Positions 1 to 63,043 of a stretch of 63,043 bases of DNA are shown here, one piece after another. Below the pieces are notes generated by a model that saw only the letters and a program-made list of their open reading frames with translations, was not told where the DNA came from and did no database searches. Source of the stretch: a virus. How positions within the stretch are numbered: position 1 is the stretch's first letter; each line of letters starts with the position of its first letter. The stretch spans positions 1 to 63,043 of IMG/VR virus record IMGVR_UViG_3300036945_000174. One strand, 5' to 3'. The translations under genes were made by a program, and so were the position numbers.

Positions 1-172
1 TTATCTACTCCATTATCTGTTGTACCACCTAATAATAAATCTCCATAAATAGCAGTAGTTGTTGTTGAGCTATTACCTAATACAGTTGTGTTTGAACCTA
101 AGCCTGTTGCATCGTGTCCTATTACTATTTGATTAGTTTGGTTGTTTGCTAATGCTTTTGAAAAATAACCTA
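1..172. repeat. Terminal direct repeat, left copy (assembly overlap)
   Basis: Bases 1-172 are the same as 62872-63043 except for one transition: A at 45 against G at 62916. In the minus-strand fibre frame this changes one Tyr codon to the other. The repeat marks either a circularly closing assembly or a terminally redundant, permuted phage molecule. The unit genome is then 62,871 bp, a multiple of three, which keeps the fibre frame open across the join. Confidence 0.95.
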
Positions 173-1556
173 TATATATAGAGTTGTTTGTAATTGTATT
201 TTCTAAAATACCTGAAATATGCCTACCTGCTTGATGACCAATAGCAACATTATATATGCCAGTAGTGTTAGAGAATAAAGCCTGGCGACCAACACCAACA
301 TTTTGACTTCCAGTAGTGTTTGAATTTAAAGAATTTTGACCAACAGAAACGTTATCTGAACCTGTTGTATTTGATATTAATGATTGATGCCCAAAAGCTG
401 AATTATTATTTCCACTTGTGTTAGATTGCAAAGAAGATGTTCCAACAGAAGTATTATTACCGCCAGTAGTATTAGCATTTAAAGCACTTGACCCTACCCT
501 TGTGTTAGAAGCAATTGCTCCACCACCTCTACCAATATTAACACTATTAATAGTAGCATCAGCAGTAGTAGTTAAAGCACCTTGCACTCTTGCAGTTCCG
601 TTAACATCTAATCTAAAACCAGCATCTGTAAATGTACCTCCGCTTTGTATTAATACGTTTCCATTTGCAAATGTTGTAAGTCTTGCAGCACCATTTGTAG
701 ATAAACTTAAAGTACCAGTTGAATTATTAGAAAGATTAACATTTCCAGAATTAGCCTGTAATTGAGCTATATTAACTCCGCCTTCTTGTAAAAATATCCT
801 ACTATCTGAAGTTCTATTAATAATTAATCTGTCACTAGCAAATGTAAAGTTACTGCTTCCAGTTATTGAACTTGTACCATTCCAAAAAGCAACTTGACTT
901 GACGCTCCTGTTCCTGATACCGGTGTGAAACCTAACCACTCAGCAATTGTTTTATTTACCCATAATGTTCCGTTGTAACCAAGCACATCTCCATTGATAG
1001 GCACATCGGTTTTAATGTCTACATCGTGAATCTCGTTTAATTCAAAACCGTTTTGTACGTTTATGAATATCTCTCCGTTGTTAGAATTTACTCTAGTGAC
1101 AACTCCGATAAAAACTAAGTGAGCAGGAGCATAAGGTTTATTTGCTAAGCCGTAAATAAGATTACCATTAGTGCCTAACCATACAGGATCCCCAACTATT
1201 GCAGTTGATGTATCCAACCCGGCTAATCTACCTATTTGTACAACATCGGCAAAACCATTAATAGCAACTGTAGCATTAAGTAATCCTAAAGTTTTTGAAG
1301 ATGTAGCCTCAGTAGTATTTGATGCCAACCCCACAATTATATTAGTTCCGTCAGCGCTAGTTACATAAACAGCCTGCCCTTTATTTATAGCGACACCTGC
1401 CTTAACTTGGTTCTGAACATCACTAGCAACTCCTATGTCCGAATTAATCCAGCTAACTGTTGCTCCATTTGAAGATAGTACTTGGCCTGAAGTACCATTG
1501 GAGCCTGAAGAATCCTTCAGACCCGCTTGGACCTCTATATCGCTTTTAAATTTCAT
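1..1556 (-). CDS. Tail fibre / receptor-binding protein, N-terminal part (continues at window end)
   Basis: ATG at 1556 opens a frame that reaches base 1 without a stop and continues through the terminal repeat into 62871-60126, giving a protein of about 1433 aa. The first ~170 residues begin MKFKSDIEVQAG and look like a virion-attachment domain. A section from about 0.2 to 0.5 kb encodes five ~14-residue repeats of the type NTTGSDNVSVGQNSL, which resemble the left-handed rolls of YadA-like trimeric adhesins. No signal peptide is seen. It lies downstream of the fibre gene at 1570 with only 13 bases between. The adhesin role is inferred from repeat architecture and the C-terminal S74 domain. 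Confidence 0.85.
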   Translation of the reverse strand, partial: MKFKSDIEVQAGLKDSSGSNGTSGQVLSSNGATVSWINSDIGVASDVQNQVKAGVAINKGQAVYVTSADGTNIIVGLASNTTEATSSKTLGLLNATVAINGFADVVQIGRLAGLDTSTAIVGDPVWLGTNGNLIYGLANKPYAPAHLVFIGVVTRVNSNNGEIFINVQNGFELNEIHDVDIKTDVPINGDVLGYNGTLWVNKTIAEWLGFTPVSGTGASSQVAFWNGTSSITGSSNFTFASDRLIINRTSDSRIFLQEGGVNIAQLQANSGNVNLSNNSTGTLSLSTNGAARLTTFANGNVLIQSGGTFTDAGFRLDVNGTARVQGALTTTADATINSVNIGRGGGAIASNTRVGSSALNANTTGGNNTSVGTSSLQSNTSGNNNSAFGHQSLISNTTGSDNVSVGQNSLNSNTTGSQNVGVGRQALFSNTTGIYNVAIGHQAGRHISGILENTITNNSIYIGYFSKALANNQTNQIVIGHDATGLGSNTTVLGNSSTTTTAIYGDLLLGGTTDNGVD

Positions 1557-1569
1557 ATATTATATTTTA

Positions 1570-3531
1570 TTATCCAATTTTTTGTAACAATGCTCTTACT
1601 GTATTTATTGCTTGCGTTTGTGCAAATGTAATTGTAATCAATCCAGCAGCACCTCTTGTAACGTCAGCATAAACAGTTTCGCCAGTTGCAACTAAAACTA
1701 ATTGAACCATTATCAATGATGAATCTGATCCAAGCCAGTGAGTAGCAGCAGAAATTGTGTAAGATGTTCCGGCAGCAGCAGGGCCTGTATTTGAGAATGA
1801 TGTTGCAGCATTAACTTTAGTAGCTAAATTAGCAATTGTTATTCTTTTATTTGTTGTAACGCTTACATCATAAATAGGTAATGAATCCGCTACGTCTGAG
1901 CCAGCATTAATATCTGCTAAGGTATCAATACTCAATCCAGCTACTACAGCTCCTGTTGTTGGCGTTATACCTAAACCTAATCTATTATTTACTGCCGATG
2001 CAGAAACTGACGTTACTGGAGTTGTATCTGTCCAAGGAACGTTAACAACCATTTGATTAGAAGCATTCAACTGAACTCCATAAGTTCTAGAAGCCGTAGT
2101 TGAAACCGCATTCCCCGCTACTGTTTGTACAGTATCAGAAAACAACTCAACTCCTCCTAATGTTGTTGATGTTGCTACCGGTAATGTATAAGTTGGATTA
2201 ACCCAAGTCCCATCACCTCTTAAGAATGTTGTATTAGCACCCCCTGAAGGTACAATACCTAAATTAGATCCTCCTGCATATATATCAGCAGAAACCCAAC
2301 CATTAGCAGTTACGTTAAAGTGAGCAGAGTTGAATCCAGCAATACCTTTTGTAGTTGCTCCATCAGTCGCTCCTTCTCCAGCAATATCTTGTCCTGATTG
2401 AACTACTGTCCAGTTTGCAAATGTAGCACCTGGATTATCTTGGTTAGCATAAATTAAATCTCCAGGCTGTACTGTTTCAGCAAAGAATGTACCTGTATTT
2501 GTTACTGCCCAAAACCATCCTTTTTTAATTAATGCAGACGGAGCCACATCTAAATCAGGAACGTTTGTAGCAGCATTATATCCTCCTTGGAATACTGATT
2601 GACCAACGTTTGATTGATCAACATAGCTTTTTGAAGCTGCGTCAGTTAAGGCAACTGGAGTTGTTGGAATTGTTACTTGTCCTCCAAAGCTTGATTGTCC
2701 TGTTCCAGAAACAGTTAAAGCTCCTGTAACAGTAACATCGTTTGGTAATCCAATAACAATTGTTCCGTTATTACCTGTTGTTTCAGTTACCTCAATCTCA
2801 TTTGTTGTTCCACTAAATGTAACAGAAGACGCAACACCAGAACCACTACCTCCAGCGGTTAAGTTGATTACAGCTGTATTAGCAGCTCCAGCAGCAACCG
2901 GTAATGTATATGTTGTATTTGTGTCTGGATTTGGTGGTAATGTAACTGTCTTTAAGTTTAAAGCAGTTATATGCCCTTGTGCATTACTAGTAACACTATC
3001 TACTGCAGTAAATGTACCTCCAAAAGCAGGAGATGCTGATGAAGATGTATCCGCTCTTGTAACAGATGCGTGGTTAATAGTAATAGTATCTGTTGCGCTT
3101 GCAACTGTAGATATTGCAGTGCCTCCTAATATACTAACTATATCTCCAGAATCTATTGATTGTGGAGTTCCTGTATTACCAGATAACGTCCATCCAGCGT
3201 ACTGTAATGGAGCAGCCCAAGTATTATCTCCTCTTAAGAATTTTGTATTGTCTGGAGTCCCAGTGGCATTTAAACTTGCCTCTAAACTAATGACATTACT
3301 TCCTGTAGCGCTTAAATTAGATAGGTTAATAAATGTACTGTTGTTTAAGTTTAATTGCTTTAAACCTATCCATTGTGATCCATCATGATATTTGAATGTG
3401 TTTACATTCGTTGTACTGTCTAAGTATATTTGTCCCTTAGCAGCTGTTGGCGCCGTAGACGCAACTTGAACCTTTGCATTTAGCAGTTGGTTGTCGTTGA
3501 GGTTTAGATTGTTTAAAAACTGTATTGCCAT
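1570..3531 (-). CDS. Tail fibre / appendage protein (653 aa)
   Basis: The N-terminus (MAIQFLNNLNLNDNQL, then YLDSTTNVNTFKYHDGSQW) is a common attachment segment in flavobacterial phage fibres. The middle has repeated TYTLPVA blocks and Thr/Ser/Gly-rich beta stretches. The C-terminal ~100 residues end in a compact domain (ITFAQTQAINTVRALLQKIG). There is no S74 chaperone and no signal peptide. It lies between the larger fibre (start 1556) and the 237-aa protein ending at 3534 in one minus-strand run, so it is probably a second receptor-binding or adaptor fibre. The exact role is not known from sequence. Confidence 0.75.
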   Translation of the reverse strand: MAIQFLNNLNLNDNQLLNAKVQVASTAPTAAKGQIYLDSTTNVNTFKYHDGSQWIGLKQLNLNNSTFINLSNLSATGSNVISLEASLNATGTPDNTKFLRGDNTWAAPLQYAGWTLSGNTGTPQSIDSGDIVSILGGTAISTVASATDTITINHASVTRADTSSSASPAFGGTFTAVDSVTSNAQGHITALNLKTVTLPPNPDTNTTYTLPVAAGAANTAVINLTAGGSGSGVASSVTFSGTTNEIEVTETTGNNGTIVIGLPNDVTVTGALTVSGTGQSSFGGQVTIPTTPVALTDAASKSYVDQSNVGQSVFQGGYNAATNVPDLDVAPSALIKKGWFWAVTNTGTFFAETVQPGDLIYANQDNPGATFANWTVVQSGQDIAGEGATDGATTKGIAGFNSAHFNVTANGWVSADIYAGGSNLGIVPSGGANTTFLRGDGTWVNPTYTLPVATSTTLGGVELFSDTVQTVAGNAVSTTASRTYGVQLNASNQMVVNVPWTDTTPVTSVSASAVNNRLGLGITPTTGAVVAGLSIDTLADINAGSDVADSLPIYDVSVTTNKRITIANLATKVNAATSFSNTGPAAAGTSYTISAATHWLGSDSSLIMVQLVLVATGETVYADVTRGAAGLITITFAQTQAINTVRALLQKIG

Positions 3532-3533
3532 AG

Positions 3534-4247
3534 TTAGTTCATATATGCTTTCCCAGATTCATCTCCAGAAAAAGTTATTGTTAAGTTGTTTGCGTCTATA
3601 TAATTAACATCAGCTATACCTACTTGTCCAGTAGATAGCACCATTGTTACTGATGGAAATTTATCAAGATTGTGATTGATTATCCATGGATTAGCAGGAG
3701 TGTCTTGTGTAAATACAAATGTTTTATCTACAGCAGAATCTAAACTAACAAGAGATATCATGTAGTCCTCGTCCTCCTCCATAAAACCATGCCCTGTTCT
3801 ATAATCTACAGTAACAGTAAAGAAGTTAGGTTCATCGTCGTATATTACAATATCAGATATCTTATAAAATCCAAATGAATTAATATCGCTAGATTTAAAT
3901 ATAAGAACCTCACATTTATTTAAGAAATCAAGGAAGTCAGAAACTATGTTCTGCTTCATTGTGTACTTACTAAGAATAAATGTACTTATAGAAGAAAAAT
4001 TGACCGTAGCTCCTCTCTCTGGTATAAATGTCAAGGTTCCGTTAGGTCTAGTTTCTAAAGGATCTAGTGTATAGTACTTATACTGAAGTGGAACTCCAAT
4101 ATTAATAACTTGATTTTCGTTAAAGTACTCGGCTAACTTCTTAGGTGTAAAGTTCTTGGTTCTGTTCTGTTGATTAACATCAGATCCAATCCACTTATCA
4201 AGTGCAGTTATCTTTTCGTCTAATGTATATGTACTTATTTTTGTCAT
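3534..4247 (-). CDS. Fibre-associated / appendage protein (237 aa)
   Basis: It begins MTKISTYTLDEKITALDKWIGSD, a leader shared in outline with the 87-aa product at 59501-59764 (MTKISQLPDDSEITVDDKLVGTD). The two are likely paralogous adaptors at opposite ends of the fibre block. The C-terminal part (VFTQDTPANPWIINHNLDKF) resembles the short C-terminal domain of many phage tail-fibre proteins. Its stop is two bases before the start of the 653-aa fibre gene. A structural tail role is inferred from context. Confidence 0.65.
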   Translation of the reverse strand: MTKISTYTLDEKITALDKWIGSDVNQQNRTKNFTPKKLAEYFNENQVINIGVPLQYKYYTLDPLETRPNGTLTFIPERGATVNFSSISTFILSKYTMKQNIVSDFLDFLNKCEVLIFKSSDINSFGFYKISDIVIYDDEPNFFTVTVDYRTGHGFMEEDEDYMISLVSLDSAVDKTFVFTQDTPANPWIINHNLDKFPSVTMVLSTGQVGIADVNYIDANNLTITFSGDESGKAYMN

Positions 4248-4278
4248 ATTACTTTGTCTTAAGATGTTTTTGATTTTA

Positions 4279-4863
4279 CTAAATAAAACATCTTTTTTTT
4301 AATTCGTTTGTTTTTCTTCCAATACACAATGTATTTGACATTTCTGTAATAGAATCATAAAATATACCTGTGTATAAATCACAAACTAACGTTCCGTTAG
4401 CTCTTCTTAATTTATCTAAAACTTCTTTAGCATGAGTTACTTTTTTACCATACATAGGATTGTTTTCTCCCTGCATCCTTAGCGATGAATCATTACATTT
4501 AATCCCTTTATTCCAAGGAATATGACCTTTTTTAGCTTTGCTCATTTTTTCTTTAGATTCTAAAGTATGTTTAAATCCACTTTTCCCTCCATTAAAATAA
4601 TTCTTATTACAAAGATTTTCAAGACCTATTAAATTTATTAAAAATTCTTCTAACTCTAAAGAATCTATTTCTGATAAACTATCCTGTATAATATTTGAGT
4701 AATACCCATATTTTTTTACTGTATTTTTCCAATGTAAATTCCTTCCTGACTTAGATCTATATCTATTTCCCTTACCCTTACCAACGTAGAATATTTTATC
4801 GTCACTTTTTTTTCTATGTAAATAAACATAAAATATGTCTTTATTATCTTCCTTGACCAACAT
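4279..4863 (-). CDS. GIY-YIG-type endonuclease with NUMOD repeats
   Basis: The N-terminal ~85 residues fit a GIY-YIG nuclease: FYVYLHRKKSDDKIFYVGKGKGNRY carries the YVY…YVG core and the basic GKGNRYR segment, followed by a Glu-rich helix (SLELEEFLINLIG). Two NUMOD3-like DNA-binding motifs follow (KEKMSKAKKGHIPWNKG; GENNPMYGKK). The C-terminus has a NUMOD1-like motif (YDSITEMSNTLCIGRK). This is the architecture of free-standing homing endonucleases. It is more AT-rich than its neighbours and sits between a fibre-type gene and the lysis cassette, consistent with later insertion. It overlaps the 44-aa gene upstream by 20 nt. Confidence 0.8.
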   Translation of the reverse strand: MLVKEDNKDIFYVYLHRKKSDDKIFYVGKGKGNRYRSKSGRNLHWKNTVKKYGYYSNIIQDSLSEIDSLELEEFLINLIGLENLCNKNYFNGGKSGFKHTLESKEKMSKAKKGHIPWNKGIKCNDSSLRMQGENNPMYGKKVTHAKEVLDKLRRANGTLVCDLYTGIFYDSITEMSNTLCIGRKTNELKKRCFI

Positions 4864-4978
4864 ATCTTTTTTTATATTTTTTGCTAGATTTTAATTTAGA
4901 ACATGAATTTTTAGAGTGAACTCCAGGTCTATTAATCTTCTTAGACTCCTTATTGTTTGATTCTGTCTGCTTAGCCAT
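4844..4978 (-). CDS. Small basic protein with RPGVHSK motif (44 aa)
   Basis: A short Lys/Ser/Asn-rich frame, starting MAKQTESNNKESKKINRPGV and ending KKYKKRYVGQGR. The motif INRPGVHSK followed by a basic tail ending in GQGR is, from memory, common in small proteins of Bacteroidota phages. Function unknown. ATG at 4978 overlaps the spanin stop (TAATG), so the two are translationally coupled. The 3' end overlaps the start of the GIY-YIG gene. Confidence 0.7.
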   Translation of the reverse strand: MAKQTESNNKESKKINRPGVHSKNSCSKLKSSKKYKKRYVGQGR

Positions 4979-5442
4979 TATAAGAATATTTTGTTTTTGA
5001 TCTGTCTATAAACATACATTCCGACAGGTATGAGTAATAACCATAAATAAACAAAATTGTTTACTTTTTTGTCTACCTTTTTTTCGAAAGTTTTTTTAAT
5101 ACCTTCTCTTTTTACATTTAACTTTTTTACAGAAGATACCTTTGAAATTTCTTTTGTTTTATCTATGGTTTCTTTTTTTGATTTCTTGCTATTTATAACT
5201 ACGTTCTTAAAAACCTTTCCGTCAATTTCCATAGGCTTTGACGTATCCTTTGCTGTGTACTCAACCTCATCTGTAGACTCTATTACAACTACGTTATTAT
5301 CTTTAACGTATGTTCCGTCTACCTTTACTTCAGATACGCTATCAACCTTAGTCTCTATAGTCGTTTTAGATACATCTACCTTTCTAGATGCACAAGAATG
5401 AAGTAGTAGTACACTAATAAATAGTATAAGCAGTCTTGCCAT
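4978..5442 (-). CDS. Unimolecular spanin-like lipoprotein (154 aa)
   Basis: Starting at ATG 5442 gives a lipoprotein signal: MARLLILFISVLLLHSC with a lipobox-like LLHSC, so Cys17 would be lipidated and the protein anchored in the outer membrane. A long Lys/Val/Ser-rich periplasmic segment follows. One transmembrane helix near the C-terminus (VYLWLLLIPVGMYVY) and a basic tail complete the u-spanin layout of phage T1 gp11. It follows directly after, and overlaps by 29 nt, the M15 peptidase gene, the expected endolysin-spanin order. An upstream ATG at 5532 is less likely because it buries the signal peptide. Confidence 0.75.
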   Translation of the reverse strand: MARLLILFISVLLLHSCASRKVDVSKTTIETKVDSVSEVKVDGTYVKDNNVVVIESTDEVEYTAKDTSKPMEIDGKVFKNVVINSKKSKKETIDKTKEISKVSSVKKLNVKREGIKKTFEKKVDKKVNNFVYLWLLLIPVGMYVYRQIKNKIFL

Positions 5443-5872
5443 TTTTCTTCGTTGCTTTAAGAACTTGTTTTCTTTGCTTTCCTTTTGACTCATAAGATAC
5501 ATGAACCCAATCAGGATTCTTATCTGTTCCAAACTCCCATATCAACTGATCAAAAACTAGATTGTCTTTTATGTAATTGAATATTTTAGAATTTGTAATG
5601 TCTGTCCCGTCCATATCTAAATCGATTGCTTGACCCAAAAGGTGCTGACTTGATAAAGATCCTTTTATGGCCTTATTTAGAGCTAAACTTCTATATCCGG
5701 AACTTATATGTATCGGAACGTTAAAGTGATCTCTAATAGGCTGAAAAACGTTTACAGCTAGCTTTTTCATGTTCTCTAAGTGTTCTGCTGTAGGCTCGTT
5801 TTTTATACCGTTCCTTTTAGCGGATTCACTACTAATCATTTCTGCTAGAGATAGGTTTTTAGATAGATTCAT
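5414..5872 (-). CDS. Peptidase M15 family endolysin (152 aa)
   Basis: A single-domain zinc D-Ala-D-Ala-type peptidase that would cut peptidoglycan cross-links at lysis. Seen: VPIHISSGYRS (substrate and zinc region), SSQHLLGQAIDLDMDG with the H-x6-D zinc pair, and DWVHVSY supplying the third zinc His. Length fits stand-alone M15A enzymes. No signal peptide, so export depends on the holin-like proteins encoded immediately upstream. ATG at 5872 overlaps the TAA of the upstream gene by one base. Confidence 0.9.
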   Translation of the reverse strand: MNLSKNLSLAEMISSESAKRNGIKNEPTAEHLENMKKLAVNVFQPIRDHFNVPIHISSGYRSLALNKAIKGSLSSQHLLGQAIDLDMDGTDITNSKIFNYIKDNLVFDQLIWEFGTDKNPDWVHVSYESKGKQRKQVLKATKKNGKTAYTIY

Positions 5873-6165
5873 TATTTTGAAAATATTTTTACTAGTATAG
5901 TACCTAATGATCCTAATATAATAAGCATTACCACCTTAAACTGCTTTACATATACAGACACCTCATTTTTAAATACTTCAAGATCCTCAACACGGTCCTC
6001 TATTTCATTTATCTTGTAAAGCATTCCGTGGTTATTGTTGAGCTCATTGCCAACAATAGCGTTCTTAATGTCGCGGATATTTTCTCCGACAATAGCCAAG
6101 TCTTCAACAAGTTCCTGCTGTTTTTTTTCAAGTCTATCCAATCTCTCTATCTCTAAATTACTCAT
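5872..6165 (-). CDS. Coiled-coil membrane protein, holin-associated candidate (97 aa)
   Basis: The first ~75 residues are a charged heptad-type coiled coil (IERLDRLEKKQQELVEDL). A single transmembrane helix follows (VVMLIILGSLGTILVKIF). This matches small tail-anchored proteins found beside holins. It overlaps the 63-aa membrane protein upstream by 8 nt and the M15 gene downstream by 1 nt, so it belongs to the lysis cassette. Whether it is the holin or a holin partner cannot be told. Confidence 0.7.
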   Translation of the reverse strand: MSNLEIERLDRLEKKQQELVEDLAIVGENIRDIKNAIVGNELNNNHGMLYKINEIEDRVEDLEVFKNEVSVYVKQFKVVMLIILGSLGTILVKIFSK

Positions 6166-6349
6166 TTTTTCTTATGGATAATTTTTCGACAATATCTGTA
6201 ACACCTTGAATACTAATATACGCTGTTGCTATTATAACCCAGTCTGAAGATGTTAGTGTGCCTGAGAATAGTCCAGCACATCCTATAAGAAAAACGAAAA
6301 GCTTTCTACTTATCCATCTGTTTATTATTGTATCAAGGTTCTTACGCAT
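6158..6349 (-). CDS. Small membrane protein, holin candidate (63 aa)
   Basis: Two hydrophobic segments (KLFVFLIGCAGLFSGTL and WVIIATAYISIQGVTDI) separated by a short turn, with a basic N-terminus, fit a class II-type holin. It is followed by the coiled-coil membrane protein, M15 peptidase and spanin in overlapping order. Holin identity is inferred from topology and position. Confidence 0.65.
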   Translation of the reverse strand: MRKNLDTIINRWISRKLFVFLIGCAGLFSGTLTSSDWVIIATAYISIQGVTDIVEKLSIRKNE

Positions 6350-6350
6350 A

Positions 6351-6611
6351 CTACCAAAGAGCTACTATTCCTGTAGCTGTTGTTGTTGTTGAGAATACAC
6401 GAACTACTTGAATTGGCAATACTACTCCTGCTGGAACAGCATTTAACGTAATGTCATCACCTCCTGCGGTAAGAACTCTAATAATTCCTCCTGATCCAGT
6501 GTATAGTACACACGGATCTGCTTTTTCTGCTCCGTTAACTGAAGGAATATTTACCGTATCAGATTTAACTACTGCTAAGCCTCTTTCGGTCTGTAATTTT
6601 TGATATGCCAT
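6351..6611 (-). CDS. Conserved small phage protein, possible virion component (86 aa)
   Basis: Begins MAYQKLQTERGLAVVKSDTV and is otherwise Gly/Val/Thr-rich beta sequence without charged helices or membrane segments. Small proteins of this type are, as I recall, common in Bacteroidota phages and may be capsid decoration or spike proteins, but function is not established. It sits tightly before the holin candidate (1-nt gap). Confidence 0.65.
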   Translation of the reverse strand: MAYQKLQTERGLAVVKSDTVNIPSVNGAEKADPCVLYTGSGGIIRVLTAGGDDITLNAVPAGVVLPIQVVRVFSTTTTATGIVALW

Positions 6612-6612
6612 C

Positions 6613-6771
6613 TTATTTTAATATTTTGTTTATTAGTAAATTAGGGTTGTTTAGTTTTGCCTTTCTAGCAGCACATCCACAGTCCTTTCCTGTTTTTTCT
6701 GATACCTTGTCTACTACCTTTTTTATTCCTGTCTTAGTAGTAACTAACTCAATTGCGTTTCCTAGTAACAT
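6613..6771 (-). CDS. Small hypothetical protein (52 aa)
   Basis: From ATG 6771 the product is MLLGNAIELVTTKTGIKK followed by a basic tail with DCGCAARKAKLNNPN. The CGC cluster could bind metal, but this is speculative. The alternative ATG at 6828 would overlap the upstream gene by over 50 nt and is less likely. It is part of the tightly packed small-gene run. Confidence 0.6.
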   Translation of the reverse strand: MLLGNAIELVTTKTGIKKVVDKVSEKTGKDCGCAARKAKLNNPNLLINKILK

Positions 6772-6772
6772 A

Positions 6773-7048
6773 TTATTTATTTTTTTTGCCTCTAGCTCTT
6801 TTATCTCCAGGCATGTCATTAGTATCACCTCTGTTAACTGACGCCTTCTTCATTACGTACCCCTTCTTCGTGTGTGCTAGGTCCATACCGTTCTTATCTC
6901 CGTATGTTCCTCTTTTACGATTCTCTCGGTTAAGCTCTACTCGTTTAGCTACTTGTTTATCAGATTTATTATATTCCTTCTGATACTCGTTACGCTTTTT
7001 TCTAGCTTCTGGATTCTCTTTGTAATATGTAGCAGTTTTACCTGGCAT
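6773..7048 (-). CDS. Conserved basic phage protein (91 aa)
   Basis: Very Lys/Arg-rich. It starts MPGKTATYYKENPEARKKRN, then has an ELNRENRKRGTYGDKNGMDL block and MPGDKRARG near the end. This family appears in many marine and flavobacterial phages with no known function. The charge suggests nucleic-acid binding. First of five consecutive small basic genes (6773-7706). Confidence 0.75.
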   Translation of the reverse strand: MPGKTATYYKENPEARKKRNEYQKEYNKSDKQVAKRVELNRENRKRGTYGDKNGMDLAHTKKGYVMKKASVNRGDTNDMPGDKRARGKKNK

Positions 7049-7185
7049 TATTTCTTCTTTTTTATCTTTTTTTCTTGCTTTAGCATCTCTTTTGTTGGAG
7101 CCTTTCCACTTCCAGCATTAGCTCTAATGTTGTCCCATAGACCTCGTTTAGATACTGATCCGTCTTTTCTTTTCATCATCTTCAT
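7048..7185 (-). CDS. Small basic phage protein (45 aa)
   Basis: Frame from ATG 7185 to TAA 7048: MKMMKRKDGSVSKRGLWDNI, then a segment with GSGKAPTKEML and a poly-Lys tail. Gly-Leu-Trp-Asp and Gly-Ser-Gly-Lys stand out in an otherwise lysine-rich peptide. It resembles tiny conserved phage proteins of unknown function. Its stop overlaps the ATG of the 91-aa gene and it sits one base from the 88-aa gene. Confidence 0.65.
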   Translation of the reverse strand: MKMMKRKDGSVSKRGLWDNIRANAGSGKAPTKEMLKQEKKIKKKK

Positions 7186-7186
7186 A

Positions 7187-7453
7187 CTACCACTTTACTT
7201 TATCTGCCCAGTAAGCCGCACTCGACTTACCTTTAGCTATATTCTTACTGTGTCTCGCCTTGAATGATGCTCTCTTCGCCTTCATTGCGTCGCTCTCTCC
7301 TGCCTTTGGTTTTCCTGCTGTCTTAGCTCCTTGCTCTCCGAATCGGATTATCTTTTCCTTTCCATTAGTACAAGCCTTCACAATGTGAGACTTTGTAGGA
7401 TGACTAGGTGTTCTATTAGGAGTGTTACACTTCATTGACTTCTTATCAACCAT
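7187..7453 (-). CDS. Conserved basic phage protein (88 aa)
   Basis: Carries SHIVKACTNGKEKIIRFGEQG and ends KGKSSAAYWADKVKW. This pattern is widespread in small phage proteins without assigned function. Four Cys/His residues early on (CNTP, SHPTKSH, KACT) might hold a metal, unproven. Its basic character matches its neighbours. Confidence 0.75.
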   Translation of the reverse strand: MVDKKSMKCNTPNRTPSHPTKSHIVKACTNGKEKIIRFGEQGAKTAGKPKAGESDAMKAKRASFKARHSKNIAKGKSSAAYWADKVKW

Positions 7454-7454
7454 G

Positions 7455-7586
7455 TTACTTCTTTTTAGACTTTTCTGCCTTTGATAATGCTATAGCTATA
7501 GCCTGCTTTTGAGACTTACCGTGCTTCATCTCTGTTCTTATGTTGGCGCTAATAGTTTTAGCGCTCTTTCCTGACTTTAGTGGCAT
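7455..7586 (-). CDS. DUF6496-like small basic protein (43 aa)
   Basis: MPLKSGKSAKTISANIRTEM followed by KQAIAIALSKAEKSKKK matches the small phage/bacterial family with pattern GKS-x-KTISANI…KQAIAIALSKA (DUF6496 as I recall). Function unknown. It lies one base downstream of the 38-aa gene's stop region. Confidence 0.7.
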   Translation of the reverse strand: MPLKSGKSAKTISANIRTEMKHGKSQKQAIAIALSKAEKSKKK

Positions 7587-7589
7587 AAT

Positions 7590-7706
7590 TTATTTCTTTA
7601 CGTTACCTTTTAGGTAGCTCATTTTACCATTAAGAGACTTTTTTGACTCGTACTGAGCTGCTTTTTTCTTACTTGCAGCCATGCTTGGTGCGCATTTTTT
7701 CTTCAT
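7590..7706 (-). CDS. Small basic protein (38 aa)
   Basis: MKKKCAPSMAASKKKAAQYE followed by a Lys/Ser-rich tail. First gene downstream of the minus-strand half of the symmetrical promoter at 7721-7736, so it probably heads the basic-protein operon. No family recognised. Confidence 0.55.
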   Translation of the reverse strand: MKKKCAPSMAASKKKAAQYESKKSLNGKMSYLKGNVKK

Positions 7707-7720
7707 AGCTATAAATTATT

Positions 7721-7736
7721 TATCTTTGCAAAGATA
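7721..7736. promoter_or_regulatory. Divergent, overlapping -7 promoter palindrome
   Basis: The plus strand reads TATCTTTG at 7721-7728 and the minus strand reads TATCTTTG across 7736-7729. Together they form the perfect dyad ATCTTTGCAAAGAT. Both fit the Bacteroidota -7 consensus TAnnTTTG. The plus promoter faces the regulator-like gene at 7752, the minus promoter the small-gene run starting at 7706. No convincing TTTG -33 box is visible on either side. Confidence 0.7.
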
Positions 7737-7751
7737 TTAAATTTAATTCAA

Positions 7752-8345
7752 ATGAAATTTACTAAAATAATAAAGAAAACCTACACAAGAGTCGAACCAA
7801 AGTCAGATTATCTAAAGTACTGGCGCATTGTTCGTATATGGGCAAGAGAAAAACACGGTCTAAGCTACTCAGACCTAGAGATGCTGCTATTTTTACATAG
7901 TGAGAGGCTTTTTAACAAGTCAAAATTTATAGAATTCAACAAGATGATGTCCTGGGACAACGTAAGATTTGCTAGACTGTACCGTGACGGGTGGATTAGC
8001 AAGTGGAGGGAACGTATCGGTAATGAAGCTACGTTATATGAGGTTTCATTGAAGGGTAGAAACCTTATAAAGGCTATCTACAAGAAGCTAGAAGGTGAGC
8101 AGACTATCTCAGAATCACCTAGTGCCAACCCGATGTTTCAAAAAAGAAACAGTGGGTACGCTATGGACCGTGATAAAACTATAATTCGTAAGATGAATCG
8201 TACAAGAAAAGAAAAAAAGAGGCTGTCTGATCTTGCTGAGCAAGAGTACCAGAAGCAGCCTCATGTTATTAAAAGAAGAAAGGAGATAACTCCTTATTTA
8301 GAGTACAAAAAGAGTCTAAAGAACAACGACGATGTCTCGCTCTAA
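7752..8345 (+). CDS. Winged-helix-like putative transcriptional regulator (197 aa)
   Basis: The only plus-strand gene in a 13-kb minus-strand arm. Residues ~20-110 look like a winged helix: helices in GLSYSDLEMLLFLHSERLF and FNKMMSWDNVRFARLYRDGW, then a wing (NEATLYEVSLKGRNLIKAI), reminiscent of MarR-type proteins. The C-terminal third is very basic. It is read from the symmetrical promoter at 7721, opposite the basic-protein genes, and its 3' end overlaps the end of groES by 30 nt on the other strand. Regulation of late genes is a reasonable guess, not shown. Confidence 0.6.
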   Translation: MKFTKIIKKTYTRVEPKSDYLKYWRIVRIWAREKHGLSYSDLEMLLFLHSERLFNKSKFIEFNKMMSWDNVRFARLYRDGWISKWRERIGNEATLYEVSLKGRNLIKAIYKKLEGEQTISESPSANPMFQKRNSGYAMDRDKTIIRKMNRTRKEKKRLSDLAEQEYQKQPHVIKRRKEITPYLEYKKSLKNNDDVSL

Positions 8346-8573
8346 TATAATCGTATAAGGAGTGTCGTTGATTAGCATGGTGTAACCAGCTCCCTTATCA
8401 TAATATATAAGGTCCCCCTCCTTTACACAGTCTACATTGGTGCCAGGTCGAACGACCTGGCCTTTTTTGTAGCGAAACTTTTCGTTGTCACTCCCTGATA
8501 AAAGCAGTCCAGACTCTGTCTGGATCTGCTCGTCGATTGAATTTATTACTACGTACTTATTTATTGGTTGCAT
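8316..8573 (-). CDS. groES: Co-chaperonin GroES-like protein (85 aa)
   Basis: A short Cpn10 homologue. Seen: TESGLLLSG in the position of the GroES mobile loop (GGIVLTG-type), then RYKKGQVVRPG, VKEGDLIYYDKGAGYTM and the terminal ILERDIVVVL strand. Length 85 aa against ~95 for bacterial GroES. It would cap the phage GroEL (or host GroEL) during folding, as T4 gp31 does for the capsid protein. It lies two genes downstream of groEL in the same operon, unusual in that the order is reversed and another gene intervenes. Confidence 0.85.
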   Translation of the reverse strand: MQPINKYVVINSIDEQIQTESGLLLSGSDNEKFRYKKGQVVRPGTNVDCVKEGDLIYYDKGAGYTMLINDTPYTIILERDIVVVL

Positions 8574-8574
8574 A

Positions 8575-8961
8575 CTAGTATAGACTCATAGTTAATAATT
8601 CTCTAATTATTTCATTGTCTGGATTAATAGCGTATCCAAGAGCAAATGATGCCGATACTTCGAACGACACGCCTGGTTTTTGCTTTACCCAGAACTCCTT
8701 TACGAATTCAGAGTCAATAATTTCATTTGTTTTCTCGTCTCTTGTTACTGTGAATAGCGCTGCTTTTACTTGTTTCATTTTATTTGATGTTACTGTTAGT
8801 TTTTGATTTGGAAATGGATCTCCCATTCCGACGTTTGATGATGTATTATATATTAGTCCTTGATTTGTAAATCCAGTACCTGTACTTACTCCTAAGTAAC
8901 TACTACTATTTGTATCCTTAAACGTAAGTGTTCCTGATGAATTCATTCTTGCTTGTTCCAT
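8575..8961 (-). CDS. Unknown protein with fibre-like N-terminus, between groEL and groES (128 aa)
   Basis: ATG 8961 overlaps the groEL stop by one base. Residues ~1-60 contain SSNVGMGDPFPNQKLTVTSN, close in pattern to the NVGIGTxxPxxKLT repeats of the tail fibre. From Met62 the sequence changes to a soluble alpha/beta domain (AALFTVTRDEKTNEIIDSEF…FALGYAINPDNEII). The C-terminal domain is unrecognised. The N-terminus may be a captured fibre fragment, with MKQVKAALF as the ancestral start. Confidence 0.7.
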   Translation of the reverse strand: MEQARMNSSGTLTFKDTNSSSYLGVSTGTGFTNQGLIYNTSSNVGMGDPFPNQKLTVTSNKMKQVKAALFTVTRDEKTNEIIDSEFVKEFWVKQKPGVSFEVSASFALGYAINPDNEIIRELLTMSLY

Positions 8962-10565
8962 TATGCTCTTGCCATTGTTATAATTGCGTTAGTACTAAGC
9001 ACTGTTGTAGATACCGATACGGCATTCTTCAGCGCGTTCTTTGTTACCTTTAATGGATCAATTACACCCATCTTGTACATGTCTCCGGTTGTCATGTTCT
9101 TGATATCGAATCCAACAGTATATCCTTGTAGTCCATCCATCAGCTCGTACCCGTCTAGTCCGGCGTTCTCGAATATCTGTAGTAGTGGTGCCTGAATAGC
9201 TCTTGCCACAATATGCATGGCCGCGTACTGCTCTGCGCTGATGTCCTCGATCATATCGTCTGCATCTGCAATGATCGCGTACGACTCATTAAACAGTGCT
9301 ACTCCGCCACCAGGTAGGATGCCCTCCTCCAGTGCAGATCGTACCGCGCATACCGCATCGTCTACCCTGTCCTTGCGTTCCTTTTGTTCTAGGTCAGAGT
9401 TTCCTCCGACGTGAATCACAGCTATTCCACCTGTCAAGCTGGCAATACGCTCCTTGATAAAGTCCTGGTCGTTCTTTTTATTACTCAAGTCGTGAGCCTG
9501 CCATAACTGAGTTACTCTTTCTTCTACCACGTCAGTGGTCGACTCTGATTTTATAATTGAAGCTGATTCTCTTCCAACTATTACACGCTTAGCCTTACCA
9601 AGTGATTCGATTGTCATAAGACTTAAATCATCTCCAGTCTGCTCTGAGAAGTACTTGGCACCTACTGCCAACGCAATATCGTTCATCAGTTCGTTTCTCT
9701 TATAACCAAACTCAGGTGGTGGGATGTTACAGAACTTAAGTCCTTTCTGTACTACGTTGATTGCCAGTGTGTTAATTACGTTTTGACTGCACGGCCCGAT
9801 GATCAATAGTTTCTTGCCAGTCTGGATCACGTCTCTAAGCACGTTCTCGATTGATAGGATGTTGTTGATCTCTTGATCCGTAACTAGAATGTGTACGTCC
9901 TCTAGTATGCACTCGTCCTTTCTGTGGTCGTTCACGAATAGTTGTGACGTGTATCCTCTGTTTACCTTGATACCGTTAGTGTACTCGCAGTAGGTCTCAG
10001 CCGTCTGTGAGTTCTCAACCGTTACGATACCGGTCTTACCCACCTTGTCGTACGCTTCAGAGATCAAATTACCAATCTCAGAATCGTTATTAGCAGATAT
10101 CGACGCCACGTTGTTTAACGTCTTTCCTGTTACTTTCTTTGAGCGCTTCTCTAGTCGGTTGATTAGCTTGTTTGTTGTGTCGTTGATCTGTCTAATCACC
10201 TCTGTCGTGTTCAGATTACTGGTGATCATGTCCTGACCGTGCTTTACCAGCGCCTCTGTTAGTACGATGGCCGTTGTGGTACCGTCACCAGCGCTTGTCG
10301 CGGTGCGGTCTGCCGCTTCCTTCATCATCTTTACCGCTAGGTTCTCTACTGGATCTAGTAGATCAATTGATTTAGCGACTGTTACACCGTCCTTAGTTAC
10401 TGTAATACCGTGCGTGTGGTTGATTGACTCGATCAGTACGGTCTTTCCGCGCGGTCCTAGTGTGCTCTTTACTGCCTTGGCGATCGTGGTGATGCCGTTG
10501 ATTAATTTTTCTCGTCCTTCTTGTTCAAAGTCTAGAACTTTTGGACTGTATCCGAAGTTTGTCAT
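8961..10565 (-). CDS. groEL: Phage chaperonin GroEL (534 aa)
   Basis: Full-length 60-kDa chaperonin. Seen: STLGPRGKTV near residue 35, the ATP-site loop ATSAGDGTTTAIVL near 90, an apical domain (about 190-370), and LEEGILPGGGVALF near 400. The GGM-rich C-terminal tail of bacterial GroEL is absent: the protein ends IITMARA. It would form an ATP-driven folding chamber, most plausibly for capsid or fibre subunits, with the small GroES at 8316-8573. Apical residues differ from typical host GroEL, suggesting dedicated substrates. Transcribed from the promoter at 11082-11111 with the two genes upstream of it. Confidence 0.95.
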   Translation of the reverse strand: MTNFGYSPKVLDFEQEGREKLINGITTIAKAVKSTLGPRGKTVLIESINHTHGITVTKDGVTVAKSIDLLDPVENLAVKMMKEAADRTATSAGDGTTTAIVLTEALVKHGQDMITSNLNTTEVIRQINDTTNKLINRLEKRSKKVTGKTLNNVASISANNDSEIGNLISEAYDKVGKTGIVTVENSQTAETYCEYTNGIKVNRGYTSQLFVNDHRKDECILEDVHILVTDQEINNILSIENVLRDVIQTGKKLLIIGPCSQNVINTLAINVVQKGLKFCNIPPPEFGYKRNELMNDIALAVGAKYFSEQTGDDLSLMTIESLGKAKRVIVGRESASIIKSESTTDVVEERVTQLWQAHDLSNKKNDQDFIKERIASLTGGIAVIHVGGNSDLEQKERKDRVDDAVCAVRSALEEGILPGGGVALFNESYAIIADADDMIEDISAEQYAAMHIVARAIQAPLLQIFENAGLDGYELMDGLQGYTVGFDIKNMTTGDMYKMGVIDPLKVTKNALKNAVSVSTTVLSTNAIITMARA

Positions 10566-10566
10566 A

Positions 10567-10818
10567 TTAAATTTTTTCGTAAGTTAATTCAAAGATATCT
10601 TTGTCGCATGGGTAGAACTCTCCTTTTATACCTTTAATAATATAGTCCTCTTCATATGCGCGCATGTTCCCTTCTAATGTTTTAACAGATATCTCACCCT
10701 CGTGTATCCATTGATAGTCTATATTATCTCCGGCAAACTCTCTAAGCTTATCTAATTGAGTAAACTCTATGATAAACTGAACCGCTTCGATTTCTATCGG
10801 TTTTTTTCTGTACTTCAT
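10567..10818 (-). CDS. Conserved phage protein MKYRKKP family (83 aa)
   Basis: Starts MKYRKKPIEIEAVQFIIEF and ends YIIKGIKGEFYPCDKDIFEL, a layout common in small phage proteins (MKYRKKP…[20 protein letters not shown]). Function unknown. It sits between the Acb2-like gene and groEL with 1-3 nt gaps, so it is part of the same operon. Confidence 0.8.
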   Translation of the reverse strand: MKYRKKPIEIEAVQFIIEFTQLDKLREFAGDNIDYQWIHEGEISVKTLEGNMRAYEEDYIIKGIKGEFYPCDKDIFELTYEKI

Positions 10819-10821
10819 TTC

Positions 10822-11058
10822 TTAGTATTGAAATGTTAAGACTTTGACTACATTCATCTGCGCATCTAGTATATCACCGATGGCCTTATCAAATAATAGT
10901 CTGCATAGCGGTCTCTCTGAGTTTGGATCCGCGTTTTGATTTAGTAGGTCTGCTAGTTCTGCGCAAAGTTCTTTTGCTCTGTTCACATTAGCATCTCCTG
11001 AAGGGTTAAATGTTAGTCCAACTAACTTTTCTCCGAATGTTAATTCTCTTGTTTCCAT
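10822..11058 (-). CDS. Acb2/Tad1-hairpin-like protein, candidate anti-CBASS sponge (78 aa)
   Basis: LTFGEKLVGLTFNPSGDANV followed by a helix (RAKELCAELADLLNQN) and a second helix ending AIGDILDAQMNVVKVLTF matches, from memory, the small helical-hairpin family now linked to Acb2/Tad1, which sequesters cyclic oligonucleotide signals and blocks CBASS defence. The GEK-x-VG-x-FNPSG start and the AQM-xx-VK ending are the diagnostic parts. First gene of the groEL operon, behind a clear TTTG-N18-TATATTTG promoter. Family assignment is by pattern only and activity is not shown. Confidence 0.6.
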   Translation of the reverse strand: METRELTFGEKLVGLTFNPSGDANVNRAKELCAELADLLNQNADPNSERPLCRLLFDKAIGDILDAQMNVVKVLTFQY

Positions 11059-11081
11059 AATATATTAGATTTAATTCTCGA

Positions 11082-11111
11082 CAAATATACATATTATTTA
11101 TTAAAAACAAA
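11082..11111 (-). promoter_or_regulatory. Bacteroidota-type promoter of the groEL operon
   Basis: On the minus strand TTTG (11111-11108), an 18-nt spacer and TATATTTG (11089-11082) match the -33/-7 consensus. The start ATG at 11058 lies 23 nt downstream of the -7 box. The -33 box overlaps the T-tract of the terminator just upstream, so the operon starts right after transcription from upstream is stopped. Confidence 0.75.
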
Positions 11112-11129
11112 AGCACCCGTTAGGGTGCT
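11100..11129 (-). terminator. Intrinsic terminator upstream of the groEL operon
   Basis: A 7-bp stem AGCACCC/GGGTGCT (11112-11118 with 11123-11129) with loop GTTA is followed on the minus strand by a TTTTGTTTTT tract. It ends the short transcript carrying the 63-aa gene at 11169-11360. Confidence 0.85.
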
Positions 11130-11168
11130 CGTTCTAAACAAAAATGTTTAGGCAAAGAATGGAATTTC

Positions 11169-11360
11169 TTATTTTTTCTTACCCTTCATAAAGGACATGG
11201 TCGGCATGGTCTTAGCTAAATTAATGGCGTTAGCCATCGTCATAGATTTTTCCATCATCTCTTTAGCCTCGTGCATGTCTTTTTTAGCCTTGGCCATTCT
11301 GTACAATCCGATCTCCTGTGTTGGCATCGGCTTGTTGTTGTTTTCTAGTTTTATTCCCAT
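11169..11360 (-). CDS. Small hypothetical protein, Met/Lys-rich (63 aa)
   Basis: MGIKLENNNKPMPTQEIGLY then an amphipathic, Met-rich helix (MAKAKKDMHEAKEMMEK) and a basic end. No family recognised. It overlaps the 46-aa gene upstream by 10 nt and is followed by a terminator. Confidence 0.6.
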   Translation of the reverse strand: MGIKLENNNKPMPTQEIGLYRMAKAKKDMHEAKEMMEKSMTMANAINLAKTMPTMSFMKGKKK

Positions 11361-11491
11361 CTGATGTGTATACTTATAAATGTTAGATATATTATTAATT
11401 CTCCGTAGTCGAACTCCTCGTCCTTACCGTAGTATCCCCATCCAATTGCTGGACCTACATTAAACCTTGATTGAATTTCTATTTCTGTCAT
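11351..11491 (-). CDS. Small hypothetical protein, probably leaderless (46 aa)
   Basis: ATG 11491 to TAA 11351: MTEIEIQSRFNVGPAIGWGY, then GKDEEFDYGELIIYLTF. The WGYYGKDEEFDYGEL segment is distinctive but unrecognised. The -7 box TACCTTTG ends 4 nt before the ATG, so the mRNA probably has no 5' leader. Confidence 0.55.
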   Translation of the reverse strand: MTEIEIQSRFNVGPAIGWGYYGKDEEFDYGELIIYLTFISIHIRWE

Positions 11492-11495
11492 GCTA

Positions 11496-11503
11496 CAAAG
11501 GTA
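11496..11503 (-). promoter_or_regulatory. -7 box TACCTTTG, leaderless arrangement
   Basis: TACCTTTG on the minus strand is followed by TAGC and then ATG (11491). The same spacing, -7 box plus four bases plus ATG, occurs at 12628 and 19454. No clear -33 TTTG is visible. Confidence 0.5.
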
Positions 11504-11757
11504 ATAAAATTATTTGATTGTTATTATACACAAAATGTCTAGAAATGTCTAGAATATCGAACATTGTTCATTATATTTGAATGTTCATTGACAATGAACG
11601 CTGATTTTAAATGAACATATCTACCCACCTATATAATAACGGCAATTATCGCCGGTATTTGCCAACGTTATATGCGGTATAGTGCATTTATTGTTGGTAA
11701 AAGCACACATTTATATGTTATATCATATAAAAATGTAGTATAATGCATTATTATATG
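11504..11757. promoter_or_regulatory. Intergenic regulatory region with tandem repeats and palindromes
   Basis: No gene. It holds a tandem 10-bp direct repeat (AAATGTCTAG at 11533 and 11543), the palindrome GAACATTGTTC (11559-11569), a plus-strand -7 box TATATTTG (11572-11579) and the dyad GTTCATTGACAATGAAC (11583-11599). Further on are a CGGC/GCCG hairpin near 11641 and two imperfect ~29-bp direct repeats (11678-11706 and 11739-11766). The layout looks like operators around a divergent promoter pair. The transcript starting rightward would be antisense to the structured RNA. Confidence 0.5.
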
Positions 11758-11928
11758 TAAAAGCATCGGCGCCTGGGACATCCCGAGCCTAAACCGATGC
11801 CTTAGCGCCTTTTTGAACGACGTCGAGAAAGCTAACTCTATCTCCTATACGATGAGAACAACCTGAGCGCACTGATCTTACGGGAAGTGTGTTGTGTTTT
11901 ACGATCCACTCGCGAGCGTGGCTGTTGA

Positions 11929-12014
11929 TACCGGTGAGAGACTCGAACTCTCATCTACTTCTAAAAGTAATGCTTACCCTAGGCAGTATTTATTCCTACT
12001 TACACCAACCGGTA
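11929..12014 (-). tRNA. tRNA-like domain, long variable arm, anticodon unclear
   Basis: Minus-strand 86 nt. Perfect 7-bp acceptor TACCGGT/ACCGGTA; D arm GTGT…ATAC with A14, G18G19 and A21; long variable arm TACTT-TTAG-AAGTA; and perfect T arm GAGAG-TTCGAGT-CTCTC. The anticodon arm is poor (4 bp at best, with GGG or AGG centred in the loop and no U33), and no CCA is encoded. It may be a decayed tRNA or a tRNA mimic within the larger RNA. Confidence 0.5.
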
Positions 12015-12168
12015 CTATTCCACTAAGGCAGCGTCATCCTTAGTCGCACTTCGATAGTTGCTTATAACATGAGCTTCATGTACTATCACGTTTCGAGTTC
12101 TTTATCGACCACCTCTGAAGGTCACTCCGCACGGCGTGTTTTTCCGTTTAACCGCGTAACGCTTATTG

Positions 12169-12247
12169 TGTCAGGGCCGGACTCGAACCGGATAAGCAAC
12201 CAGTATTTCATGGATTCGGGACCATCCCTCATTACACCCACCTGACC
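12169..12247 (-). tRNA. Second tRNA-like domain (acceptor and T arm only convincing)
   Basis: Minus-strand 79 nt. Acceptor GTCAGG/CCTGAC (6 bp) and T arm CCGG-TTCGAGT-CCGG are clear. The middle does not fold into a standard D and anticodon arm (GGGA/TCCC and AATC/GGTT helices instead). It is 155 nt from the first tRNA-like unit in the same structured region. Confidence 0.4.
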
Positions 12248-12401
12248 TTACGGTTAGTTGTTTAGTAGCATCTGCACCGCTAAGCAGATTTTATTACCGA
12301 TGAACAACTACGTCGAGAGTTTAATATTCACTGCAACTCACAAGCGTTCCCTAACATCAGAGACCAATCTTACAAGTTTAACGTGCATGTAAGAGCACTG
12401 T

Positions 12402-12623
12402 TTATTGTACAACCTTAATTACATTACCGTTTTTACCTATGACTACGGTCAAGTCGAATTGTTTATCCAGGTAGTTCATTATCTCGTGAACATCCCCGTT
12501 CATAAAGAACATGTGGAAGTGATTGAAGTGAATGTTCCTACCCGTCTTCTCTATAAAGTAACGATGGAACCAGCTGATCGGCATGTCGTCCTGCGTTCGT
12601 AACTTAATGTATTCGTCTTTCAT
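12402..12623 (-). CDS. Hypothetical protein, leaderless candidate (73 aa)
   Basis: MKDEYIKLRTQDDMPISWFH followed by an aromatic/His-rich stretch (NIHFNHFHMFFMNGD) and a beta-rich end. No family recognised. The promoter box at 12628 leaves only four bases before the ATG. The structured RNA begins right after its stop. Confidence 0.65.
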   Translation of the reverse strand: MKDEYIKLRTQDDMPISWFHRYFIEKTGRNIHFNHFHMFFMNGDVHEIMNYLDKQFDLTVVIGKNGNVIKVVQ

Positions 12624-12627
12624 TTGG

Positions 12628-12635
12628 CAAATATA
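12628..12635 (-). promoter_or_regulatory. -7 box TATATTTG, leaderless arrangement
   Basis: Minus-strand TATATTTG, then CCAA, then ATG 12623. The box-to-ATG spacing equals that at 11496 and 19454. It could drive both the 73-aa gene and the structured RNA behind it. Confidence 0.55.
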
Positions 12636-12899
12636 ATAAAATTTTATCAGATATGCGTAGTGTTTAGGTAATATATAGATATTGCGGATGGGATGCCAAA
12701 ACGAAAACGACTTAAAAATCGAGGGTGGGGTACTGATTTCACTGGACTTGCCGAGAATTTTTGGCTTTTTCTGGACTGCCCTACCCCTACACGCAAGTGT
12801 CTATTATATTACGCGCATACACGTACTACTATACGCGCACGTATACGTACCTATAATTCCTTTTTTTTACGGAGAGTAACCGATCAGATCCATACCAAA
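12636..12899. other. Intergenic region with alternating purine-pyrimidine tracts
   Basis: No gene supported. Bases 12810-12826 and 12830-12850 are strictly alternating pyrimidine-purine (including CGCGC cores), the sequence type that most readily adopts Z-DNA under negative supercoiling. Two overlapping plus-strand frames here lack promoters and look non-coding. Confidence 0.5.
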
Positions 12900-13169
12900 C
12901 TACTCCAATCGTTTACGTTGCTGGTATAATCTATCTCTCTCGTTGATACGTTCTTTGTTATCAATCTTATACTGCTTATCATACTCTCTCTTTAATTCCT
13001 TGCGCGAGTCTCTGTATTGTTTTAATCGTTCCTTATTGTCAACACCAAAGTATTTGAAATAACTTTTATCACACGTCTTGCAAATAGGTCTCAATCCATC
13101 AACCTTACTCTTGTCCTTTCTGAAATTCGTAGCATCACTTTCAATACTACATTTTGTACATTTTTTCAT
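12900..13169 (-). CDS. Small zinc-knuckle basic protein (89 aa)
   Basis: From ATG 13169: MKKCTKCSIESDATNFRKDK, then GLRPICKTCDKSYFKY. CTKC and CKTC form a four-Cys zinc knuckle of the kind found at the N-terminus of HNH-type phage proteins, but no HNH motif follows. The remainder is a long Lys/Arg/Glu coiled helix. An upstream ATG at 13199 lies before the promoter box and is rejected. First gene left of the candidate origin, so possibly an early regulator. Confidence 0.65.
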   Translation of the reverse strand: MKKCTKCSIESDATNFRKDKSKVDGLRPICKTCDKSYFKYFGVDNKERLKQYRDSRKELKREYDKQYKIDNKERINERDRLYQQRKRLE

Positions 13170-13185
13170 ATCATTTATTTTTATG

Positions 13186-13193
13186 CAAAGATA
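13186..13193 (-). promoter_or_regulatory. -7 promoter box TATCTTTG
   Basis: Minus-strand TATCTTTG lies 16 nt before ATG 13169. It is adjacent to the ATGAC repeats of the control region. Its position fixes the start of the zinc-knuckle gene. Confidence 0.6.
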
Positions 13194-13199
13194 CAACAT

Positions 13200-13510
13200 A
13201 TGTCTGTATGACGATTAAGCACCTAATCCATGACAAGAAATGACGAAATATGACGCCAAATGACAAGATTTAAAATAATTGTCATGGCGCTAGGCCACAC
13301 CAGTAAAGGAAAGTTTACGAAATATGACGCCATGACGTTTTTATCCCTATATAGAGCCTATACGTTTTTATATATATATTATTTTTTTTTTAAATGCATT
13401 TAGGATAGTAAAAAACGACATGTTGACATAAAACGTTAATTATCAGTTAGTTAGCTTAAAATTCTTGACATAAAGTTGTCATATTTTAAGAAAAGTTGTC
13501 ATAAATCCAG
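13200..13510. other. Iteron-like ATGAC repeat region, candidate replication origin
   Basis: ATGAC starts at 13208, 13230, 13240, 13250 and 13260, the last four exactly 10 bp (one helical turn) apart. More copies occur at 13324 and 13332, with inverted copies GTCAT at 13281, and TGACA/TGTCA copies around 13424-13500. An AT-rich tract (TATATATATATTA then a T run) lies at about 13370-13395. Iterons next to an AT-rich unwinding element, between divergent transcription units, fit a replication origin or a regulator binding site. Confidence 0.5.
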
Positions 13511-13800
13511 TGTTTACAGGCCTTCCCGCGTCATGAGAATATTTGCGTGTGAATTGGTATTTCGCGTAGATATACAGAGACTTGAAATAGCCACCGCCCC
13601 AACCTTCCCCACACAAATCCAATAGTAAGCAAATACAATACGTAAAACACTGATAATCAACACATTAAACTAACTTCGTTGTTTTTTGTTGAATAATTGT
13701 CAATATCAGGTCCAATTCATTGCATTATTCTCATCAAAATAATCAATTCACTGAGAATATCATAAAAATGCACTAAAAACAAAACTTTTTTTAATTTTTA
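13511..13800. other. Intergenic region, nothing assigned
   Basis: About 290 bases without a supportable gene, repeat family or RNA fold. It includes a short GC-richer stretch (CCACCGCCCCAACC, about 13591) and otherwise AT-rich sequence leading to the early promoter. Confidence 0.5.
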
Positions 13801-13832
13801 TTTGGTACATTGAAATTGTCGCCATATGTTTG
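13801..13832 (+). promoter_or_regulatory. Main early promoter
   Basis: TTTG (13801-13804), a 20-nt spacer and TATGTTTG (13825-13832) match the Bacteroidota -33/-7 consensus. It faces the whole plus-strand early region. Transcription should start at about 13837, right at a small GTTC-AAAT-GAAC hairpin. Confidence 0.8.
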
Positions 13833-13836
13833 CGGT

Positions 13837-14045
13837 GTTCAAATGAACGAGTAGAGAACTTCACTACTAATCAAATCGGTTGAGACCACAGACCTAAGAT
13901 GTGGCGGAGGTGTAGATGTCACCATAACCATCCTACTGAACAAACAGGTGTTATAAGCGGAGTAGTTGCCGTGAAGAGCGAAATGTAAACAGCATCAAAT
14001 AGATGTTATAAAGATTATAAGGCGGGAGTTTTATAATTGGTTTAG
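13837..14045 (+). ncRNA. Structured 5' leader of the early transcript
   Basis: About 210 nt without a gene. It can fold as a multi-helix junction: CTTCAC-TACT (13859-13868) pairs with AGTA…GTGAAG (13961-13976), enclosing GGT/ACC, CCACA/TGTGG, GGTG/CACC and ATAAC…GTTAT hairpins. A further hairpin ATTATAA/TTATAAT (~14014-14037) leads into the hammerhead. It could be a riboswitch-like or protein-binding leader. No known class recognised. Confidence 0.5.
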
Positions 14046-14100
14046 AAACGTATATGGATGTGTTATCCATACTGATGAGCTACAGAATAGCGAAACGTTT
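14046..14100 (+). ncRNA. Hammerhead ribozyme, type III (HHR1)
   Basis: All conserved parts are present in order. Stem III 5' strand AAACG with U16.1 (14046-14051). A17 at 14052. Stem I hairpin TATGGAT-GTGTT-ATCCATA (14053-14071). Core CTGATGA (14072-14078). Stem II GCTA-CAGAA-TAGC (14079-14091). GAAA (14092-14095). Stem III 3' strand CGTTT (14096-14100). A15.1-U16.1, G10.1-C11.1 and the GUA cleavage triplet are canonical. Self-cleavage is predicted between 14052 and 14053. Stem III is open, hence type III. Confidence 0.9.
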
Positions 14101-14113
14101 AAACTTAATTATT

Positions 14114-14332
14114 ATGTTAGTAGAAATTTATGTAAATGGAGATTGGAACACGTCATTAGAAGACAACAATGAAGTTGTGATTTATGATAAAGGAACGGTT
14201 TATAAATTAGACGATAGTCTTTATGATTCTTTTATTGATAAATTAGAAGATGAAGGATTTGATTGTTATTTCTGTCCTGAACTATTTAAACATCCTGAAT
14301 GGAATGGAATTATAAAGTATGAGGTTAACTGA
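14114..14332 (+). CDS. Small acidic protein between two hammerhead ribozymes (72 aa)
   Basis: From ATG 14114: MLVEIYVNGDWNTSLEDNNE, then an acidic alpha/beta sequence ending FCPELFKHPEWNGIIKYEVN. No family recognised. An in-frame ATG at 14054 would translate HHR1 and is rejected. The stop TGA (14330-14332) lies inside the CTGATGA core of HHR2, and the reading frame starts 14 nt after HHR1 ends, so the gene fills the RNA released by the two ribozymes. First gene of the early operon. Confidence 0.75.
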   Translation: MLVEIYVNGDWNTSLEDNNEVVIYDKGTVYKLDDSLYDSFIDKLEDEGFDCYFCPELFKHPEWNGIIKYEVN

Positions 14333-14372
14333 TGAGTCTTAAGTAGACGAAACTCCTTCGGGAGTCTTAACC
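14323..14372 (+). ncRNA. Hammerhead ribozyme, type I (HHR2)
   Basis: Stem I GGTTAA (14323-14328) pairs with TTAACC (14367-14372). Core CTGATGA (14329-14335). Stem II GTCT-TAAGT-AGAC (14336-14348). GAAA (14349-14352). Stem III ACTCC-TTCG-GGAGT (14352-14365) with a UUCG tetraloop. C17 at 14366. G10.1-C11.1, A15.1-U16.1 and the GUC triplet are canonical. Cleavage is predicted between 14366 and 14367. Stem I is open, hence type I. It overlaps the last codons of the 72-aa gene and ends 18 nt before the next ATG. Confidence 0.93.
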
Positions 14373-14390
14373 AATTTAATTATTTATATC

Positions 14391-14633
14391 ATGGAAAAAT
14401 TTGCAAGAAAATGTGACATCACAAACAAAGGAATGAACGAAGGATGGTACTGCGAGTGCTTAGATACTTACATTAAAAACGAAGCAGACGCAATCAATTT
14501 TGTAAACGAACATACGTATGCTGATTTAGAATGTGCATACAATGATGAGTTTATATACTACACAGAGTGGGATGCTGAAGAAGACGAAGATGAATGGTAC
14601 GACGAAAATGGTAAACTATACGAAAATGAATAA
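14391..14633 (+). CDS. Acidic hypothetical protein (80 aa)
   Basis: MEKFARKCDITNKGMNEGWY starts a small protein with two Cys (CECL) and a strongly acidic C-terminus (EEDEDEWYDENG). This type is frequent in flavobacterial phages and plasmids, function unknown. After HHR2 cleavage its mRNA would begin with a 5'-OH 24 nt upstream of the ATG. Confidence 0.75.
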   Translation: MEKFARKCDITNKGMNEGWYCECLDTYIKNEADAINFVNEHTYADLECAYNDEFIYYTEWDAEEDEDEWYDENGKLYENE

Positions 14634-14811
14634 GATATACTACCACATTTTAGAGCATGGCTCTTACGGACAAATCGGATGGCAAGGATATTACAAAACA
14701 GAAAGCGAAGCGAAGCAAATAATTAATACACTAAGCGATATGTTTCCGAATCTATACTTTGAAATATTTCTATCCACAAGTAAAAACGAACCACCAATAA
14801 CAACATTATGA
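14626..14811 (+). CDS. Hypothetical protein (61 aa)
   Basis: ATG 14626 overlaps the preceding stop (ATGAATAA). MNKIYYHILEHGSYGQIGWQ, then a short helix-strand end. No family recognised. An upstream ATG at 14533 lies deep in the preceding gene and is rejected. Confidence 0.65.
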   Translation: MNKIYYHILEHGSYGQIGWQGYYKTESEAKQIINTLSDMFPNLYFEIFLSTSKNEPPITTL

Positions 14812-14903
14812 CAAAATCACAAAAACAAGGTAGACTATACCTACAGGTAACAATCGTATTAGCAATAGTAATCTTTAATTTATTAGCATATGCAGTTAAC
14901 TAA
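14808..14903 (+). CDS. Tiny membrane protein (31 aa)
   Basis: MTKSQKQGRLYLQVTIVLAI and a hydrophobic continuation form one transmembrane helix with a basic N-terminus. ATGA overlap with the preceding stop indicates translational coupling. Function unknown. Such micro-proteins recur in this operon. Confidence 0.6.
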   Translation: MTKSQKQGRLYLQVTIVLAIVIFNLLAYAVN

Positions 14904-15063
14904 CAAATACATCGAGAGTCTATACCTAGACTACGTAAACAACTGGCTCACTGCCTCAAGGTGGCAGGAACACCACGGACTAAACAAGCACCAATCAAAT
15001 TATATACTTAAAAAAGGCAAATCATTATGGCGACAATCATCTCAAAAATCTACGACAAAATAA
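14890..15063 (+). CDS. Hypothetical protein (57 aa)
   Basis: MQLTNKYIESLYLDYVNNWL, then SRWQEHHGLNKHQSN; helical, basic end. It overlaps both neighbours (14 nt with the membrane peptide, 37 nt with the next gene). No family recognised. Confidence 0.55.
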   Translation: MQLTNKYIESLYLDYVNNWLTASRWQEHHGLNKHQSNYILKKGKSLWRQSSQKSTTK

Positions 15064-15116
15064 GCTACTTCCTATTCGGAGACAACAAAAACGTAACCTA
15101 TAAACACTTTAATTAA
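15027..15116 (+). CDS. Tiny hypothetical protein (29 aa)
   Basis: MATIISKIYDKISYFLFGDN and nine more residues; amphipathic. It overlaps the 57-aa gene and ends one base before ATG 15118. Coding status is supported mainly by tight packing. Confidence 0.5.
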   Translation: MATIISKIYDKISYFLFGDNKNVTYKHFN

Positions 15117-15117
15117 T

Positions 15118-15441
15118 ATGAAAGCAATTTTAAACATCGGACTAAACAACAATCCATTAAGCCAGGAGGCAATCATCAACAAGTTAAGAGAAGACTATGC
15201 GCTAGACACGTACAAGTTTGCCATCGGACGATACGAAGACGAGAACGAACCAACACTAGTAGTGCACATCGAAAGTCCATACGCTAGGACTAGCCACTTC
15301 ATTAAGAAGATTGAAGAGTTGTCCACGATACTAACACAGAACTGCATCGCGGTAAGCACAGACCAGTTCGACATACTAGTGTACGCACAGAACTTCAACG
15401 GACAGAGATATAAGTTTGATAACCAATACTTTATACGATAA
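15118..15441 (+). CDS. Hypothetical protein (107 aa)
   Basis: MKAILNIGLNNNPLSQEAII then an alpha/beta sequence (VVHIESPYARTSHFIKKIEELSTIL). Small stand-alone proteins with this start are common in phage early regions. Function unknown. Its stop overlaps the next ATG (TAATG). Confidence 0.75.
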   Translation: MKAILNIGLNNNPLSQEAIINKLREDYALDTYKFAIGRYEDENEPTLVVHIESPYARTSHFIKKIEELSTILTQNCIAVSTDQFDILVYAQNFNGQRYKFDNQYFIR

Positions 15442-15659
15442 TGACACTACAACTATACCGCAGACAACTAAGCAACAACGCGCTTACTATCGACAATGGT
15501 GGTCAGCCGTTCTTTATCCCGAAGTCATTCGAGCATACGATAGTTAACGACTACCTAGTGATTGTAGACGTACCGAAGTGGTTCGAGGACAAGCACGAGG
15601 ACACACTAAATAGAATTAAAACAAACACCAACCTAACAATAAAAAGACTGACATCATAA
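15441..15659 (+). CDS. Hypothetical protein (72 aa)
   Basis: MTLQLYRRQLSNNALTIDNG and a beta-rich remainder ending TNLTIKRLTS. No family recognised. Last gene before the non-coding block at 15660-15949. Confidence 0.7.
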   Translation: MTLQLYRRQLSNNALTIDNGGQPFFIPKSFEHTIVNDYLVIVDVPKWFEDKHEDTLNRIKTNTNLTIKRLTS

Positions 15660-15785
15660 CTCCTTTCCAACTTTGAAATGTAGGCCGTGTTGTTGATTGT
15701 ATCGCTACGTCTGTCAGTTTTTGAATTGGAAAGATTTCAAAACGTAAAACAACACATAAGTGACTGCTAGGAAAGACTAGCACAC
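15660..15785 (+). ncRNA. Structured RNA with crossing complementarities upstream of the tRNA-like element
   Basis: No gene. Three 8-nt segments have complements downstream in the same order: CTTTCCAA (15663) with TTGGAAAG (15726), TTTGAAAT (15672) with ATTTCAAA (15734), GTGTTGTT (15687) with AACAACAC (15748). The pairs cross each other, so they form pseudoknots or alternative folds. A TGCTAG-GAAAGA-CTAGCA hairpin (15765-15782) leads into the tRNA-like element. Possibly one RNA with it. Confidence 0.5.
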
Positions 15786-15926
15786 GAAGAGGTGGCGAAA
15801 AAGGAAGACGCTAAATACTTAATATGATTTAACTTATGGAGTTAAGTATAAAAAATCCATCCATTGTAAATATCGTTTAAAATTATGATAAAAATCATAG
15901 TGCAGGTTCGAGTCCTGCCCTCTTCA
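15786..15926 (+). tRNA. tRNA-Leu(UAA)-like element with ~57-nt insertion
   Basis: Acceptor GAAGAGG/CCTCTTC is perfect, with discriminator A. The D arm TGGCGAAAAAGGAAGACGC has the Leu-type pattern. The anticodon loop CTTAATA presents UAA on a stem with one bulge. A variable arm AACT-TATGG-AGTT follows. The T arm GCAGG-TTCGAGT-CCTGC is perfect. Between variable arm and T arm lie about 57 extra AU-rich nt including a TATGAT-AAAA-ATCATA hairpin. Without them the length (84) is normal for tRNA-Leu. No CCA encoded. A functional tRNA would need excision or tolerance of the insert. Confidence 0.6.
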
Positions 15927-15949
15927 CTAACTTTAAATTAATTAATAAC

Positions 15950-16222
15950 ATGAGAGTAATTATCACACAAGGCGACTACGGGTTCGGTCGTAACTGGACA
16001 CTAGAGTACAACAGAAAACAATTCTTCCTAGGCCAAGACGTAAAGTTTTGTAATAGAGTACTAAACACGCCACCATCATACGTGGCCAGCTACATTGGAA
16101 CTAACGTAATAGACGAAGGTACGATAGGCAATAAGAAACTGGCTAAGTTTATTGTAAAGGAACTAGGACTAACAAAACAAAATGTAAAACAACTTAACAA
16201 CTGGGAACTATGTGCACAATAG
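15950..16222 (+). CDS. Hypothetical protein (90 aa)
   Basis: MRVIITQGDYGFGRNWTLEY, then a basic alpha/beta sequence with a C-terminal KELGLTKQNVKQLNNW helix pair that could bind nucleic acid. No family recognised. First gene after the tRNA-like element. Confidence 0.65.
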   Translation: MRVIITQGDYGFGRNWTLEYNRKQFFLGQDVKFCNRVLNTPPSYVASYIGTNVIDEGTIGNKKLAKFIVKELGLTKQNVKQLNNWELCAQ

Positions 16223-16384
16223 AGGATAGAATTTCAAAAGCATTAAAGGAAAGATATATTACAATTCCAACGTTAAAGTTATGCCTTTGGGAAGATGAAG
16301 ATACAGTACTAGTAAACATTTCAGACGACCTAAATTACGAGGTAGAAGAAGATAAAATATTAATAATAATTAAAAAATTAATCA

Positions 16385-16398
<14 letters not shown>
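16210..16398 (+). CDS. Hypothetical protein (62 aa)
   Basis: MCTIEDRISKALKERYITIP, mixed alpha/beta, acidic. It overlaps the preceding gene by 13 nt and the next by 14 nt, typical of this operon. No family recognised. Confidence 0.6.
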
Positions 16399-16838
<440 letters not shown>

Positions 16839-16842
16839 ACAA

Positions 16843-17205
16843 ATGAAAATAAACGAATTAAGAATGGGGAATATTATCATACAAGGTAATGTTCCTACTA
16901 TAGTTGAAAAACTTAATATGAGTATAGATGATTGGGATAGAGTTAATAATAAAAGAGCCTTAGATTGTAATCCAATACCATTAACAGAAGATTGGTTAAT
17001 AGAGTTTGGATTTGTTTACAATGGATGGAATTATGACTTTGAAAAATATGTTTTTCATGCACAAGGTAAAGACGAAAAGGGACAATTTTATAATACTGAA
17101 TTCGGAATAAGAAAAGATAAAGTGGTTTATAATATATGTTATAAAATAGAATATGTCCACCAACTTCAAAACTTATATTACGCACTAACACAAAAAGAAC
17201 TATGA
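16843..17205 (+). CDS. Conserved phage protein, MKINELRMGN family (120 aa)
   Basis: From ATG 16843: MKINELRMGNIIIQGNVPTI, then IPLTEDWLIEFGF and a C-terminal VHQLQNLYYALTQKEL. This layout is very common in Bacteroidota phages and prophages with no assigned function. The upstream ATG at 16822 overlaps the ferredoxin end and is less likely. Confidence 0.8.
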   Translation: MKINELRMGNIIIQGNVPTIVEKLNMSIDDWDRVNNKRALDCNPIPLTEDWLIEFGFVYNGWNYDFEKYVFHAQGKDEKGQFYNTEFGIRKDKVVYNICYKIEYVHQLQNLYYALTQKEL

Positions 17206-17279
17206 AAAAACAAATAGCCTACGTGATACTGCTATGGGCAGTATTCTTTACCATGATGGTAGTAGTAGTAAACAAGTAA
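17202..17279 (+). CDS. Tiny membrane protein (25 aa)
   Basis: MKKQIAYVILLWAVFFTMMV and a short hydrophobic end give one transmembrane helix after two lysines. ATGA overlap with the preceding stop. Function unknown. Confidence 0.55.
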   Translation: MKKQIAYVILLWAVFFTMMVVVVNK

Positions 17280-17334
17280 TGAATATATATTAACGATAAA
17301 AAAGAAATCATCAAAATGATGATAGTGAAAAGAC

Positions 17335-17631
17335 ATGAGAGACTTTATACAGAATAACGAAGTAAGGCTATACCCTAATAGCGCCAAGAAGTTTAACTAC
17401 TTCAACGTTCATATACGCAACGACTGGTTCAGCCAAGAGTTTGTGTACAAGGTATACGAGGATAGGGTTGTGTTTAGACGTCCAACGCTGGACTACAAGA
17501 ACTTTCCTACCAAGGCGCGCAAGGTAACAGAGTCGTGGGTATTTTACCTGACACTTCCAGACCAGGCCAACAGAAGACTGACCATACAAGACGAAGACAT
17601 AACCGAAGACGAAGCAATACTATACCTATGA
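17335..17631 (+). CDS. Hypothetical protein (98 aa)
   Basis: MRDFIQNNEVRLYPNSAKKF and a Tyr/Phe/Arg-rich beta sequence ending in an acidic DEDITEDEAILYL. No family recognised. A 7-bp ATCATCA/TGATGAT hairpin lies in the 55-nt gap before it. Confidence 0.65.
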   Translation: MRDFIQNNEVRLYPNSAKKFNYFNVHIRNDWFSQEFVYKVYEDRVVFRRPTLDYKNFPTKARKVTESWVFYLTLPDQANRRLTIQDEDITEDEAILYL

Positions 17632-17852
17632 AACAAACAGCAGTAGAATGGTATTTCAAACAAATGCAATCAAAAGAACATTTTACCCAAGATGAATTTG
17701 ATAGTATATATGATCAAGCCAAAGAAATAGAAAAAGAACAAATTGAAGATGCTTTTTGTGATGGTGTAGATGATGAATATGAACAACATATAAACAACGA
17801 GATAAGAAAAAATTCAGAACAATACTACAACGAAACATTTAAAAACAAATAA
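17628..17852 (+). CDS. Hypothetical acidic helical protein (74 aa)
   Basis: From ATG 17628 (ATGA overlap): MKQTAVEWYFKQMQSKEHFT, then acidic helices (DAFCDGVDDEYEQHINNEIR). MKQTAVEWYF is a frequent start in flavobacterial phage proteins. Function unknown. Confidence 0.7.
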   Translation: MKQTAVEWYFKQMQSKEHFTQDEFDSIYDQAKEIEKEQIEDAFCDGVDDEYEQHINNEIRKNSEQYYNETFKNK

Positions 17853-17855
17853 CAC

Positions 17856-17945
17856 ATGGAAATGTTACTAATTGGAATATCACTTAATATATGCATAGTC
17901 ATATATTTATTAACACAAATTTTAAAAGAACTTAAAAAGAAATAA
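17856..17945 (+). CDS. Tiny membrane protein (29 aa)
   Basis: MEMLLIGISLNICIVIYLLT then a basic end (KELKKK). One transmembrane helix, C-terminus predicted cytoplasmic. Function unknown. Confidence 0.55.
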   Translation: MEMLLIGISLNICIVIYLLTQILKELKKK

Positions 17946-17948
17946 GAT

Positions 17949-18134
17949 ATGATACAGATACCACTTGCACTAGCAGTAGCAGTAGTAATACTACTACACA
18001 CAGTACTAACACACCTATCCAACTGGGGGATAAGAAAAACAAAAGACGATCCGTTTGGAGTAGTAATAATACTATTTTCAACAATAGAAACAGTAATAGT
18101 AATATCGCTACTATGCAACATGAAGCTAGTATAA
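17949..18134 (+). CDS. Small two-helix membrane protein (61 aa)
   Basis: Two hydrophobic segments (IPLALAVAVVILLHTVL and FGVVIILFSTIETVIVI) flank a short basic loop. It could be an inner-membrane modifier or exclusion protein. No family recognised. Overlaps the next gene by 22 nt. Confidence 0.65.
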   Translation: MIQIPLALAVAVVILLHTVLTHLSNWGIRKTKDDPFGVVIILFSTIETVIVISLLCNMKLV

Positions 18135-18331
18135 AGATATCCTCTAAACTAGAGTGTCTTAACAGAGAACTAAGGAGTCTATACGATGACTTCTTTAACG
18201 GCAACGGGATAATAGATTCCGATACGGTAGCGACAATGATAGTCAGCACAGAACGTGAATTAGAAATTTATAAATACATTAATAATTTAATAGATGAGAA
18301 GAAAAGTAAACATACAGAAGCACATCGATAG
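18113..18331 (+). CDS. Hypothetical helical protein (72 aa)
   Basis: MQHEASIKISSKLECLNREL, largely helical and coiled-coil-like with a basic end. No family recognised. Overlaps both neighbours. Confidence 0.65.
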   Translation: MQHEASIKISSKLECLNRELRSLYDDFFNGNGIIDSDTVATMIVSTERELEIYKYINNLIDEKKSKHTEAHR

Positions 18332-18482
18332 AGAGCGCGAGTACAATAAAAAATTTGGACAACTTGCAAAGTACGAAATGAACGAGTCTAACCTTAGCTG
18401 GTCAGAGGCTAAAAAATTAACCAGGCAGAATATAATTTTTGCACTAATCAAATACGAATGGCAACATATAGAGAAGCAATAG
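18294..18482 (+). CDS. Hypothetical basic protein (62 aa)
   Basis: MRRKVNIQKHIDREREYNKK, then ESNLSWSEAKKLTRQNIIFA; basic and helical. It overlaps its upstream neighbour by 38 nt and its downstream neighbour by 25 nt. No family recognised. Confidence 0.6.
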   Translation: MRRKVNIQKHIDREREYNKKFGQLAKYEMNESNLSWSEAKKLTRQNIIFALIKYEWQHIEKQ

Positions 18483-18631
18483 AAAACAAGCTAGACACAT
18501 GGTACAGAACTCTAGGACGTCAAGAACTACAGAGTCTATACGGAGAAGAAGAAATTAATCAAGAACTAATCGATCTATGGTACGATCTACCTATAGATTC
18601 TAAACTAACAATATACGATGAAAGTAATTAA
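18458..18631 (+). CDS. Hypothetical protein (57 aa)
   Basis: MATYREAIENKLDTWYRTLG, then acidic DLWYDLPIDSKLTIYDESN. Helical N-terminus, no family recognised. Overlaps both neighbours by 14-25 nt. Confidence 0.6.
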   Translation: MATYREAIENKLDTWYRTLGRQELQSLYGEEEINQELIDLWYDLPIDSKLTIYDESN

Positions 18632-18854
18632 TGGAAGATGGGTAAACGATCAAGGAGATACCTTGACTACTCCAGACGAGCACAACAAGTTTCAAGAGAC
18701 GTTGATGAGAGTGAAGAGTTTCTCACAAGGCAAACGACTGACAGACAGGAAAGTACACGTTCTTTTCAAAATTTTAAGTACAAACGACGACATGGATCAC
18801 GCCATCACAAGCGTTCTATCTATGGATAACTCACAAATCAAAAGACTATTCTAA
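18618..18854 (+). CDS. Hypothetical protein (78 aa)
   Basis: MKVINGRWVNDQGDTLTTPD and a helical remainder (KFQETLMRVKSFSQGKRL). No family recognised. The stop overlaps the next ATG (TAATG). Confidence 0.65.
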   Translation: MKVINGRWVNDQGDTLTTPDEHNKFQETLMRVKSFSQGKRLTDRKVHVLFKILSTNDDMDHAITSVLSMDNSQIKRLF

Positions 18855-18985
18855 TGACAGAGCAACAAGAAATACTTAATGACATAGACATAGTTATAGC
18901 GGTACTAGAGGTCAGAGACAACACGTACTGCATTAATAAATTAAAAGCAATAAAAGAAAAACTAAAAGAGCAATGGAAACAATAA
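18854..18985 (+). CDS. Small helical protein (43 aa)
   Basis: MTEQQEILNDIDIVIAVLEV then a Lys-rich helix; a likely helical hairpin. TAATG overlap upstream, 13-nt overlap downstream. No family recognised. Confidence 0.6.
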   Translation: MTEQQEILNDIDIVIAVLEVRDNTYCINKLKAIKEKLKEQWKQ

Positions 18986-19443
18986 ACATAAACGGACGAG
19001 AGTTTACTATTAAACAATTAAAAGAATTAATTAGTCCAGCAAAAGTGTGGCTGCACTCAAAACTATTATCTAGACCATCTGTAGAAACTTATTATCAAAT
19101 AAACTCATACGCAGACGAAGGATTTCATACGTTAAAGGGATCAAGAAACGTACTAGCCAACCCTCTTTTTGTATTTAAAAGAGAAGAGGACGCCAACAAC
19201 GTAGCTTTCAAGTGTAATTTAATAGCTGAAATGACAAACTTTGCAATAGCTCACAACGACGGATGGAAAGCAAACTGGAATTCAGAACAAACTAAGTTCG
19301 GAATATTTTATTGCGGTAAGTTAGGTGTTGGAGAAACGGTGATTTCAAATCCATTTGTGTTTGGAATAGTTGTTAAATCAAAGAGCATAGCTGAACTAAT
19401 GCTAAAAGAATTTAAAGAAAAATTAGGAATTTATCTTTTATAG
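18973..19443 (+). CDS. Hypothetical protein (156 aa)
   Basis: METININGREFTIKQLKELI, then a soluble alpha/beta domain (WKANWNSEQTKFGIFYCGKL) ending in helices. It resembles conserved phage proteins of about 150 aa seen before recombination genes, function unknown. Confidence 0.7.
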   Translation: METININGREFTIKQLKELISPAKVWLHSKLLSRPSVETYYQINSYADEGFHTLKGSRNVLANPLFVFKREEDANNVAFKCNLIAEMTNFAIAHNDGWKANWNSEQTKFGIFYCGKLGVGETVISNPFVFGIVVKSKSIAELMLKEFKEKLGIYLL

Positions 19444-19446
19444 ATT

Positions 19447-19454
19447 TATATTTG
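19447..19454 (+). promoter_or_regulatory. -7 box TATATTTG, leaderless arrangement
   Basis: TATATTTG followed by CCAC and ATG 19459. This has the same four-base spacing as at 11496 and 12628 on the other strand. It would start the recombination/replication transcript separately from the small early genes. Confidence 0.6.
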
Positions 19455-19458
19455 CCAC

Positions 19459-19836
19459 ATGAAAGAAGAAATTTTTAATCAGGCAAAGATGGACTCACTA
19501 GCTACAAGGCTGGTGACTCCAGTATCCGTATCTTATATCTACAAGGGTATAAAGATAGAGAACAGAGAAGGTCATATTGCGATATACAATACCAAGATTC
19601 CAGGAGATACCTATACTGAGATTTCAGAAGACCAGTACCAGGTGTTCTTTGATCATGGATTCAGAATGGGAGTATACAACCTATGCATCTTCAACTACAA
19701 CTGCTCGCTTAATGGAATACAGACTAAGATTAGAACGGAACTAACGAACCGTAACAATCAGAAGCACTACCACTCCATGAAGTCGCACAGAACCTACATA
19801 ATGAATAAGTATACTGAAATTTTAAAACTTAAATAA
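19459..19836 (+). CDS. Hypothetical protein heading the recombination cluster (125 aa)
   Basis: MKEEIFNQAKMDSLATRLVT, then a beta-rich middle and a basic, His-rich C-terminus. No family recognised. First gene after the leaderless promoter at 19447. Confidence 0.65.
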   Translation: MKEEIFNQAKMDSLATRLVTPVSVSYIYKGIKIENREGHIAIYNTKIPGDTYTEISEDQYQVFFDHGFRMGVYNLCIFNYNCSLNGIQTKIRTELTNRNNQKHYHSMKSHRTYIMNKYTEILKLK

Positions 19837-19837
19837 T

Positions 19838-20086
19838 ATGAGAATAGACGAAGAGTATTCAATTGTAAGCGACGGCTCAGGTACAACACTGAACTTCGCA
19901 ACACCTAGACAGCGTGAGAAGGACGGTAAGATGGTAGACTTTATATACACAGACAAGTGGTACTACCTAACCGTAGAGCAGGCACTAAGAAAGTACCTGG
20001 ACTTAAAGACAGAGAACTGCCAAGACGTCAAGGACTGCATCGCTAAGATAGAGGAAGTTAAACAAATAATATCTAAAATAAAATGA
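19838..20086 (+). CDS. Hypothetical protein (82 aa)
   Basis: MRIDEEYSIVSDGSGTTLNF followed by a helical part (EQALRKYLDLKTENCQDVKD). This type is often located beside phage recombination genes. No function known. Confidence 0.65.
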   Translation: MRIDEEYSIVSDGSGTTLNFATPRQREKDGKMVDFIYTDKWYYLTVEQALRKYLDLKTENCQDVKDCIAKIEEVKQIISKIK

Positions 20087-20607
20087 CAAACTGGAAAGAC
20101 GCATTCGACAGCCCATTCATGAGTTCATACGAACTAGACGGGCCAGTACAGCTCACCGTTGAAAGAGTAGAGCAGAAGATGGTACAACTAACCAAGCAGG
20201 AACTTAAGAACGTTGCCTACTTTAAGGAAGCCAAGCTACCGTCTGGACGACCAACCAAGCCAATGATCTTAAACTCAGGTAACTGTAAGATGCTACACAA
20301 CGCTGTTAAATCAGGGGACGTTAATGCATGGAAGAACATTAGAATTGAGTTAAGTGTTAAGCCTAACAAGGGACGAATTGGAGAGGCTCAGGGACTAGCT
20401 ATAAATAGGATAATATTAGTAGGAGAGGGATCAGAACCAGTGAATGCCAAGACAGAACTAACACCAGAGTCACCTAACTGGGCTGGAGTGATAGAGTACG
20501 TTAAGGCAAACAAGCAACTAGGACTGGCTAGTATTATTAACAACTTGCAGTCTAAGTATACCATCTCTACTGCCACTAAAAAAGAACTAGGAAATTATGT
20601 CGACTAA
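20083..20607 (+). CDS. Conserved protein upstream of RecE-like nuclease (174 aa)
   Basis: MTNWKDAFDSPFMSSYELDG, then a domain with KEAKLPSGRPTKPMILNSGNCKML and RIELSVKPNKGRIGEAQGLA. The same kind of protein precedes RecE-like nucleases in other Bacteroidota phages, so a role in recombination or replication is likely but undefined. Its gene overlaps the nuclease gene by 11 nt. Confidence 0.7.
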   Translation: MTNWKDAFDSPFMSSYELDGPVQLTVERVEQKMVQLTKQELKNVAYFKEAKLPSGRPTKPMILNSGNCKMLHNAVKSGDVNAWKNIRIELSVKPNKGRIGEAQGLAINRIILVGEGSEPVNAKTELTPESPNWAGVIEYVKANKQLGLASIINNLQSKYTISTATKKELGNYVD

Positions 20608-21331
20608 TATCATTGAACAATTAAAGAATGACGCGAATTACTACGGTGATCTAGGCAAGCAGTTTCTATCTAACTCAGACATCGGAGACTTATTAAACAA
20701 TCCTAAGAACTTCAAGAAGAATACGGAGACCACTAAAGCAATGATCGAGGGTAGCTATTTTCACACTGCCGTACTGGAGCCAGAGAAGTTAGGAAACTTT
20801 AATGTCGTAGACGCGTCAAGCCGTAATACGAGTATCTATAAGGACGCGGTTAAGGAGTCTGGAGCTAGTATACTTATCCTTAGATCTGAAGTAGATGAGC
20901 TTAACAACCTTGTCAACACGATGAAGGGCAACCTTCACTTCTACGACAACATCTACAAGGCTGGTAATCAGTTCGAGGTGCCAAATGTTAAGGAGATATA
21001 TGGAGCTATGTGGAAGGGTAAGGCTGACATCGTGACCGACGAGATGATCATAGACATTAAGACGACGTCAAAGATATCAGAGTTTAGATACAGCGCAAAG
21101 AAGTACAACTACGATAGTCAGGCGTACCTATACCAAGAGTTCTTTGGTAAGCCGTTAGTTTTCTACGTGATAGACAAGGCGACCGGAATGCTAGGAGAGT
21201 TTACTTGTAGCGACGACTTCTTAGAGTCTGGACGAGTTAAGGTAATCTCGGCGATCGATCAGTACAATAAGTTCTTCGGTAAGGACGCATGGGCTGACAT
21301 AAACAATTATATCATTGAAGAAGAATTATAA
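20597..21331 (+). CDS. PD-(D/E)XK exonuclease, RecE/ExoVIII-like (244 aa)
   Basis: Matches the PDDEXK-like exonuclease VIII group (DUF3799). Seen: FLSNSDIGDLLNNPKNFKK, GSYFHTAVLEPEKL with the catalytic-region His, GKADIVTDEMIIDIKTT giving the D…D-x-K catalytic core, and YDSQAYLYQEFF (QxxxY motif). It would degrade the 5' strand at DNA ends to expose 3' single strands for annealing. No RecT/Erf annealase is recognised next to it. The DUF3127 protein just downstream may bind the single strands. Confidence 0.85.
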   Translation: MSTNIIEQLKNDANYYGDLGKQFLSNSDIGDLLNNPKNFKKNTETTKAMIEGSYFHTAVLEPEKLGNFNVVDASSRNTSIYKDAVKESGASILILRSEVDELNNLVNTMKGNLHFYDNIYKAGNQFEVPNVKEIYGAMWKGKADIVTDEMIIDIKTTSKISEFRYSAKKYNYDSQAYLYQEFFGKPLVFYVIDKATGMLGEFTCSDDFLESGRVKVISAIDQYNKFFGKDAWADINNYIIEEEL

Positions 21332-21352
21332 ATTAAATTAAATTAAATCAAC

Positions 21353-21643
21353 ATGGAAGTAAAAGGAAAAATCAAGTTCATCGGATCAACACAACAAGTA
21401 TCTGATAAGTTTTCAAAAAGAGAAATCGTAGTATCAACTGACGAGCAGTATCCACAACACATCAGCATTGAGTTCAATCAGGACAAGTGCGCGATACTAG
21501 ACAAGTATAGTGTTGGAGATGACGTAGAGGTTGGTATAAATCTCAAAGGTCGCGAGTGGACTAACCCACAAGGAGAGACCAAGTACTTCAACAGCATCCA
21601 AGGCTGGAACATTAAGAAGGAAGCGACTAACGACATCCCTTAA
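21353..21643 (+). CDS. DUF3127 OB-fold protein, ssDNA-binding candidate (96 aa)
   Basis: MEVKGKIKFIGSTQQVSDKF, then REIVVSTDEQYPQHISIEFNQ, VGDDVEVGINLKGREW and KYFNSIQGW match the DUF3127 family, an OB-fold group frequent in Bacteroidota phages beside recombination genes. Likely a single-strand binding protein. Followed by an intrinsic terminator. Confidence 0.85.
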   Translation: MEVKGKIKFIGSTQQVSDKFSKREIVVSTDEQYPQHISIEFNQDKCAILDKYSVGDDVEVGINLKGREWTNPQGETKYFNSIQGWNIKKEATNDIP

Positions 21644-21663
21644 TTAGACGTATCACACTCATC

Positions 21664-21690
21664 AGGCCTCGAGTGTTTCGGGGCCTTTTT
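21664..21690 (+). terminator. Intrinsic terminator after the recombination genes
   Basis: Stem AGGCCTC (21664-21670) with GGGGCCT (21680-21686), one G-U pair, 9-nt loop, then TTTTT. Partial read-through is probably needed for the primase-helicase gene 18 nt further, as no promoter is seen between. Confidence 0.85.
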
Positions 21691-21707
21691 AATTTAAATT
21701 TTAATCA

Positions 21708-24125
21708 ATGGTAACAATATTTGCTAATATAAAACAAACTGAGACGCCATTCTTTCGACCAATCGAAAAGATACTAGAACGCACCAGAGATGGTCACTCC
21801 AAGGAGCTAGTAGAAAAGATCCGAAAAGAAAAGGACAAGTCGCTCAGAAATATTATGAAGCAGTCACTACCAGCGATATGCTTCTCGGGTACATTTAATA
21901 AAAGACTCGACACCGCGCTAGTAGAACACAGTGGATATATATGCCTAGACTTTGATGGGTACGCTACAGCTAAGGAGATGAAGATGGAGAAGGATATACT
22001 GTCCACAGACAACTATGTTTACTCTGTGTTTATATCCCCATCAGGAGACGGACTGAAGGTACTCGTTAAGATACCTAAGGATCCAGATAATCATAAGAAC
22101 TACTTTAACGCACTAGAGAAGCACTTCGAATCTCCTCAGTTTGATAAGGCATGCAAGAACATATCGCGCGTATGCTACGAGTCATACGATCCAGCAATAT
22201 ACATCAACGAGGACTCTGAAGAGTGGACAGAGATAGCTGAGCACGAGTACGTTGAGAAGGAGAAGTTCAACTCCCAACCAACCATACCAATCACAAACGA
22301 GAATAAGATCGTTGACATCCTAATGAAGTGGTGGACAAAGAGGTACGGACTGGTAGATGGAGAGCGTAACAACAATGTGTTTATATTGGCATCAGCGTTC
22401 AACGAGTACGGGATATCTCAGTCACTGGCCGAGTATGTTATGAGTCAGTTTCAGGCTAAGGACTTTCCTATGTCTGAGATTAACACAGCTATTCAGTCTG
22501 CATATAGAAACACAAGTAAGCACGGTACAAAGTTCTACGAGGACGACGACAAGCTGGCTCAGGTACGTCAAAAGATTAAGAGAGGGGTGTCCAAGAAGGA
22601 TATTAAGTCTGAGCTTATGACTACAGCGCTAGATGAGAACACAATCGATACTGTGATTAGCACAATAGATCAGGACGAGTCGGCCAAGAAGTTCTGGACC
22701 AAGTCAGACAAGGGATCTATCAGTATAGTTCACTACCTATTCAAAGAGTTCTTAGAGGACAACGGGTTCTATAAGTTTACTCCGTCTGGTAGTAAGAGTT
22801 CTATATTCGTAAGGGTAACCAACAACCTCATCAACCACACATCTGACGATGAGATTAAGGACTTTGTTTTGACGTATCTAGAAGGACTTGACGACCTGTC
22901 GATCTATAACTACTTTGCTGATAAGACGCGCTTCTTTAAGGACGACTTCTTGTCGCTACTTACATCGGTTGACGTATCGTTCATGGAAGACGACAAGGAC
23001 AACGCGTACCTATACTATAGAAACTGCGCTGTAAATATCACTAAGGACAAGGTGAATATTATTGACTACCTAGATCTAGGCGGATACGTATGGAGCGATC
23101 AGGTTATCGATAGGGACTTTGATATATGTGAGGTTACGGACTGTGACTACAAGGTATTTATCTCTAATATATCTGGAGGTGACGAGAGTAGAATTAAGTC
23201 AATGGAGAGTACGATCGGATTCTTATTGCACGGGTACAAGAACTTTTCTTACTGCCCAGCTGTGATACTGAATGACGAGGTGATCACCGACAATCCAGAG
23301 GGTGGTACAGGTAAGGGATTGTTTGTTAATGCTGTATCTAAGATGAAGAATACCGCTTCGATCGATGGTAAGCGTTTCAACTTTGATAGTTCGTTCCCAT
23401 ACCAGACCATGTCGGTTGACACACAGGTACTATCGTTTGATGACGTTAAGAAGCACTTTGACTTTGAGAGATTGTTCTCCGTTATTACAGAGGGTATTAC
23501 AATTGAGAAGAAGAACAAGGACGCGATCAAGATACCATTTGATAAGTCGCCAAAGATTATCATCACAACCAACTACGCGATCAAGGGTAAGGGCAACTCA
23601 TTCGAGAGACGTAAATGGGAGTTAGAGTTCAAGCAGTTCTATACCAAGGAGTTTACGCCACAGGTTGAGTTCGGCAGGTTATTGTTTAGCGAGTGGGACG
23701 AGGATGAGTGGTGTCGATTCGATAACTACATGATCAACAACCTACAAGCCTACTTAACTACTGGACTAATCAAGAGTACGTTCGTTAACTTGAAGATCAG
23801 GAAGTTATCAGCTGAGACGTGCCATGAGTTTATTGATTGGTGTGGACTTATTGATGGTAAGGCGCATAGCGATAAGTTAAAGACCAACACTGTAATTTAT
23901 AAGCAGGACCTTTACGTTGACTTTATCCAAGACAATCCAGACTTTGCTCCTAAGGCCAAGATGACTATCTCTAGAAACATGTTCTACAAGTGGTTAGACT
24001 CGTACGGGGTATTTATATCTGGAGTACAGCCGATAGAGGGTAGAGACATGAACGGAAGATGGATAAAGTTTGTAGACAAACCGCAGACAGAAAAACCAAA
24101 AGATGAACCACAACTCTTATTCTGA
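21708..24125 (+). CDS. Replicative primase-helicase: VirE_N domain + SF3 helicase (805 aa)
   Basis: Residues ~1-180 match the BT4734/VirE N-terminal domain (FANIKQTETPFF…YICLDFDGY…VFISPSGDGLKVLV), thought to be primase-like. Residues ~200-270 resemble a primase C-terminal helical domain (GERNNNVFILASAFNEYGIS). Around 515-640 is a superfamily-3 helicase/DUF5906-like ATPase: ITDNPEGGTGKGLFVNAV (Walker A), TQVLSFDDVKKHFD (Walker B), KIIITTNYAIKG (sensor) and an arginine-rich FERRKWELEF. It would prime and unwind at the origin. With no phage DNA polymerase visible, it presumably recruits the host replisome. Confidence 0.9.
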   Translation: MVTIFANIKQTETPFFRPIEKILERTRDGHSKELVEKIRKEKDKSLRNIMKQSLPAICFSGTFNKRLDTALVEHSGYICLDFDGYATAKEMKMEKDILSTDNYVYSVFISPSGDGLKVLVKIPKDPDNHKNYFNALEKHFESPQFDKACKNISRVCYESYDPAIYINEDSEEWTEIAEHEYVEKEKFNSQPTIPITNENKIVDILMKWWTKRYGLVDGERNNNVFILASAFNEYGISQSLAEYVMSQFQAKDFPMSEINTAIQSAYRNTSKHGTKFYEDDDKLAQVRQKIKRGVSKKDIKSELMTTALDENTIDTVISTIDQDESAKKFWTKSDKGSISIVHYLFKEFLEDNGFYKFTPSGSKSSIFVRVTNNLINHTSDDEIKDFVLTYLEGLDDLSIYNYFADKTRFFKDDFLSLLTSVDVSFMEDDKDNAYLYYRNCAVNITKDKVNIIDYLDLGGYVWSDQVIDRDFDICEVTDCDYKVFISNISGGDESRIKSMESTIGFLLHGYKNFSYCPAVILNDEVITDNPEGGTGKGLFVNAVSKMKNTASIDGKRFNFDSSFPYQTMSVDTQVLSFDDVKKHFDFERLFSVITEGITIEKKNKDAIKIPFDKSPKIIITTNYAIKGKGNSFERRKWELEFKQFYTKEFTPQVEFGRLLFSEWDEDEWCRFDNYMINNLQAYLTTGLIKSTFVNLKIRKLSAETCHEFIDWCGLIDGKAHSDKLKTNTVIYKQDLYVDFIQDNPDFAPKAKMTISRNMFYKWLDSYGVFISGVQPIEGRDMNGRWIKFVDKPQTEKPKDEPQLLF

Positions 24126-24360
24126 TGCTAAAAAGTGTATAGAACTCGACTATCAAGTTTATATTAAACCAATTGATGGTCAGTTCTGTATCGCTATTAG
24201 AAGAGGAGGTATATCTTCTTGCGGTAAAGATTGGCATAGAGAGAATGGTAACGAGTATACCAGTACCGAAGTGCTTGGATCTATGAGGTACAAAACAGTT
24301 CAAAAGGCTGAAGAAAAATTAAGCGAGGTTTATAAATACATAGTGAATAAATATAGTTGA
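24103..24360 (+). CDS. Hypothetical protein (85 aa)
   Basis: MNHNSYSDAKKCIELDYQVY, small alpha/beta protein with two central Cys-containing strands. It overlaps the primase-helicase by 23 nt. No family recognised. Confidence 0.65.
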   Translation: MNHNSYSDAKKCIELDYQVYIKPIDGQFCIAIRRGGISSCGKDWHRENGNEYTSTEVLGSMRYKTVQKAEEKLSEVYKYIVNKYS

Positions 24361-24364
24361 AATT

Positions 24365-24844
24365 ATGGAAAAAGTGTTTAAAAAATATAAAGATTTTTAC
24401 ATAAGTAATTACGGAGATGTGATAGGTAAACGTGGTAATGTATTAAAAAACATTAAAAAGAAAGACGGATATTTAGCAGTTAATATTTACATTGATGGAG
24501 TTAGGAAACAAATGAAAATTCATAGATTAGTAGCATTATCGCATATATTAAATCCAGAAGACAAACCTCAAGTAAACCATATTAATGGAATAAAGACTGA
24601 CAATAGAGTAGAGAATCTCGAATGGTGTAGCCCTTCAGAAAATTCAATACATGCATATAAAAACGGACTAATTAATTCAGGAGAAACCCATTCTATGTCT
24701 AAGTTAAATAGATCAGAAGTTGAGAAATTAAAAAAAGAAAACTTAAAAGGAATTTATTTTCAGAGAGAATTAGCAGAATTATTTGGAATAAGTCAAACTC
24801 AAGTTGGCAAGATAATTAATAATAAATCATGGAGGTATAAATAA
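24365..24844 (+). CDS. NUMOD4-HNH homing endonuclease (159 aa)
   Basis: An N-terminal NUMOD4-type segment (YKDFYISNYGDVIGKRGNVL) precedes the HNH core: HRLVALSHILNPEDKPQVNHINGIKTDNRVENLEW, with catalytic His pairs and the Asn. A C-terminal helix-turn-helix (RELAELFGISQTQVGKIINN) provides DNA recognition. Free-standing phage homing enzyme. Much more AT-rich than the primase-helicase gene, consistent with recent insertion. Confidence 0.9.
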   Translation: MEKVFKKYKDFYISNYGDVIGKRGNVLKNIKKKDGYLAVNIYIDGVRKQMKIHRLVALSHILNPEDKPQVNHINGIKTDNRVENLEWCSPSENSIHAYKNGLINSGETHSMSKLNRSEVEKLKKENLKGIYFQRELAELFGISQTQVGKIINNKSWRYK

Positions 24845-24845
24845 T

Positions 24846-25028
24846 ATGAAACTAACACTAGAAAGTTACAGCAAAAAATATTCGGTAGAGACCCAAGGGG
24901 ACGATTTAGATATCAATGAGTATATCGATATTGTGACTGGATTGTTAATTCAATCAGGATTCCATAGAAATACAATCAAAGAAGCTATAGTAGAACTAGC
25001 TCAAGAATTTAATGAAGAGGTTTCTTAA
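24846..25028 (+). CDS. Hypothetical protein (60 aa)
   Basis: MKLTLESYSKKYSVETQGDD, then acidic INEYIDIVTGLLIQSGF. This start (LESYSKKYSVET) is frequent in small Bacteroidota phage proteins of unknown function. Overlaps the next gene by 17 nt. Confidence 0.7.
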   Translation: MKLTLESYSKKYSVETQGDDLDINEYIDIVTGLLIQSGFHRNTIKEAIVELAQEFNEEVS

Positions 25029-25203
25029 GTACACCATAGTATGGATAGCAAGTAACCTGGCTATACCATTCTGGGTAGTAGGTCACGTGCACTTATCTAT
25101 TAATGTTTACGAGGACATACGAGAGATCGTCGCTTCATTCGGCATGAATATTTTAGTATTAATAGGATTTTTAATTCAGTATAAAGATGAAGACAGGAAT
25201 TGA
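25012..25203 (+). CDS. Small membrane protein (63 aa)
   Basis: Two hydrophobic segments (TIVWIASNLAIPFWVVG and ASFGMNILVLIGFLI) with a charged middle. No family recognised. Overlaps both neighbours by 17 nt. Confidence 0.65.
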   Translation: MKRFLKYTIVWIASNLAIPFWVVGHVHLSINVYEDIREIVASFGMNILVLIGFLIQYKDEDRN

Positions 25204-25513
25204 ATTATCATTAACACTACAGCTAGCACTGGAGTTAATGGACGAGATGAGGTTGAAAGGTAAAACAAAGAACCTAGCGAACCTACTCAAGAACGATATT
25301 GAAAAGGACGTCATATACAACTACAACGTAATGTATAAGAATGATCCTCAGATGGTGACCAACCTAATGAACTCTAGACACAGACTAATAAGTCAGATAG
25401 CGGAGTTTGACGAGCCTGATCTATTACTACTGTCACACGTTATTAATCACGTAGTAGATAACATAGATAAGGCCAGAGAGAACAGAGTATTATTTTTAAA
25501 CGAACTACTATGA
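25187..25513 (+). CDS. Hypothetical helical protein (108 aa)
   Basis: MKTGIELSLTLQLALELMDE, almost wholly helical, neutral to slightly acidic. No family recognised. ATGA-type overlap with the next gene. Confidence 0.7.
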   Translation: MKTGIELSLTLQLALELMDEMRLKGKTKNLANLLKNDIEKDVIYNYNVMYKNDPQMVTNLMNSRHRLISQIAEFDEPDLLLLSHVINHVVDNIDKARENRVLFLNELL

Positions 25514-25884
25514 CACTAAACTACAGAGAGGTAGCGTTTGTACTTAACAAACCTTCCGCAGAAATTAAAACAAAGTTTCAGGATTTATTAAAAATAGATA
25601 AGGTATCTATTAAGGATGAGGTACACGTAGACATGTTATCATGGCAGTTCGGAAACATTAAGTCAGTAGATCAAAGGTACGATGGATTACCATTATTCCC
25701 TTTCTATTTACGAGAATGTAAGAAGTCATTTAGGAATTATTTAAATGAAAAATCATGCATCAAGGCCAAAAAATTTACAGGTGGACGTACTATATTTTAT
25801 AAGACATTAACACCAGAAGAGATTGAGTTTTGCAATAATAATCTAGCCTATAAATACAAAGAGGTATATGGAAAAAAAGCTTAG
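25510..25884 (+). CDS. Hypothetical protein upstream of helicase (124 aa)
   Basis: MTLNYREVAFVLNKPSAEIK then a basic domain (FPFYLRECKKSFRNYLNEKS) suggestive of nucleic-acid binding. No family recognised. It overlaps the helicase gene by 17 nt, implying coordinated function. Confidence 0.65.
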   Translation: MTLNYREVAFVLNKPSAEIKTKFQDLLKIDKVSIKDEVHVDMLSWQFGNIKSVDQRYDGLPLFPFYLRECKKSFRNYLNEKSCIKAKKFTGGRTIFYKTLTPEEIEFCNNNLAYKYKEVYGKKA

Positions 25885-27100
25885 AGATTATCAGGTAGAC
25901 ATAGCAAATAAGGCTATTAAGATTTTAAAAGTAAACAAAATTGTTTATTTAGCAGCAGAGGTTCGTTGTGGCAAGACGCTTATGGCGCTTGAAACTGCTA
26001 AGTTATTCGGGGCTAACAAGGTGTTATTCCTTACTAAGAAAAAAGCAATTAGTTCTATCGTTGGAGACTATAATGACTTCAATTATGCACAGCACTTTTC
26101 TTTAGAGGTAATGAATGATGAGTCCATGCACAAACTTATAGGTGATTACGACCTTGTAGTGCACGACGAGAGCCATAGGTTTGGATCATTCCCTAAGCCA
26201 GGTGTTGGAGCTAAGACATTCAAGAAGATGTTTGCTAGTCTACCAATGATATTCCTAAGCGGAACCATGAGTCCTGAGAGTTATAGTCAGTTGTACCATC
26301 AGTTCTGGGTTTCTAACGCATCACCGTTTAGGAAGTATACTAACTTCTATAAATGGGCTAATGACTTCGTAAAGATTAAGAAAAAGTATTTAGGATCGCA
26401 TGAGGTTAACGACTACTCAGATGCCGACAGAGAAAAAGTGATGAGTGTGATAAAAGATTACGTCATCACCTTTACACAGGAGCAGGCCGGATTTAGTTCT
26501 GAAATCGAGGAGGAGATACTTTATGTATTGATGAGTCCGCTAACATACAGCATGTGTAGTCGATTAAAAAAGGATTTGGTAGTCGAAGGTAAGGAGGAAG
26601 TTATTTTAACTGATACACCAGTTAAATTACAGCAGAAGCTACACCAGATGTACTCAGGTACGGTTAAGTTCGAGTCTGGTAACTCCATGGTGTTTGATAC
26701 CTCTAAGGCTGGGTTTATAAAAAATAGGTTTTATGGTAACAAGATAGGTATATTCTATAAGTTTAAGGCAGAGTTAGACGCACTAAAGGAAGTATTCAAG
26801 GATAAATTGACAACTGACATCGACGAGTTTAACGAAACTGACAAGTCTATAGCGTTACAGATCGTATCGGGACGTGAGGGGATTAGTCTTAGAAACGCTG
26901 AGTATTTAGTGTTCTACAATATCGACTTCTCTGCAACCAGCTACTGGCAGGCACGTGATAGGATGACCACTATGGACCGAAAGTTTAATAAAGTCTACTG
27001 GATATTTGCTCAGGGCGGTATAGAGTCGCATGTGTATAAACAAGTACTTAACAAAAAGAACTTTACGTTATCACATTTTAAGGCTGTAGCCTTAAAGTAG
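25868..27100 (+). CDS. Superfamily 2 DNA/RNA helicase (410 aa)
   Basis: Motif I YLAAEVRCGKTLMALE (Walker A), motif II VVHDESHRFG (DESH in place of DEAH), motif III IFLSGTMSP, and a C-terminal motif V/VI LQIVSGREGISLRNAEYL…YWQARDRMTT. Compact for SF2, without accessory domains, like many phage D11-type helicases. It would remodel forks or assist recombination. Confidence 0.88.
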   Translation: MEKKLRDYQVDIANKAIKILKVNKIVYLAAEVRCGKTLMALETAKLFGANKVLFLTKKKAISSIVGDYNDFNYAQHFSLEVMNDESMHKLIGDYDLVVHDESHRFGSFPKPGVGAKTFKKMFASLPMIFLSGTMSPESYSQLYHQFWVSNASPFRKYTNFYKWANDFVKIKKKYLGSHEVNDYSDADREKVMSVIKDYVITFTQEQAGFSSEIEEEILYVLMSPLTYSMCSRLKKDLVVEGKEEVILTDTPVKLQQKLHQMYSGTVKFESGNSMVFDTSKAGFIKNRFYGNKIGIFYKFKAELDALKEVFKDKLTTDIDEFNETDKSIALQIVSGREGISLRNAEYLVFYNIDFSATSYWQARDRMTTMDRKFNKVYWIFAQGGIESHVYKQVLNKKNFTLSHFKAVALK

Positions 27101-27126
27101 TTACGGTAACGTAAGGTTATAACCTT
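27077..27126 (+). repeat. Three consecutive palindromes at the helicase 3' end
   Basis: TTTAAGGCT-GT-AGCCTTAAA (27077-27096), GTTAC-G-GTAAC (27100-27110) and AAGGTTATAACCTT (27113-27126) follow one another, the first overlapping the helicase stop. The first and third share AAGG…CCTT. They may terminate or process the transcript or form protein sites. There is no long T run, so simple termination is doubtful. Confidence 0.6.
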
Positions 27127-27133
27127 AAAAATT

Positions 27134-27355
27134 ATGACAGAAAAAGAAAAAGCAAAAGAATTAATTGATAAGTTTGCTCCTTATTGCAATTTTAAAAGTC
27201 ATTATGATGATTCTATAGATATGGACATGCGTTTAAGATACGCTAAACAATGTGCATTAATAGCAGTTGATTTAGTATTAGATAATTTAGAAGACCATAC
27301 AGGAGAAGATATTAAGTATTGGCAAGAAGTTAAACAAGAAATAGAAAACTTATGA
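27134..27355 (+). CDS. Conserved small phage protein (73 aa)
   Basis: MTEKEKAKELIDKFAPYCNF, then MRLRYAKQCALIAVDLVLDNLE and a TGEDIKYWQEVKQEIENL end. This pattern (AKELxxKF…AKQCALIAVDEI) is widespread in Bacteroidota phages, function unknown. ATGA overlap with the next gene. Confidence 0.8.
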   Translation: MTEKEKAKELIDKFAPYCNFKSHYDDSIDMDMRLRYAKQCALIAVDLVLDNLEDHTGEDIKYWQEVKQEIENL

Positions 27356-27441
27356 AGTATTTAGTTATAATTGCACTATACGAACTAATAAGATCAAAAC
27401 TGATTTGGCTATGGTATTACTTAATAAATAAAGGTAAATAA
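27352..27441 (+). CDS. Tiny membrane protein (29 aa)
   Basis: MKYLVIIALYELIRSKLIWL then a short aromatic end; one membrane-associated helix. Coupled by ATGA upstream, and its TAA shares a base with the next ATG. Function unknown. Confidence 0.55.
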   Translation: MKYLVIIALYELIRSKLIWLWYYLINKGK

Positions 27442-27635
27442 TGAGGCCACTACACAAATTTAATAACTGCGACGGAGCCACTCTGTGCAACAACTGTAGA
27501 GCTATAATTAATTTAGGATTCACTGACACATTATACTGTAATAAATGTAAAGGGTATGGCAAGCAAGCATCAAGCGAAAGTAAAGAAGAAGTACGAGAAC
27601 GAGGGCTGGATAGTGATAAACACGATAAAGCTTAG
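27441..27635 (+). CDS. Zinc-ribbon-like small protein (64 aa)
   Basis: CNNC (near residue 16) and CNKC (near 33) form a four-Cys zinc ribbon after MRPLHKFNNCDGATLCNNCR. The last 25 residues are read in the overlap with the nuclease gene. Probably nucleic-acid binding, no family recognised. Confidence 0.65.
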   Translation: MRPLHKFNNCDGATLCNNCRAIINLGFTDTLYCNKCKGYGKQASSESKEEVRERGLDSDKHDKA

Positions 27636-27810
27636 CGTTAGTGGTTATCCAGATCTGTTCTGCTTCAAGGACGGAAGAACTATTTTTATAGAGTGCAAGG
27701 AGGGTGGAGACACGCTAAAGCCACTACAGAAGTTTAGAATAGATGAATTAATTAAACAAGGTTTTGAGGCGTTCTGCCTACACGACACTAAAGGAAAGAT
27801 ATACCCATGA
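27556..27810 (+). CDS. VRR-NUC domain nuclease (84 aa)
   Basis: GYPDLFCFKDGRTIFIECKEGGDTL contains the PD-xn-ExK catalytic core of VRR-NUC endonucleases, followed by KPLQKFRIDELIKQGFEAFCL. Minimal stand-alone phage form, likely a structure-specific (Holliday junction or flap) nuclease. It overlaps the zinc-ribbon gene by 80 nt. Confidence 0.9.
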   Translation: MASKHQAKVKKKYENEGWIVINTIKLSVSGYPDLFCFKDGRTIFIECKEGGDTLKPLQKFRIDELIKQGFEAFCLHDTKGKIYP

Positions 27811-28253
27811 AAAATAAACTAACACAACAAGAGATTACAGATATATCTTCAAAAGTTAAGAAGTATGTTATGTTTGAGTTTAATTTAGACTTAAATTCAA
27901 AGAGCAGGAAGATGGAGTACATAGACGCTAGATCAATATACTATAAGATACTATACGACTTTTATAGTATGACGTACGAAGAGATAGCATCTACTGTTGA
28001 TAAGACGCACGCTACAGTACTCGGATCGGTGTATAACTTTAGGTACCATATAGAGCCTGACAATATTAAAAGACAGAAGTACTTAAAGATACTTCTAGCT
28101 CTTAATCTGATATCAGAAGATGAGAAGGAGTATATGAACTTATCAAATAAAAATGCGAAGCTATCTAAACTTTATAAGATAGTAAGCAGAGTTCCAGAGG
28201 ATAAGGTTGACTTTTTTTACGAAAAGATACACACATTGTTAGAATATTGCTAA
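27807..28253 (+). CDS. DnaA domain IV-like DNA-binding protein (148 aa)
   Basis: IDARSIYYKILYDFYSMTYEEIASTVDKTHATVLGSV resembles the helix-turn-helix of the DnaA C-terminal domain (the AxxRxI…TYxxIGxxxxRxHxTVL pattern). There is no AAA+ domain. Such truncated DnaA-like proteins occur in Bacteroidota phages and may bind the phage origin or redirect host initiation. ATGA overlap with the nuclease gene. Confidence 0.7.
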   Translation: MKNKLTQQEITDISSKVKKYVMFEFNLDLNSKSRKMEYIDARSIYYKILYDFYSMTYEEIASTVDKTHATVLGSVYNFRYHIEPDNIKRQKYLKILLALNLISEDEKEYMNLSNKNAKLSKLYKIVSRVPEDKVDFFYEKIHTLLEYC

Positions 28254-28272
28254 TAAATGTTAGTAAGTTATT

Positions 28273-28280
28273 TACATTTG
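28273..28280 (+). promoter_or_regulatory. -7 promoter box TACATTTG
   Basis: TACATTTG in the 61-nt gap after the DnaA-like gene, 34 nt before ATG 28315. It fits TAnnTTTG. No strong -33 box, so moderate support. Confidence 0.5.
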
Positions 28281-28314
28281 CTTAAATATATAAGATAATT
28301 TTACAAACAAAAAC

Positions 28315-28464
28315 ATGAAAAATATTGAACAGATTATCAAGGACATAAACGATCAAACAGATGCGCTGTATGAAGGAATGTGTGATTCAGAAAAACAAGA
28401 GGTACTTGACGCCATAAATGAATTAAGAAAAATTTTAACTTATATCGAACATGAAAACAATTAA
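28315..28464 (+). CDS. Small acidic helical protein (49 aa)
   Basis: MKNIEQIIKDINDQTDALYE then a second helix to the end. A short helical-hairpin protein. It overlaps the next gene by 14 nt. No family recognised. Confidence 0.65.
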   Translation: MKNIEQIIKDINDQTDALYEGMCDSEKQEVLDAINELRKILTYIEHENN

Positions 28465-28876
28465 AAAAGGACAACAGTACAGATGTATTAAGGATTATAT
28501 AATGGATGACGGCACACTAGCGTATAAATCTGGATGGACGTATGAAGCCACAGGTAAAAATATACTACCTTCTTTGTTTGATCCAACACATCAGATGGAT
28601 AAGTCAGATGATTTTAAAGATCACTTCAAGAGAGTAAAAAACAACCCAGAGGCTTATATACAGAACATTCCTGTAATATTTGATACCGTAAAGGTAGACT
28701 CTGTTGTTGAGTCGGTTATAAAAAAATTTAAGAGTAGATCTGATGTGGGAATCAAAAAGTATGGTACCACACTAGCGGGAAATGATAAATTAACAACGCT
28801 ACAATGGATAGATGAGGCTCAAGCTGAAGCTATGGATTTCTGTTTGTATTTGGAACGTCTTAAAAAAGAATTTTAA
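28451..28876 (+). CDS. Conserved phage protein with MazG-like C-terminal helices (141 aa)
   Basis: The N-terminal ~55 residues look like a small beta domain (KGQQYRCIKDYIMDDGTLAY). The C-terminal ~55 residues (RSDVGIKKYGTTLAGNDKLTT…AQAEAMDFCLYLERLKK) match the R…GxxKYG(T)TL…ExxDxxxYL pattern of small phage proteins related to nucleotide pyrophosphohydrolases. Enzymatic function is uncertain. Confidence 0.7.
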   Translation: MKTIKKGQQYRCIKDYIMDDGTLAYKSGWTYEATGKNILPSLFDPTHQMDKSDDFKDHFKRVKNNPEAYIQNIPVIFDTVKVDSVVESVIKKFKSRSDVGIKKYGTTLAGNDKLTTLQWIDEAQAEAMDFCLYLERLKKEF

Positions 28877-29592
28877 TGAACAATAGAAAGGTATATATTT
28901 ACAAAATAACTAATCCTGAAGGTAAAGTATATATTGGATCGACTGTTAATATTAAAGACAGAAAGTATAGATATAAAACAGCTAGGGTTAAAAGCCAAGT
29001 AAAAGTATATAACTCTATATTAAAATATGGTTTTGACAATCACAATTTTGAAATTATATTTGAATGTGATGAATCAAATAGAAATATCTACGAATCATTT
29101 TATGGAGAAAAGTTTGATGTTATAGGAGATAACGGATTAAACTTATCACTTCCAGCTTCAGGTGAATCTTATCCAGCTATGTCTTCAGAAACAAAAGCAA
29201 AAATAGGACTGGCACATAAAGGTAAGAAAATATCAGAATCTCAAAAACTATCTATTTCTAATAGTTCTAAAAAATATTTAGAAAATAATCCTCATCCTAT
29301 GTTAAATAAAACTCCTTGGAATAAAGGAAAGTCCTTTCTAAAAGGAGAATTAAATCCGATGTATGGTGTTAAAAGAAGTTTAGAATGGAAGATAAATCAC
29401 AGCTTATTAACAAAATCAATAGCTAAAAAAGGAGTTGATCATTTTAATTCTAAAATAGTATTAGATACTTACTTAGGTATTTTTTATTATAGCTGTAAGG
29501 AAGTTTCTGAATGCTACAATATAAAATACAGTACTTTAAAAGGAAAGCTTAATGGAACATCAAAAAACAATACTAACTTTAAATACGTATAG
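28876..29592 (+). CDS. GIY-YIG homing endonuclease with NUMOD3 motifs (238 aa)
   Basis: KVYIYKITNPEGKVYIGSTVNIKDRKY carries the GIY-YIG core (YIY…YIG) and the Arg. A catalytic Glu follows in NIYESFYGEKF. Then NUMOD3 repeats (SSETKAKIGLAHKGKKIS; LNKTPWNKGKS; GELNPMYGVKRS) and a C-terminal HTH-like NUMOD1 end. Same architecture as the gene at 4279-4863. Very AT-rich relative to neighbours. The ATG overlaps the preceding stop by one base. Confidence 0.9.
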   Translation: MNNRKVYIYKITNPEGKVYIGSTVNIKDRKYRYKTARVKSQVKVYNSILKYGFDNHNFEIIFECDESNRNIYESFYGEKFDVIGDNGLNLSLPASGESYPAMSSETKAKIGLAHKGKKISESQKLSISNSSKKYLENNPHPMLNKTPWNKGKSFLKGELNPMYGVKRSLEWKINHSLLTKSIAKKGVDHFNSKIVLDTYLGIFYYSCKEVSECYNIKYSTLKGKLNGTSKNNTNFKYV

Positions 29593-29594
29593 GT

Positions 29595-29810
29595 ATGGCA
29601 GATATAACGATGTGTAAACCGAAATACTGCGATCTATATAGCAGTTGTTATAGGTATATAACAGAACCGCACTCTATTATGCAGTCATATTTTATTGAAG
29701 AGCCTTACGATAAAAAAACTAAAACATGTGATTACTATTATGAAACAAAGTCCACTACAAAGAATATACAGGGTGATGAGCTATTACTACAAGATGGGCC
29801 ACAACTCTGA
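29595..29810 (+). CDS. Cys-rich small phage protein (71 aa)
   Basis: MCKPKYCDLYSSCYRYITEP and later CDYYYET place four Cys in a C-x5-C-x5-C…C arrangement that probably binds zinc. Similar ~60-aa proteins are common in flavobacterial phages. Function unknown. Confidence 0.7.
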   Translation: MADITMCKPKYCDLYSSCYRYITEPHSIMQSYFIEEPYDKKTKTCDYYYETKSTTKNIQGDELLLQDGPQL

Positions 29811-29851
29811 AAGAGTAAATAAAGTTTATAAAAACATTTTAAATAAAAAAT

Positions 29852-31051
29852 ATGGCAAAGAACAAGTATCCTAAAGAAATGCAGGACATGGTCAATGAAC
29901 TTGTAACTAACGGAATGTCAGTTACTAAGTCGGTAAAGAGGGCATGCGCTACTTTTGGTGTAGAGTTTACTGACGGAGTGAGGCGTACGTTTCATGACGT
30001 GGTAAATAAATCCGACACTAATCAGTACAAGAACGAGGTGCAACTATCAGCTATGAAGCCTGACGGAACTGTAATGAATATTGAGGAGTACTGCGTTCAC
30101 TACGGTATACCATTTGAACAAGCTAGGACGTATAAGTTAGTTACACATACTGGGACTCCGTACTATAATATAGCTAGTAATATTTTAAAGGCTGACGATA
30201 TTAGTAAGTTTTTTGATGATCTTCTTAAGGACTTATCAGAGCTTCCTAATAAACCAAAGACAATTGTAAGACAGCGTCCAGTAGATAATGAAACTTATTT
30301 ATTAGTAGTTGACCCAGCTGACTGTCATATTGGTAAGTTGTCCATGAGCTTCGAGACTGGAGAAGATTACAACAATCAGATCGCTGTTAAAAGAGTTAAG
30401 GAAGGTGTAGATGGTATTATAGAGAAGACTAAAGGATTTAATATCGATAAAGTATTATTTATTGGAGGTAATGATATTCTACATATCGATACACCTAAGA
30501 GAACAACTACATCTGGAACTCCACAGGACACTGACGGTATGTGGTATAACAACTTCTTAATCGCAAAGGAACTTTACATAGATGTACTTACTAGGCTTAT
30601 AGAGGTTGCTGATGTTCACTTTGTTTTCAACCCATCAAACCACGACTTTACACATGGATTCTTTTTAGCTAATGTTATTGAGACATACTTTAAGGACTGT
30701 AATAACATTACATTTGACTGTGATATTAAGCATAGAAAGTACTTCAGGTACTACGAAAACTTAATAGGAACAAGTCATGGTGATGGAGCTAAGACTCAGG
30801 ATCTACCGCTACTTATGGCTCAGGAAAGTCCAGAGTGGAGTAGCACTAAGCATAGATACGTTTATACTCATCACGTGCACCACAAGACGTCTAAAGACTT
30901 TATTGGAGTTACAGTTGAGAGTATGAGGAGCCCAAGTAGTGCAGATGGTTGGCACTCTAGAAACGGATACCAGCATGCACCAAAGGCTATTGAAGGATTT
31001 CTACATTCTAAAACTCACGGGCAGATTGCTCGTATAGTACACGTGTTCTAA
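29852..31051 (+). CDS. Calcineurin-like metallophosphoesterase (399 aa)
   Basis: An N-terminal helical DNA-binding-like region (~1-120) precedes a metallophosphoesterase domain: DPADCHIG (D-x-H), FIGGNDILHIDTP (GGND), NPSNHDFTHG (NHD), IGTSHGDGAK and YTHHVHHKT (H…H-x-H). Phage enzymes of this type are related to the Mre11/SbcD fold and are usually proposed DNA-repair phosphoesterases. No SbcC partner is present. Confidence 0.88.
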   Translation: MAKNKYPKEMQDMVNELVTNGMSVTKSVKRACATFGVEFTDGVRRTFHDVVNKSDTNQYKNEVQLSAMKPDGTVMNIEEYCVHYGIPFEQARTYKLVTHTGTPYYNIASNILKADDISKFFDDLLKDLSELPNKPKTIVRQRPVDNETYLLVVDPADCHIGKLSMSFETGEDYNNQIAVKRVKEGVDGIIEKTKGFNIDKVLFIGGNDILHIDTPKRTTTSGTPQDTDGMWYNNFLIAKELYIDVLTRLIEVADVHFVFNPSNHDFTHGFFLANVIETYFKDCNNITFDCDIKHRKYFRYYENLIGTSHGDGAKTQDLPLLMAQESPEWSSTKHRYVYTHHVHHKTSKDFIGVTVESMRSPSSADGWHSRNGYQHAPKAIEGFLHSKTHGQIARIVHVF

Positions 31052-31052
31052 C

Positions 31053-31271
31053 ATGAGAGTTGGTCTTAATAAAAAATTGAGAAAAAGATTTATGGTAGAC
31101 TACCTTGATGACAGGGTAGTACTACTAGATCTTAATACATTCAATGTGCACTATGCTACATGTACAAGGGACGCGCTTTACCTTATGTTAATTCAAACTA
31201 ACGACAAGGAATCATTAAAAAAAATAATTAAAAAAAAGAACTGGACAGCCAGTCATTTAAGAAGGACATGA
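31053..31271 (+). CDS. Hypothetical basic protein (72 aa)
   Basis: MRVGLNKKLRKRFMVDYLDD, beta middle, Lys-rich end. No family recognised. Starts one base after the phosphoesterase stop and overlaps the MazG gene by 4 nt. Confidence 0.65.
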   Translation: MRVGLNKKLRKRFMVDYLDDRVVLLDLNTFNVHYATCTRDALYLMLIQTNDKESLKKIIKKKNWTASHLRRT

Positions 31272-31585
31272 AACAAACATATAGATTATTAGAAACACAG
31301 ATTGAGGAGTGGGCAGAAGAAAAGGGTATACTTAAAAACGGTACCACAATGAAGCAAGCAGAGAAGACGCACGAAGAAGTTCTAGAACTAATCTCTGCTA
31401 TTGATGAAGATAATAGAGAAGAAATAATAGATGCTTTAGGTGATGTCTTTGTCACACTCATCATTCAGGCTAAGATGCAAAACCTTGACCTACTAGAATG
31501 CTTACAATCAGCTTATGACGTGATTAGTAAAAGATCAGGAGTCATGAAGAATGGAATGTTTGTAAAAGAGAAAGCCACTAATTAG
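31268..31585 (+). CDS. mazG: MazG-like nucleotide pyrophosphohydrolase (105 aa)
   Basis: KTHEEVLELISAIDEDNREEIIDALGDVFVTLIIQA contains the MazG metal-binding ExxE…ExxD helices, and EEWAEEKGIL at the start is typical of phage MazG. It would hydrolyse (d)NTPs or lower alarmone levels, prolonging host metabolism. The last gene of the plus-strand arm. Its final codons KATN-stop lie in the palindromic terminator. Confidence 0.88.
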   Translation: MKQTYRLLETQIEEWAEEKGILKNGTTMKQAEKTHEEVLELISAIDEDNREEIIDALGDVFVTLIIQAKMQNLDLLECLQSAYDVISKRSGVMKNGMFVKEKATN

Positions 31586-31592
31586 TGGCTTT
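31571..31592. terminator. Bidirectional 22-bp palindromic terminator between convergent arms
   Basis: AAAGCCACTAA/TTAGTGGCTTT is a perfect dyad, followed by TTTCTATTTTTAT on the plus strand and TCTCTTTTAC on the minus strand. Both converging genes end inside it and overlap by 8 nt, and each encodes KATN-stop from the same half-site. Confidence 0.85.
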
Positions 31593-34500
31593 TCTATTTT
31601 TATACTTATTGTAGTAGATATCTAAAGCTTTTCTACTTATAGGTCTCTCAGATCTTTTAGATATTTCTTCTAATTCTTTTCGTTCTTCTTCATCAAAACT
31701 ATTTCCGTATCTTTCGTTAAGTTTCATTGCTTGAACTTCTGGAACGTCTTCAAATATAATATCTAAAACTTCTCTATCTGATCCCATATTATTAATATAC
31801 GCCTTATATTTTTTAGCGTATTTCTCTCTATCTATAGGATCAAAGTTGGATTCTATTATCTTTTTAAATCCATTTCTATCAAGTTTATTACCAGAACTGT
31901 ATACTTCTTTTATTTCGTCATATACTTTTTGCTCCTTTTTCCAGATCTCAGTTTCTATTACTGCTTCTTTATATTCAAGTTCGTCTTGTTTTTTGTAGTT
32001 AATAATATTTTTATCAGTATATCTAACGACCTTCTTACCAAAAGCATCAACTACAGTAGACATTGCGCTAGAAACTTCCTTGCCAAAACCGTCCTTTTTA
32101 TGAAATAAACCATCCCAAGCTGAATACATAAGAGGGATAGCAGGATTGGTTGTTTCGGCAGTTATTATTTTTTCTGCCGCAACTTTAGATTTAGCAGGTG
32201 ATAATCCTGTTAATCTACCAAGATCTATATATATCTGATTTGTTTTATTATCAACTTCAGCTTCTGGTAGTATTTTTTTACCTCTAGGTTCTCTAAATAT
32301 TTTCTCTCCGGTAAATGTATCTTTATTTGCCCAATAACTTATAAGAGCTCCAGCTGTAGGGTTTCTACCTAACCATTCTTGAACATCTATAGGGAAAGGT
32401 ATTGATTTTAACGCTGATTGCTTTACTGGATCAGAGTCAAATTCATAATCAACTCCTTTACTATTGAGGAAAGACTTTAATAAAGCCTCTTCACTAGCTG
32501 TGCTTAAAATAGAGAATACAGGTATCTTTTTTATTCTATAATACTCATACTCTCCGTCTTTGTTTTTATTTCCAGTAAAAAATATATGGTAATTAGCTTT
32601 CTCGTAATTACTCACAGACTGCCAAGCTCTAATCATTTCTTTTAAAGATTTTTCATCATCTTCATCATCATTTCTTATACCCATCAATAGCATAGCAAAT
32701 GAAGTTGCAGACAATGCGCCACTCATTGCGGTATATTGAACTATATTTCTTGCAAATCTTCTAGGGTTTTTCGCGGCAAAAACAGCAAATTTTCTAATAC
32801 CCTGTAGACCTGCATTTAAGTATGGCATTAATACATTTGCAGTCTTAGCTAAATCACCTCCCTGATCAAAAGGCATAGTCTCTCTAGATTCTCTTGCGGC
32901 ATCCCACATTATATCGTCTAGTTCTTGACTATTAGGAGTTCTTCCGTTTTGTTTTTCAAATTCCTTTATTAGTTTTTCTTTATACTTGTCGTATACAGCT
33001 AATCTAAATGCGGTTTCTGAAGTATTACCTAAATACGAAAGAAAGTTACCGGTAGCTAACAATCCTTTTTTAACTCCTTTAACTAATTTATTAGTTGTAT
33101 TTCTTGATTCAAGAGCTTGTAATCCATCTCTAGACATTTGGTCTAAAGCTCCTCCGTGAGACAAATATTCTTTATATGTAGAATTATACGTATCATTAAG
33201 TACTGCTTTTTTAACAAAGTTCTTTATAAAGTCTCTAGCTATTTGAACGGTAGCTAAAGGTAAGAATCCAGAATATACATCGGTATTGTATAATACGTTT
33301 TGAAAATCATTAGCTACGTTTCCAAAAATAAATAACGGGTTACCTCCAGTCGCAAAAAACCTAAGTATGCCAGTACCAGATGCAGTACCCAAAATTTCTA
33401 AAGCTCTGTATTTTGTTTTAACGTCTAATAATTGATTAGCATAATTCTTATCTATTATTATATCTTTTTTATTACCATTTTCAAAAAACGAAATTTTTCT
33501 GAATCCATTAGGTAAATCTACAGTGTCATACTTATATTTTAAAGACCCGTCTTTTTTCTTTCCTATTACTGGATTTTCAACAATATAATCAGAAATACTA
33601 TCTTTTTCTTCTTTAGAAAGACTTTCAAATGCTTTATTAAACTCATTTAGCATTTTGTTTTCAAACGCTCTAGTTTTATTGGCATTAATTGTTGTAGCCA
33701 ACAACCATTTAGAGTCCATAATAATAGCATTATCATTTTCGTCTCCAAGTTTCATTATGTCTTTTTTAGCCATACCAAATCTCTTGGCTTCACTATCTAT
33801 CTCTTCAGTAGATGTGTTAGGTGACAATATGTATTTAATTGTTTTAATTGGAGAGTACTCATCGTTTTTAAATGCATCATAAGTTTCTTTTGATATTCTT
33901 CCAGAATCGTAAAGATCTCTAAGTGATTTTCTGTACTCATTAAAATACTCAGAAGCTCTATTGTTTAAATCTTCAAACTTTTTATCTCCCAATTCAGATT
34001 TAATTTTATCTAAATCATTATTTGCGTCTTCTAAAGAATATCCTTTCATACCTTTGTATAAAGGCCTTCCTTCTTTTACTCTTTTTTCATTAATCGACTT
34101 TATCCTTTTAGCGTAAATTATTTTATCCAAATAAGCAAGATCTGATTTTTTTAATCCTCCGTATATTCTTTTAGCAGCTTCTTTAAATTCGAAAGATGCA
34201 TATCCAGAAGCTCCAGACTTAGTAACTAATCTATTATATGCATTCTTGGCGTAAGTATTTCCAAAAGACAACATAAGGTCTTTTATATTTTTTTGTCTAT
34301 CAAATATTCTTCTGTACACATCATTAAGTAATTCTTTGTAGCCTCTAGTTTTTTCTAGATCACGAATAGCTTTATTACTTTCTTCGTAAATCTCATCTAC
34401 AGAAGGTCTATTAGCTTGCTTTCTACTCAAGACACTTTCTCCTAATCCTCCTACAGTATTAAAATAACCAAGAGCTCTAGATTTAGTATCGAAGTTTCCT

Positions 34501-37500
34501 TCTTCTACCATTAAATTAGCTAGTCTATTAAGAGTAACTCCATTATCTAATAAATATTGAGTAGCTTCATTGTTAGCAGGAGCATCTTCTTTTATAGAAT
34601 TAACATAATCATCCAGAACTTCAACCACAAAGCTATCTTTAAATTTCATTCTTAAAGACCTTCTTAATAAGTTTATTTCCTTATCATTTAATTCTCTATT
34701 AAATTCAGATACAGATTGCTTTCTATCCTTCAGCATTGTGTCAGAATCAGATATAACTACTTGCTCTTCCTTTGGCTTATCAGCTGTTTCAGATATTGGA
34801 GTAGCTTTTCTTTCTTCAGCAGTCATATTAGCTCTCTTCTCAACATTGAAAGCTTCTACCTCACCAGCAATAGATCTGTAAAGTTCTTCATCACTTTTAC
34901 TAACTAACTTAGAAAGTTTATCAAGATCTTCTTTTACACTTCCTGGATTTGGTTTAAACAAAGAGTTTTTAATGTTATTAAGAACCTTTCTAACACTAAA
35001 ATTTTTCTCGTACTTAATTCTAGCGTTGTATAAATCTTTAATTGTCTGAGAATTTCCTCCCACAGCAAAACCTTCTTCGTGTTGAATAAAATGTTGAACC
35101 TCATGTAGTAATGTAGATTTAGCTTCACTATCTGATAGACTATTAGATAGCATTATACGATTCTTACTTGGAATGTACATACCTTCAAACTTGTCACTGT
35201 TCATAAAAACAATGTCGATATTTTTAGCTTTAGGATACGCCTTAAATAGCTCAGGATAGTTTATAACTTCCGAAGCCTTACCATTTTTTTTGTTTTTAAA
35301 TTCAACAACACCTTCCTGTAAGTCATACTTCCATTTATTATCAGCTCCTTTTTCCCACCCAGTAGCAATGAATATATCTTCAGCTGATTTATTAGCAGCC
35401 TCCATTTCTTTTGCAGTGTCTAGATTGTTTTGAACCAACTTATCCTTAACGGATTTCTCACCTATAATTTGTTTTCTACCAGGGACATTAAACTCTGCAA
35501 CTTTAGGTATAGCTCCAGCACTACTAGTTACATTCTTTTTATCAAAATCAATATCTTCTGATTTTATAGATGTATTTTCTCCGTTTATATTATACTTTAC
35601 ATAAGAATCAGTAATATCATAAGATTTGTAAAACTCAGTAGGTTGGTATATACCGTTAATTTTCGCTAACAATGAATATCCAAAAGACGGGTGATGATCT
35701 ATATCACTTGGTTTTGTTTTAACTATCTCAAATGTAGAAGGATCAAAATCTACTATACCTATAATTTCACCTCCAGAAACTCCATTATTCAATGGATCCA
35801 TTATTCTATTATAAAATTCCTCTTTGTTTTTAATTCCTATAGCTGATTGAAATTTCTTATTAGAAGCTATGCTATTATTAAGAGCCTTTCTTAAATCAGG
35901 AGAAAGATTATTTTTAATATCTAGTAATTCTACTATTTTTTTAGGATCAGATTCAAAAGAGCTAAAATCATTTATTTTTTCTCCATACTTTTCTGAAAAT
36001 TTAGAGAATTTATCTTTAAGGGCTTCACTTCCTTTTATAGAATTATTAAAGGTATCTATTAATTCTTTATTTGTAAGTATGTTTTTATCTAAAATTAAAT
36101 CTACAAGTTCAGCAAATGTATGTTGTTGGAATTGCCACGATTGAGACTTAGTTCCTGAATGCGGAGCAAATAATTTAGCTCCTGATTTTTCAGCATTTCT
36201 AATAAATGTTTCAGCTTGAGCGTTTGTATTAAATGCTGCTAAGTTAGAAACATCTCCAATCTTTTTACCGTTAAGTTCCATCATATAAGGAACATATCCT
36301 TTACCTCCAAATAAATTTATATTATATCCATTGCCAAGATCAGTTTGACCAGCATTGGTATAGTCATACATATTAGTTATGAATTTACTTCCATTAAACT
36401 CTCTAATATCTATATCTTCAACAAATTTATTGATAAAATTCCTTGGATCGTCTTTTGCTTTTGGAGCTTTAACTGCATTTTGCTGTCTTGATATTTTAAA
36501 TATACCTACAAATCCTCCAGCACCTTCCTGATTAAATAGCTTAACATCTTCATTAGTAATAACCTCACCGCTAGCAACCTTACCGGATAAAGTATTCATA
36601 AAGTCAATAACTTCCTTATCGGTAAATTCTTTTATACCTACTAACTTAGCTAATTGATCTAACCATTCTTTGATTATGTTTTTAGCTGGTTGACTAAGAC
36701 TAGGAAAATTATCAGCTAAATAGCCAACAAGCTCTGCTAGTTTTTCTTCATCCCACAATTCTTTTTGTGAGTCATATCCGTTTTCTACAAAGTCCTGCAA
36801 TTTAGCCTTCATATCTGGAGGTAAAACTTTTTCAATAGCAGTAATCATTGCAGCAGTAACTCTTTGAGCAGCAGGATCAGATTTAACCATGTTCAAAAGA
36901 ACAGCATGGAAAACTTCATGCGCTACAGTTCTATTGTTAGCTCTATTTGGGTTAATATGTATTTTACCACCTACAAAAGCACCTCCGCTATTTTCATCTT
37001 TACCTTCGTTTATTGCGGCTTTATATTCTGCTTCTGTATTGTAAAGAATTATACCTGTGCCAGGAAGTATTTTTGACAAAGCAGTTTTAGCTTTTTGAAC
37101 TAAATCAGACAATTTATTTGTCTTTTCACTCTCATCAATAACTTCTTGTACAGTTACAGGACTTTCTTTTAAAGACTTAGCTTGATTAACAAATCCATCT
37201 CTATAAGCTATAGCATCATCATATCCAGTTTCTGGATCTTTAAATGTTTTTTCTTCAATATCTAATTCGTTATTAGGGTCATAAACCATAGCCACTACAT
37301 CAGGAGTACCATGCTTTTCTTTATTCCATCCTTCTGGAGCGTACTGCTCGTTAAATGGAGTTCTTGAAACTACTCTAAAACCAGCCTTCTCATATTGCTT
37401 AGTAAGGTATCCATCAAAGTTATCTAACTTAATACCTCCAGCCTCTATAGCTTTATTTAGCAAGTTTTGAGCTACGCCTTTTGCTTTAGAAGTTAATTTC

Positions 37501-40244
37501 TTAAACACTCCAGCTATATCTCCATCAGGTTTAACTAGCGCAGATCCATCTTCAGTGTCTATAATAGTTCCTTTAGCAGCATCCTCAGGAGATACTTCAC
37601 TTACAGACCAGTATGTTTCAGGGTCTGACTCTTTAGTTTTAGCTAGTTCCTCAGAATATGTTTGAGCCTGAGTTTTAGAAGGAGATACTATTGTTTCTTC
37701 AACAACATTTTCTTTCTGTAATTCAACAGGAGCTACTTCATTAACAGTTGTTTTTACCTCTGTAGTTTCTACAGGAGTAACTTCTTTGGTTTTTTGCTCT
37801 TGTTTAGATTTGTATAATTCTAAAGCCTTTTTAGATATTTGATCATCAGTTATAGTGATTGATTTATTTCCATCAGGATTTAACTCTTTCATCAAATCTC
37901 TCTGAGCTTCATTTTTTAAGTCTATTAATTCATCAGCAGGCAAAGACTCTAATTGAGCGTAAGGAGAATACTTAGTATTTATCAATGAAGATCTCTCTGT
38001 TTGTAAGTCTCTATATTGATTTTCTAAGTCTTTAAGCAAAGAAGCTTTATTAGGTAAATTTCCATCATTAATTACCTTAGCGTCATCTTTTAATTTAGAA
38101 GCTTGTTTATTAATTTCGTTTACTCTCAAGTAAACACTATCAGGCATATTAGCTACATTATCTATAGTATTAGCCATTATTTTTGAGTTCTCTTCAGTAG
38201 CTTTTTTTATTTGATTTTCAAGTACTGATCTTTCATCATCGCTTAAATCTAAAGTGTTTAAATTTCTTGAGAATTCAATTATTTTTCTAGCATTCTCATC
38301 TAGTAACCCAAGATCAACTTTGCTTTGAAACGGTTTTAACGCCAATCCAGCTAAATGAGGAGATACCTTTAACATAGTAGTTAATGTAAAAGTATCTTTA
38401 AGAACTGTCCCTGTGTTGTCTAGTAATCCTACATTTTTTTTACCAAGTATAAATCTATCAACAAAATTCTGACCTACATTAGTGAATTCTTCCCCGCCTC
38501 CTTCTTTTAATTGATCCTTTGTAAAATCTCTAGCAAATTCTTTTCCTTTTTTAAATGCTGTTTTTGTTAATAAGTCAGGTTGATTTTTAACTATAGCATC
38601 TAAAACTCTACCGCTTTTTTTCAATATAGATAGCGTAGGTAGTTCTGAAGCAATTTCAAATCCCATATAAGCTAATGGAGCTGTAGCCATCTGAATAGGG
38701 GTGTAAGAAGCTTTACCTTCTAATACCTCTTGATTCATTTCAGCATACTTTTGACCTGCTGCTATTGTACCCATTGCGGCAAGACCTTTAGCTCCTATAG
38801 ACGTAACTACTAAATTAGGTATTTGATTTGAGGCAACATCGGAAAAATAATTCAATAATCCTTCAACGCTTTCAACGCTTTCAACCGGTTTTCTTAGTAA
38901 ATCTTTTTGAGAATTTATATAATCATTGGCAGCTATAACATCTCTTTGAACAGACATGTTTTTTTCTTTGTCTCCAATAAGACCTCCAAAACTAGCCGCA
39001 TAATCAAGACCTCCTAATAGACCAACAGCTGCTGATTGAGCCATTAAACCTGTATTCATTAATAAATTCTCTACATCTCCATACTGTCTTTTAAGAAAAT
39101 CAAATTCCTGTTCTACTGTTCCTAAGTCAGATTTATTTTTTAAGAAAGAGTCTTGTCTTTTTTGTATGTTTTTAGAAATATTTTGTATATCAGAATACAA
39201 AGACGTATATCTGTCGTATAGATCTTGAGGAAAAGCAATGCCTTTTTCTTTTAAAGCTTTTAATTGAGTTTCAACTTCCTTATACTCATCTATTTTTTGT
39301 TTTCCAAAGGCAGCATATGCTTGAATTGCTTTTTCGTTTTTTAAGTTTTCTTCTTTTAAATGAACAGCTGTATTAAGTCTGTCTTGTTTTAAAGCTAACT
39401 TATCGTCTTCTGGAAGATCATCTAAGAATGAATTTATACGATCTGTTTCAATATTTTCAACTTGTTTATCTTTATAAACTTGCTTAGCTTTTTCGAGAAT
39501 TTCCTGCTCTGAAAGTTTTACTTGTTCTTTAGCAGCTTGTTGTCTTACTAGTTTCTTTTCGTCAGATAATGGATCTATATCCATAGAAAAACCTAATAAC
39601 CCAGAATTAAGTGGATTACTAGACATTCCTTCTATGACAGTGTTGTATGCGTTTTTAGCAAAAGTTTTTGTTTTATTCCAAATACCAGTATTAGAAAGTA
39701 AATCTTGCAACCTTTTCTCAGCTTCTACTTCAGCAGACGCCTCGTCTTTTGATGATACAAAATCTTGTTCTATTCTATCAAATCTTTCTTTTTCGATCTG
39801 TTTAGTTTGCTGGTCTAACTTAGATACTTCCTCTATCTTTCTATTAACCTCGTCTTGATTTTTAGCTGTAACTTTAGTGTTGGCTAATTCTTTTTTTAAC
39901 TGAGTTTTTTTTATGTAAGGTTTAGCTGTTTGAAATTTATCAGCCTGTTTTTTCTCAGCAGGTTTTAATGCTTCCTCGGCCGTAATATCTACGCCAAGTG
40001 TACGCATTTTAGGAACTGGTCCATTTGAAGTATCCGATTCCTGTTGAGGTTTCTGTTGATCTGTAACCAATGAAGTATACACGTCTTTCTGCTGTGAATT
40101 TGATCCCCAAACACTTTCTTGAACAGTAGACTGTGAATCTTCTTTTTTTTTTACTTCAGAGTATCCGCTTAAATCTAAATTTAATTTACTTCCACCTTTA
40201 TATCCGCTTAAATCTAAATTTAATTTCTTTTTAGGATCTGGCAT
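31578..40244 (-). CDS. Giant polyvalent (LPD-type) internal virion / ejected protein (2888 aa)
   Basis: The N-terminus carries a duplicated octapeptide LNLDLSGY. About 940-985 is an LPD-type segment (YEKAGFRVVSRTPFNEQYAP … DVVAMVYDP). Near 1110 a zincin-like motif AHEVFHAVLLNM and near 1715 LLHEVQHFIQHEEGF suggest two metallopeptidase-like domains. Long helical linkers follow. About 2480-2520 (IRKFAVFAAKNPRRFARN) resembles LPD38. Polyvalent proteins of this kind are packaged in the capsid and injected to act early in the host. Last gene of the virion operon, where crAss-like phages place their giant cargo proteins. Confidence 0.85.
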   Translation of the reverse strand: MPDPKKKLNLDLSGYKGGSKLNLDLSGYSEVKKKEDSQSTVQESVWGSNSQQKDVYTSLVTDQQKPQQESDTSNGPVPKMRTLGVDITAEEALKPAEKKQADKFQTAKPYIKKTQLKKELANTKVTAKNQDEVNRKIEEVSKLDQQTKQIEKERFDRIEQDFVSSKDEASAEVEAEKRLQDLLSNTGIWNKTKTFAKNAYNTVIEGMSSNPLNSGLLGFSMDIDPLSDEKKLVRQQAAKEQVKLSEQEILEKAKQVYKDKQVENIETDRINSFLDDLPEDDKLALKQDRLNTAVHLKEENLKNEKAIQAYAAFGKQKIDEYKEVETQLKALKEKGIAFPQDLYDRYTSLYSDIQNISKNIQKRQDSFLKNKSDLGTVEQEFDFLKRQYGDVENLLMNTGLMAQSAAVGLLGGLDYAASFGGLIGDKEKNMSVQRDVIAANDYINSQKDLLRKPVESVESVEGLLNYFSDVASNQIPNLVVTSIGAKGLAAMGTIAAGQKYAEMNQEVLEGKASYTPIQMATAPLAYMGFEIASELPTLSILKKSGRVLDAIVKNQPDLLTKTAFKKGKEFARDFTKDQLKEGGGEEFTNVGQNFVDRFILGKKNVGLLDNTGTVLKDTFTLTTMLKVSPHLAGLALKPFQSKVDLGLLDENARKIIEFSRNLNTLDLSDDERSVLENQIKKATEENSKIMANTIDNVANMPDSVYLRVNEINKQASKLKDDAKVINDGNLPNKASLLKDLENQYRDLQTERSSLINTKYSPYAQLESLPADELIDLKNEAQRDLMKELNPDGNKSITITDDQISKKALELYKSKQEQKTKEVTPVETTEVKTTVNEVAPVELQKENVVEETIVSPSKTQAQTYSEELAKTKESDPETYWSVSEVSPEDAAKGTIIDTEDGSALVKPDGDIAGVFKKLTSKAKGVAQNLLNKAIEAGGIKLDNFDGYLTKQYEKAGFRVVSRTPFNEQYAPEGWNKEKHGTPDVVAMVYDPNNELDIEEKTFKDPETGYDDAIAYRDGFVNQAKSLKESPVTVQEVIDESEKTNKLSDLVQKAKTALSKILPGTGIILYNTEAEYKAAINEGKDENSGGAFVGGKIHINPNRANNRTVAHEVFHAVLLNMVKSDPAAQRVTAAMITAIEKVLPPDMKAKLQDFVENGYDSQKELWDEEKLAELVGYLADNFPSLSQPAKNIIKEWLDQLAKLVGIKEFTDKEVIDFMNTLSGKVASGEVITNEDVKLFNQEGAGGFVGIFKISRQQNAVKAPKAKDDPRNFINKFVEDIDIREFNGSKFITNMYDYTNAGQTDLGNGYNINLFGGKGYVPYMMELNGKKIGDVSNLAAFNTNAQAETFIRNAEKSGAKLFAPHSGTKSQSWQFQQHTFAELVDLILDKNILTNKELIDTFNNSIKGSEALKDKFSKFSEKYGEKINDFSSFESDPKKIVELLDIKNNLSPDLRKALNNSIASNKKFQSAIGIKNKEEFYNRIMDPLNNGVSGGEIIGIVDFDPSTFEIVKTKPSDIDHHPSFGYSLLAKINGIYQPTEFYKSYDITDSYVKYNINGENTSIKSEDIDFDKKNVTSSAGAIPKVAEFNVPGRKQIIGEKSVKDKLVQNNLDTAKEMEAANKSAEDIFIATGWEKGADNKWKYDLQEGVVEFKNKKNGKASEVINYPELFKAYPKAKNIDIVFMNSDKFEGMYIPSKNRIMLSNSLSDSEAKSTLLHEVQHFIQHEEGFAVGGNSQTIKDLYNARIKYEKNFSVRKVLNNIKNSLFKPNPGSVKEDLDKLSKLVSKSDEELYRSIAGEVEAFNVEKRANMTAEERKATPISETADKPKEEQVVISDSDTMLKDRKQSVSEFNRELNDKEINLLRRSLRMKFKDSFVVEVLDDYVNSIKEDAPANNEATQYLLDNGVTLNRLANLMVEEGNFDTKSRALGYFNTVGGLGESVLSRKQANRPSVDEIYEESNKAIRDLEKTRGYKELLNDVYRRIFDRQKNIKDLMLSFGNTYAKNAYNRLVTKSGASGYASFEFKEAAKRIYGGLKKSDLAYLDKIIYAKRIKSINEKRVKEGRPLYKGMKGYSLEDANNDLDKIKSELGDKKFEDLNNRASEYFNEYRKSLRDLYDSGRISKETYDAFKNDEYSPIKTIKYILSPNTSTEEIDSEAKRFGMAKKDIMKLGDENDNAIIMDSKWLLATTINANKTRAFENKMLNEFNKAFESLSKEEKDSISDYIVENPVIGKKKDGSLKYKYDTVDLPNGFRKISFFENGNKKDIIIDKNYANQLLDVKTKYRALEILGTASGTGILRFFATGGNPLFIFGNVANDFQNVLYNTDVYSGFLPLATVQIARDFIKNFVKKAVLNDTYNSTYKEYLSHGGALDQMSRDGLQALESRNTTNKLVKGVKKGLLATGNFLSYLGNTSETAFRLAVYDKYKEKLIKEFEKQNGRTPNSQELDDIMWDAARESRETMPFDQGGDLAKTANVLMPYLNAGLQGIRKFAVFAAKNPRRFARNIVQYTAMSGALSATSFAMLLMGIRNDDEDDEKSLKEMIRAWQSVSNYEKANYHIFFTGNKNKDGEYEYYRIKKIPVFSILSTASEEALLKSFLNSKGVDYEFDSDPVKQSALKSIPFPIDVQEWLGRNPTAGALISYWANKDTFTGEKIFREPRGKKILPEAEVDNKTNQIYIDLGRLTGLSPAKSKVAAEKIITAETTNPAIPLMYSAWDGLFHKKDGFGKEVSSAMSTVVDAFGKKVVRYTDKNIINYKKQDELEYKEAVIETEIWKKEQKVYDEIKEVYSSGNKLDRNGFKKIIESNFDPIDREKYAKKYKAYINNMGSDREVLDIIFEDVPEVQAMKLNERYGNSFDEEERKELEEISKRSERPISRKALDIYYNKYKNRKATN

Positions 40245-40251
40245 ATTATTA

Positions 40252-41733
40252 TTATTTGTTTAATTCCTTTATAATTTGTTCTCTTGTAGCCCCTGGATTT
40301 TGTTTCATCAAATATTGAATTTGACCTTCGGTATATTTATTTTTTGATTGATTAGTATTAGTACCGCCAAATATAGATTTAGCTTCAGCTAAATTAGAAA
40401 TTCTCTTTCCTGTATTTGGATTTATTAAATATTTTAATCTCTTTTTGAACTCTAAATTATTTTCAGAATATCTTTTTGATTCTGTGTCACCAACTATAGA
40501 TCCGTCTCCTATTGAATAAGAATCTTTCTTTGTACCTGTAACTACATCTACAAATAATTTTCCTTTAGAGTCAATACCCCATGTAGGTATATTTTCTAAT
40601 TTTGGACCTATTTTTACATTAACCCCTGACATAGGTATGAATGCTCCTTTACCATTAGCCGGGATTTCAACTTTATAAGCAAACTGTCCTTTAGGAGGAT
40701 TATATTGACCATCTCCTCCAGAACCTCCAGAATCTCCAGATGGTGGTCTATAAGTGTTTTCTTCTTGTCTTATAGTTTTATTTACTTGTGAAAGTATAGC
40801 GTTTTTAACAGTATTCCTTGCTTCTTCTTCTTGTTCAGCAGTAAGCATAGGCTTATTCATCCCTGTAGAAGAATCCCTCTGCATTAATATATTTTCTTTA
40901 CTTGCTTGTTTTGGATCATCAACTAAATTATAATCACCAACCTGGCCAAGTATTGTCGCCATCTTGTATGGATTAGAAACTATAGCACTAGCTGCGTCAT
41001 CTAAGAATTTTTTAAATTCTGGCTTTTCTGCTATATTGTCAGTAGTCCATATACCACCAGCCGGCGGTTTCTGAAGTATATATTCAAATTTACCAAGGTC
41101 TTTAGTATACGGAGCTATCTCTTTAGGTATGTCAACCTTTCCGACAAATGTAGACCCGTTAGTCTTTATCCATGCAGGAGGTTGTAAACTTGATTGATCA
41201 ATTTTTCCGTTAACTATTTTACCAATGTATCCTCTTCCAGTTAATGGATCTACATAAAACTCCTTATTACTTAAGTCTAATGCCTCTCCTTTTTGCTTCT
41301 GATTATAATCATCTATAATAGATGTTTGTCCTTTACTAGACAAGTCCATATATTTTTCGTAGTCTGACTGTAAAGTCTTAACAACATCGTTAATGTCTGT
41401 AAAAGAACCCTTCATGTTGTTTTGTATTTCAGTATAATCTTTTCCGCTTATCTTTCCAGAGGTATATAATTTATAAGCCTCTCCAAGTAAGTTCTTAGAT
41501 TGATAACTAGCATTAGTTATAAATCCATTTAACCCCTGGTTCTGACCAGCGGAAATTTTATTTAACGAATTGTATAGCTCGTTAGTTTCTTGCTTTGCTT
41601 TTTGTCTAGTAGCCTCTCTCCCAGCTTCTTGTTCAGCTAGAGTATCCCTAACATCATTAATAACTGTAGACCAGTCTAATGTTGGATTAGCCTTTGTTTC
41701 GGCTGGATTTACATATCCTAAGTACTCTGCCAT
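40252..41733 (-). CDS. Internal virion / cargo protein candidate (493 aa)
   Basis: Helical N-terminal half (RDTLAEQEAGREATRQKAKQ), a GlySer-rich linker near 330 (SGDSGGSGGDGQ), then a beta-rich domain and a short helical end (YLMKQNPGATREQIIKELNK). No enzymatic motif. Position between muzzle/tail genes and the giant protein suggests an ejected internal virion protein. Confidence 0.65.
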   Translation of the reverse strand: MAEYLGYVNPAETKANPTLDWSTVINDVRDTLAEQEAGREATRQKAKQETNELYNSLNKISAGQNQGLNGFITNASYQSKNLLGEAYKLYTSGKISGKDYTEIQNNMKGSFTDINDVVKTLQSDYEKYMDLSSKGQTSIIDDYNQKQKGEALDLSNKEFYVDPLTGRGYIGKIVNGKIDQSSLQPPAWIKTNGSTFVGKVDIPKEIAPYTKDLGKFEYILQKPPAGGIWTTDNIAEKPEFKKFLDDAASAIVSNPYKMATILGQVGDYNLVDDPKQASKENILMQRDSSTGMNKPMLTAEQEEEARNTVKNAILSQVNKTIRQEENTYRPPSGDSGGSGGDGQYNPPKGQFAYKVEIPANGKGAFIPMSGVNVKIGPKLENIPTWGIDSKGKLFVDVVTGTKKDSYSIGDGSIVGDTESKRYSENNLEFKKRLKYLINPNTGKRISNLAEAKSIFGGTNTNQSKNKYTEGQIQYLMKQNPGATREQIIKELNK

Positions 41734-41735
41734 AA

Positions 41736-42458
41736 TTAAAATGTAATGTTAGATAAATACCCTAATGTATCAGGCATGCTTACAGCAGCAAATGGGTTTG
41801 ATTGAAATGCGCTTTGTCCAAATCCTATAGGAGCTTGTGGAGCAGCTGGCAATTGAGAAACACCTAGTTGACTAGCGGTCTTAATTTTAGAGTACTCAGG
41901 AATAATACCTCCAATTCCTTTTATTAAATCACCTCCAGCTCCTAGAGCTTTTTGTTGAGCTTGTATTTTGGCCATCTGCGCAGCAGCAGATGCTTCTTGT
42001 GCTCCTTTTAATCTTTCGGCTTCTAATGGAGCAAGTCTTAAGTTTGCTCTTTCAGCAGCTCCCGCCTGAGTCATATCTAAGTTATATAACTTTTCCGCTA
42101 AATTATCAGCAGTATCTGAATTTGCATCTACAGTCGCGGCTTGTACCTTTCCAACACCACCTAAAAGTAATCTAGGATCACCTTCTGTCAGTGCTGATAA
42201 GGCTTGTTGTTGAGCTGCTGTATTTGCTGCAAACTGCTTATCATACGCCTCCATAGGTACTTGTAAGCTAGTATAGAAGTCCTGACTTAACAATCTTTCT
42301 TGCTCTGCTGCTGATTTTTCAGCTTGTCTATCAGCTGCTCTTTGCAGTTCTTTTTGTTTACTGGCTTCAACTAAACTCATACCAATATTTAATCCGGTAC
42401 TAGCTATACCGATAAATGGATTTGCTTTAGTCATAAATGCAGACGCTCCTTGTCCCAT
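41736..42458 (-). CDS. Internal virion protein / cargo candidate (240 aa)
   Basis: Gly/Ala-rich start (NPFIGIASTGLNIGMSL, membrane-interacting type), then a long Ala/Gln/Glu helix (RAADRQAEKSAAEQERLLSQ) and a Gly/Pro-rich end. It resembles podoviral internal proteins that form the ejection channel (P22 gp14 / T7 gp14-like by character). Two bases from the next gene. Confidence 0.65.
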   Translation of the reverse strand: MGQGASAFMTKANPFIGIASTGLNIGMSLVEASKQKELQRAADRQAEKSAAEQERLLSQDFYTSLQVPMEAYDKQFAANTAAQQQALSALTEGDPRLLLGGVGKVQAATVDANSDTADNLAEKLYNLDMTQAGAAERANLRLAPLEAERLKGAQEASAAAQMAKIQAQQKALGAGGDLIKGIGGIIPEYSKIKTASQLGVSQLPAAPQAPIGFGQSAFQSNPFAAVSMPDTLGYLSNITF

Positions 42459-42460
42459 AA

Positions 42461-42856
42461 CTATATTTTTTTTATGTATTCGTTAAGATTCTCTCCTGAA
42501 ATTAAGTATCCGTTATCTTCGAATTTTTTCTTTAGTACAGGAGTTTTACTAACAGTCATTATAAATTTAAATCCAGACTGTTTTAAATATTGTTCTGTAT
42601 ATTTCATTAAGTAATCCAAGGATCCAGAACGTAAAGCCTTAGTACTATTTTTATTCCCTGTTATAAACCCCATCCAGCACACATCAGAATCACTTAAGTA
42701 AACAGGAACAGCGTATAAATCTATTCCTTCATTACTAACTACACATATGTTATTTGGAATGGCATCAATACTCATTAACGGAAATTTCCAGTCCGTCCAC
42801 CACTCACATAATGTGTTGTAAAAATCACGCTTATTCTCTATTCTACAGGAAAACAT
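42461..42856 (-). CDS. GNAT-like acetyltransferase fold protein (131 aa)
   Basis: From ATG 42856: MFSCRIENKRDFYNTLCEWW, VCWMGFITGNKNSTKALRSG (strand plus possible pyrophosphate loop), LDYLMKYTEQYLKQSGFKFI and VLKKKFEDNGYLISG, the usual ending of small phage GNAT-like proteins. The function in the virion operon is unclear. The -7 box at 42865 shows that an upstream ATG (42943) is not used. Confidence 0.6.
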   Translation of the reverse strand: MFSCRIENKRDFYNTLCEWWTDWKFPLMSIDAIPNNICVVSNEGIDLYAVPVYLSDSDVCWMGFITGNKNSTKALRSGSLDYLMKYTEQYLKQSGFKFIMTVSKTPVLKKKFEDNGYLISGENLNEYIKKI

Positions 42857-42864
42857 TTTTTTTA

Positions 42865-42872
42865 CAAAGATA
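42865..42872 (-). promoter_or_regulatory. -7 promoter box TATCTTTG inside the late arm
   Basis: Minus-strand TATCTTTG lies 8 nt before ATG 42856 and just after the preceding gene. It would allow separate expression of the GNAT-like, internal-virion and giant proteins. Confidence 0.6.
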
Positions 42873-42878
42873 ACAAAA

Positions 42879-43625
42879 TTAAGGGTAACTTTTGAAAATA
42901 CTACTTCCAATAGAAAACAACTCAACTCTCGATGTATTACCATTCTCTAATTCAAACTGCATGTAGTATCCTCTAGCTCCATACGACTCTGCTGTGCTAT
43001 TCTTTAAGCATAAAACATAGTCAGATACCGACGGAATATTTCCGCCCGTTACAGTAGTGTTTATAGTAATTGAATTGTTTGATATAGCTGTAATAGGCCC
43101 TAACTTCATAAGAGCTCCAGCGTTATTTTTATAAGCGATGTCTCCTACATTTATAATACTTCCAATACCGAAACTAAATGTCATCACTACCGCAGCAGGA
43201 TTAACTGAGTTTACATTAGAAACTCCACCTATCCCTTGGGCTGATCTCATCGATAAATTAGTATCAGACTCGTACCTTCTTATGTATCCGAAGTAGTCTC
43301 CTTCTTTTAATGTAAAATAAGATGGACTAATAAATCCTGTATCTAAATCAGTAACCACATTGCAGTTCCAAGAGTCGTCACTATTTAATGATATGGTCTT
43401 AAAATTTTTAACCATTCCATTTTCTAAATTAAACACACCGGTTATTTTAGAATTGTACTGTACGCCATAGAAGTTGTTCCTAAGTTCATTAGAGTTATGT
43501 CTGTACAAGTTCCCATTCTTAAACGTATAGAAATACGAGTTCATACCAATCATTTTTTCTGGTATAAAAGAAAAGAACGATGTCCATCCCTTTGAGTCTT
43601 CGCTAAATGATAATGTATATTCCAT
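42879..43625 (-). CDS. Tail/neck structural protein (248 aa)
   Basis: MEYTLSFSEDSKGWTSFFSF with later MIGMNSYFYTFKNGNLYRHN is a pattern found next to the muzzle-like protein in crAss-like and related phages. Beta-rich, with SMRSAQGIGGVSN in the middle. A tail-tip or muzzle-associated role is inferred from order. Confidence 0.65.
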   Translation of the reverse strand: MEYTLSFSEDSKGWTSFFSFIPEKMIGMNSYFYTFKNGNLYRHNSNELRNNFYGVQYNSKITGVFNLENGMVKNFKTISLNSDDSWNCNVVTDLDTGFISPSYFTLKEGDYFGYIRRYESDTNLSMRSAQGIGGVSNVNSVNPAAVVMTFSFGIGSIINVGDIAYKNNAGALMKLGPITAISNNSITINTTVTGGNIPSVSDYVLCLKNSTAESYGARGYYMQFELENGNTSRVELFSIGSSIFKSYP

Positions 43626-43626
43626 A

Positions 43627-44013
43627 TTACGCTAAACAAGCACCTAAGTTAGTTATTGAAGCTGATCCGCAAGTTATTGTAGGAGTACTTTGAGCACATA
43701 CATATTCAGTTACACTTGTTGAAAAACTAGCTCCAATTTGTAATACTCCATTACAATCGGTGTATGAATAATTAACATATCCTACACATCCAGGACCATC
43801 GCTAGTACCTACCATTTCATAGTTAAAACAATCAATAGGTGGTGTAGAGCAAGATTCAATAGGAAGTAATAATCCTTCAAACTGCTGTCTATAGTTTCCT
43901 CCAAAAGAATAGTATCCATCAGGAGCTTTTGTTGTTAATGAAGTATTTGTCCATACAGCTGTGGCTGTTGAAAAATCTGCTGTGTCTATGTAATATGTTC
44001 CGCTAATTGCCAT
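43627..44013 (-). CDS. Cys-containing beta protein, tail-associated candidate (128 aa)
   Basis: MAISGTYYIDTADFSTATAV, then a beta-rich domain with several Cys (SCSTPPIDCFNYEMVG, YTDCNGVLQIG). It looks like a small secreted-type adhesin or tail decoration. The Cys-rich style recalls the C-terminus of the muzzle-like protein directly upstream. Confidence 0.6.
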   Translation of the reverse strand: MAISGTYYIDTADFSTATAVWTNTSLTTKAPDGYYSFGGNYRQQFEGLLLPIESCSTPPIDCFNYEMVGTSDGPGCVGYVNYSYTDCNGVLQIGASFSTSVTEYVCAQSTPTITCGSASITNLGACLA

Positions 44014-44042
44014 ATTTTTTTATTTTTTTTATTTTTTTTTAT

Positions 44043-47000
44043 TTAAACGTTACAATCGCATGCTAAAGCACTATCGGTAGTGTCGTAACATAAATCAATA
44101 GAATAATGAGGTGTTTCTCCACATAACTCGCATGCTGCAATTCTATCAGTAGCGTCGTAACATAAATCTAAGCTGTAAGCATTTGTTAGATCCCAAACTA
44201 AATATAAATACTGATATCCATTAGGATTATTATAAACAAATGACGACTCGTACTTCCCTGTAACAGGATTAACTATTGGTGTAGCCTCTACTAGTAAAGG
44301 CCTTAATGTATTTATCTGTGATTCTGTATATAATGTATTAGATACTAAGTACTTAAATGAATTTGCTAACGGATCAAAATTAAAAGTATCTGTAATATAC
44401 TTTTCAGATTGCATTTTAACAATACTTCCGATTGCAGGAATAACTCCTACTGAAGGTTGATCAGTATTAGAATCATATAACGACACTCCGTCACTTTCTA
44501 GTAATACAAAGTCTATATTAGTTGGGCTTGTATATCCATCAATAGTCCAGTTATAATTATTATGAATAGTTTCTCCCTCGTTAGATGGAGAGTTAATTAC
44601 CATTCGTATAACTGTTATAGGATCTGCCACGGTGCAATTAGATATAAGAACGTAAGTAGCCTCTTCAGGAGTAATTGTAACAGTTGCAAATGTAGGATTA
44701 ACTTTTGTTTTGTTAAATGTTAATGTGCCTGATCCAGATACAACCTCATCTATAACTGTAATGCCGTCGTAAGATACATCAACATTTGCTGATCCATTTT
44801 CAAAGTTATAGTCAAAAGAAGCCTCTCCAATTACGTTTCCAAACTCTAAATTAAATAGCAACTCTCCATTTGCAGTGTCTTGAGATATAGTAAATCCACA
44901 CTCTAAAACATCTATAGGAGTTGGTAATTTGTTATCAGTTAGAGACAACACGTACTCTTTTAAGTACGGATCATAACCACCTATTTTTTGATAGTTTACT
45001 TTATCTTTGAACTCATCCCTAAACCAACCATTCATTCCTAGTTGAGATATAGGAGTTAAAGCATCAGCTTGAGAGGCTCCACCTTTTAGGTTTATTACAG
45101 ATGTTCTTTTAGAATCTGTAAAATAAATATCCTCTCCCCACGCAGCAAAACTAGCAGCATCATTACTAATTCCGTACTCCTCTATTCTAGTTATCTGAGT
45201 TCCAAGTACCTCAGGAACAGACGTAATAGCTCCACCGCCTGCTGCATCAGAAAGTAAATTCTTCTCTACAAGTACGTAAGATATTTTGTCCTCCTGTAAC
45301 GTTAGTACGTCTTTCTTTCTTCCATGAAGTATGTTAATTGGGCCAAATGATTTTTCACAGTCCTTGAAGTTAGCTAATGCTAGGTTAAATTCATTTAACT
45401 TATTAACGTTAGTTTCTTCATTGTATACTCCACTATATGTTATTCCAGCGTATCTGTGGGCCTCTTTAAAGTCCTCTTGAGATACAGCGGTAACTCTACT
45501 TCCAAGATAGAACGGAGCTCCAGTTAACGAGTCTCCTATCTTATAGCTCTCAACTCCATTGCCAAATGTAAAACAGTCAAAGAAGTTTAAGTTTACAGTT
45601 GCAAAAGCATTAGATATTGATTGATTAACAACGTTACCTTGGTGGTATCCGTCAATAATATCAAATGATTCACTTCCCTCGAAGTAAGTCTCACCATTAG
45701 CTTCAGCAGCTTCTGTTTCAAATACCATTATAGACTCAGCTCTCTGAACCTGAATATGACAAAAAACTCTTGAAACTCTTCTATCTACTCCGCCACAATT
45801 TGGAGTACCACTCTTCATTACAAAGAACAATCTACCATTAGCAGAGTCTTGTTGAAACTGATATTGATTAGTACCTGGAATAGTTGGTATGTTACCAGTA
45901 TATGTTCCTATAGTTTCTAAAAATTCATTTTCATTAACAGTAGCGTCACCTCCGGTTGAATTGCCAGAAGTTAAGTCAATATGATCTCCGGTTATAAATG
46001 CAAATAAGCTATCATAATCTTGAGAGGCTGTAAATGATTTATCAAAAGTATATGTTCTTTCTCCACAACTATCTCCTCTAGAACTTCTAGTTACTTTAAA
46101 GTTTATGTTTATTAAACTTCCAGCAGGGACGTCATAAGGCATAAACTCTAACTCTCCAGGATCTCCAAATAAAGGATTATCTATGTAGCATGGATAGGAT
46201 AAGTTAGCATAGTTTCCACCTTCACTTATCTCCCCTTCATCTATAAAAGAATTTTCAGTATAATTAGCAGAGAAGTTTGAAGGTTTAAGTTTCATATACA
46301 AACCAGCGGGCTCTATAATATCTTTCTCTGCTGCATTCTTATTTCCTTCAATAAAGTCTTTACCTTTAGCTTCTAATGCAAGGACCTTTGTTTTTACTAA
46401 ATTTCTAAGAACACCATTCGAATCTGCTTTTACAATTAGAGTAGAGTTTTCTTGAACCTTACTTCTATTATCACCTTCTAATTTAAACCAAGTAAACCCA
46501 GAGTCTTCTTGAAAATAAATATTAGAGTACACTACTTGGTACTGACTCTTAGACGGCTTTACTACAAACTTATATTTAGTAGCCCAGCTTGGAGCTAAAC
46601 TATTTATGTTTACTCTTATATAGTTCTTTTTATCTGAATTATACGCAGGCACAAAAACTGTATTATTAGTATCGACTAATGCAGTAGAACTACGACCGTA
46701 CTCGTCCATATACACAATTGCAACCTCATAATCCCTATTACTATGCAAGCTTTGTTTTGCCCCTAACTGAGAGAATGTAGCAGATATTATAGCGCTTGAA
46801 AGGTATTCATAAGCATAAACAAATACACCTGGAGAAGTTTCAAAACTAAATTTTAACGCAGGTATTTGAATACCTATCATATCTGATCCTAACGCAGCTG
46901 ATATAACAAAAGATCCGTCTACATTTGATATCCCACTTCCAACCTCATTCCATCCAGACTTAGTAATTATTTGACAATTAAAAAAATCTGTTAATGAAGT

Positions 47001-48407
47001 CCCAGCACAGGCATTAGAATAAACTTCATGAGTAGATATAGCGTCTATAAATTCTTGACTAGTGGCTAATTCATAAACACTTCCGTAATCTCTTTGTATA
47101 TTAAATACAAGATCGTACTCAAAGCTATTCTCAGGTGCGTCAGTATATGTAGCGTCACCTGAATAAGAGTCGTGCTGTAAGTTTATATTTATTGAAATAT
47201 ATGATCCGCTAATTAATGGAACTCCTGCTAAGTCTATATTAAACTGAGAATTATTAACTGTTTTTGTAGTTGACGAATCTATAGTGTATACCGTGCCGTT
47301 AGTTAAATCAACAGGTAACTCAACAAAGCCTACGTCTTCTGATATTAAACTTAAGTCGTAGTCAATATCTATTGTATTACCATTTTCATCAGATATATTA
47401 TACCCATCAACATAGTTTCCGTACATCAACCTATTGCCCATTGTTGTTTGGGCTTTAGCTAATCTAGGAACATTATCAAAAAGACGAAGTAGTTCGCTTT
47501 CTGTTAAAGTAGTATATATTTTTTTATTTGTAAACGATATCTCTTGAGTAGTATTATCAAACCACCCCTCTTGTTTTTTATTATACTTCTCTATAACATT
47601 TATAATGTTAGAGTCAGAAAATTTAAAACAAAGATCGATACCTACTACATTTTTATCTCCAGTATTGAAATTAACATTAACCGAATTAAATATATTTTCC
47701 ATTCCTGAATTTTCGAATGTAGAATAATCTATTCCGAAATTACCAGGTTCAAAGGCTATCTCACTAAATTGAGAAATAGCACTATACTCTCCGTCCTTAT
47801 ATTTATATCTATAAGCAAAAGATATAAACTTATCAGTTATGTAATTCTCTTCGTCTGGAACGAATGCAAGTGTAATATTAGGAGCAGATGATGGAGGAGC
47901 AACTATCACAGATATATCACTCTCATCAATTTGATCTATCCCAGATATCGGTTCAGGATAATTTCTAGTTACGTTTATTTTTCTTGGAGGATTTAAGTTA
48001 TCCGTCCAGAACAATAAATTATCTATTAAGTTTATACCGGTAACTAGGTACTCTGAATTAAAGTTAAGCACATCCTCAGATACAACGTGATACTTTAATA
48101 GTTTCTTGTCAGTATTAAACGACACAACCATATCTACGGCAGGAGATGCAACAAGCCAGTATATGGTCTCGTTAGATCCATCCTCGTACGCTCCAATACA
48201 GGTAGCGTCTACAAGAGGAGATCCGTTATACTGTAAGGTAGTTAATTTTATATTACCCTTAGTATTCTCTACAGCACCTATACTATTGTTCTCGGTAGAT
48301 CCTATTCTAATATTTAACGCATCAATGTACTCCCCAGCAGGGACTACACGCTCGTCAAAATCTTTGTTCATTCTACCGGCAATGAAATTTACATCAGCGT
48401 TTGCCAT
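44043..48407 (-). CDS. Tail stabilisation / muzzle-like protein, crAss-like (1454 aa)
   Basis: The N-terminus ADVNFIAGRMNKDFDERVVPAGEYIDALNIRIGSTE is, in my recollection, diagnostic for the crAss-like stabilisation/muzzle protein that closes the tail tube. The body is large and beta-rich. The C-terminus has two Cys-rich repeats (SLDLCYDATDRIAACELC and SIDLCYDTTDSALACDCN). It follows the two ring-like proteins, the expected order. Confidence 0.85.
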   Translation of the reverse strand: MANADVNFIAGRMNKDFDERVVPAGEYIDALNIRIGSTENNSIGAVENTKGNIKLTTLQYNGSPLVDATCIGAYEDGSNETIYWLVASPAVDMVVSFNTDKKLLKYHVVSEDVLNFNSEYLVTGINLIDNLLFWTDNLNPPRKINVTRNYPEPISGIDQIDESDISVIVAPPSSAPNITLAFVPDEENYITDKFISFAYRYKYKDGEYSAISQFSEIAFEPGNFGIDYSTFENSGMENIFNSVNVNFNTGDKNVVGIDLCFKFSDSNIINVIEKYNKKQEGWFDNTTQEISFTNKKIYTTLTESELLRLFDNVPRLAKAQTTMGNRLMYGNYVDGYNISDENGNTIDIDYDLSLISEDVGFVELPVDLTNGTVYTIDSSTTKTVNNSQFNIDLAGVPLISGSYISININLQHDSYSGDATYTDAPENSFEYDLVFNIQRDYGSVYELATSQEFIDAISTHEVYSNACAGTSLTDFFNCQIITKSGWNEVGSGISNVDGSFVISAALGSDMIGIQIPALKFSFETSPGVFVYAYEYLSSAIISATFSQLGAKQSLHSNRDYEVAIVYMDEYGRSSTALVDTNNTVFVPAYNSDKKNYIRVNINSLAPSWATKYKFVVKPSKSQYQVVYSNIYFQEDSGFTWFKLEGDNRSKVQENSTLIVKADSNGVLRNLVKTKVLALEAKGKDFIEGNKNAAEKDIIEPAGLYMKLKPSNFSANYTENSFIDEGEISEGGNYANLSYPCYIDNPLFGDPGELEFMPYDVPAGSLININFKVTRSSRGDSCGERTYTFDKSFTASQDYDSLFAFITGDHIDLTSGNSTGGDATVNENEFLETIGTYTGNIPTIPGTNQYQFQQDSANGRLFFVMKSGTPNCGGVDRRVSRVFCHIQVQRAESIMVFETEAAEANGETYFEGSESFDIIDGYHQGNVVNQSISNAFATVNLNFFDCFTFGNGVESYKIGDSLTGAPFYLGSRVTAVSQEDFKEAHRYAGITYSGVYNEETNVNKLNEFNLALANFKDCEKSFGPINILHGRKKDVLTLQEDKISYVLVEKNLLSDAAGGGAITSVPEVLGTQITRIEEYGISNDAASFAAWGEDIYFTDSKRTSVINLKGGASQADALTPISQLGMNGWFRDEFKDKVNYQKIGGYDPYLKEYVLSLTDNKLPTPIDVLECGFTISQDTANGELLFNLEFGNVIGEASFDYNFENGSANVDVSYDGITVIDEVVSGSGTLTFNKTKVNPTFATVTITPEEATYVLISNCTVADPITVIRMVINSPSNEGETIHNNYNWTIDGYTSPTNIDFVLLESDGVSLYDSNTDQPSVGVIPAIGSIVKMQSEKYITDTFNFDPLANSFKYLVSNTLYTESQINTLRPLLVEATPIVNPVTGKYESSFVYNNPNGYQYLYLVWDLTNAYSLDLCYDATDRIAACELCGETPHYSIDLCYDTTDSALACDCNV

Positions 48408-48412
48408 ATATA

Positions 48413-49330
48413 TTACTTAATCCATTTATCACGACCTCTCATATTCATCAATAATCTACCAGGATGAATATTACTCAATCTTATTTTTGCGTTTCTTAGA
48501 AGGGCTGTTTTATCCTTCTTGGCTCTATTAACTACGTACTCTTGCACACCGACTTTTGAATTTAGTATAGCATACTTTATATATGCATATATAAACTCTT
48601 CAGCAAGTTTATTAATACTAACCTTGGTATCGTCACCATTCTGCATTCCGTCAGAAATATACTCTAAAATACACAACTCTCCAGCCATTCCAGAACCAAA
48701 ATTAATAACGCCAGATGCTTTATCTATTCTATACGTTGGATTTATATTAGCTGTTTCGGTATTTAAACCGTAGTTGGCTCCAATAGAATAATCGAAGTAC
48801 CAGTTTTGATCTATATTTACACCTTCTCTACCGGCATACAATCCACTTCCAGGGTACATAGTCTTTTGTTTATTTGTAACCCTATCGTAATCTAAAATAG
48901 ATGTACCCTCAAGTACATTACCATCCTGATCAAATAATACCCTACAGTTATTATCTTGCAAGTAACTATTACTATAGTTAGTTTGGATGTTTTCAGTAAG
49001 AGGTCTTAGTACTCCGTCTTTATATAAAGATATTCTAACGTAATTTACGTAGTCGTTTGGTAATATAAACTTAAGATCATCACAAATACTAATCTCTAGT
49101 ACCTTAATCTCCTTAAGAGCATCGTAGTTTATTTCTTGAATTCCTCTCTTTGCGTGGAATAAAACATTATATCTCTGTACATTGTTTATTAACTTATCAT
49201 TACCAACATACATTAGCATAAAGTTATTTACAATATCATCTAAAGATATATACTGGTACGATCCCCAGTTCTCGCTTTCAGGTACATTACCTGAATTCTC
49301 ATAGTATTGATAACCAGTTAAATATGCCAT
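48413..49330 (-). CDS. Ring / tail tubular-like protein 2 (305 aa)
   Basis: MAYLTGYQYYENSGNVPESE, YQYISLDDIVNNFMLMYVGNDK and NVLFHAKRGIQEINYDALKE match neck/ring proteins of crAss-like and other Bacteroidota podophages. The C-terminus is helical and basic (RNAKIRLSNIHPGRLLMNMR). It would form part of the dodecameric collar below the portal. Confidence 0.78.
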   Translation of the reverse strand: MAYLTGYQYYENSGNVPESENWGSYQYISLDDIVNNFMLMYVGNDKLINNVQRYNVLFHAKRGIQEINYDALKEIKVLEISICDDLKFILPNDYVNYVRISLYKDGVLRPLTENIQTNYSNSYLQDNNCRVLFDQDGNVLEGTSILDYDRVTNKQKTMYPGSGLYAGREGVNIDQNWYFDYSIGANYGLNTETANINPTYRIDKASGVINFGSGMAGELCILEYISDGMQNGDDTKVSINKLAEEFIYAYIKYAILNSKVGVQEYVVNRAKKDKTALLRNAKIRLSNIHPGRLLMNMRGRDKWIK

Positions 49331-49332
49331 TA

Positions 49333-50022
49333 TTATCCTTGAGTTTGTTGATTCTTAACTTCTTCTTGTGTCCCAAAAGTAAACACGTCTCCTTCTCTAA
49401 TAGATATACCAGCAAACTGAAGTATCTTAGCAGTCAGTAACGGTTCATCAGTTAGTGGTAATTCAAAGTCTTGATAGTCAGATGCTGATTGATCAAACAA
49501 AGGCTCTCCGCCTGACAATGAAGTATAAGTCCACTTAGGATCCTTAGGATATCTAATGTACTGAGTACTAACATTTGATGCTATAGACGTAGGATATACC
49601 TTAATACTATCTCCCTCTAAAACATAAGCAGGATATAATACTGAAGGAGCTGTTAGATTAGATGAAAGTAGATTTAGTATCTTATCTTGTGATACCCTGT
49701 CTATCTCTTTTGATCCGTATCTTACAGTATTTAAATAGTAAAAATCATTGGGTAAATTAAATACCGGACTTGAAAATGTTAGCGAAGCTGTCGAAGACAG
49801 ACTGTCAATAACCTCTTCTACGTTCTTAACTATATCTGCATATCCACTTCCAGACTGTCTAGCGTTCTGCTTTAGTATCCATGTATTGTACTGGTAGAAG
49901 TAGTCTTCAAATATATCTAACTGCGCTTGTTTAGCGTACAAGTTAAAATCATCTGGAGTAATATACCCAAAATTATTCTTGTTAGCTACAGACAATACAG
50001 TATTTCTTACTGAGTTTATCAT
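49333..50022 (-). CDS. Ring / tail tubular-like protein 1 (229 aa)
   Basis: From ATG 50022: MINSVRNTVLSVANKNNFGY, ITPDDFNLYAKQAQLDIFEDYF and LPNDFYYLNTVRYG are typical of the first ring protein of crAss-like phages. The longer start at 50085 crosses a terminator and is rejected. Preceded by its own terminator-promoter pair. Confidence 0.78.
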   Translation of the reverse strand: MINSVRNTVLSVANKNNFGYITPDDFNLYAKQAQLDIFEDYFYQYNTWILKQNARQSGSGYADIVKNVEEVIDSLSSTASLTFSSPVFNLPNDFYYLNTVRYGSKEIDRVSQDKILNLLSSNLTAPSVLYPAYVLEGDSIKVYPTSIASNVSTQYIRYPKDPKWTYTSLSGGEPLFDQSASDYQDFELPLTDEPLLTAKILQFAGISIREGDVFTFGTQEEVKNQQTQG

Positions 50023-50038
50023 TCTTAAAAACTTTTTA

Positions 50039-50046
50039 CAAAGATA
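50039..50046 (-). promoter_or_regulatory. -7 promoter box TATCTTTG for the neck-tail genes
   Basis: Minus-strand TATCTTTG directly after the T-tract of the terminator at 50054-50078, 16 nt before ATG 50022. It restarts transcription for ring, muzzle and cargo genes. Confidence 0.65.
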
Positions 50047-50078
50047 ATAAAAAAAAGCGCCCTGTAAAAGAGCGCCTT
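50047..50078 (-). terminator. Intrinsic terminator between capsid-associated and neck genes
   Basis: On the minus strand AAGGCGCTC pairs with GGGCGCTTT (9 bp, two G-U) around a TTTTACA loop, followed by a T run (50053-50047). Confidence 0.75.
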
Positions 50079-50100
50079 CAAGCATAAAAAGAAAAGTAAT

Positions 50101-50841
50101 TTACTCGATTTTATTTTCAAGTAATCTCAATACTTCAATACCTTCATCTGTCTGTAGGTAAGAAGCTAATATGTAAATATGATTTTCCCCGAAAGGTACT
50201 GTCAATAATTTTTTCTTGTTTTGTGGAAGATTAAAATAGATATCTCTACCTTTATTCTTTAACTTTAATAAGTCATACTCAAAGAATTTAGCACATGTGT
50301 TACGTAACTGCAACATTGGATCATTCAACATCTCTAAGAATGACATTGGATAATTTCTTGCATAAACAAATACGTCACGCTTTAATTCAGCAGTAGACAT
50401 TTTATCAATTTTAGATCCTAATAGAACTCTAGCTACAGCCTCTAAAGAGTCAATATCTAAGTCTCTCGCTGCAATTTGAGCGTCTAATTCATTTGTTAAC
50501 TTATCAATATCAGATGAAGCGTCCTTTTCGGTATTAACTTCTTCGAATACTTGTCCATTACCAGGATGTAGTTCTAAAAAATATTGTAAAACTGGATTTG
50601 TTTTTGAAACTTTTAAAGCTCCGTCCACAAACACAATAGGTTCTAAAATAGCGTTACCATCCTGCTCGTCTTCGAACGGGCTTCTTTGGTTAACTGCATA
50701 TCTTAATGGTCTGTTTGATTTTCCGTCGAAGTGTAGTAACGGAGATCTACGTGTGTTTCTTGATGCTAACATGTAAGATAGCGGGGTGTTTTTTTTCTTA
50801 AGTACGTACATCTTGTCTGTACTTGAAATTTGATTTGCCAT
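50101..50841 (-). CDS. Capsid-associated structural protein (246 aa)
   Basis: Begins MANQISSTDKMYVLKKKNTP, basic N-terminal arm, then helical domain (DSLEAVARVLLGSKIDKMST, DPMLQLRNTCAKFFEYDLLK). Lies immediately downstream of the major capsid gene behind a terminator and before the neck genes. Could be a head-completion or internal head protein; no family named. Confidence 0.65.
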   Translation of the reverse strand: MANQISSTDKMYVLKKKNTPLSYMLASRNTRRSPLLHFDGKSNRPLRYAVNQRSPFEDEQDGNAILEPIVFVDGALKVSKTNPVLQYFLELHPGNGQVFEEVNTEKDASSDIDKLTNELDAQIAARDLDIDSLEAVARVLLGSKIDKMSTAELKRDVFVYARNYPMSFLEMLNDPMLQLRNTCAKFFEYDLLKLKNKGRDIYFNLPQNKKKLLTVPFGENHIYILASYLQTDEGIEVLRLLENKIE

Positions 50842-50860
50842 TTGATAAGATTTTAAATTT

Positions 50861-50892
50861 AAAAAAAATAACCAGGGCTGTTACACCCTGGT
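50861..50892 (-). terminator. Terminator after the major capsid gene
   Basis: Perfect 7-bp stem ACCAGGG/CCCTGGT with 8-nt loop, then TATTTTTTTT on the minus strand. Probably attenuates downstream expression relative to the capsid protein. Confidence 0.88.
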
Positions 50893-50909
50893 ATATTGTT
50901 AACTATTTT

Positions 50910-52310
50910 CTAGTTCTCGAACAAGAAGAAGTTGTTAGCACCTAAAGTACATAAAGCTCTTTCTGACAAGAAGTGAACTTCCATAGCATCTAAGCTAGAA
51001 GTTTGTGCTCCACCAGCAGAACCAGTAATCCAAGTTTTGTAACGTCTGTCTTCAGTTTCAGAAGCTCTATAACGAACGTGTAAGAATGGACGTTTAGCGT
51101 TTTTACCAAGTACTTGATCGTAAACAGTAGTAGATCCAGCAGGAACTAATACACCATTGATAGCACCTCCAACAACTCCACCTCTAAGTGTAGCGTCGTT
51201 TAGGTATTTCCAGTCAGTTTTGTAGAAATCGTAACCTCTACGGAATCCTGTAAATCCTAAGTTTAATGCCATTTCTTTATCGTTGTCGAACAATCCGTAA
51301 GATGTTCCACCAGCTCCGTAAGAGTTTTGAGCAGCCAACATATCGTCAATATCAAAAGAGAACTGACGGTTGATGAACAATACATTCTCTTCGATAGCTC
51401 CTTGCTTATCTAAACGTTGGATGATAGCATCAAAATCAGATAAAGCAGTTGGGTTACCACCTGACCATACGTTACCTCTTTGTCCTACAGCGTAGAATAA
51501 ACCTTCTGATCCTTTATTTCCAAAAGCAGTATTAGCTACAGCTCCAGAGTTAGCCTCAGCAGGAACAGCTTCGATCATAGACATTTCTAAGTAATCTTCG
51601 AAACGCAAACGAGTTTCGTGCTCAGATTTAATGTACCATAAGTATCCAGTAGCTCCGTTTTCAGTAGTTACTTCAACCCATCCGATTTGAGCCATGTCAG
51701 AACCAGAAACAGCGTACTTCTCTTTGATGATGATTGGGCTGTTTTCGAAGATGTCGTCTTGAGCCTCTAAAGATTCAGTTTGACCTTCAGTTCCTTTTTT
51801 GAATTCAGAACCATAAACGAAAGCAGTTACTGTAGCAGTAGCAGCGAAAGACTGTCCAGCAGCCTCGTAGTAAGCTACGTCAAAAGTACCAGCAGCATAA
51901 TCAACAGAAGTAATGATAGCTTTGTTTGAGTTAGCAGCAGCAGCGTTATCTGATAAGAAAACTGTTTGCCCTGGTTTGAAAGCGATAGATCCTGTTAAAG
52001 TATCATCAACTGTAATTGTAGCAGTATCTCCACCTACAGCTGCATCAGAAGAACAGTCAATGTATTTAGTGTGAAGACGACCTTGTTCTGCCCATTTGAT
52101 AAGGTCTGAGTTAGACGGCATCTCAGCTCCTACTGCTCTTAAGAAAGATGCAACAGAACGATTTCCGTAACGCTCGAATTCTTTCTCATAAGTATCAGGA
52201 AGATACTGATTCAAGAAGTCGAAATTTGTGATGTAGTTAGTGCTTAATGTTTGTCTTGTAGCACTAGGTTGTAATGCAAACCCTGGGGTTGCTTGTACTG
52301 ATCCAGCCAT
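50910..52310 (-). CDS. Major capsid protein, crAss-like HK97 fold (466 aa)
   Basis: YEKEFERYGNRSVASFLRAVGAEMPSNSDLIKWAEQGRLH near residues 40-80 matches the conserved N-terminal region of crAss-like capsid proteins. An inserted beta domain (TATITVDDTLTGSIAFKPGQ) follows. The GC content is higher and codon usage appears biased toward frequent codons, as expected for the most expressed gene. Flanked by the scaffold-like gene upstream and a strong terminator downstream. Confidence 0.88.
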   Translation of the reverse strand: MAGSVQATPGFALQPSATRQTLSTNYITNFDFLNQYLPDTYEKEFERYGNRSVASFLRAVGAEMPSNSDLIKWAEQGRLHTKYIDCSSDAAVGGDTATITVDDTLTGSIAFKPGQTVFLSDNAAAANSNKAIITSVDYAAGTFDVAYYEAAGQSFAATATVTAFVYGSEFKKGTEGQTESLEAQDDIFENSPIIIKEKYAVSGSDMAQIGWVEVTTENGATGYLWYIKSEHETRLRFEDYLEMSMIEAVPAEANSGAVANTAFGNKGSEGLFYAVGQRGNVWSGGNPTALSDFDAIIQRLDKQGAIEENVLFINRQFSFDIDDMLAAQNSYGAGGTSYGLFDNDKEMALNLGFTGFRRGYDFYKTDWKYLNDATLRGGVVGGAINGVLVPAGSTTVYDQVLGKNAKRPFLHVRYRASETEDRRYKTWITGSAGGAQTSSLDAMEVHFLSERALCTLGANNFFLFEN

Positions 52311-52329
52311 TTTGTTTTAGTTTTGTTTG

Positions 52330-53430
52330 TTATTTTTTATTACTTTTTATTCTTAGTCCTCTTCCGCTATCTCCATCAGATGCAACAACTTTAAATCCAG
52401 ACTGAGCAATTGATTGAGGAGAATTTCTCATCTCCATATCAATATTCTTAATTCTTTTGGTGTTATCTAATAACGCCTCTGCTCTACCTTGTTCGTAAAA
52501 GAACTTAGCAACTTTTTCTGGATTCATAGCGGCAGCTAATGAACGATGATAACCAACGTGGTCTGAAATCAATCCATTCTCATCTAAATACTTAGATATA
52601 AAATTGGTAACATCAGATTGTGCTCTCTTAGTCTCTGTAACGTCTCCTGGTAAAAACTTAATTGTCTTATCTCCTACATTGAAATCAAAACCTTTGAATT
52701 CATCAGAGAAAAGTTCTTCAGTCTTCTTTTGAAAGTATTGAGACTTTCTAAGATTCTCTTCTTGTTGATTACTGGAATCTTGAACATATTTCTTGTAAGC
52801 CTCGTAAGCTTCTTTTTCGTCATCAGAAACAGAACTACCTTTTGACTCAAGAGGCGTCTTATATGTTTCCTTATACTCATCAAAAAACTTCTTAGCTTTA
52901 GCAAGCTCTTTTTTCTTAGCGATTTCCTTTTTCTTGATGTCCTTTGGATCATCAAACTCTTCATCGTAAGCAAACTTATCTTCGATCATATATTGAATAT
53001 CATCTCTGTCTAAGTCCTCTTCTGTTTGAGAGTAGTACTCAACTAATAAATCATCCGGATCCATGTCGTCAAAGTTTCTGTTTAGTTTAACAAAATCTTC
53101 AATTCCACGTCCAGTTTCCTTTTTGTATTTAAAATACGCAGCTACGTCCTCTGGTAAGTCCTCTTTCTTCTCTTCTCTCTCTGAGATAAGATCATTAATA
53201 GAGTTTACTTCCTTTCCGTATCTGTTTTTAATATATGAAAGAACGTCATTATCTTCTAGCTCTGCCCTTGATGGCTCTGCTGGTAATTCTACTTCAGGTT
53301 CGTTTTGAACTTCTACATGCTCTGGTTCAGCAATACTCTCCTCATGCTTATCCAATAACTCTTGTTCAACTTCCTGTACTGATTTTTGCTCGGCGACACC
53401 TAGGTCCCTTACAGTAAAAGTGTTTTCCAT
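52330..53430 (-). CDS. Scaffold-like acidic protein (366 aa)
   Basis: Glu/Asp/Lys-rich helical protein (EQKSVQEVEQELLDKHEESI; EVELPAEPSRAELEDNDVLS) with long coiled coil and a basic C-terminus (GDSGRGLRIKSNKK), typical of phage scaffolding proteins, which interact with capsid through the C-terminal basic end. Located between portal and major capsid genes, the classical scaffold position. Confidence 0.75.
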   Translation of the reverse strand: MENTFTVRDLGVAEQKSVQEVEQELLDKHEESIAEPEHVEVQNEPEVELPAEPSRAELEDNDVLSYIKNRYGKEVNSINDLISEREEKKEDLPEDVAAYFKYKKETGRGIEDFVKLNRNFDDMDPDDLLVEYYSQTEEDLDRDDIQYMIEDKFAYDEEFDDPKDIKKKEIAKKKELAKAKKFFDEYKETYKTPLESKGSSVSDDEKEAYEAYKKYVQDSSNQQEENLRKSQYFQKKTEELFSDEFKGFDFNVGDKTIKFLPGDVTETKRAQSDVTNFISKYLDENGLISDHVGYHRSLAAAMNPEKVAKFFYEQGRAEALLDNTKRIKNIDMEMRNSPQSIAQSGFKVVASDGDSGRGLRIKSNKK

Positions 53431-53446
53431 TTGATTTAATTTTTTG

Positions 53447-53454
53447 CAAAGTTA
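53447..53454 (-). promoter_or_regulatory. -7 promoter box TAACTTTG for scaffold-capsid genes
   Basis: Minus-strand TAACTTTG, 16 nt before ATG 53430, in the short gap after the portal gene. It would boost scaffold and capsid expression above portal and terminase. Confidence 0.65.
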
Positions 53455-53472
53455 CTTAATTATAATTTTATA

Positions 53473-55908
53473 CTATCTAGGCTCGAATTCAGCTAGGTCA
53501 AACCCATCTAAACTGTCCTCTGTAGACTCAAAGTTCATTGGAGGAAGATTATTTTTTCGTTGATCAATTAGTTTAGACTGCTGTGTGTTTTGTAGACTTA
53601 TACGTTTGTCTTTAGCTTCTTCTTTTAATTGCTCTTTTGTTTTGGTAGTTTCGAATTCAGCTCCTTTAAGTTGCATCTGCATTTGGAATTCCATCTGCAT
53701 AAGCTCCATCTTTAATTGAGCCTCGCTCTTCATCTTTTCTATTTCATAGGCAACCTCTGCCTGCTTAATCTGCATTTTTGACTGAGTCTCAGCCTGTATA
53801 TTTTGCATTGCAGTCTGAGCTGCCATTTGTTGTGACTGCATTTGGATCTGACCTTGCATTTGTTGCTTAGCCTGCTCGTTCTTTTGCAGTTGCTCTTCCT
53901 TCTTCTTTCTCTTAAGTTTAAGCAACTGATTAGCTAGTTTAAGATTTCTCATCTCTCTAATATCAATCGCATCCTCTAAGTAAATAGAGTCACGAGATAA
54001 TGCCAAACTAATATTCTGTTCTAATTGAGCTTTTTCTTCTTCGTCTGGCGATACCTCGATAAAGATACCAAAGTCATAAATATATAAGTCCTTAATTTCG
54101 TCCAGTATACCTACGTTGTATTTACCAATTTGATTGATAAATTCTTCTTTAAAGTCAGAGTATTCTAAAATATCAGCTACTCTATATGAGATGGCTTCAG
54201 CTAATGATTTAGTAACAAATAAGCTAGACTCTAGTATATGTCTTGTAGCTGTATTAGAATTAAGAGCGGCTAACTTCTGAACACCAACTAATGAGTTAGG
54301 GTCAGGATTTGATCCGTCTCTTGCCTCATTAAGTCCTGTAACATCTCTAATCATACTTAGATAGTGATTATAACTACCTACTAAACTAGCTATTTTACCT
54401 TGTCCACTATTAGAGTTAAGCTCTTGAATTGGAACCCTAGCGTTATTGAATTCTCCATCTCCTGTGTAACTTCTACCAATTACACTACCTGTCTGGAAGT
54501 ATAATCTTAAAGCATCTTCAGGATTGTATGCTGCTCCGTTACCTAAGTCAACCTCGTTTAGTCCGTCAGCGTCAATAAATACACCGTCAGGAACTACCTT
54601 AGCAATAACTTGTTGTAACTTCAAGTGTGTCATCTGAATTAAATCAGCAAAAGGAATCATTCTCTTAACAAGAGACTCTATATTTCCTTTATACATTCTT
54701 GGAGCAACCGCTACGTAATTAGGTATAGCGTGCTGTGAAGCTGATTTAGGTCTAACCATGTTACGAGACAACTCCCACTTCAACATGATATTAGTACCCA
54801 TAACCATTACACCGTCATACCAAACATCGATAGTCTTCTCTATTTTTTCAAAACGACCCTCTTCCATCATCTCTTGTGGAGGATTGAATGTATCGTCTTT
54901 TTCTATCATTTTAAAACTTCCGTCTTCAAGTATCTTTTTCTTATATACTATCTTCTTGGTTGTCTTATAGTTTACATATAATAAAGTAGCCGTATCATTA
55001 CTGAATAAGCTATTATTATAAAATTGAGCCGAATTATAATAATCATACCACGACTGACTGTACTTAGAAATTTCTTCTAAATCTTCATTGGTAAGTGTAG
55101 GATCTATTTTAACAAGTTCTGTAATCGGAACAGTCTTAATTTCCCCCCAATAAAAACAGTCCTTAAAGTAAGGATCCTCTGTGTAGCTATACACTACATT
55201 AGCCGGATCAACATACTCTATTCTTACTCCGTCACCAGGAAGGAACATGTGCTTAGCCATACCGATACCAATTGTAGCGATATCGTAGTCTACTCTCTTT
55301 CTAGTTTCGTTATATTTATTTTCGTCAAGTACAGTATTAATAGCCTCTTCTTCGGCTATCTCAATAGCAGGCTTGTACTTAAGCTGCATATATAATGAAA
55401 GCTCCTCGTCATTCTCAGGTAAGTCATCAGGATTAGTATCAAATGCATTAACACCAAACTGCTCCTTAACTTGAAGTAACATGTCCTTAGATACCATATC
55501 AGCCTGTATCATGTCCTGATACTTAGATCTCTTGTCCATAGACATGGCGTCCTGAGCGTAGGCCTTAGGCTTAAATAATCTATCGTTCATTCCGTTAACA
55601 ACGATGTCAACGAACTTAGGTATAATAGGTACCGGAGTAAAGTCAAGGTTAGTATGAGACAAGTCACCATCAACGGCTATCTGGTCCTTATACTTACCTA
55701 TAGACTGCTCACCCCTTGCGTATAATCTTAGTTTATGGAAGTTACCCCACTGATCATAGAATCTTGAGTTATTCCCGTCCTTTCTAAACCACTCGTACTG
55801 AATACTTTGTGATATCTGCAATCCATACTCAAAGGTTTCCTTTTCCCTGTCTGAAGCAAACTGGTTTGGAAAAGCAGTTGCAGGTATATTTATTTTTACG
55901 TCTTTCAT
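53473..55908 (-). CDS. Portal protein (811 aa)
   Basis: Second gene after the large terminase. Seen: FRKDGNNSRFYDQWGNFHKLRLYARGEQ, a long beta/alpha crown-stem section including LTHLKLQQVIAKVVPDGVF and VTGLNEARDGSNPDPNSLVG (portal-type loop), and a Gln/Lys/Glu coiled barrel (~650-770). Length and order agree with crAss-like portals. It forms the dodecameric DNA gate of the head. Confidence 0.85.
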   Translation of the reverse strand: MKDVKINIPATAFPNQFASDREKETFEYGLQISQSIQYEWFRKDGNNSRFYDQWGNFHKLRLYARGEQSIGKYKDQIAVDGDLSHTNLDFTPVPIIPKFVDIVVNGMNDRLFKPKAYAQDAMSMDKRSKYQDMIQADMVSKDMLLQVKEQFGVNAFDTNPDDLPENDEELSLYMQLKYKPAIEIAEEEAINTVLDENKYNETRKRVDYDIATIGIGMAKHMFLPGDGVRIEYVDPANVVYSYTEDPYFKDCFYWGEIKTVPITELVKIDPTLTNEDLEEISKYSQSWYDYYNSAQFYNNSLFSNDTATLLYVNYKTTKKIVYKKKILEDGSFKMIEKDDTFNPPQEMMEEGRFEKIEKTIDVWYDGVMVMGTNIMLKWELSRNMVRPKSASQHAIPNYVAVAPRMYKGNIESLVKRMIPFADLIQMTHLKLQQVIAKVVPDGVFIDADGLNEVDLGNGAAYNPEDALRLYFQTGSVIGRSYTGDGEFNNARVPIQELNSNSGQGKIASLVGSYNHYLSMIRDVTGLNEARDGSNPDPNSLVGVQKLAALNSNTATRHILESSLFVTKSLAEAISYRVADILEYSDFKEEFINQIGKYNVGILDEIKDLYIYDFGIFIEVSPDEEEKAQLEQNISLALSRDSIYLEDAIDIREMRNLKLANQLLKLKRKKKEEQLQKNEQAKQQMQGQIQMQSQQMAAQTAMQNIQAETQSKMQIKQAEVAYEIEKMKSEAQLKMELMQMEFQMQMQLKGAEFETTKTKEQLKEEAKDKRISLQNTQQSKLIDQRKNNLPPMNFESTEDSLDGFDLAEFEPR

Positions 55909-58155
55909 TTATCTAATAAGTTCACTTCTAGTTCCTGAGTTATTATACTTTGCAAAATTAACACTTATTTTCGACTCTTTCTTTGCCGCCAAGTATATGT
56001 TCTTCTGATTGGCCATAATAGCTAGTCCTGAACTGATTGCGGCGTCAAATTTAGTCCTGTTATTTATATCAAATTTAGCCCACTCCTCTATAGTTCTAGT
56101 GAAGTACATATCACCCATCTCGTCAGAGTCTCTGTAAGTTCCTTCAGTATCCATTCCGACATACTTTTCTATATAAGATTGAATAGCGGCCGCGTGCGAC
56201 TGCTTAACATCTTCAGATGAGTTTGGTATTCCTCCAAGCTCACGCTCTGTCTTTGATAGGTTGGTAAAGTGCTTATCAGGCCTATTCATTGAAAATCCTC
56301 TGTACCCTCTATTCTTAAAGTGATATAAAAGCCTAGGTTTATTATTCTCTACTAGAATTGGCATTCCATAAAATATGCAGGCCATAAGAACCTCTTCGAA
56401 GAATATCTCTGCCGTCTGAGGACGAGCTATATACTCAAGGAAGAAATGGTTACTAGGAGCATTATCCATATTAAACTTAGTAAGTCCGTGCAGAGATCCG
56501 TTAGATCCTCCGCCTCCGACAGTTCCGGATATATCGTAAGGGTCACAACCAAAAGCGCCAATGTGCTCATTACCAGGGTACTTGTTTCCATTTTTATAAA
56601 CTACTTGGTTCTGCATTGCTGAATTAGGAATCCACGAAACAAGGAATCTACCCCTTGGATCTGGAGTCCAAATAACCTGAGTATCCTTCTCTCCATTCTT
56701 CCAGTGAAACGATCCTCTAGTTAGTATCTGATCTCTGATTAGAGAGTCGTTATAGTCTATCTGTTGATAGATCTTTGTTAAGTTAAACAAAGACGCCTTG
56801 CTCTCATCTCTAAACGCGTGAGACTCTGTTCTGGAGAACTGTCTATAAAACTCATTCAATGCGTCTGCATCATTCTTTAAAGATGCAACCTCATTCTCCC
56901 AGTAGTCTATAGCTCCATTTGTTATTAGTCTTCCATCTATACCGGTTACCGGAGTTTCTGGCTTTCTAAATACTGGCATTCCGTATCTGTCAATATAACC
57001 CTCGAAGTTCCACTCCATTGGAATATATAATGAATACATTCCGGATTTTGTCTGTCCGTTCTCATTACGTGTTTTTATATTTGAGTCCTCGTATAGCTTC
57101 TTGAAATTAGATCCACCCTTAGCAAGCGCGTTAGGAGTTGACCCCATCATACACTTACCGATAATTCTACTACCTAAACGAAGACAAGTCTTTCTAACTC
57201 GCCATCCGTTAAGAATATTATTAGGAGCTTCTAATTTACCAGACTCGTCCTCAACAAGAAATATTAGTTTTTCCCCATCATAACTGTTATCAGACGTGTT
57301 CTTCCAGTCAATAGACGTATCGAGACCTTCTAATTCTGTATCTGAATTTTCATACATATTCTTCTTTGTGATCTTCGAAGCAGGTACTCTAAAGGCAAGC
57401 TCTGTTTTTGGCTTGTCCATACCGTCCATAATAGGCTTAAAAAAGAATGGATAGTTACTAGATATAGGAACGACTTTATTAGTAAACATTGTCTTAGCAT
57501 CACCACCCGTCTTAGACTGTATACCAATCCTAGCATCCTTAGCAAGCGTACCTATGTTTACACCTTCAGACGAAGCCATAAAAGAGAATCCAGAACGTCT
57601 AATCTTTAGGTAGACCATACCGAAGCACCTGTCGTCTGCACGACACGCCTCCCAATAAATAAAAAATATTCTATTAGCCTCACGAAAGTCAGGAAGACCG
57701 ACGTCAATCTTTGTCCACTGACAGTACATGTAGTGAGATCCGGTCATATAAGTCTCCACTCCATTACTCATGAAGAAGAACCCGTTCTCTCTTCTGTCGA
57801 ACTCAGTCTCTATATAGTCAACCCACTTAGACTTGAAATCATTAGGCATATCATGCCAATGAAATATAGACTTTATTTTATCTAACTCCTTAGGATATTC
57901 GAATGGTTGCCAGTACTGATTTTCTTTTTTCTTATCTCTAGAGTATACTACGTCTGGATTTTTAGGCAGAGCTATAAGTAGTCCGTTTATATTATAAACC
58001 TCACCAATAGTTCCGTTCTTAGATATAACAATCATGTTATACTTCTCGTCGTATCCGTACTGCCAAGACTTTTTATTATTCTTGTTGGCTAGTACAGTTG
58101 GCGGAATATGGTTCTTTACAACTGAGTATAAATTATTTTGATCGTTTTTCTGCAA
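55909..58155 (-). CDS. terL: Terminase large subunit (748 aa)
   Basis: ATPase: deviant Walker A YLKIRRSGFSFMASSE near 190, Walker B KLIFLVEDESGK near 300. RNase-H-fold nuclease: GAFGCDPYD near 540 supplies the first catalytic Asp, with FFLEYIARP after it. The long N-terminal extension is typical of crAss-like and flavobacterial podophage terminases. Packages DNA through the portal encoded next (stop abuts portal start). Confidence 0.9.
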   Translation of the reverse strand: MQKNDQNNLYSVVKNHIPPTVLANKNNKKSWQYGYDEKYNMIVISKNGTIGEVYNINGLLIALPKNPDVVYSRDKKKENQYWQPFEYPKELDKIKSIFHWHDMPNDFKSKWVDYIETEFDRRENGFFFMSNGVETYMTGSHYMYCQWTKIDVGLPDFREANRIFFIYWEACRADDRCFGMVYLKIRRSGFSFMASSEGVNIGTLAKDARIGIQSKTGGDAKTMFTNKVVPISSNYPFFFKPIMDGMDKPKTELAFRVPASKITKKNMYENSDTELEGLDTSIDWKNTSDNSYDGEKLIFLVEDESGKLEAPNNILNGWRVRKTCLRLGSRIIGKCMMGSTPNALAKGGSNFKKLYEDSNIKTRNENGQTKSGMYSLYIPMEWNFEGYIDRYGMPVFRKPETPVTGIDGRLITNGAIDYWENEVASLKNDADALNEFYRQFSRTESHAFRDESKASLFNLTKIYQQIDYNDSLIRDQILTRGSFHWKNGEKDTQVIWTPDPRGRFLVSWIPNSAMQNQVVYKNGNKYPGNEHIGAFGCDPYDISGTVGGGGSNGSLHGLTKFNMDNAPSNHFFLEYIARPQTAEIFFEEVLMACIFYGMPILVENNKPRLLYHFKNRGYRGFSMNRPDKHFTNLSKTERELGGIPNSSEDVKQSHAAAIQSYIEKYVGMDTEGTYRDSDEMGDMYFTRTIEEWAKFDINNRTKFDAAISSGLAIMANQKNIYLAAKKESKISVNFAKYNNSGTRSELIR

Positions 58156-58414
58156 ATCCCTGTATTTTAGGTTCTGGCTTAGCTACTTCCTTAGGATCCT
58201 CATTTAGTTTTTCAGATTCTTGCTCTATTCTGTTAAGAATACTAAAAGCATCTTCTATAGCTAAACGTTTGGTTGCCGCGGCATTTTTTAGTTTGTCAGA
58301 TGACAAGTCATCGTCTCCACCTCTTATAATTGTATCTTCAGCAACTTTAATGAGTTCTTCAACTGCTTTGTAACCAGCCGCTATGATACGCTCTTTTATG
58401 TCTTTTAATTCCAT
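58133..58414 (-). CDS. Terminase small subunit candidate (93 aa)
   Basis: Helical, charged protein (MELKDIKERIIAAGYKAVEE; KNAAATKRLAIEDAFSILNR) immediately upstream of terL with a 23-nt overlap. Size and position fit a small terminase or its regulatory helper. No HTH signature is obvious, so the call rests on context. Confidence 0.55.
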   Translation of the reverse strand: MELKDIKERIIAAGYKAVEELIKVAEDTIIRGGDDDLSSDKLKNAAATKRLAIEDAFSILNRIEQESEKLNEDPKEVAKPEPKIQGFAEKRSK

Positions 58415-58971
58415 TTAATTGTGATGTTATTAGTAAACATCCTGTATAGTTTTTGATCTTCTATAGTAAAAGGATATTCACTATCTGGTTCAAATGCAAT
58501 TTCATCTCCGACATTAAGTCCTAGAGATAGTAGTTCGTTATTTATATAAGCAATAGTTCCTATAAGAGGCTCTTCCTTACAGTTCTTTTTAATTATTGAT
58601 TCTTTTGATTCTGTAGGTTTAATAAAGCAGTACTTAGAGTGCGCCTTCCATACATCGTTATGTTTGTACATAAAGAACTGCTCCTGATCAACAAAGAAAA
58701 GATCGTCCTTAAAGTAGCTTGCGCCACTCTTTTCTCTTCCTTTCATGTCGTAATACAGCTTAAATACATTATGGTGTACTAATAACGTGTCTCCTTTAGT
58801 TATCTCTCCTGAGTAGTTAATAGGCGTCTCTATCACCTCTGCATATCTATTTGAAACCGTATGGTCCTCTTGAGATACGCTGGTAATTAATTCAAGTCCT
58901 CCTATCTCTTTGATGTTATCATATCGTCTACCATTTAATGGTTTAACGATAAACATATTTGGGGATTTCAT
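58405..58971 (-). CDS. Conserved protein, possibly GroES-like double fold (188 aa)
   Basis: PNMFIVKPLNGRRYDNIKEI … ITKGDTLLVHHNVFKLYYDM … FFVDQEQFFMYKH … YCFIKPTE … VGDEIAFEPDSEYPFTIEDQ. The repeated 'parameter – GD-x-(L/I)-x – residue' layout resembles two Cpn10/GroES-like beta barrels in tandem. Found upstream of terminase in related phages as I recall. Function unknown. Confidence 0.55.
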   Translation of the reverse strand: MKSPNMFIVKPLNGRRYDNIKEIGGLELITSVSQEDHTVSNRYAEVIETPINYSGEITKGDTLLVHHNVFKLYYDMKGREKSGASYFKDDLFFVDQEQFFMYKHNDVWKAHSKYCFIKPTESKESIIKKNCKEEPLIGTIAYINNELLSLGLNVGDEIAFEPDSEYPFTIEDQKLYRMFTNNITIKWN

Positions 58972-59198
58972 TAGAAGTTTATGTTATACTCTATAGATAT
59001 AGGCATATTAGAATTAAACTCCTTCCAAAGAAATACTTCGTCTTCCTTCTCTATCCAGATCTTAATTCCTCCTGTCATATCATCTAGTCGTATGTGATGT
59101 ATGGTGTGAGAATTATTCAATACAGGCTGACCTACAATGTAATGCATACCATTACTCTTGTAGTCAGCTCCTATTGTTATTTTTCTAATATCGAACAT
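58971..59198 (-). CDS. Hypothetical beta protein (75 aa)
   Basis: MFDIRKITIGADYKSNGMHY, then WIEKEDEVFLWKEFNSN; small beta-rich protein. One-base overlaps with both neighbours. No family recognised. Confidence 0.65.
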   Translation of the reverse strand: MFDIRKITIGADYKSNGMHYIVGQPVLNNSHTIHHIRLDDMTGGIKIWIEKEDEVFLWKEFNSNMPISIEYNINF

Positions 59199-59461
59199 TA
59201 TGCTTCTTGCTCGACTTCAGAGATTTCCCCTGTTTTAATATCTATAGAGATATTCCCTCCATAAACTTCAGACAATTCCTTTTTAAACTCTTCTCTCTTA
59301 ACATACTGATCGTTGATCTGTCTAAGTACGTCAGATTTCTTGAATTCAAATTCAGTTACCAACTGTCCTAATGCTTCGTTAGCCTTTACAAAGAATCCTT
59401 CAAAGTTTTGTAACTTGATTAATTCTTTTTCTTCAATTTTTTTTAAGTCCACTTTTTTCAT
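59198..59461 (-). CDS. Coiled-coil protein heading the packaging operon (87 aa)
   Basis: MKKVDLKKIEEKELIKLQNF then a Lys/Glu-rich helix and an acidic end. Common first gene in flavobacterial phage late operons. Function unknown. Preceded by a clear -7 box. Confidence 0.7.
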   Translation of the reverse strand: MKKVDLKKIEEKELIKLQNFEGFFVKANEALGQLVTEFEFKKSDVLRQINDQYVKREEFKKELSEVYGGNISIDIKTGEISEVEQEA

Positions 59462-59480
59462 TTTGATTTAAATTTATTGG

Positions 59481-59488
59481 CAAATATA
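59481..59488 (-). promoter_or_regulatory. -7 promoter box TATATTTG for the packaging operon
   Basis: Minus-strand TATATTTG 19 nt before ATG 59461, in the 39-nt gap after the small MTKIS gene. It drives the small-protein, terminase and portal genes. Confidence 0.7.
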
Positions 59489-59500
59489 CAAAATTATTTT

Positions 59501-59764
59501 TTAATGTACAATTTTTAAAACATCTGCCGTTCTGTATACTCTACCAACTGCTAGTCCAGCTGTAACTGCCGCTGCATTATCTGCATACTCAGGCACTCCT
59601 GTTAGTGAGGGAGTGTTTAATATTAAAAGGTTCTGTTGTAGAAAACTAATTACATCAGCAAACGTGAAGTTTTTAGTTTCTAAACTATTCTCAGCGTCAG
59701 TTCCGACCAACTTGTCGTCTACTGTAATTTCGCTGTCGTCTGGTAATTGACTGATCTTTGTCAT
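59501..59764 (-). CDS. Fibre-associated small protein, MTKIS family (87 aa)
   Basis: MTKISQLPDDSEITVDDKLV GTD-type leader, then NFTFADVISFLQQNLL and VGRVYRTADVLKIVH, a layout seen in short phage fibre-adaptor proteins. Shares its leader pattern with the gene at 3534-4247. Last gene of the fibre block. Confidence 0.7.
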   Translation of the reverse strand: MTKISQLPDDSEITVDDKLVGTDAENSLETKNFTFADVISFLQQNLLILNTPSLTGVPEYADNAAAVTAGLAVGRVYRTADVLKIVH

Positions 59765-59769
59765 ACTAG

Positions 59770-60126
59770 TTACTCTACTACTGGGGTTTCTTCAACTACT
59801 ACTTCCTCAGAAACTACTTCTTCTACGATTGGCTCTGGAATTGATTCTGGTGGAACATATTCTCCTGTGATTACAAGATTCAATTGTTCTGCAATCCAAT
59901 CCCAAGCATAGTTATCAACTGTCCAGTCAGCATAAGCTTCTCCTGTCATAGTTAAGTTACCTTGAGCTAATTGCGTACTTACATTACCTTCTACTGTTTC
60001 GGCAAATAATCCATACCAGAATGTTGCAGATGTATTCAATGCTACATTTACTGCATAAGCGTTTAAAAGAGTTGCTTGTTGTACTGTTCCGTTATCCCAA
60101 ATGGATACTGCTTCGATTGTTTTCAT
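59770..60126 (-). CDS. Fibre-associated protein with acidic Pro/Val tail (118 aa)
   Basis: MKTIEAVSIWDNGTVQQATL, a small folded domain (WYGLFAETVEGNVSTQLAQG; AYADWTVDNYAWDWIAEQLN), then a low-complexity tail with VEEVVSEEVVVEETPVVE. Similar proteins follow fibre genes in flavobacterial phages. The stop of the large fibre gene overlaps its start by one base. Confidence 0.7.
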   Translation of the reverse strand: MKTIEAVSIWDNGTVQQATLLNAYAVNVALNTSATFWYGLFAETVEGNVSTQLAQGNLTMTGEAYADWTVDNYAWDWIAEQLNLVITGEYVPPESIPEPIVEEVVSEEVVVEETPVVE

Positions 60127-63043
60127 TATTGTTTGTTTTCTAGGTTATTTATTCTTTGTTCTAAATTATTTATCTTTTCTATTGCTTCTTGTAATGCTGC
60201 TGTTAGCAATGGTACTAATTTTGATTGATCTATTCCTTGATATTTAGGAGATCCATCATAATCCAATTCATCTTTTTCTCCTGTTACCGCTTCAGGTATT
60301 ACCTCTTGTACTTCGTGAGCAATGAATCCATCAACTATTTTTGTAGGTTCATTAATGAAATTAAATCTACAAGGATTTAAAGCATTTAATCTATCTATAG
60401 CATACTGTATTGGCACAACGTTTTCTTTTAACCTATAATCGGAAGAAGTATTATACGCTGTAGACGTTGTTGTACAGGTTATAGTTCCGACAGCCGTTGA
60501 AGAGTTAAAGAATTGCATTGCTCCTAAACTAGTACTATATAATCCGGTCACAATTTTTATACCAGTCCCATAATTACACGCGTCAAACGTAGCTGTGACA
60601 GCTCCGTAAGTATTGCCGCTTCCCGCCGCGTTAAACTTAGAACCAGTAACTCCGTTTGTGCCTGAATGATTAACTATTAATCCAACTTGATTACTAGGGG
60701 GCGTTATAGTTACATTGTTACTAAAAGTAGAACTTCCTCCACTATCAATAGACAAAAGAACACTTGATGATGAATTTAAAAATCTAAACCCTCCCCCGGC
60801 TTCAGTTTTTTGGAACACCATATTACCATCATCTTTTATGTATCCACTTTGACCTGATGTTCTTGTTGAATGAAAATAAAGAAATGGAGTTGTTGAAGAG
60901 TTAACGGTAACGCTTGTTGTAAATCTTCCGTTACCTGCAACATCTAACTTATACCCTGCGTCTGTTGGTGATGAACCTATGAATACGTTTCCGTTTCCAA
61001 ATACACGCACTTTTTCAGTACCCTGCGTAACAAGAGAAATATAACCAGCCCCTCCGGTACTATTCCTTGTACCTAATGCTAATGAATCATACGAGTTTCT
61101 TCTTTGTTCTATAAAACCATATACTGTAGTACCGCCGTCAGCATTAAATGTCATTCTTGCAGCCACATCTTCGCTAACAGAAGTGTTAGATTGCCTTACG
61201 TGTATTGCGGAAAAATCTGATGTTAATCCATTACCGTTGGACTGTAATACATCTAATTTACCACTCGGACTTGTTGTTCCTATTCCTACGTTACCGCCTG
61301 AAGTGATGCCTAATCTAACAACAGAATTATTTCTATCTATAATAGCTAATCCTCCATCATCAACAGAATTAATATCAACTGAAAAATCCCACTGTTTTGT
61401 GCCATTTCTGTTTAACATAGATAGAGCATTAGTTAGAGTTGAATTTTCTCTTAATGTTAAAACAGTATTAACATACGGACTTGCAGTACCAATTCCAACG
61501 TTGCCGCCTGAAGTGATACGCATACGTTCGGTTGCATTAGAGTAAATTAAGAAATTATTATTACTCATTGAACCGATGTAAGTGTCATTGTCTACAGTTG
61601 GGTTTATAACTCCAAATCTACCATAAACACTTCCTGAAGTATTTTCTATTGTTATACCTTTACCTGTAGTGCTATTTGCAACTCCAACCGATAATAAATT
61701 TGAAGGACTTGTTGTACCAATTCCTATATTTCCGTTTCCTTTTATGGTTAATCTATCAACATAAATATAATTAGCACCATCATAATATCTTGATTGAAAC
61801 TTTAAACCACCACCATATAAATCAGTAGAAGTATCGTTGTAACCATATATTTTACCACCAATAGTAGGGTCTGCTTCTGTTAAAAATAACTTACCATTTG
61901 TTAACGTTAATTTTTCACTTGGATTGGTTGTACCAATTCCAACGTTGCCGCCTGAAGTGATACTTAACCTTTCAAAAGAATCTCCAACCCCACCCGACAT
62001 AATTCTAATTCTACCGCTTGAATTACCAATACCACCTAATACAGATGAACCTGCATAGTTATAAAAAAGTAAATTAGAAAAGTCATCTGAACTTCTATTT
62101 AAAATTGCAATACCTTGAGCCGAGCCGTTTGATTGAACTGTTAATGGATTAACAGGACTTGAAGTTCCAATTCCAACATTGCCGCCTGAAGTGATAATTG
62201 CTTTTGGAGTAGCAGTACCATCAGTGAAAAATTGAATATTTTTACCTGTATCAGCAGCAATACCCAAATTACTATCTGTATTCCCATACCAAGCACCCGC
62301 AACTCCAATAAATGCACTTTGAACATTATTTTGATATAACGCCATAAATCCACCACCTGTGCTTCCTGTGTTTGAAATCCTAACACCCGCATAAGAACCT
62401 GAACCTTGCACGTGTAAATTAGTTCCAGGACTTGCAGTTCCAATTCCTAATCTATCATTTGTCGAATCCCAAAATAAGTTTGATTCTCCAGTTATTGAAC
62501 TTGTACCATTCCAATAAGCAACTTGTCCGCTCGCCCCTGTTCCTGTAACTGGATTAGTTAAAGCATTTTGTTTGCTATTGAAAGTTGTCCAATCGGCAGC
62601 GCTTAACACCCCTCTATTTGTTGCACTTGCAGTTGGAACGTTTAAAGTTATAACTGGAGTTGTAGTACCATTGGCAACAGTAGATGATAAGTCAGTTCCA
62701 GTTGTACCTAATGTTAAAGCAGCAACACTTGTTACTGTACCAACACCTGCGCCGCCAACTAAAGCTAATGTTCCTGTAGCTCCTGGTAATGTATAAGTAT
62801 AAGCACCATTAGTTATTGTAGAACCTAGTTTTAATTGACCTGTGATATTTGCAGTACCAGTAACTTGTAATTTATCTACTCCATTATCTGTTGTACCACC
62901 TAATAATAAATCTCCGTAAATAGCAGTAGTTGTTGTTGAGCTATTACCTAATACAGTTGTGTTTGAACCTAAGCCTGTTGCATCGTGTCCTATTACTATT
63001 TGATTAGTTTGGTTGTTTGCTAATGCTTTTGAAAAATAACCTA
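60126..63043 (-). CDS. Tail fibre, C-terminal part, with Peptidase_S74 chaperone domain
   Basis: This is the continuation of the gene starting at 1556. The codons before 62609 (…NRGVLSAADW) stay open, so GTG 62609 is internal. The shaft carries repeated GGNVGIGT(T/A)SP motifs, each about 15 residues with spacers, typical of trimeric phage fibres. The last ~110 residues begin SSDYRLKENVVPIQYA and contain HEVQEVIPEAVTGEKD, matching the Peptidase_S74 / endosialidase intramolecular chaperone, which trimerises and cleaves itself off. It ends in a coiled coil (INNLEQRINNLENKQ). The shaft DNA has near-identical repeats that could recombine. Role: host recognition at the tail tip. Confidence 0.9.
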   Translation of the reverse strand, partial: GYFSKALANNQTNQIVIGHDATGLGSNTTVLGNSSTTTTAIYGDLLLGGTTDNGVDKLQVTGTANITGQLKLGSTITNGAYTYTLPGATGTLALVGGAGVGTVTSVAALTLGTTGTDLSSTVANGTTTPVITLNVPTASATNRGVLSAADWTTFNSKQNALTNPVTGTGASGQVAYWNGTSSITGESNLFWDSTNDRLGIGTASPGTNLHVQGSGSYAGVRISNTGSTGGGFMALYQNNVQSAFIGVAGAWYGNTDSNLGIAADTGKNIQFFTDGTATPKAIITSGGNVGIGTSSPVNPLTVQSNGSAQGIAILNRSSDDFSNLLFYNYAGSSVLGGIGNSSGRIRIMSGGVGDSFERLSITSGGNVGIGTTNPSEKLTLTNGKLFLTEADPTIGGKIYGYNDTSTDLYGGGLKFQSRYYDGANYIYVDRLTIKGNGNIGIGTTSPSNLLSVGVANSTTGKGITIENTSGSVYGRFGVINPTVDNDTYIGSMSNNNFLIYSNATERMRITSGGNVGIGTASPYVNTVLTLRENSTLTNALSMLNRNGTKQWDFSVDINSVDDGGLAIIDRNNSVVRLGITSGGNVGIGTTSPSGKLDVLQSNGNGLTSDFSAIHVRQSNTSVSEDVAARMTFNADGGTTVYGFIEQRRNSYDSLALGTRNSTGGAGYISLVTQGTEKVRVFGNGNVFIGSSPTDAGYKLDVAGNGRFTTSVTVNSSTTPFLYFHSTRTSGQSGYIKDDGNMVFQKTEAGGGFRFLNSSSSVLLSIDSGGSSTFSNNVTITPPSNQVGLIVNHSGTNGVTGSKFNAAGSGNTYGAVTATFDACNYGTGIKIVTGLYSTSLGAMQFFNSSTAVGTITCTTTSTAYNTSSDYRLKENVVPIQYAIDRLNALNPCRFNFINEPTKIVDGFIAHEVQEVIPEAVTGEKDELDYDGSPKYQGIDQSKLVPLLTAALQEAIEKINNLEQRINNLENKQ
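62872..63043. repeat. Terminal direct repeat, right copy (assembly overlap)
   Basis: This is the right copy of the 172-base terminal repeat (see 1-172). The single difference is synonymous, suggesting population polymorphism or a base-calling error rather than functional divergence. Confidence 0.95.

Follow-up and report, generated by a model that had tools for sequence, protein, structure and literature searches.

Positions 11758 to 12400 of the window, as we call the whole 63,043-base IMG/VR virus record IMGVR_UViG_3300036945_000174, probably hold a small RNA array whose members retain the outer shell of a tRNA and in which the decoding arm is replaced by modular structures. We likewise regard it as probable that the stretch forms the 3' part of a tRNA-type operon of the phage whose present products are non-decoding RNAs with a tRNA frame. 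The units have this anatomy, their stems covary, and their parts are exchanged as modules between phages.

Two tRNA-like units and their surroundings

On the minus strand, the array is flanked by a groEL/groES block (8316-10565) on one side and by a 73-aa ORF (12402-12623, minus strand) on the other. As the original prediction had stated, the stretch is free of genes and contains only overlapping ORFs, none of them longer than 58 aa. ARAGORN called no tRNA gene in this region, and the Rfam tRNA model did not give any match within 11758-12400. According to its capsid protein and terminase, the phage is nearest to the uncultured podovirus MW202828 (68% and 73% identity, respectively), followed by phages of Maribacter, Flavobacterium (elemo), Cellulophaga and Tenacibaculum. 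Judging from these relatives, its host is most likely a flavobacterium.

Two units had been predicted to combine excellent acceptor and T arms with an abnormal middle. Unit 2 (U2; 11929-12014, minus strand, 86 nt) fully conforms to this description. Compared to a canonical tRNA, with a 7-bp acceptor stem and a 5-bp T arm carrying TTCRANY, it is paired at 7/7 positions of the acceptor (TACCGGT/ACCGGTA) and 5/5 of the T stem (GAGAG-TTCGAGT-CTCTC), and the scanner that detected it gave 0 matches in 2.6 Mb of shuffled sequence. Unit 1 (U1; 12168-12247, minus strand, 79 nt) is paired at 6/7 positions of the acceptor (GTCAGG/CCTGAC, with a 1:72 mismatch) and 4/5 of the T stem (CCGG-TTCGAGT-CCGG). 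On its own it is weak (fold z +0.39), and its arms are confirmed by covariation. An anticodon arm, i.e. a 5-bp stem with a 7-nt loop and U33, was found neither in the U1 sequence nor, by the scanner, in U2. The reading as a non-coding, phage-borne, minus-strand element containing tRNA-like units with wrong anticodon arms is thus upheld.

The covariation of U1 became apparent from a comparative alignment of its relatives. To collect these, IMG/VR was scanned with the interior motif only, the acceptor and T arm not being part of the pattern, which yielded 13 contigs. Nine distinct phage sequences, which lack an anticodon arm, share the motif GTAATGAGGG..GG..CC.AA almost without change, while their acceptors differ (AGTCAGG/CCTGACT, GGTCAAC/GTTGACC, GGCCAAG/GTTGGCC and GGTGGAA/TTCCACC); three further matches with an extra insert (L354-L356) were left out of the count. 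With the borders of three of the nine sequences (L002, L353 and L357) shifted by one base by hand, 98 of 108 acceptor and T cells are paired, whereas shuffling of the 3' letters between the sequences leaves 73% paired (maximum 81.5%), and 9 of 12 acceptor/T pairs have changed on both sides. U1 is therefore confirmed as a member of a conserved RNA family with covarying acceptor and T stems. The 1:72 mismatch occurs in the U1 copies of the window and L006 and is absent from L352, L361 and L362. We expected U1 to be better conserved than the neighboring spacer, which was not found (96% versus 95% identity), and a search for the family in cultured phages returned none.

For U2, the copy in L006 has the same acceptor and a T stem of AAGGG/CCCTT instead of GAGAG/CTCTC, corresponding to two compensatory changes. 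At the position of the anticodon arm, the L006 copy bears a short hairpin (GATGG-TTGAT-CCATC). The interior of the window copy is longer and less clear, and its D-loop GG is not clear either, which suggests that this copy may be remodeled or decaying.

The units are embedded in further conserved modules. Directly 5' of U1 is a leader hairpin module of about 64 nt (12248-12311, minus strand) with a helix GTTGTT/AACAAC and a hairpin ATCTGC/GCAGAT. In six phages, the window included, 99% of the cells are paired, both helices show compensatory changes, and four pairs have changed on both sides versus 1.6 in shuffles (fold z -2.62). A possible pseudoknot, CGGT/ACCG, is invariant in the sequences compared. 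The spacer between the units (12015-12167, minus strand) is 95% identical to that of L006 and contains the candidate hairpins ACATGAAGCTCATGT and CTAAGG/CCTTAG; its fold is unremarkable (z +0.33 for 12020-12167). In L003, L006 and L007, the spacer module after U2 (11805-11928, minus strand) has been retained behind two different units. Its hairpin CCAC..GTGG reads CCCC/GGGG in L007, a compensated change noted by eye, as is that in the spacer following tRNA-Met in sister phages (ACCTTCG/CGAAGGT versus ACCTACC/GGTAGGT). The array closes with a hairpin (GCATCGG..CCGATGC-TTTT; 11759-11804, minus strand) which, as predicted, resembles a terminator. It ends the arrays of the group, folds more stably than shuffles (z -3.1), and its stem is kept in eight aligned sequences, seven of them from sister phages.

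Upstream of the array, every one of the eight sister phages found to bear an array also has the 73-aa ORF. A search for relatives of the ORF returned eight, all from array phages, and the ORF has no match in Pfam or PHROG. ORF and array are probably located on one transcript. Just upstream of the ORF, a pattern scan identified a candidate promoter, TATATTTG (12628-12635, minus strand), that fits the Bacteroidota -7 element TAnnTTTG; the number of TAnnTTTG occurrences in the region is not clearly above chance.

Independent exchange of units and spacers among sister phages

Searches with groEL and the 73-aa ORF identified sister phages (L002-L007, L084/L090 and L087/L091). Their corresponding region holds a mosaic array of tRNA type with one or two tRNA-like units, spacers and the same terminator, in the order leader, U1, spacer, U2, spacer, tRNA-Met and terminator; the leader hairpin stands immediately 5' of the first unit in six of them. 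The tRNA-Met is a true tRNA (anticodon CAT), which is present in the arrays of L002, L003, L005, L006, L007 and L090 and missing from the window. The type of unit varies among the arrays (GTCAGG, GACCGAG, GATTGAG or TACCGGT), and units and spacers are swapped independently of each other. In L352, the U1 homologue is located inside a tRNA cluster and ends 5 nt before a true tRNA. In L003 (6927-7005), L007 (5845-5923) and L095 (1548-1624), a long hairpin with the common loop TATTGAAARAYATA and stems that vary between the phages takes the place of the anticodon arm. ORFs resembling HNH endonucleases adjoin the array in L002 and L005; within the window, likely GIY-YIG and HNH homing endonuclease genes, judged from sequence only, are found at 4279-4863 (minus strand), 24365-24844 and 28876-29592 (both plus strand).

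The original prediction had regarded the whole stretch, with its at least ten long complementary pairs, as a candidate for a single large, ornate RNA with tRNA-like inserts, possibly a new member of the GOLLD or ROOL RNAs, of which its size, phage setting and inserts are reminiscent, or a new class. Both RNAs occur in phages near tRNA genes and are of unknown function (PMC12286853). Covariance-model searches of 1.3 kb at E≤10 with permissive filters returned no match to GOLLD (the Rfam model covers its conserved 3' half), ROOL, YrlA, tmRNA or any other Rfam family, which speaks against membership in the former two. The minus strand of the 671-nt stretch folds with an MFE of -189.5 versus -187.7 for shuffles (z -0.24), the plus strand with a z of -1.85. 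As the whole fold is no more stable than that of shuffles, many complementary pairs alone prove nothing, and we dropped whole-region folding as evidence for a large RNA; what stands of the ten pairs are single helices that could be compared between phages, such as those of the leader. One larger, multi-domain structured RNA that is similar to GOLLD or ROOL in function and spans leader, units and spacers would account for the compensated helices in leader and spacers and for the length and partial structure of the spacers, and tRNAs are possibly carried in the GOLLD linker (PMC12286853). However, the array lacks a covariance-model match and a single large conserved fold, its units and spacers recombine independently among the sisters, and the unit of L352 stands within a tight tRNA cluster, which renders such an RNA improbable. 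Independent exchange, the tRNA-Met within the array and the tight spacing in L352 rather indicate the behavior of a tRNA operon that is cut into separate RNAs.

tRNA-framed units in other phages

A third unit of the window lies outside the array (15786-15926, plus strand, 140 nt). It has intact D and T arms and an acceptor of GAAGAGG/CCTCTTC, leaving 90 nt for the anticodon and variable arms. The Rfam tRNA model matches it with 32.3 bits, the anticodon arm remaining unmatched; it also matches our scanner and folds stably (z -3.84). The unit is near-identical in L003, L006 and L007, and the same frame occurs with other inserts in L002 and L004.

To determine how widespread such units are, we used a scanner requiring an acceptor with at least 6/7 paired positions, T8, a D arm with GG and a T arm on the stretches from two IMG/VR pattern scans (104 and at least 120) and on all other loci fetched. 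This revealed at least 251 distinct non-canonical units at at least 159 loci that have an acceptor, D arm and T arm and another sequence for the anticodon arm; they were deduplicated by identical sequence only, so that related contigs remain among them. Up to 11 units were counted per locus among the matches listed. As the scanner imposes acceptor pairing and the broad patterns impose the D/T consensus, only the excess of the acceptor AGTCAGG and the insert-based scans are free of this bias. The frame AGTCAGG...CCTGACT, which lies outside the scan patterns, encloses at least 102 units at at least 64 loci with mostly unrelated inserts. These units share their D arm with a bacterial tRNA-Leu (ACCCAGG, anticodon CAA), making this tRNA a plausible ancestor. 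Neither pattern, searched in its exact form, matched in 295 genomes of one bacterial class, the Bacteroidia, and one unit from a prophage-like contig was sought in E. coli genomes and not found. The units were thus restricted to phages in the samples searched. The suggestion that this might be a new class is upheld. A full-text literature search, subscription papers and preprints excluded, did not find a description of the class; it may already have been described elsewhere. Within the class, U1 shares its insert with the nine-sequence family and has an atypical D arm, while U2 possesses the frame and an insert that was not found elsewhere; both are among the weaker examples, and one or both could be decaying.

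Among the matches listed, the inserts clustered into 18 families, all but one of which are common to several loci and three of which occur in clearly different acceptor stems. Family 9 comprises nearly one insert in 15 phage contigs, set in the frames AGTCAGG, ATTAAAG, GGTTAGG and GACCGAG, the latter in a sister of the window phage. One insert in several frames and one frame with many inserts show that the two parts move between units as modules and that both are kept. In L188 (12546-12667), L190 (2852-2972) and L192 (1365-1485), a second T-arm-like hairpin is present inside the insert, giving a nested or double frame.

This conservation bears on whether the units are merely phage tRNA genes that have fallen out of use and drift. 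Phage tRNA arrays do turn over rapidly, the tRNA-Met found in the sisters is gone from the window, and the interior of the window's U2 is remodeled. However, changes in the acceptor and T stems are compensated, unrelated frames contain conserved inserts, the scanner found nothing in shuffled sequence, and decay would not delete the anticodon arm every time and leave the acceptor, D and T arms untouched; we therefore consider decay improbable. Slightly less probable still is that the units act as processing punctuation only, with the spacers as the functional small RNAs. An anticodon arm is not required by RNase P or RNase Z, and the spacer after U2 is kept behind different units, but phages in which the flanks of the units differ greatly have conserved unit interiors, and many loci possess a single unit. 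We give very little credit to tRNA genes with small introns in the anticodon arm that are spliced to normal tRNAs: the inserts do sit at the anticodon position, and in 39 of the 156 long units among the matches listed, versus 18.7 expected, the 3' part of the insert could pair with nucleotides 27-31, allowing for a minority of this kind, but 37 of the units listed have at most 20 nt between the D and T arms and hence cannot accommodate an anticodon arm together with a variable loop, Rfam returned no group I intron, the two array units of the window span only 79 and 86 nt, and insert sequences are conserved while frames swap.

tRNA mimicry and a putative maturation route

The units are very likely frame-plus-insert, non-decoding RNAs. 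By sequence, those of the array appear to be a variant of tRNA-mimic RNA outside the GOLLD, ROOL, YrlA and tmRNA families and, by analogy, their mode of action would be closest to that of a tRNA mimic fitted with an extra domain. The bacterial Y RNA YrlA is modular as well, with one domain mimicking the acceptor, D and T arms of a tRNA and a second, the basal stem at its 5' and 3' ends, binding Rsr (PMC8394870). The phage units resemble YrlA in combining such a mimic with a second domain, but carry the latter at the anticodon position and not as a basal stem. YrlA gave no Rfam match in the region, and a link to Ro/TROVE proteins was rejected, as the phage record contains no TROVE/Rsr gene. With tmRNA, the units share an acceptor and T arm, a long insert and the lack of an anticodon arm. 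In contrast to tmRNA, they have no G3:U70 and no visible tag frame, and the Rfam tmRNA models did not match in the region, while the same method detects the tmRNA of L376. The tRNA-Other of Bacillus cereus is tRNA-like, works outside translation and is part of a larger transcript (PMC3399842), but differs in being chromosomal and in keeping a Trp anticodon. RNA C of phage T4 (species 1 RNA) is a stable RNA without known function from the phage tRNA cluster (PMC3014915, PMC9697503). We found a perfect T arm, CCGGG-TTCGAAT-CCCGG, close to the 3' end of this RNA (NC_000866, 70908-71046), which may offer a clue to its function. RNA C differs from the units in its length of 139 nt, its imperfect acceptor pairing and the lack of a canonical D arm by the scanner.

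For RNase P, RNase Z/3' processing and CCA addition, a substrate must have its acceptor, T and D arms but can do without an anticodon arm. Since these enzymes read just the arms that the units retain, the units are likely matured as tRNAs, as far as can be extrapolated from tRNA biology. Gene order and the conserved terminator suggest that minus-strand transcription would pass the 73-aa ORF and stop at the 11759 terminator. Host RNase P, 3' tRNA-processing and CCA-adding enzymes may then excise the units, in agreement with the 5-nt spacing in L352 and the maintained stems. The mature RNA would be a stable, L-shaped frame with a different domain at the position of the anticodon arm. If, as we infer, it does not decode, it should act outside translation, perhaps by offering a host or phage factor its inserted domain, its acceptor end or the tRNA elbow. 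A fixed partner protein was sought by clustering the ORFs of 183 unit-bearing loci and rejected, as the top family occurred in 10 loci among the matches listed and none in more. That no protein family is enriched makes a dedicated phage partner less likely and points to host factors or to the RNA acting directly. With low confidence, we favor an RNA that engages a host factor for tRNA handling or defense, as its structured ligand or as a decoy; a role specifically as anti-host decoy appears rather unlikely. More generally, phages of several host groups could conceivably use a constant tRNA shell to display interchangeable structured domains, an arsenal of RNA effectors against host factors, which is a tentative proposal. 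If the units are non-decoding effectors, they would constitute a widespread layer of phage-host interaction that is testable in cultured phages, and would extend tRNA mimicry as in tmRNA, YrlA and T4 RNA C to a large modular class.

Such genes are dropped by annotation tools, labeled tRNA-Undet or assigned an amino acid. The cultured Tenacibaculum phage pT24 carries two copies of a GGTTGTA unit (192032-192110 and 192399-192477), annotated as tRNA-Undet, and a Flavobacterium elemo phage (NC_055852) has one unit at 10495-10570 annotated as tRNA-Ala in which a standard anticodon arm was not found. Seventeen Enterococcus phage records (and more in part) contain an unannotated RNA of about 205 nt framed by GTCACTG/CAGTGAC, which is 95-100% identical between 39-kb and 150-kb phages and which, given its T loop TGCAAAT, is a less certain member of the class. 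In Enterococcus phage A2 (L376; MT856905, 45199-48227 reversed), a tmRNA (1145-1495) is directly followed by the tRNA-framed RNA of about 205 nt (about 1495-1700; 46529-46733 in the phage genome). Finally, the window encodes an 80-aa ORF (16596-16838, plus strand) with two Cys motifs resembling a bacterial 2x[4Fe-4S] ferredoxin, which is unusual for a phage and kept in the sister phages.
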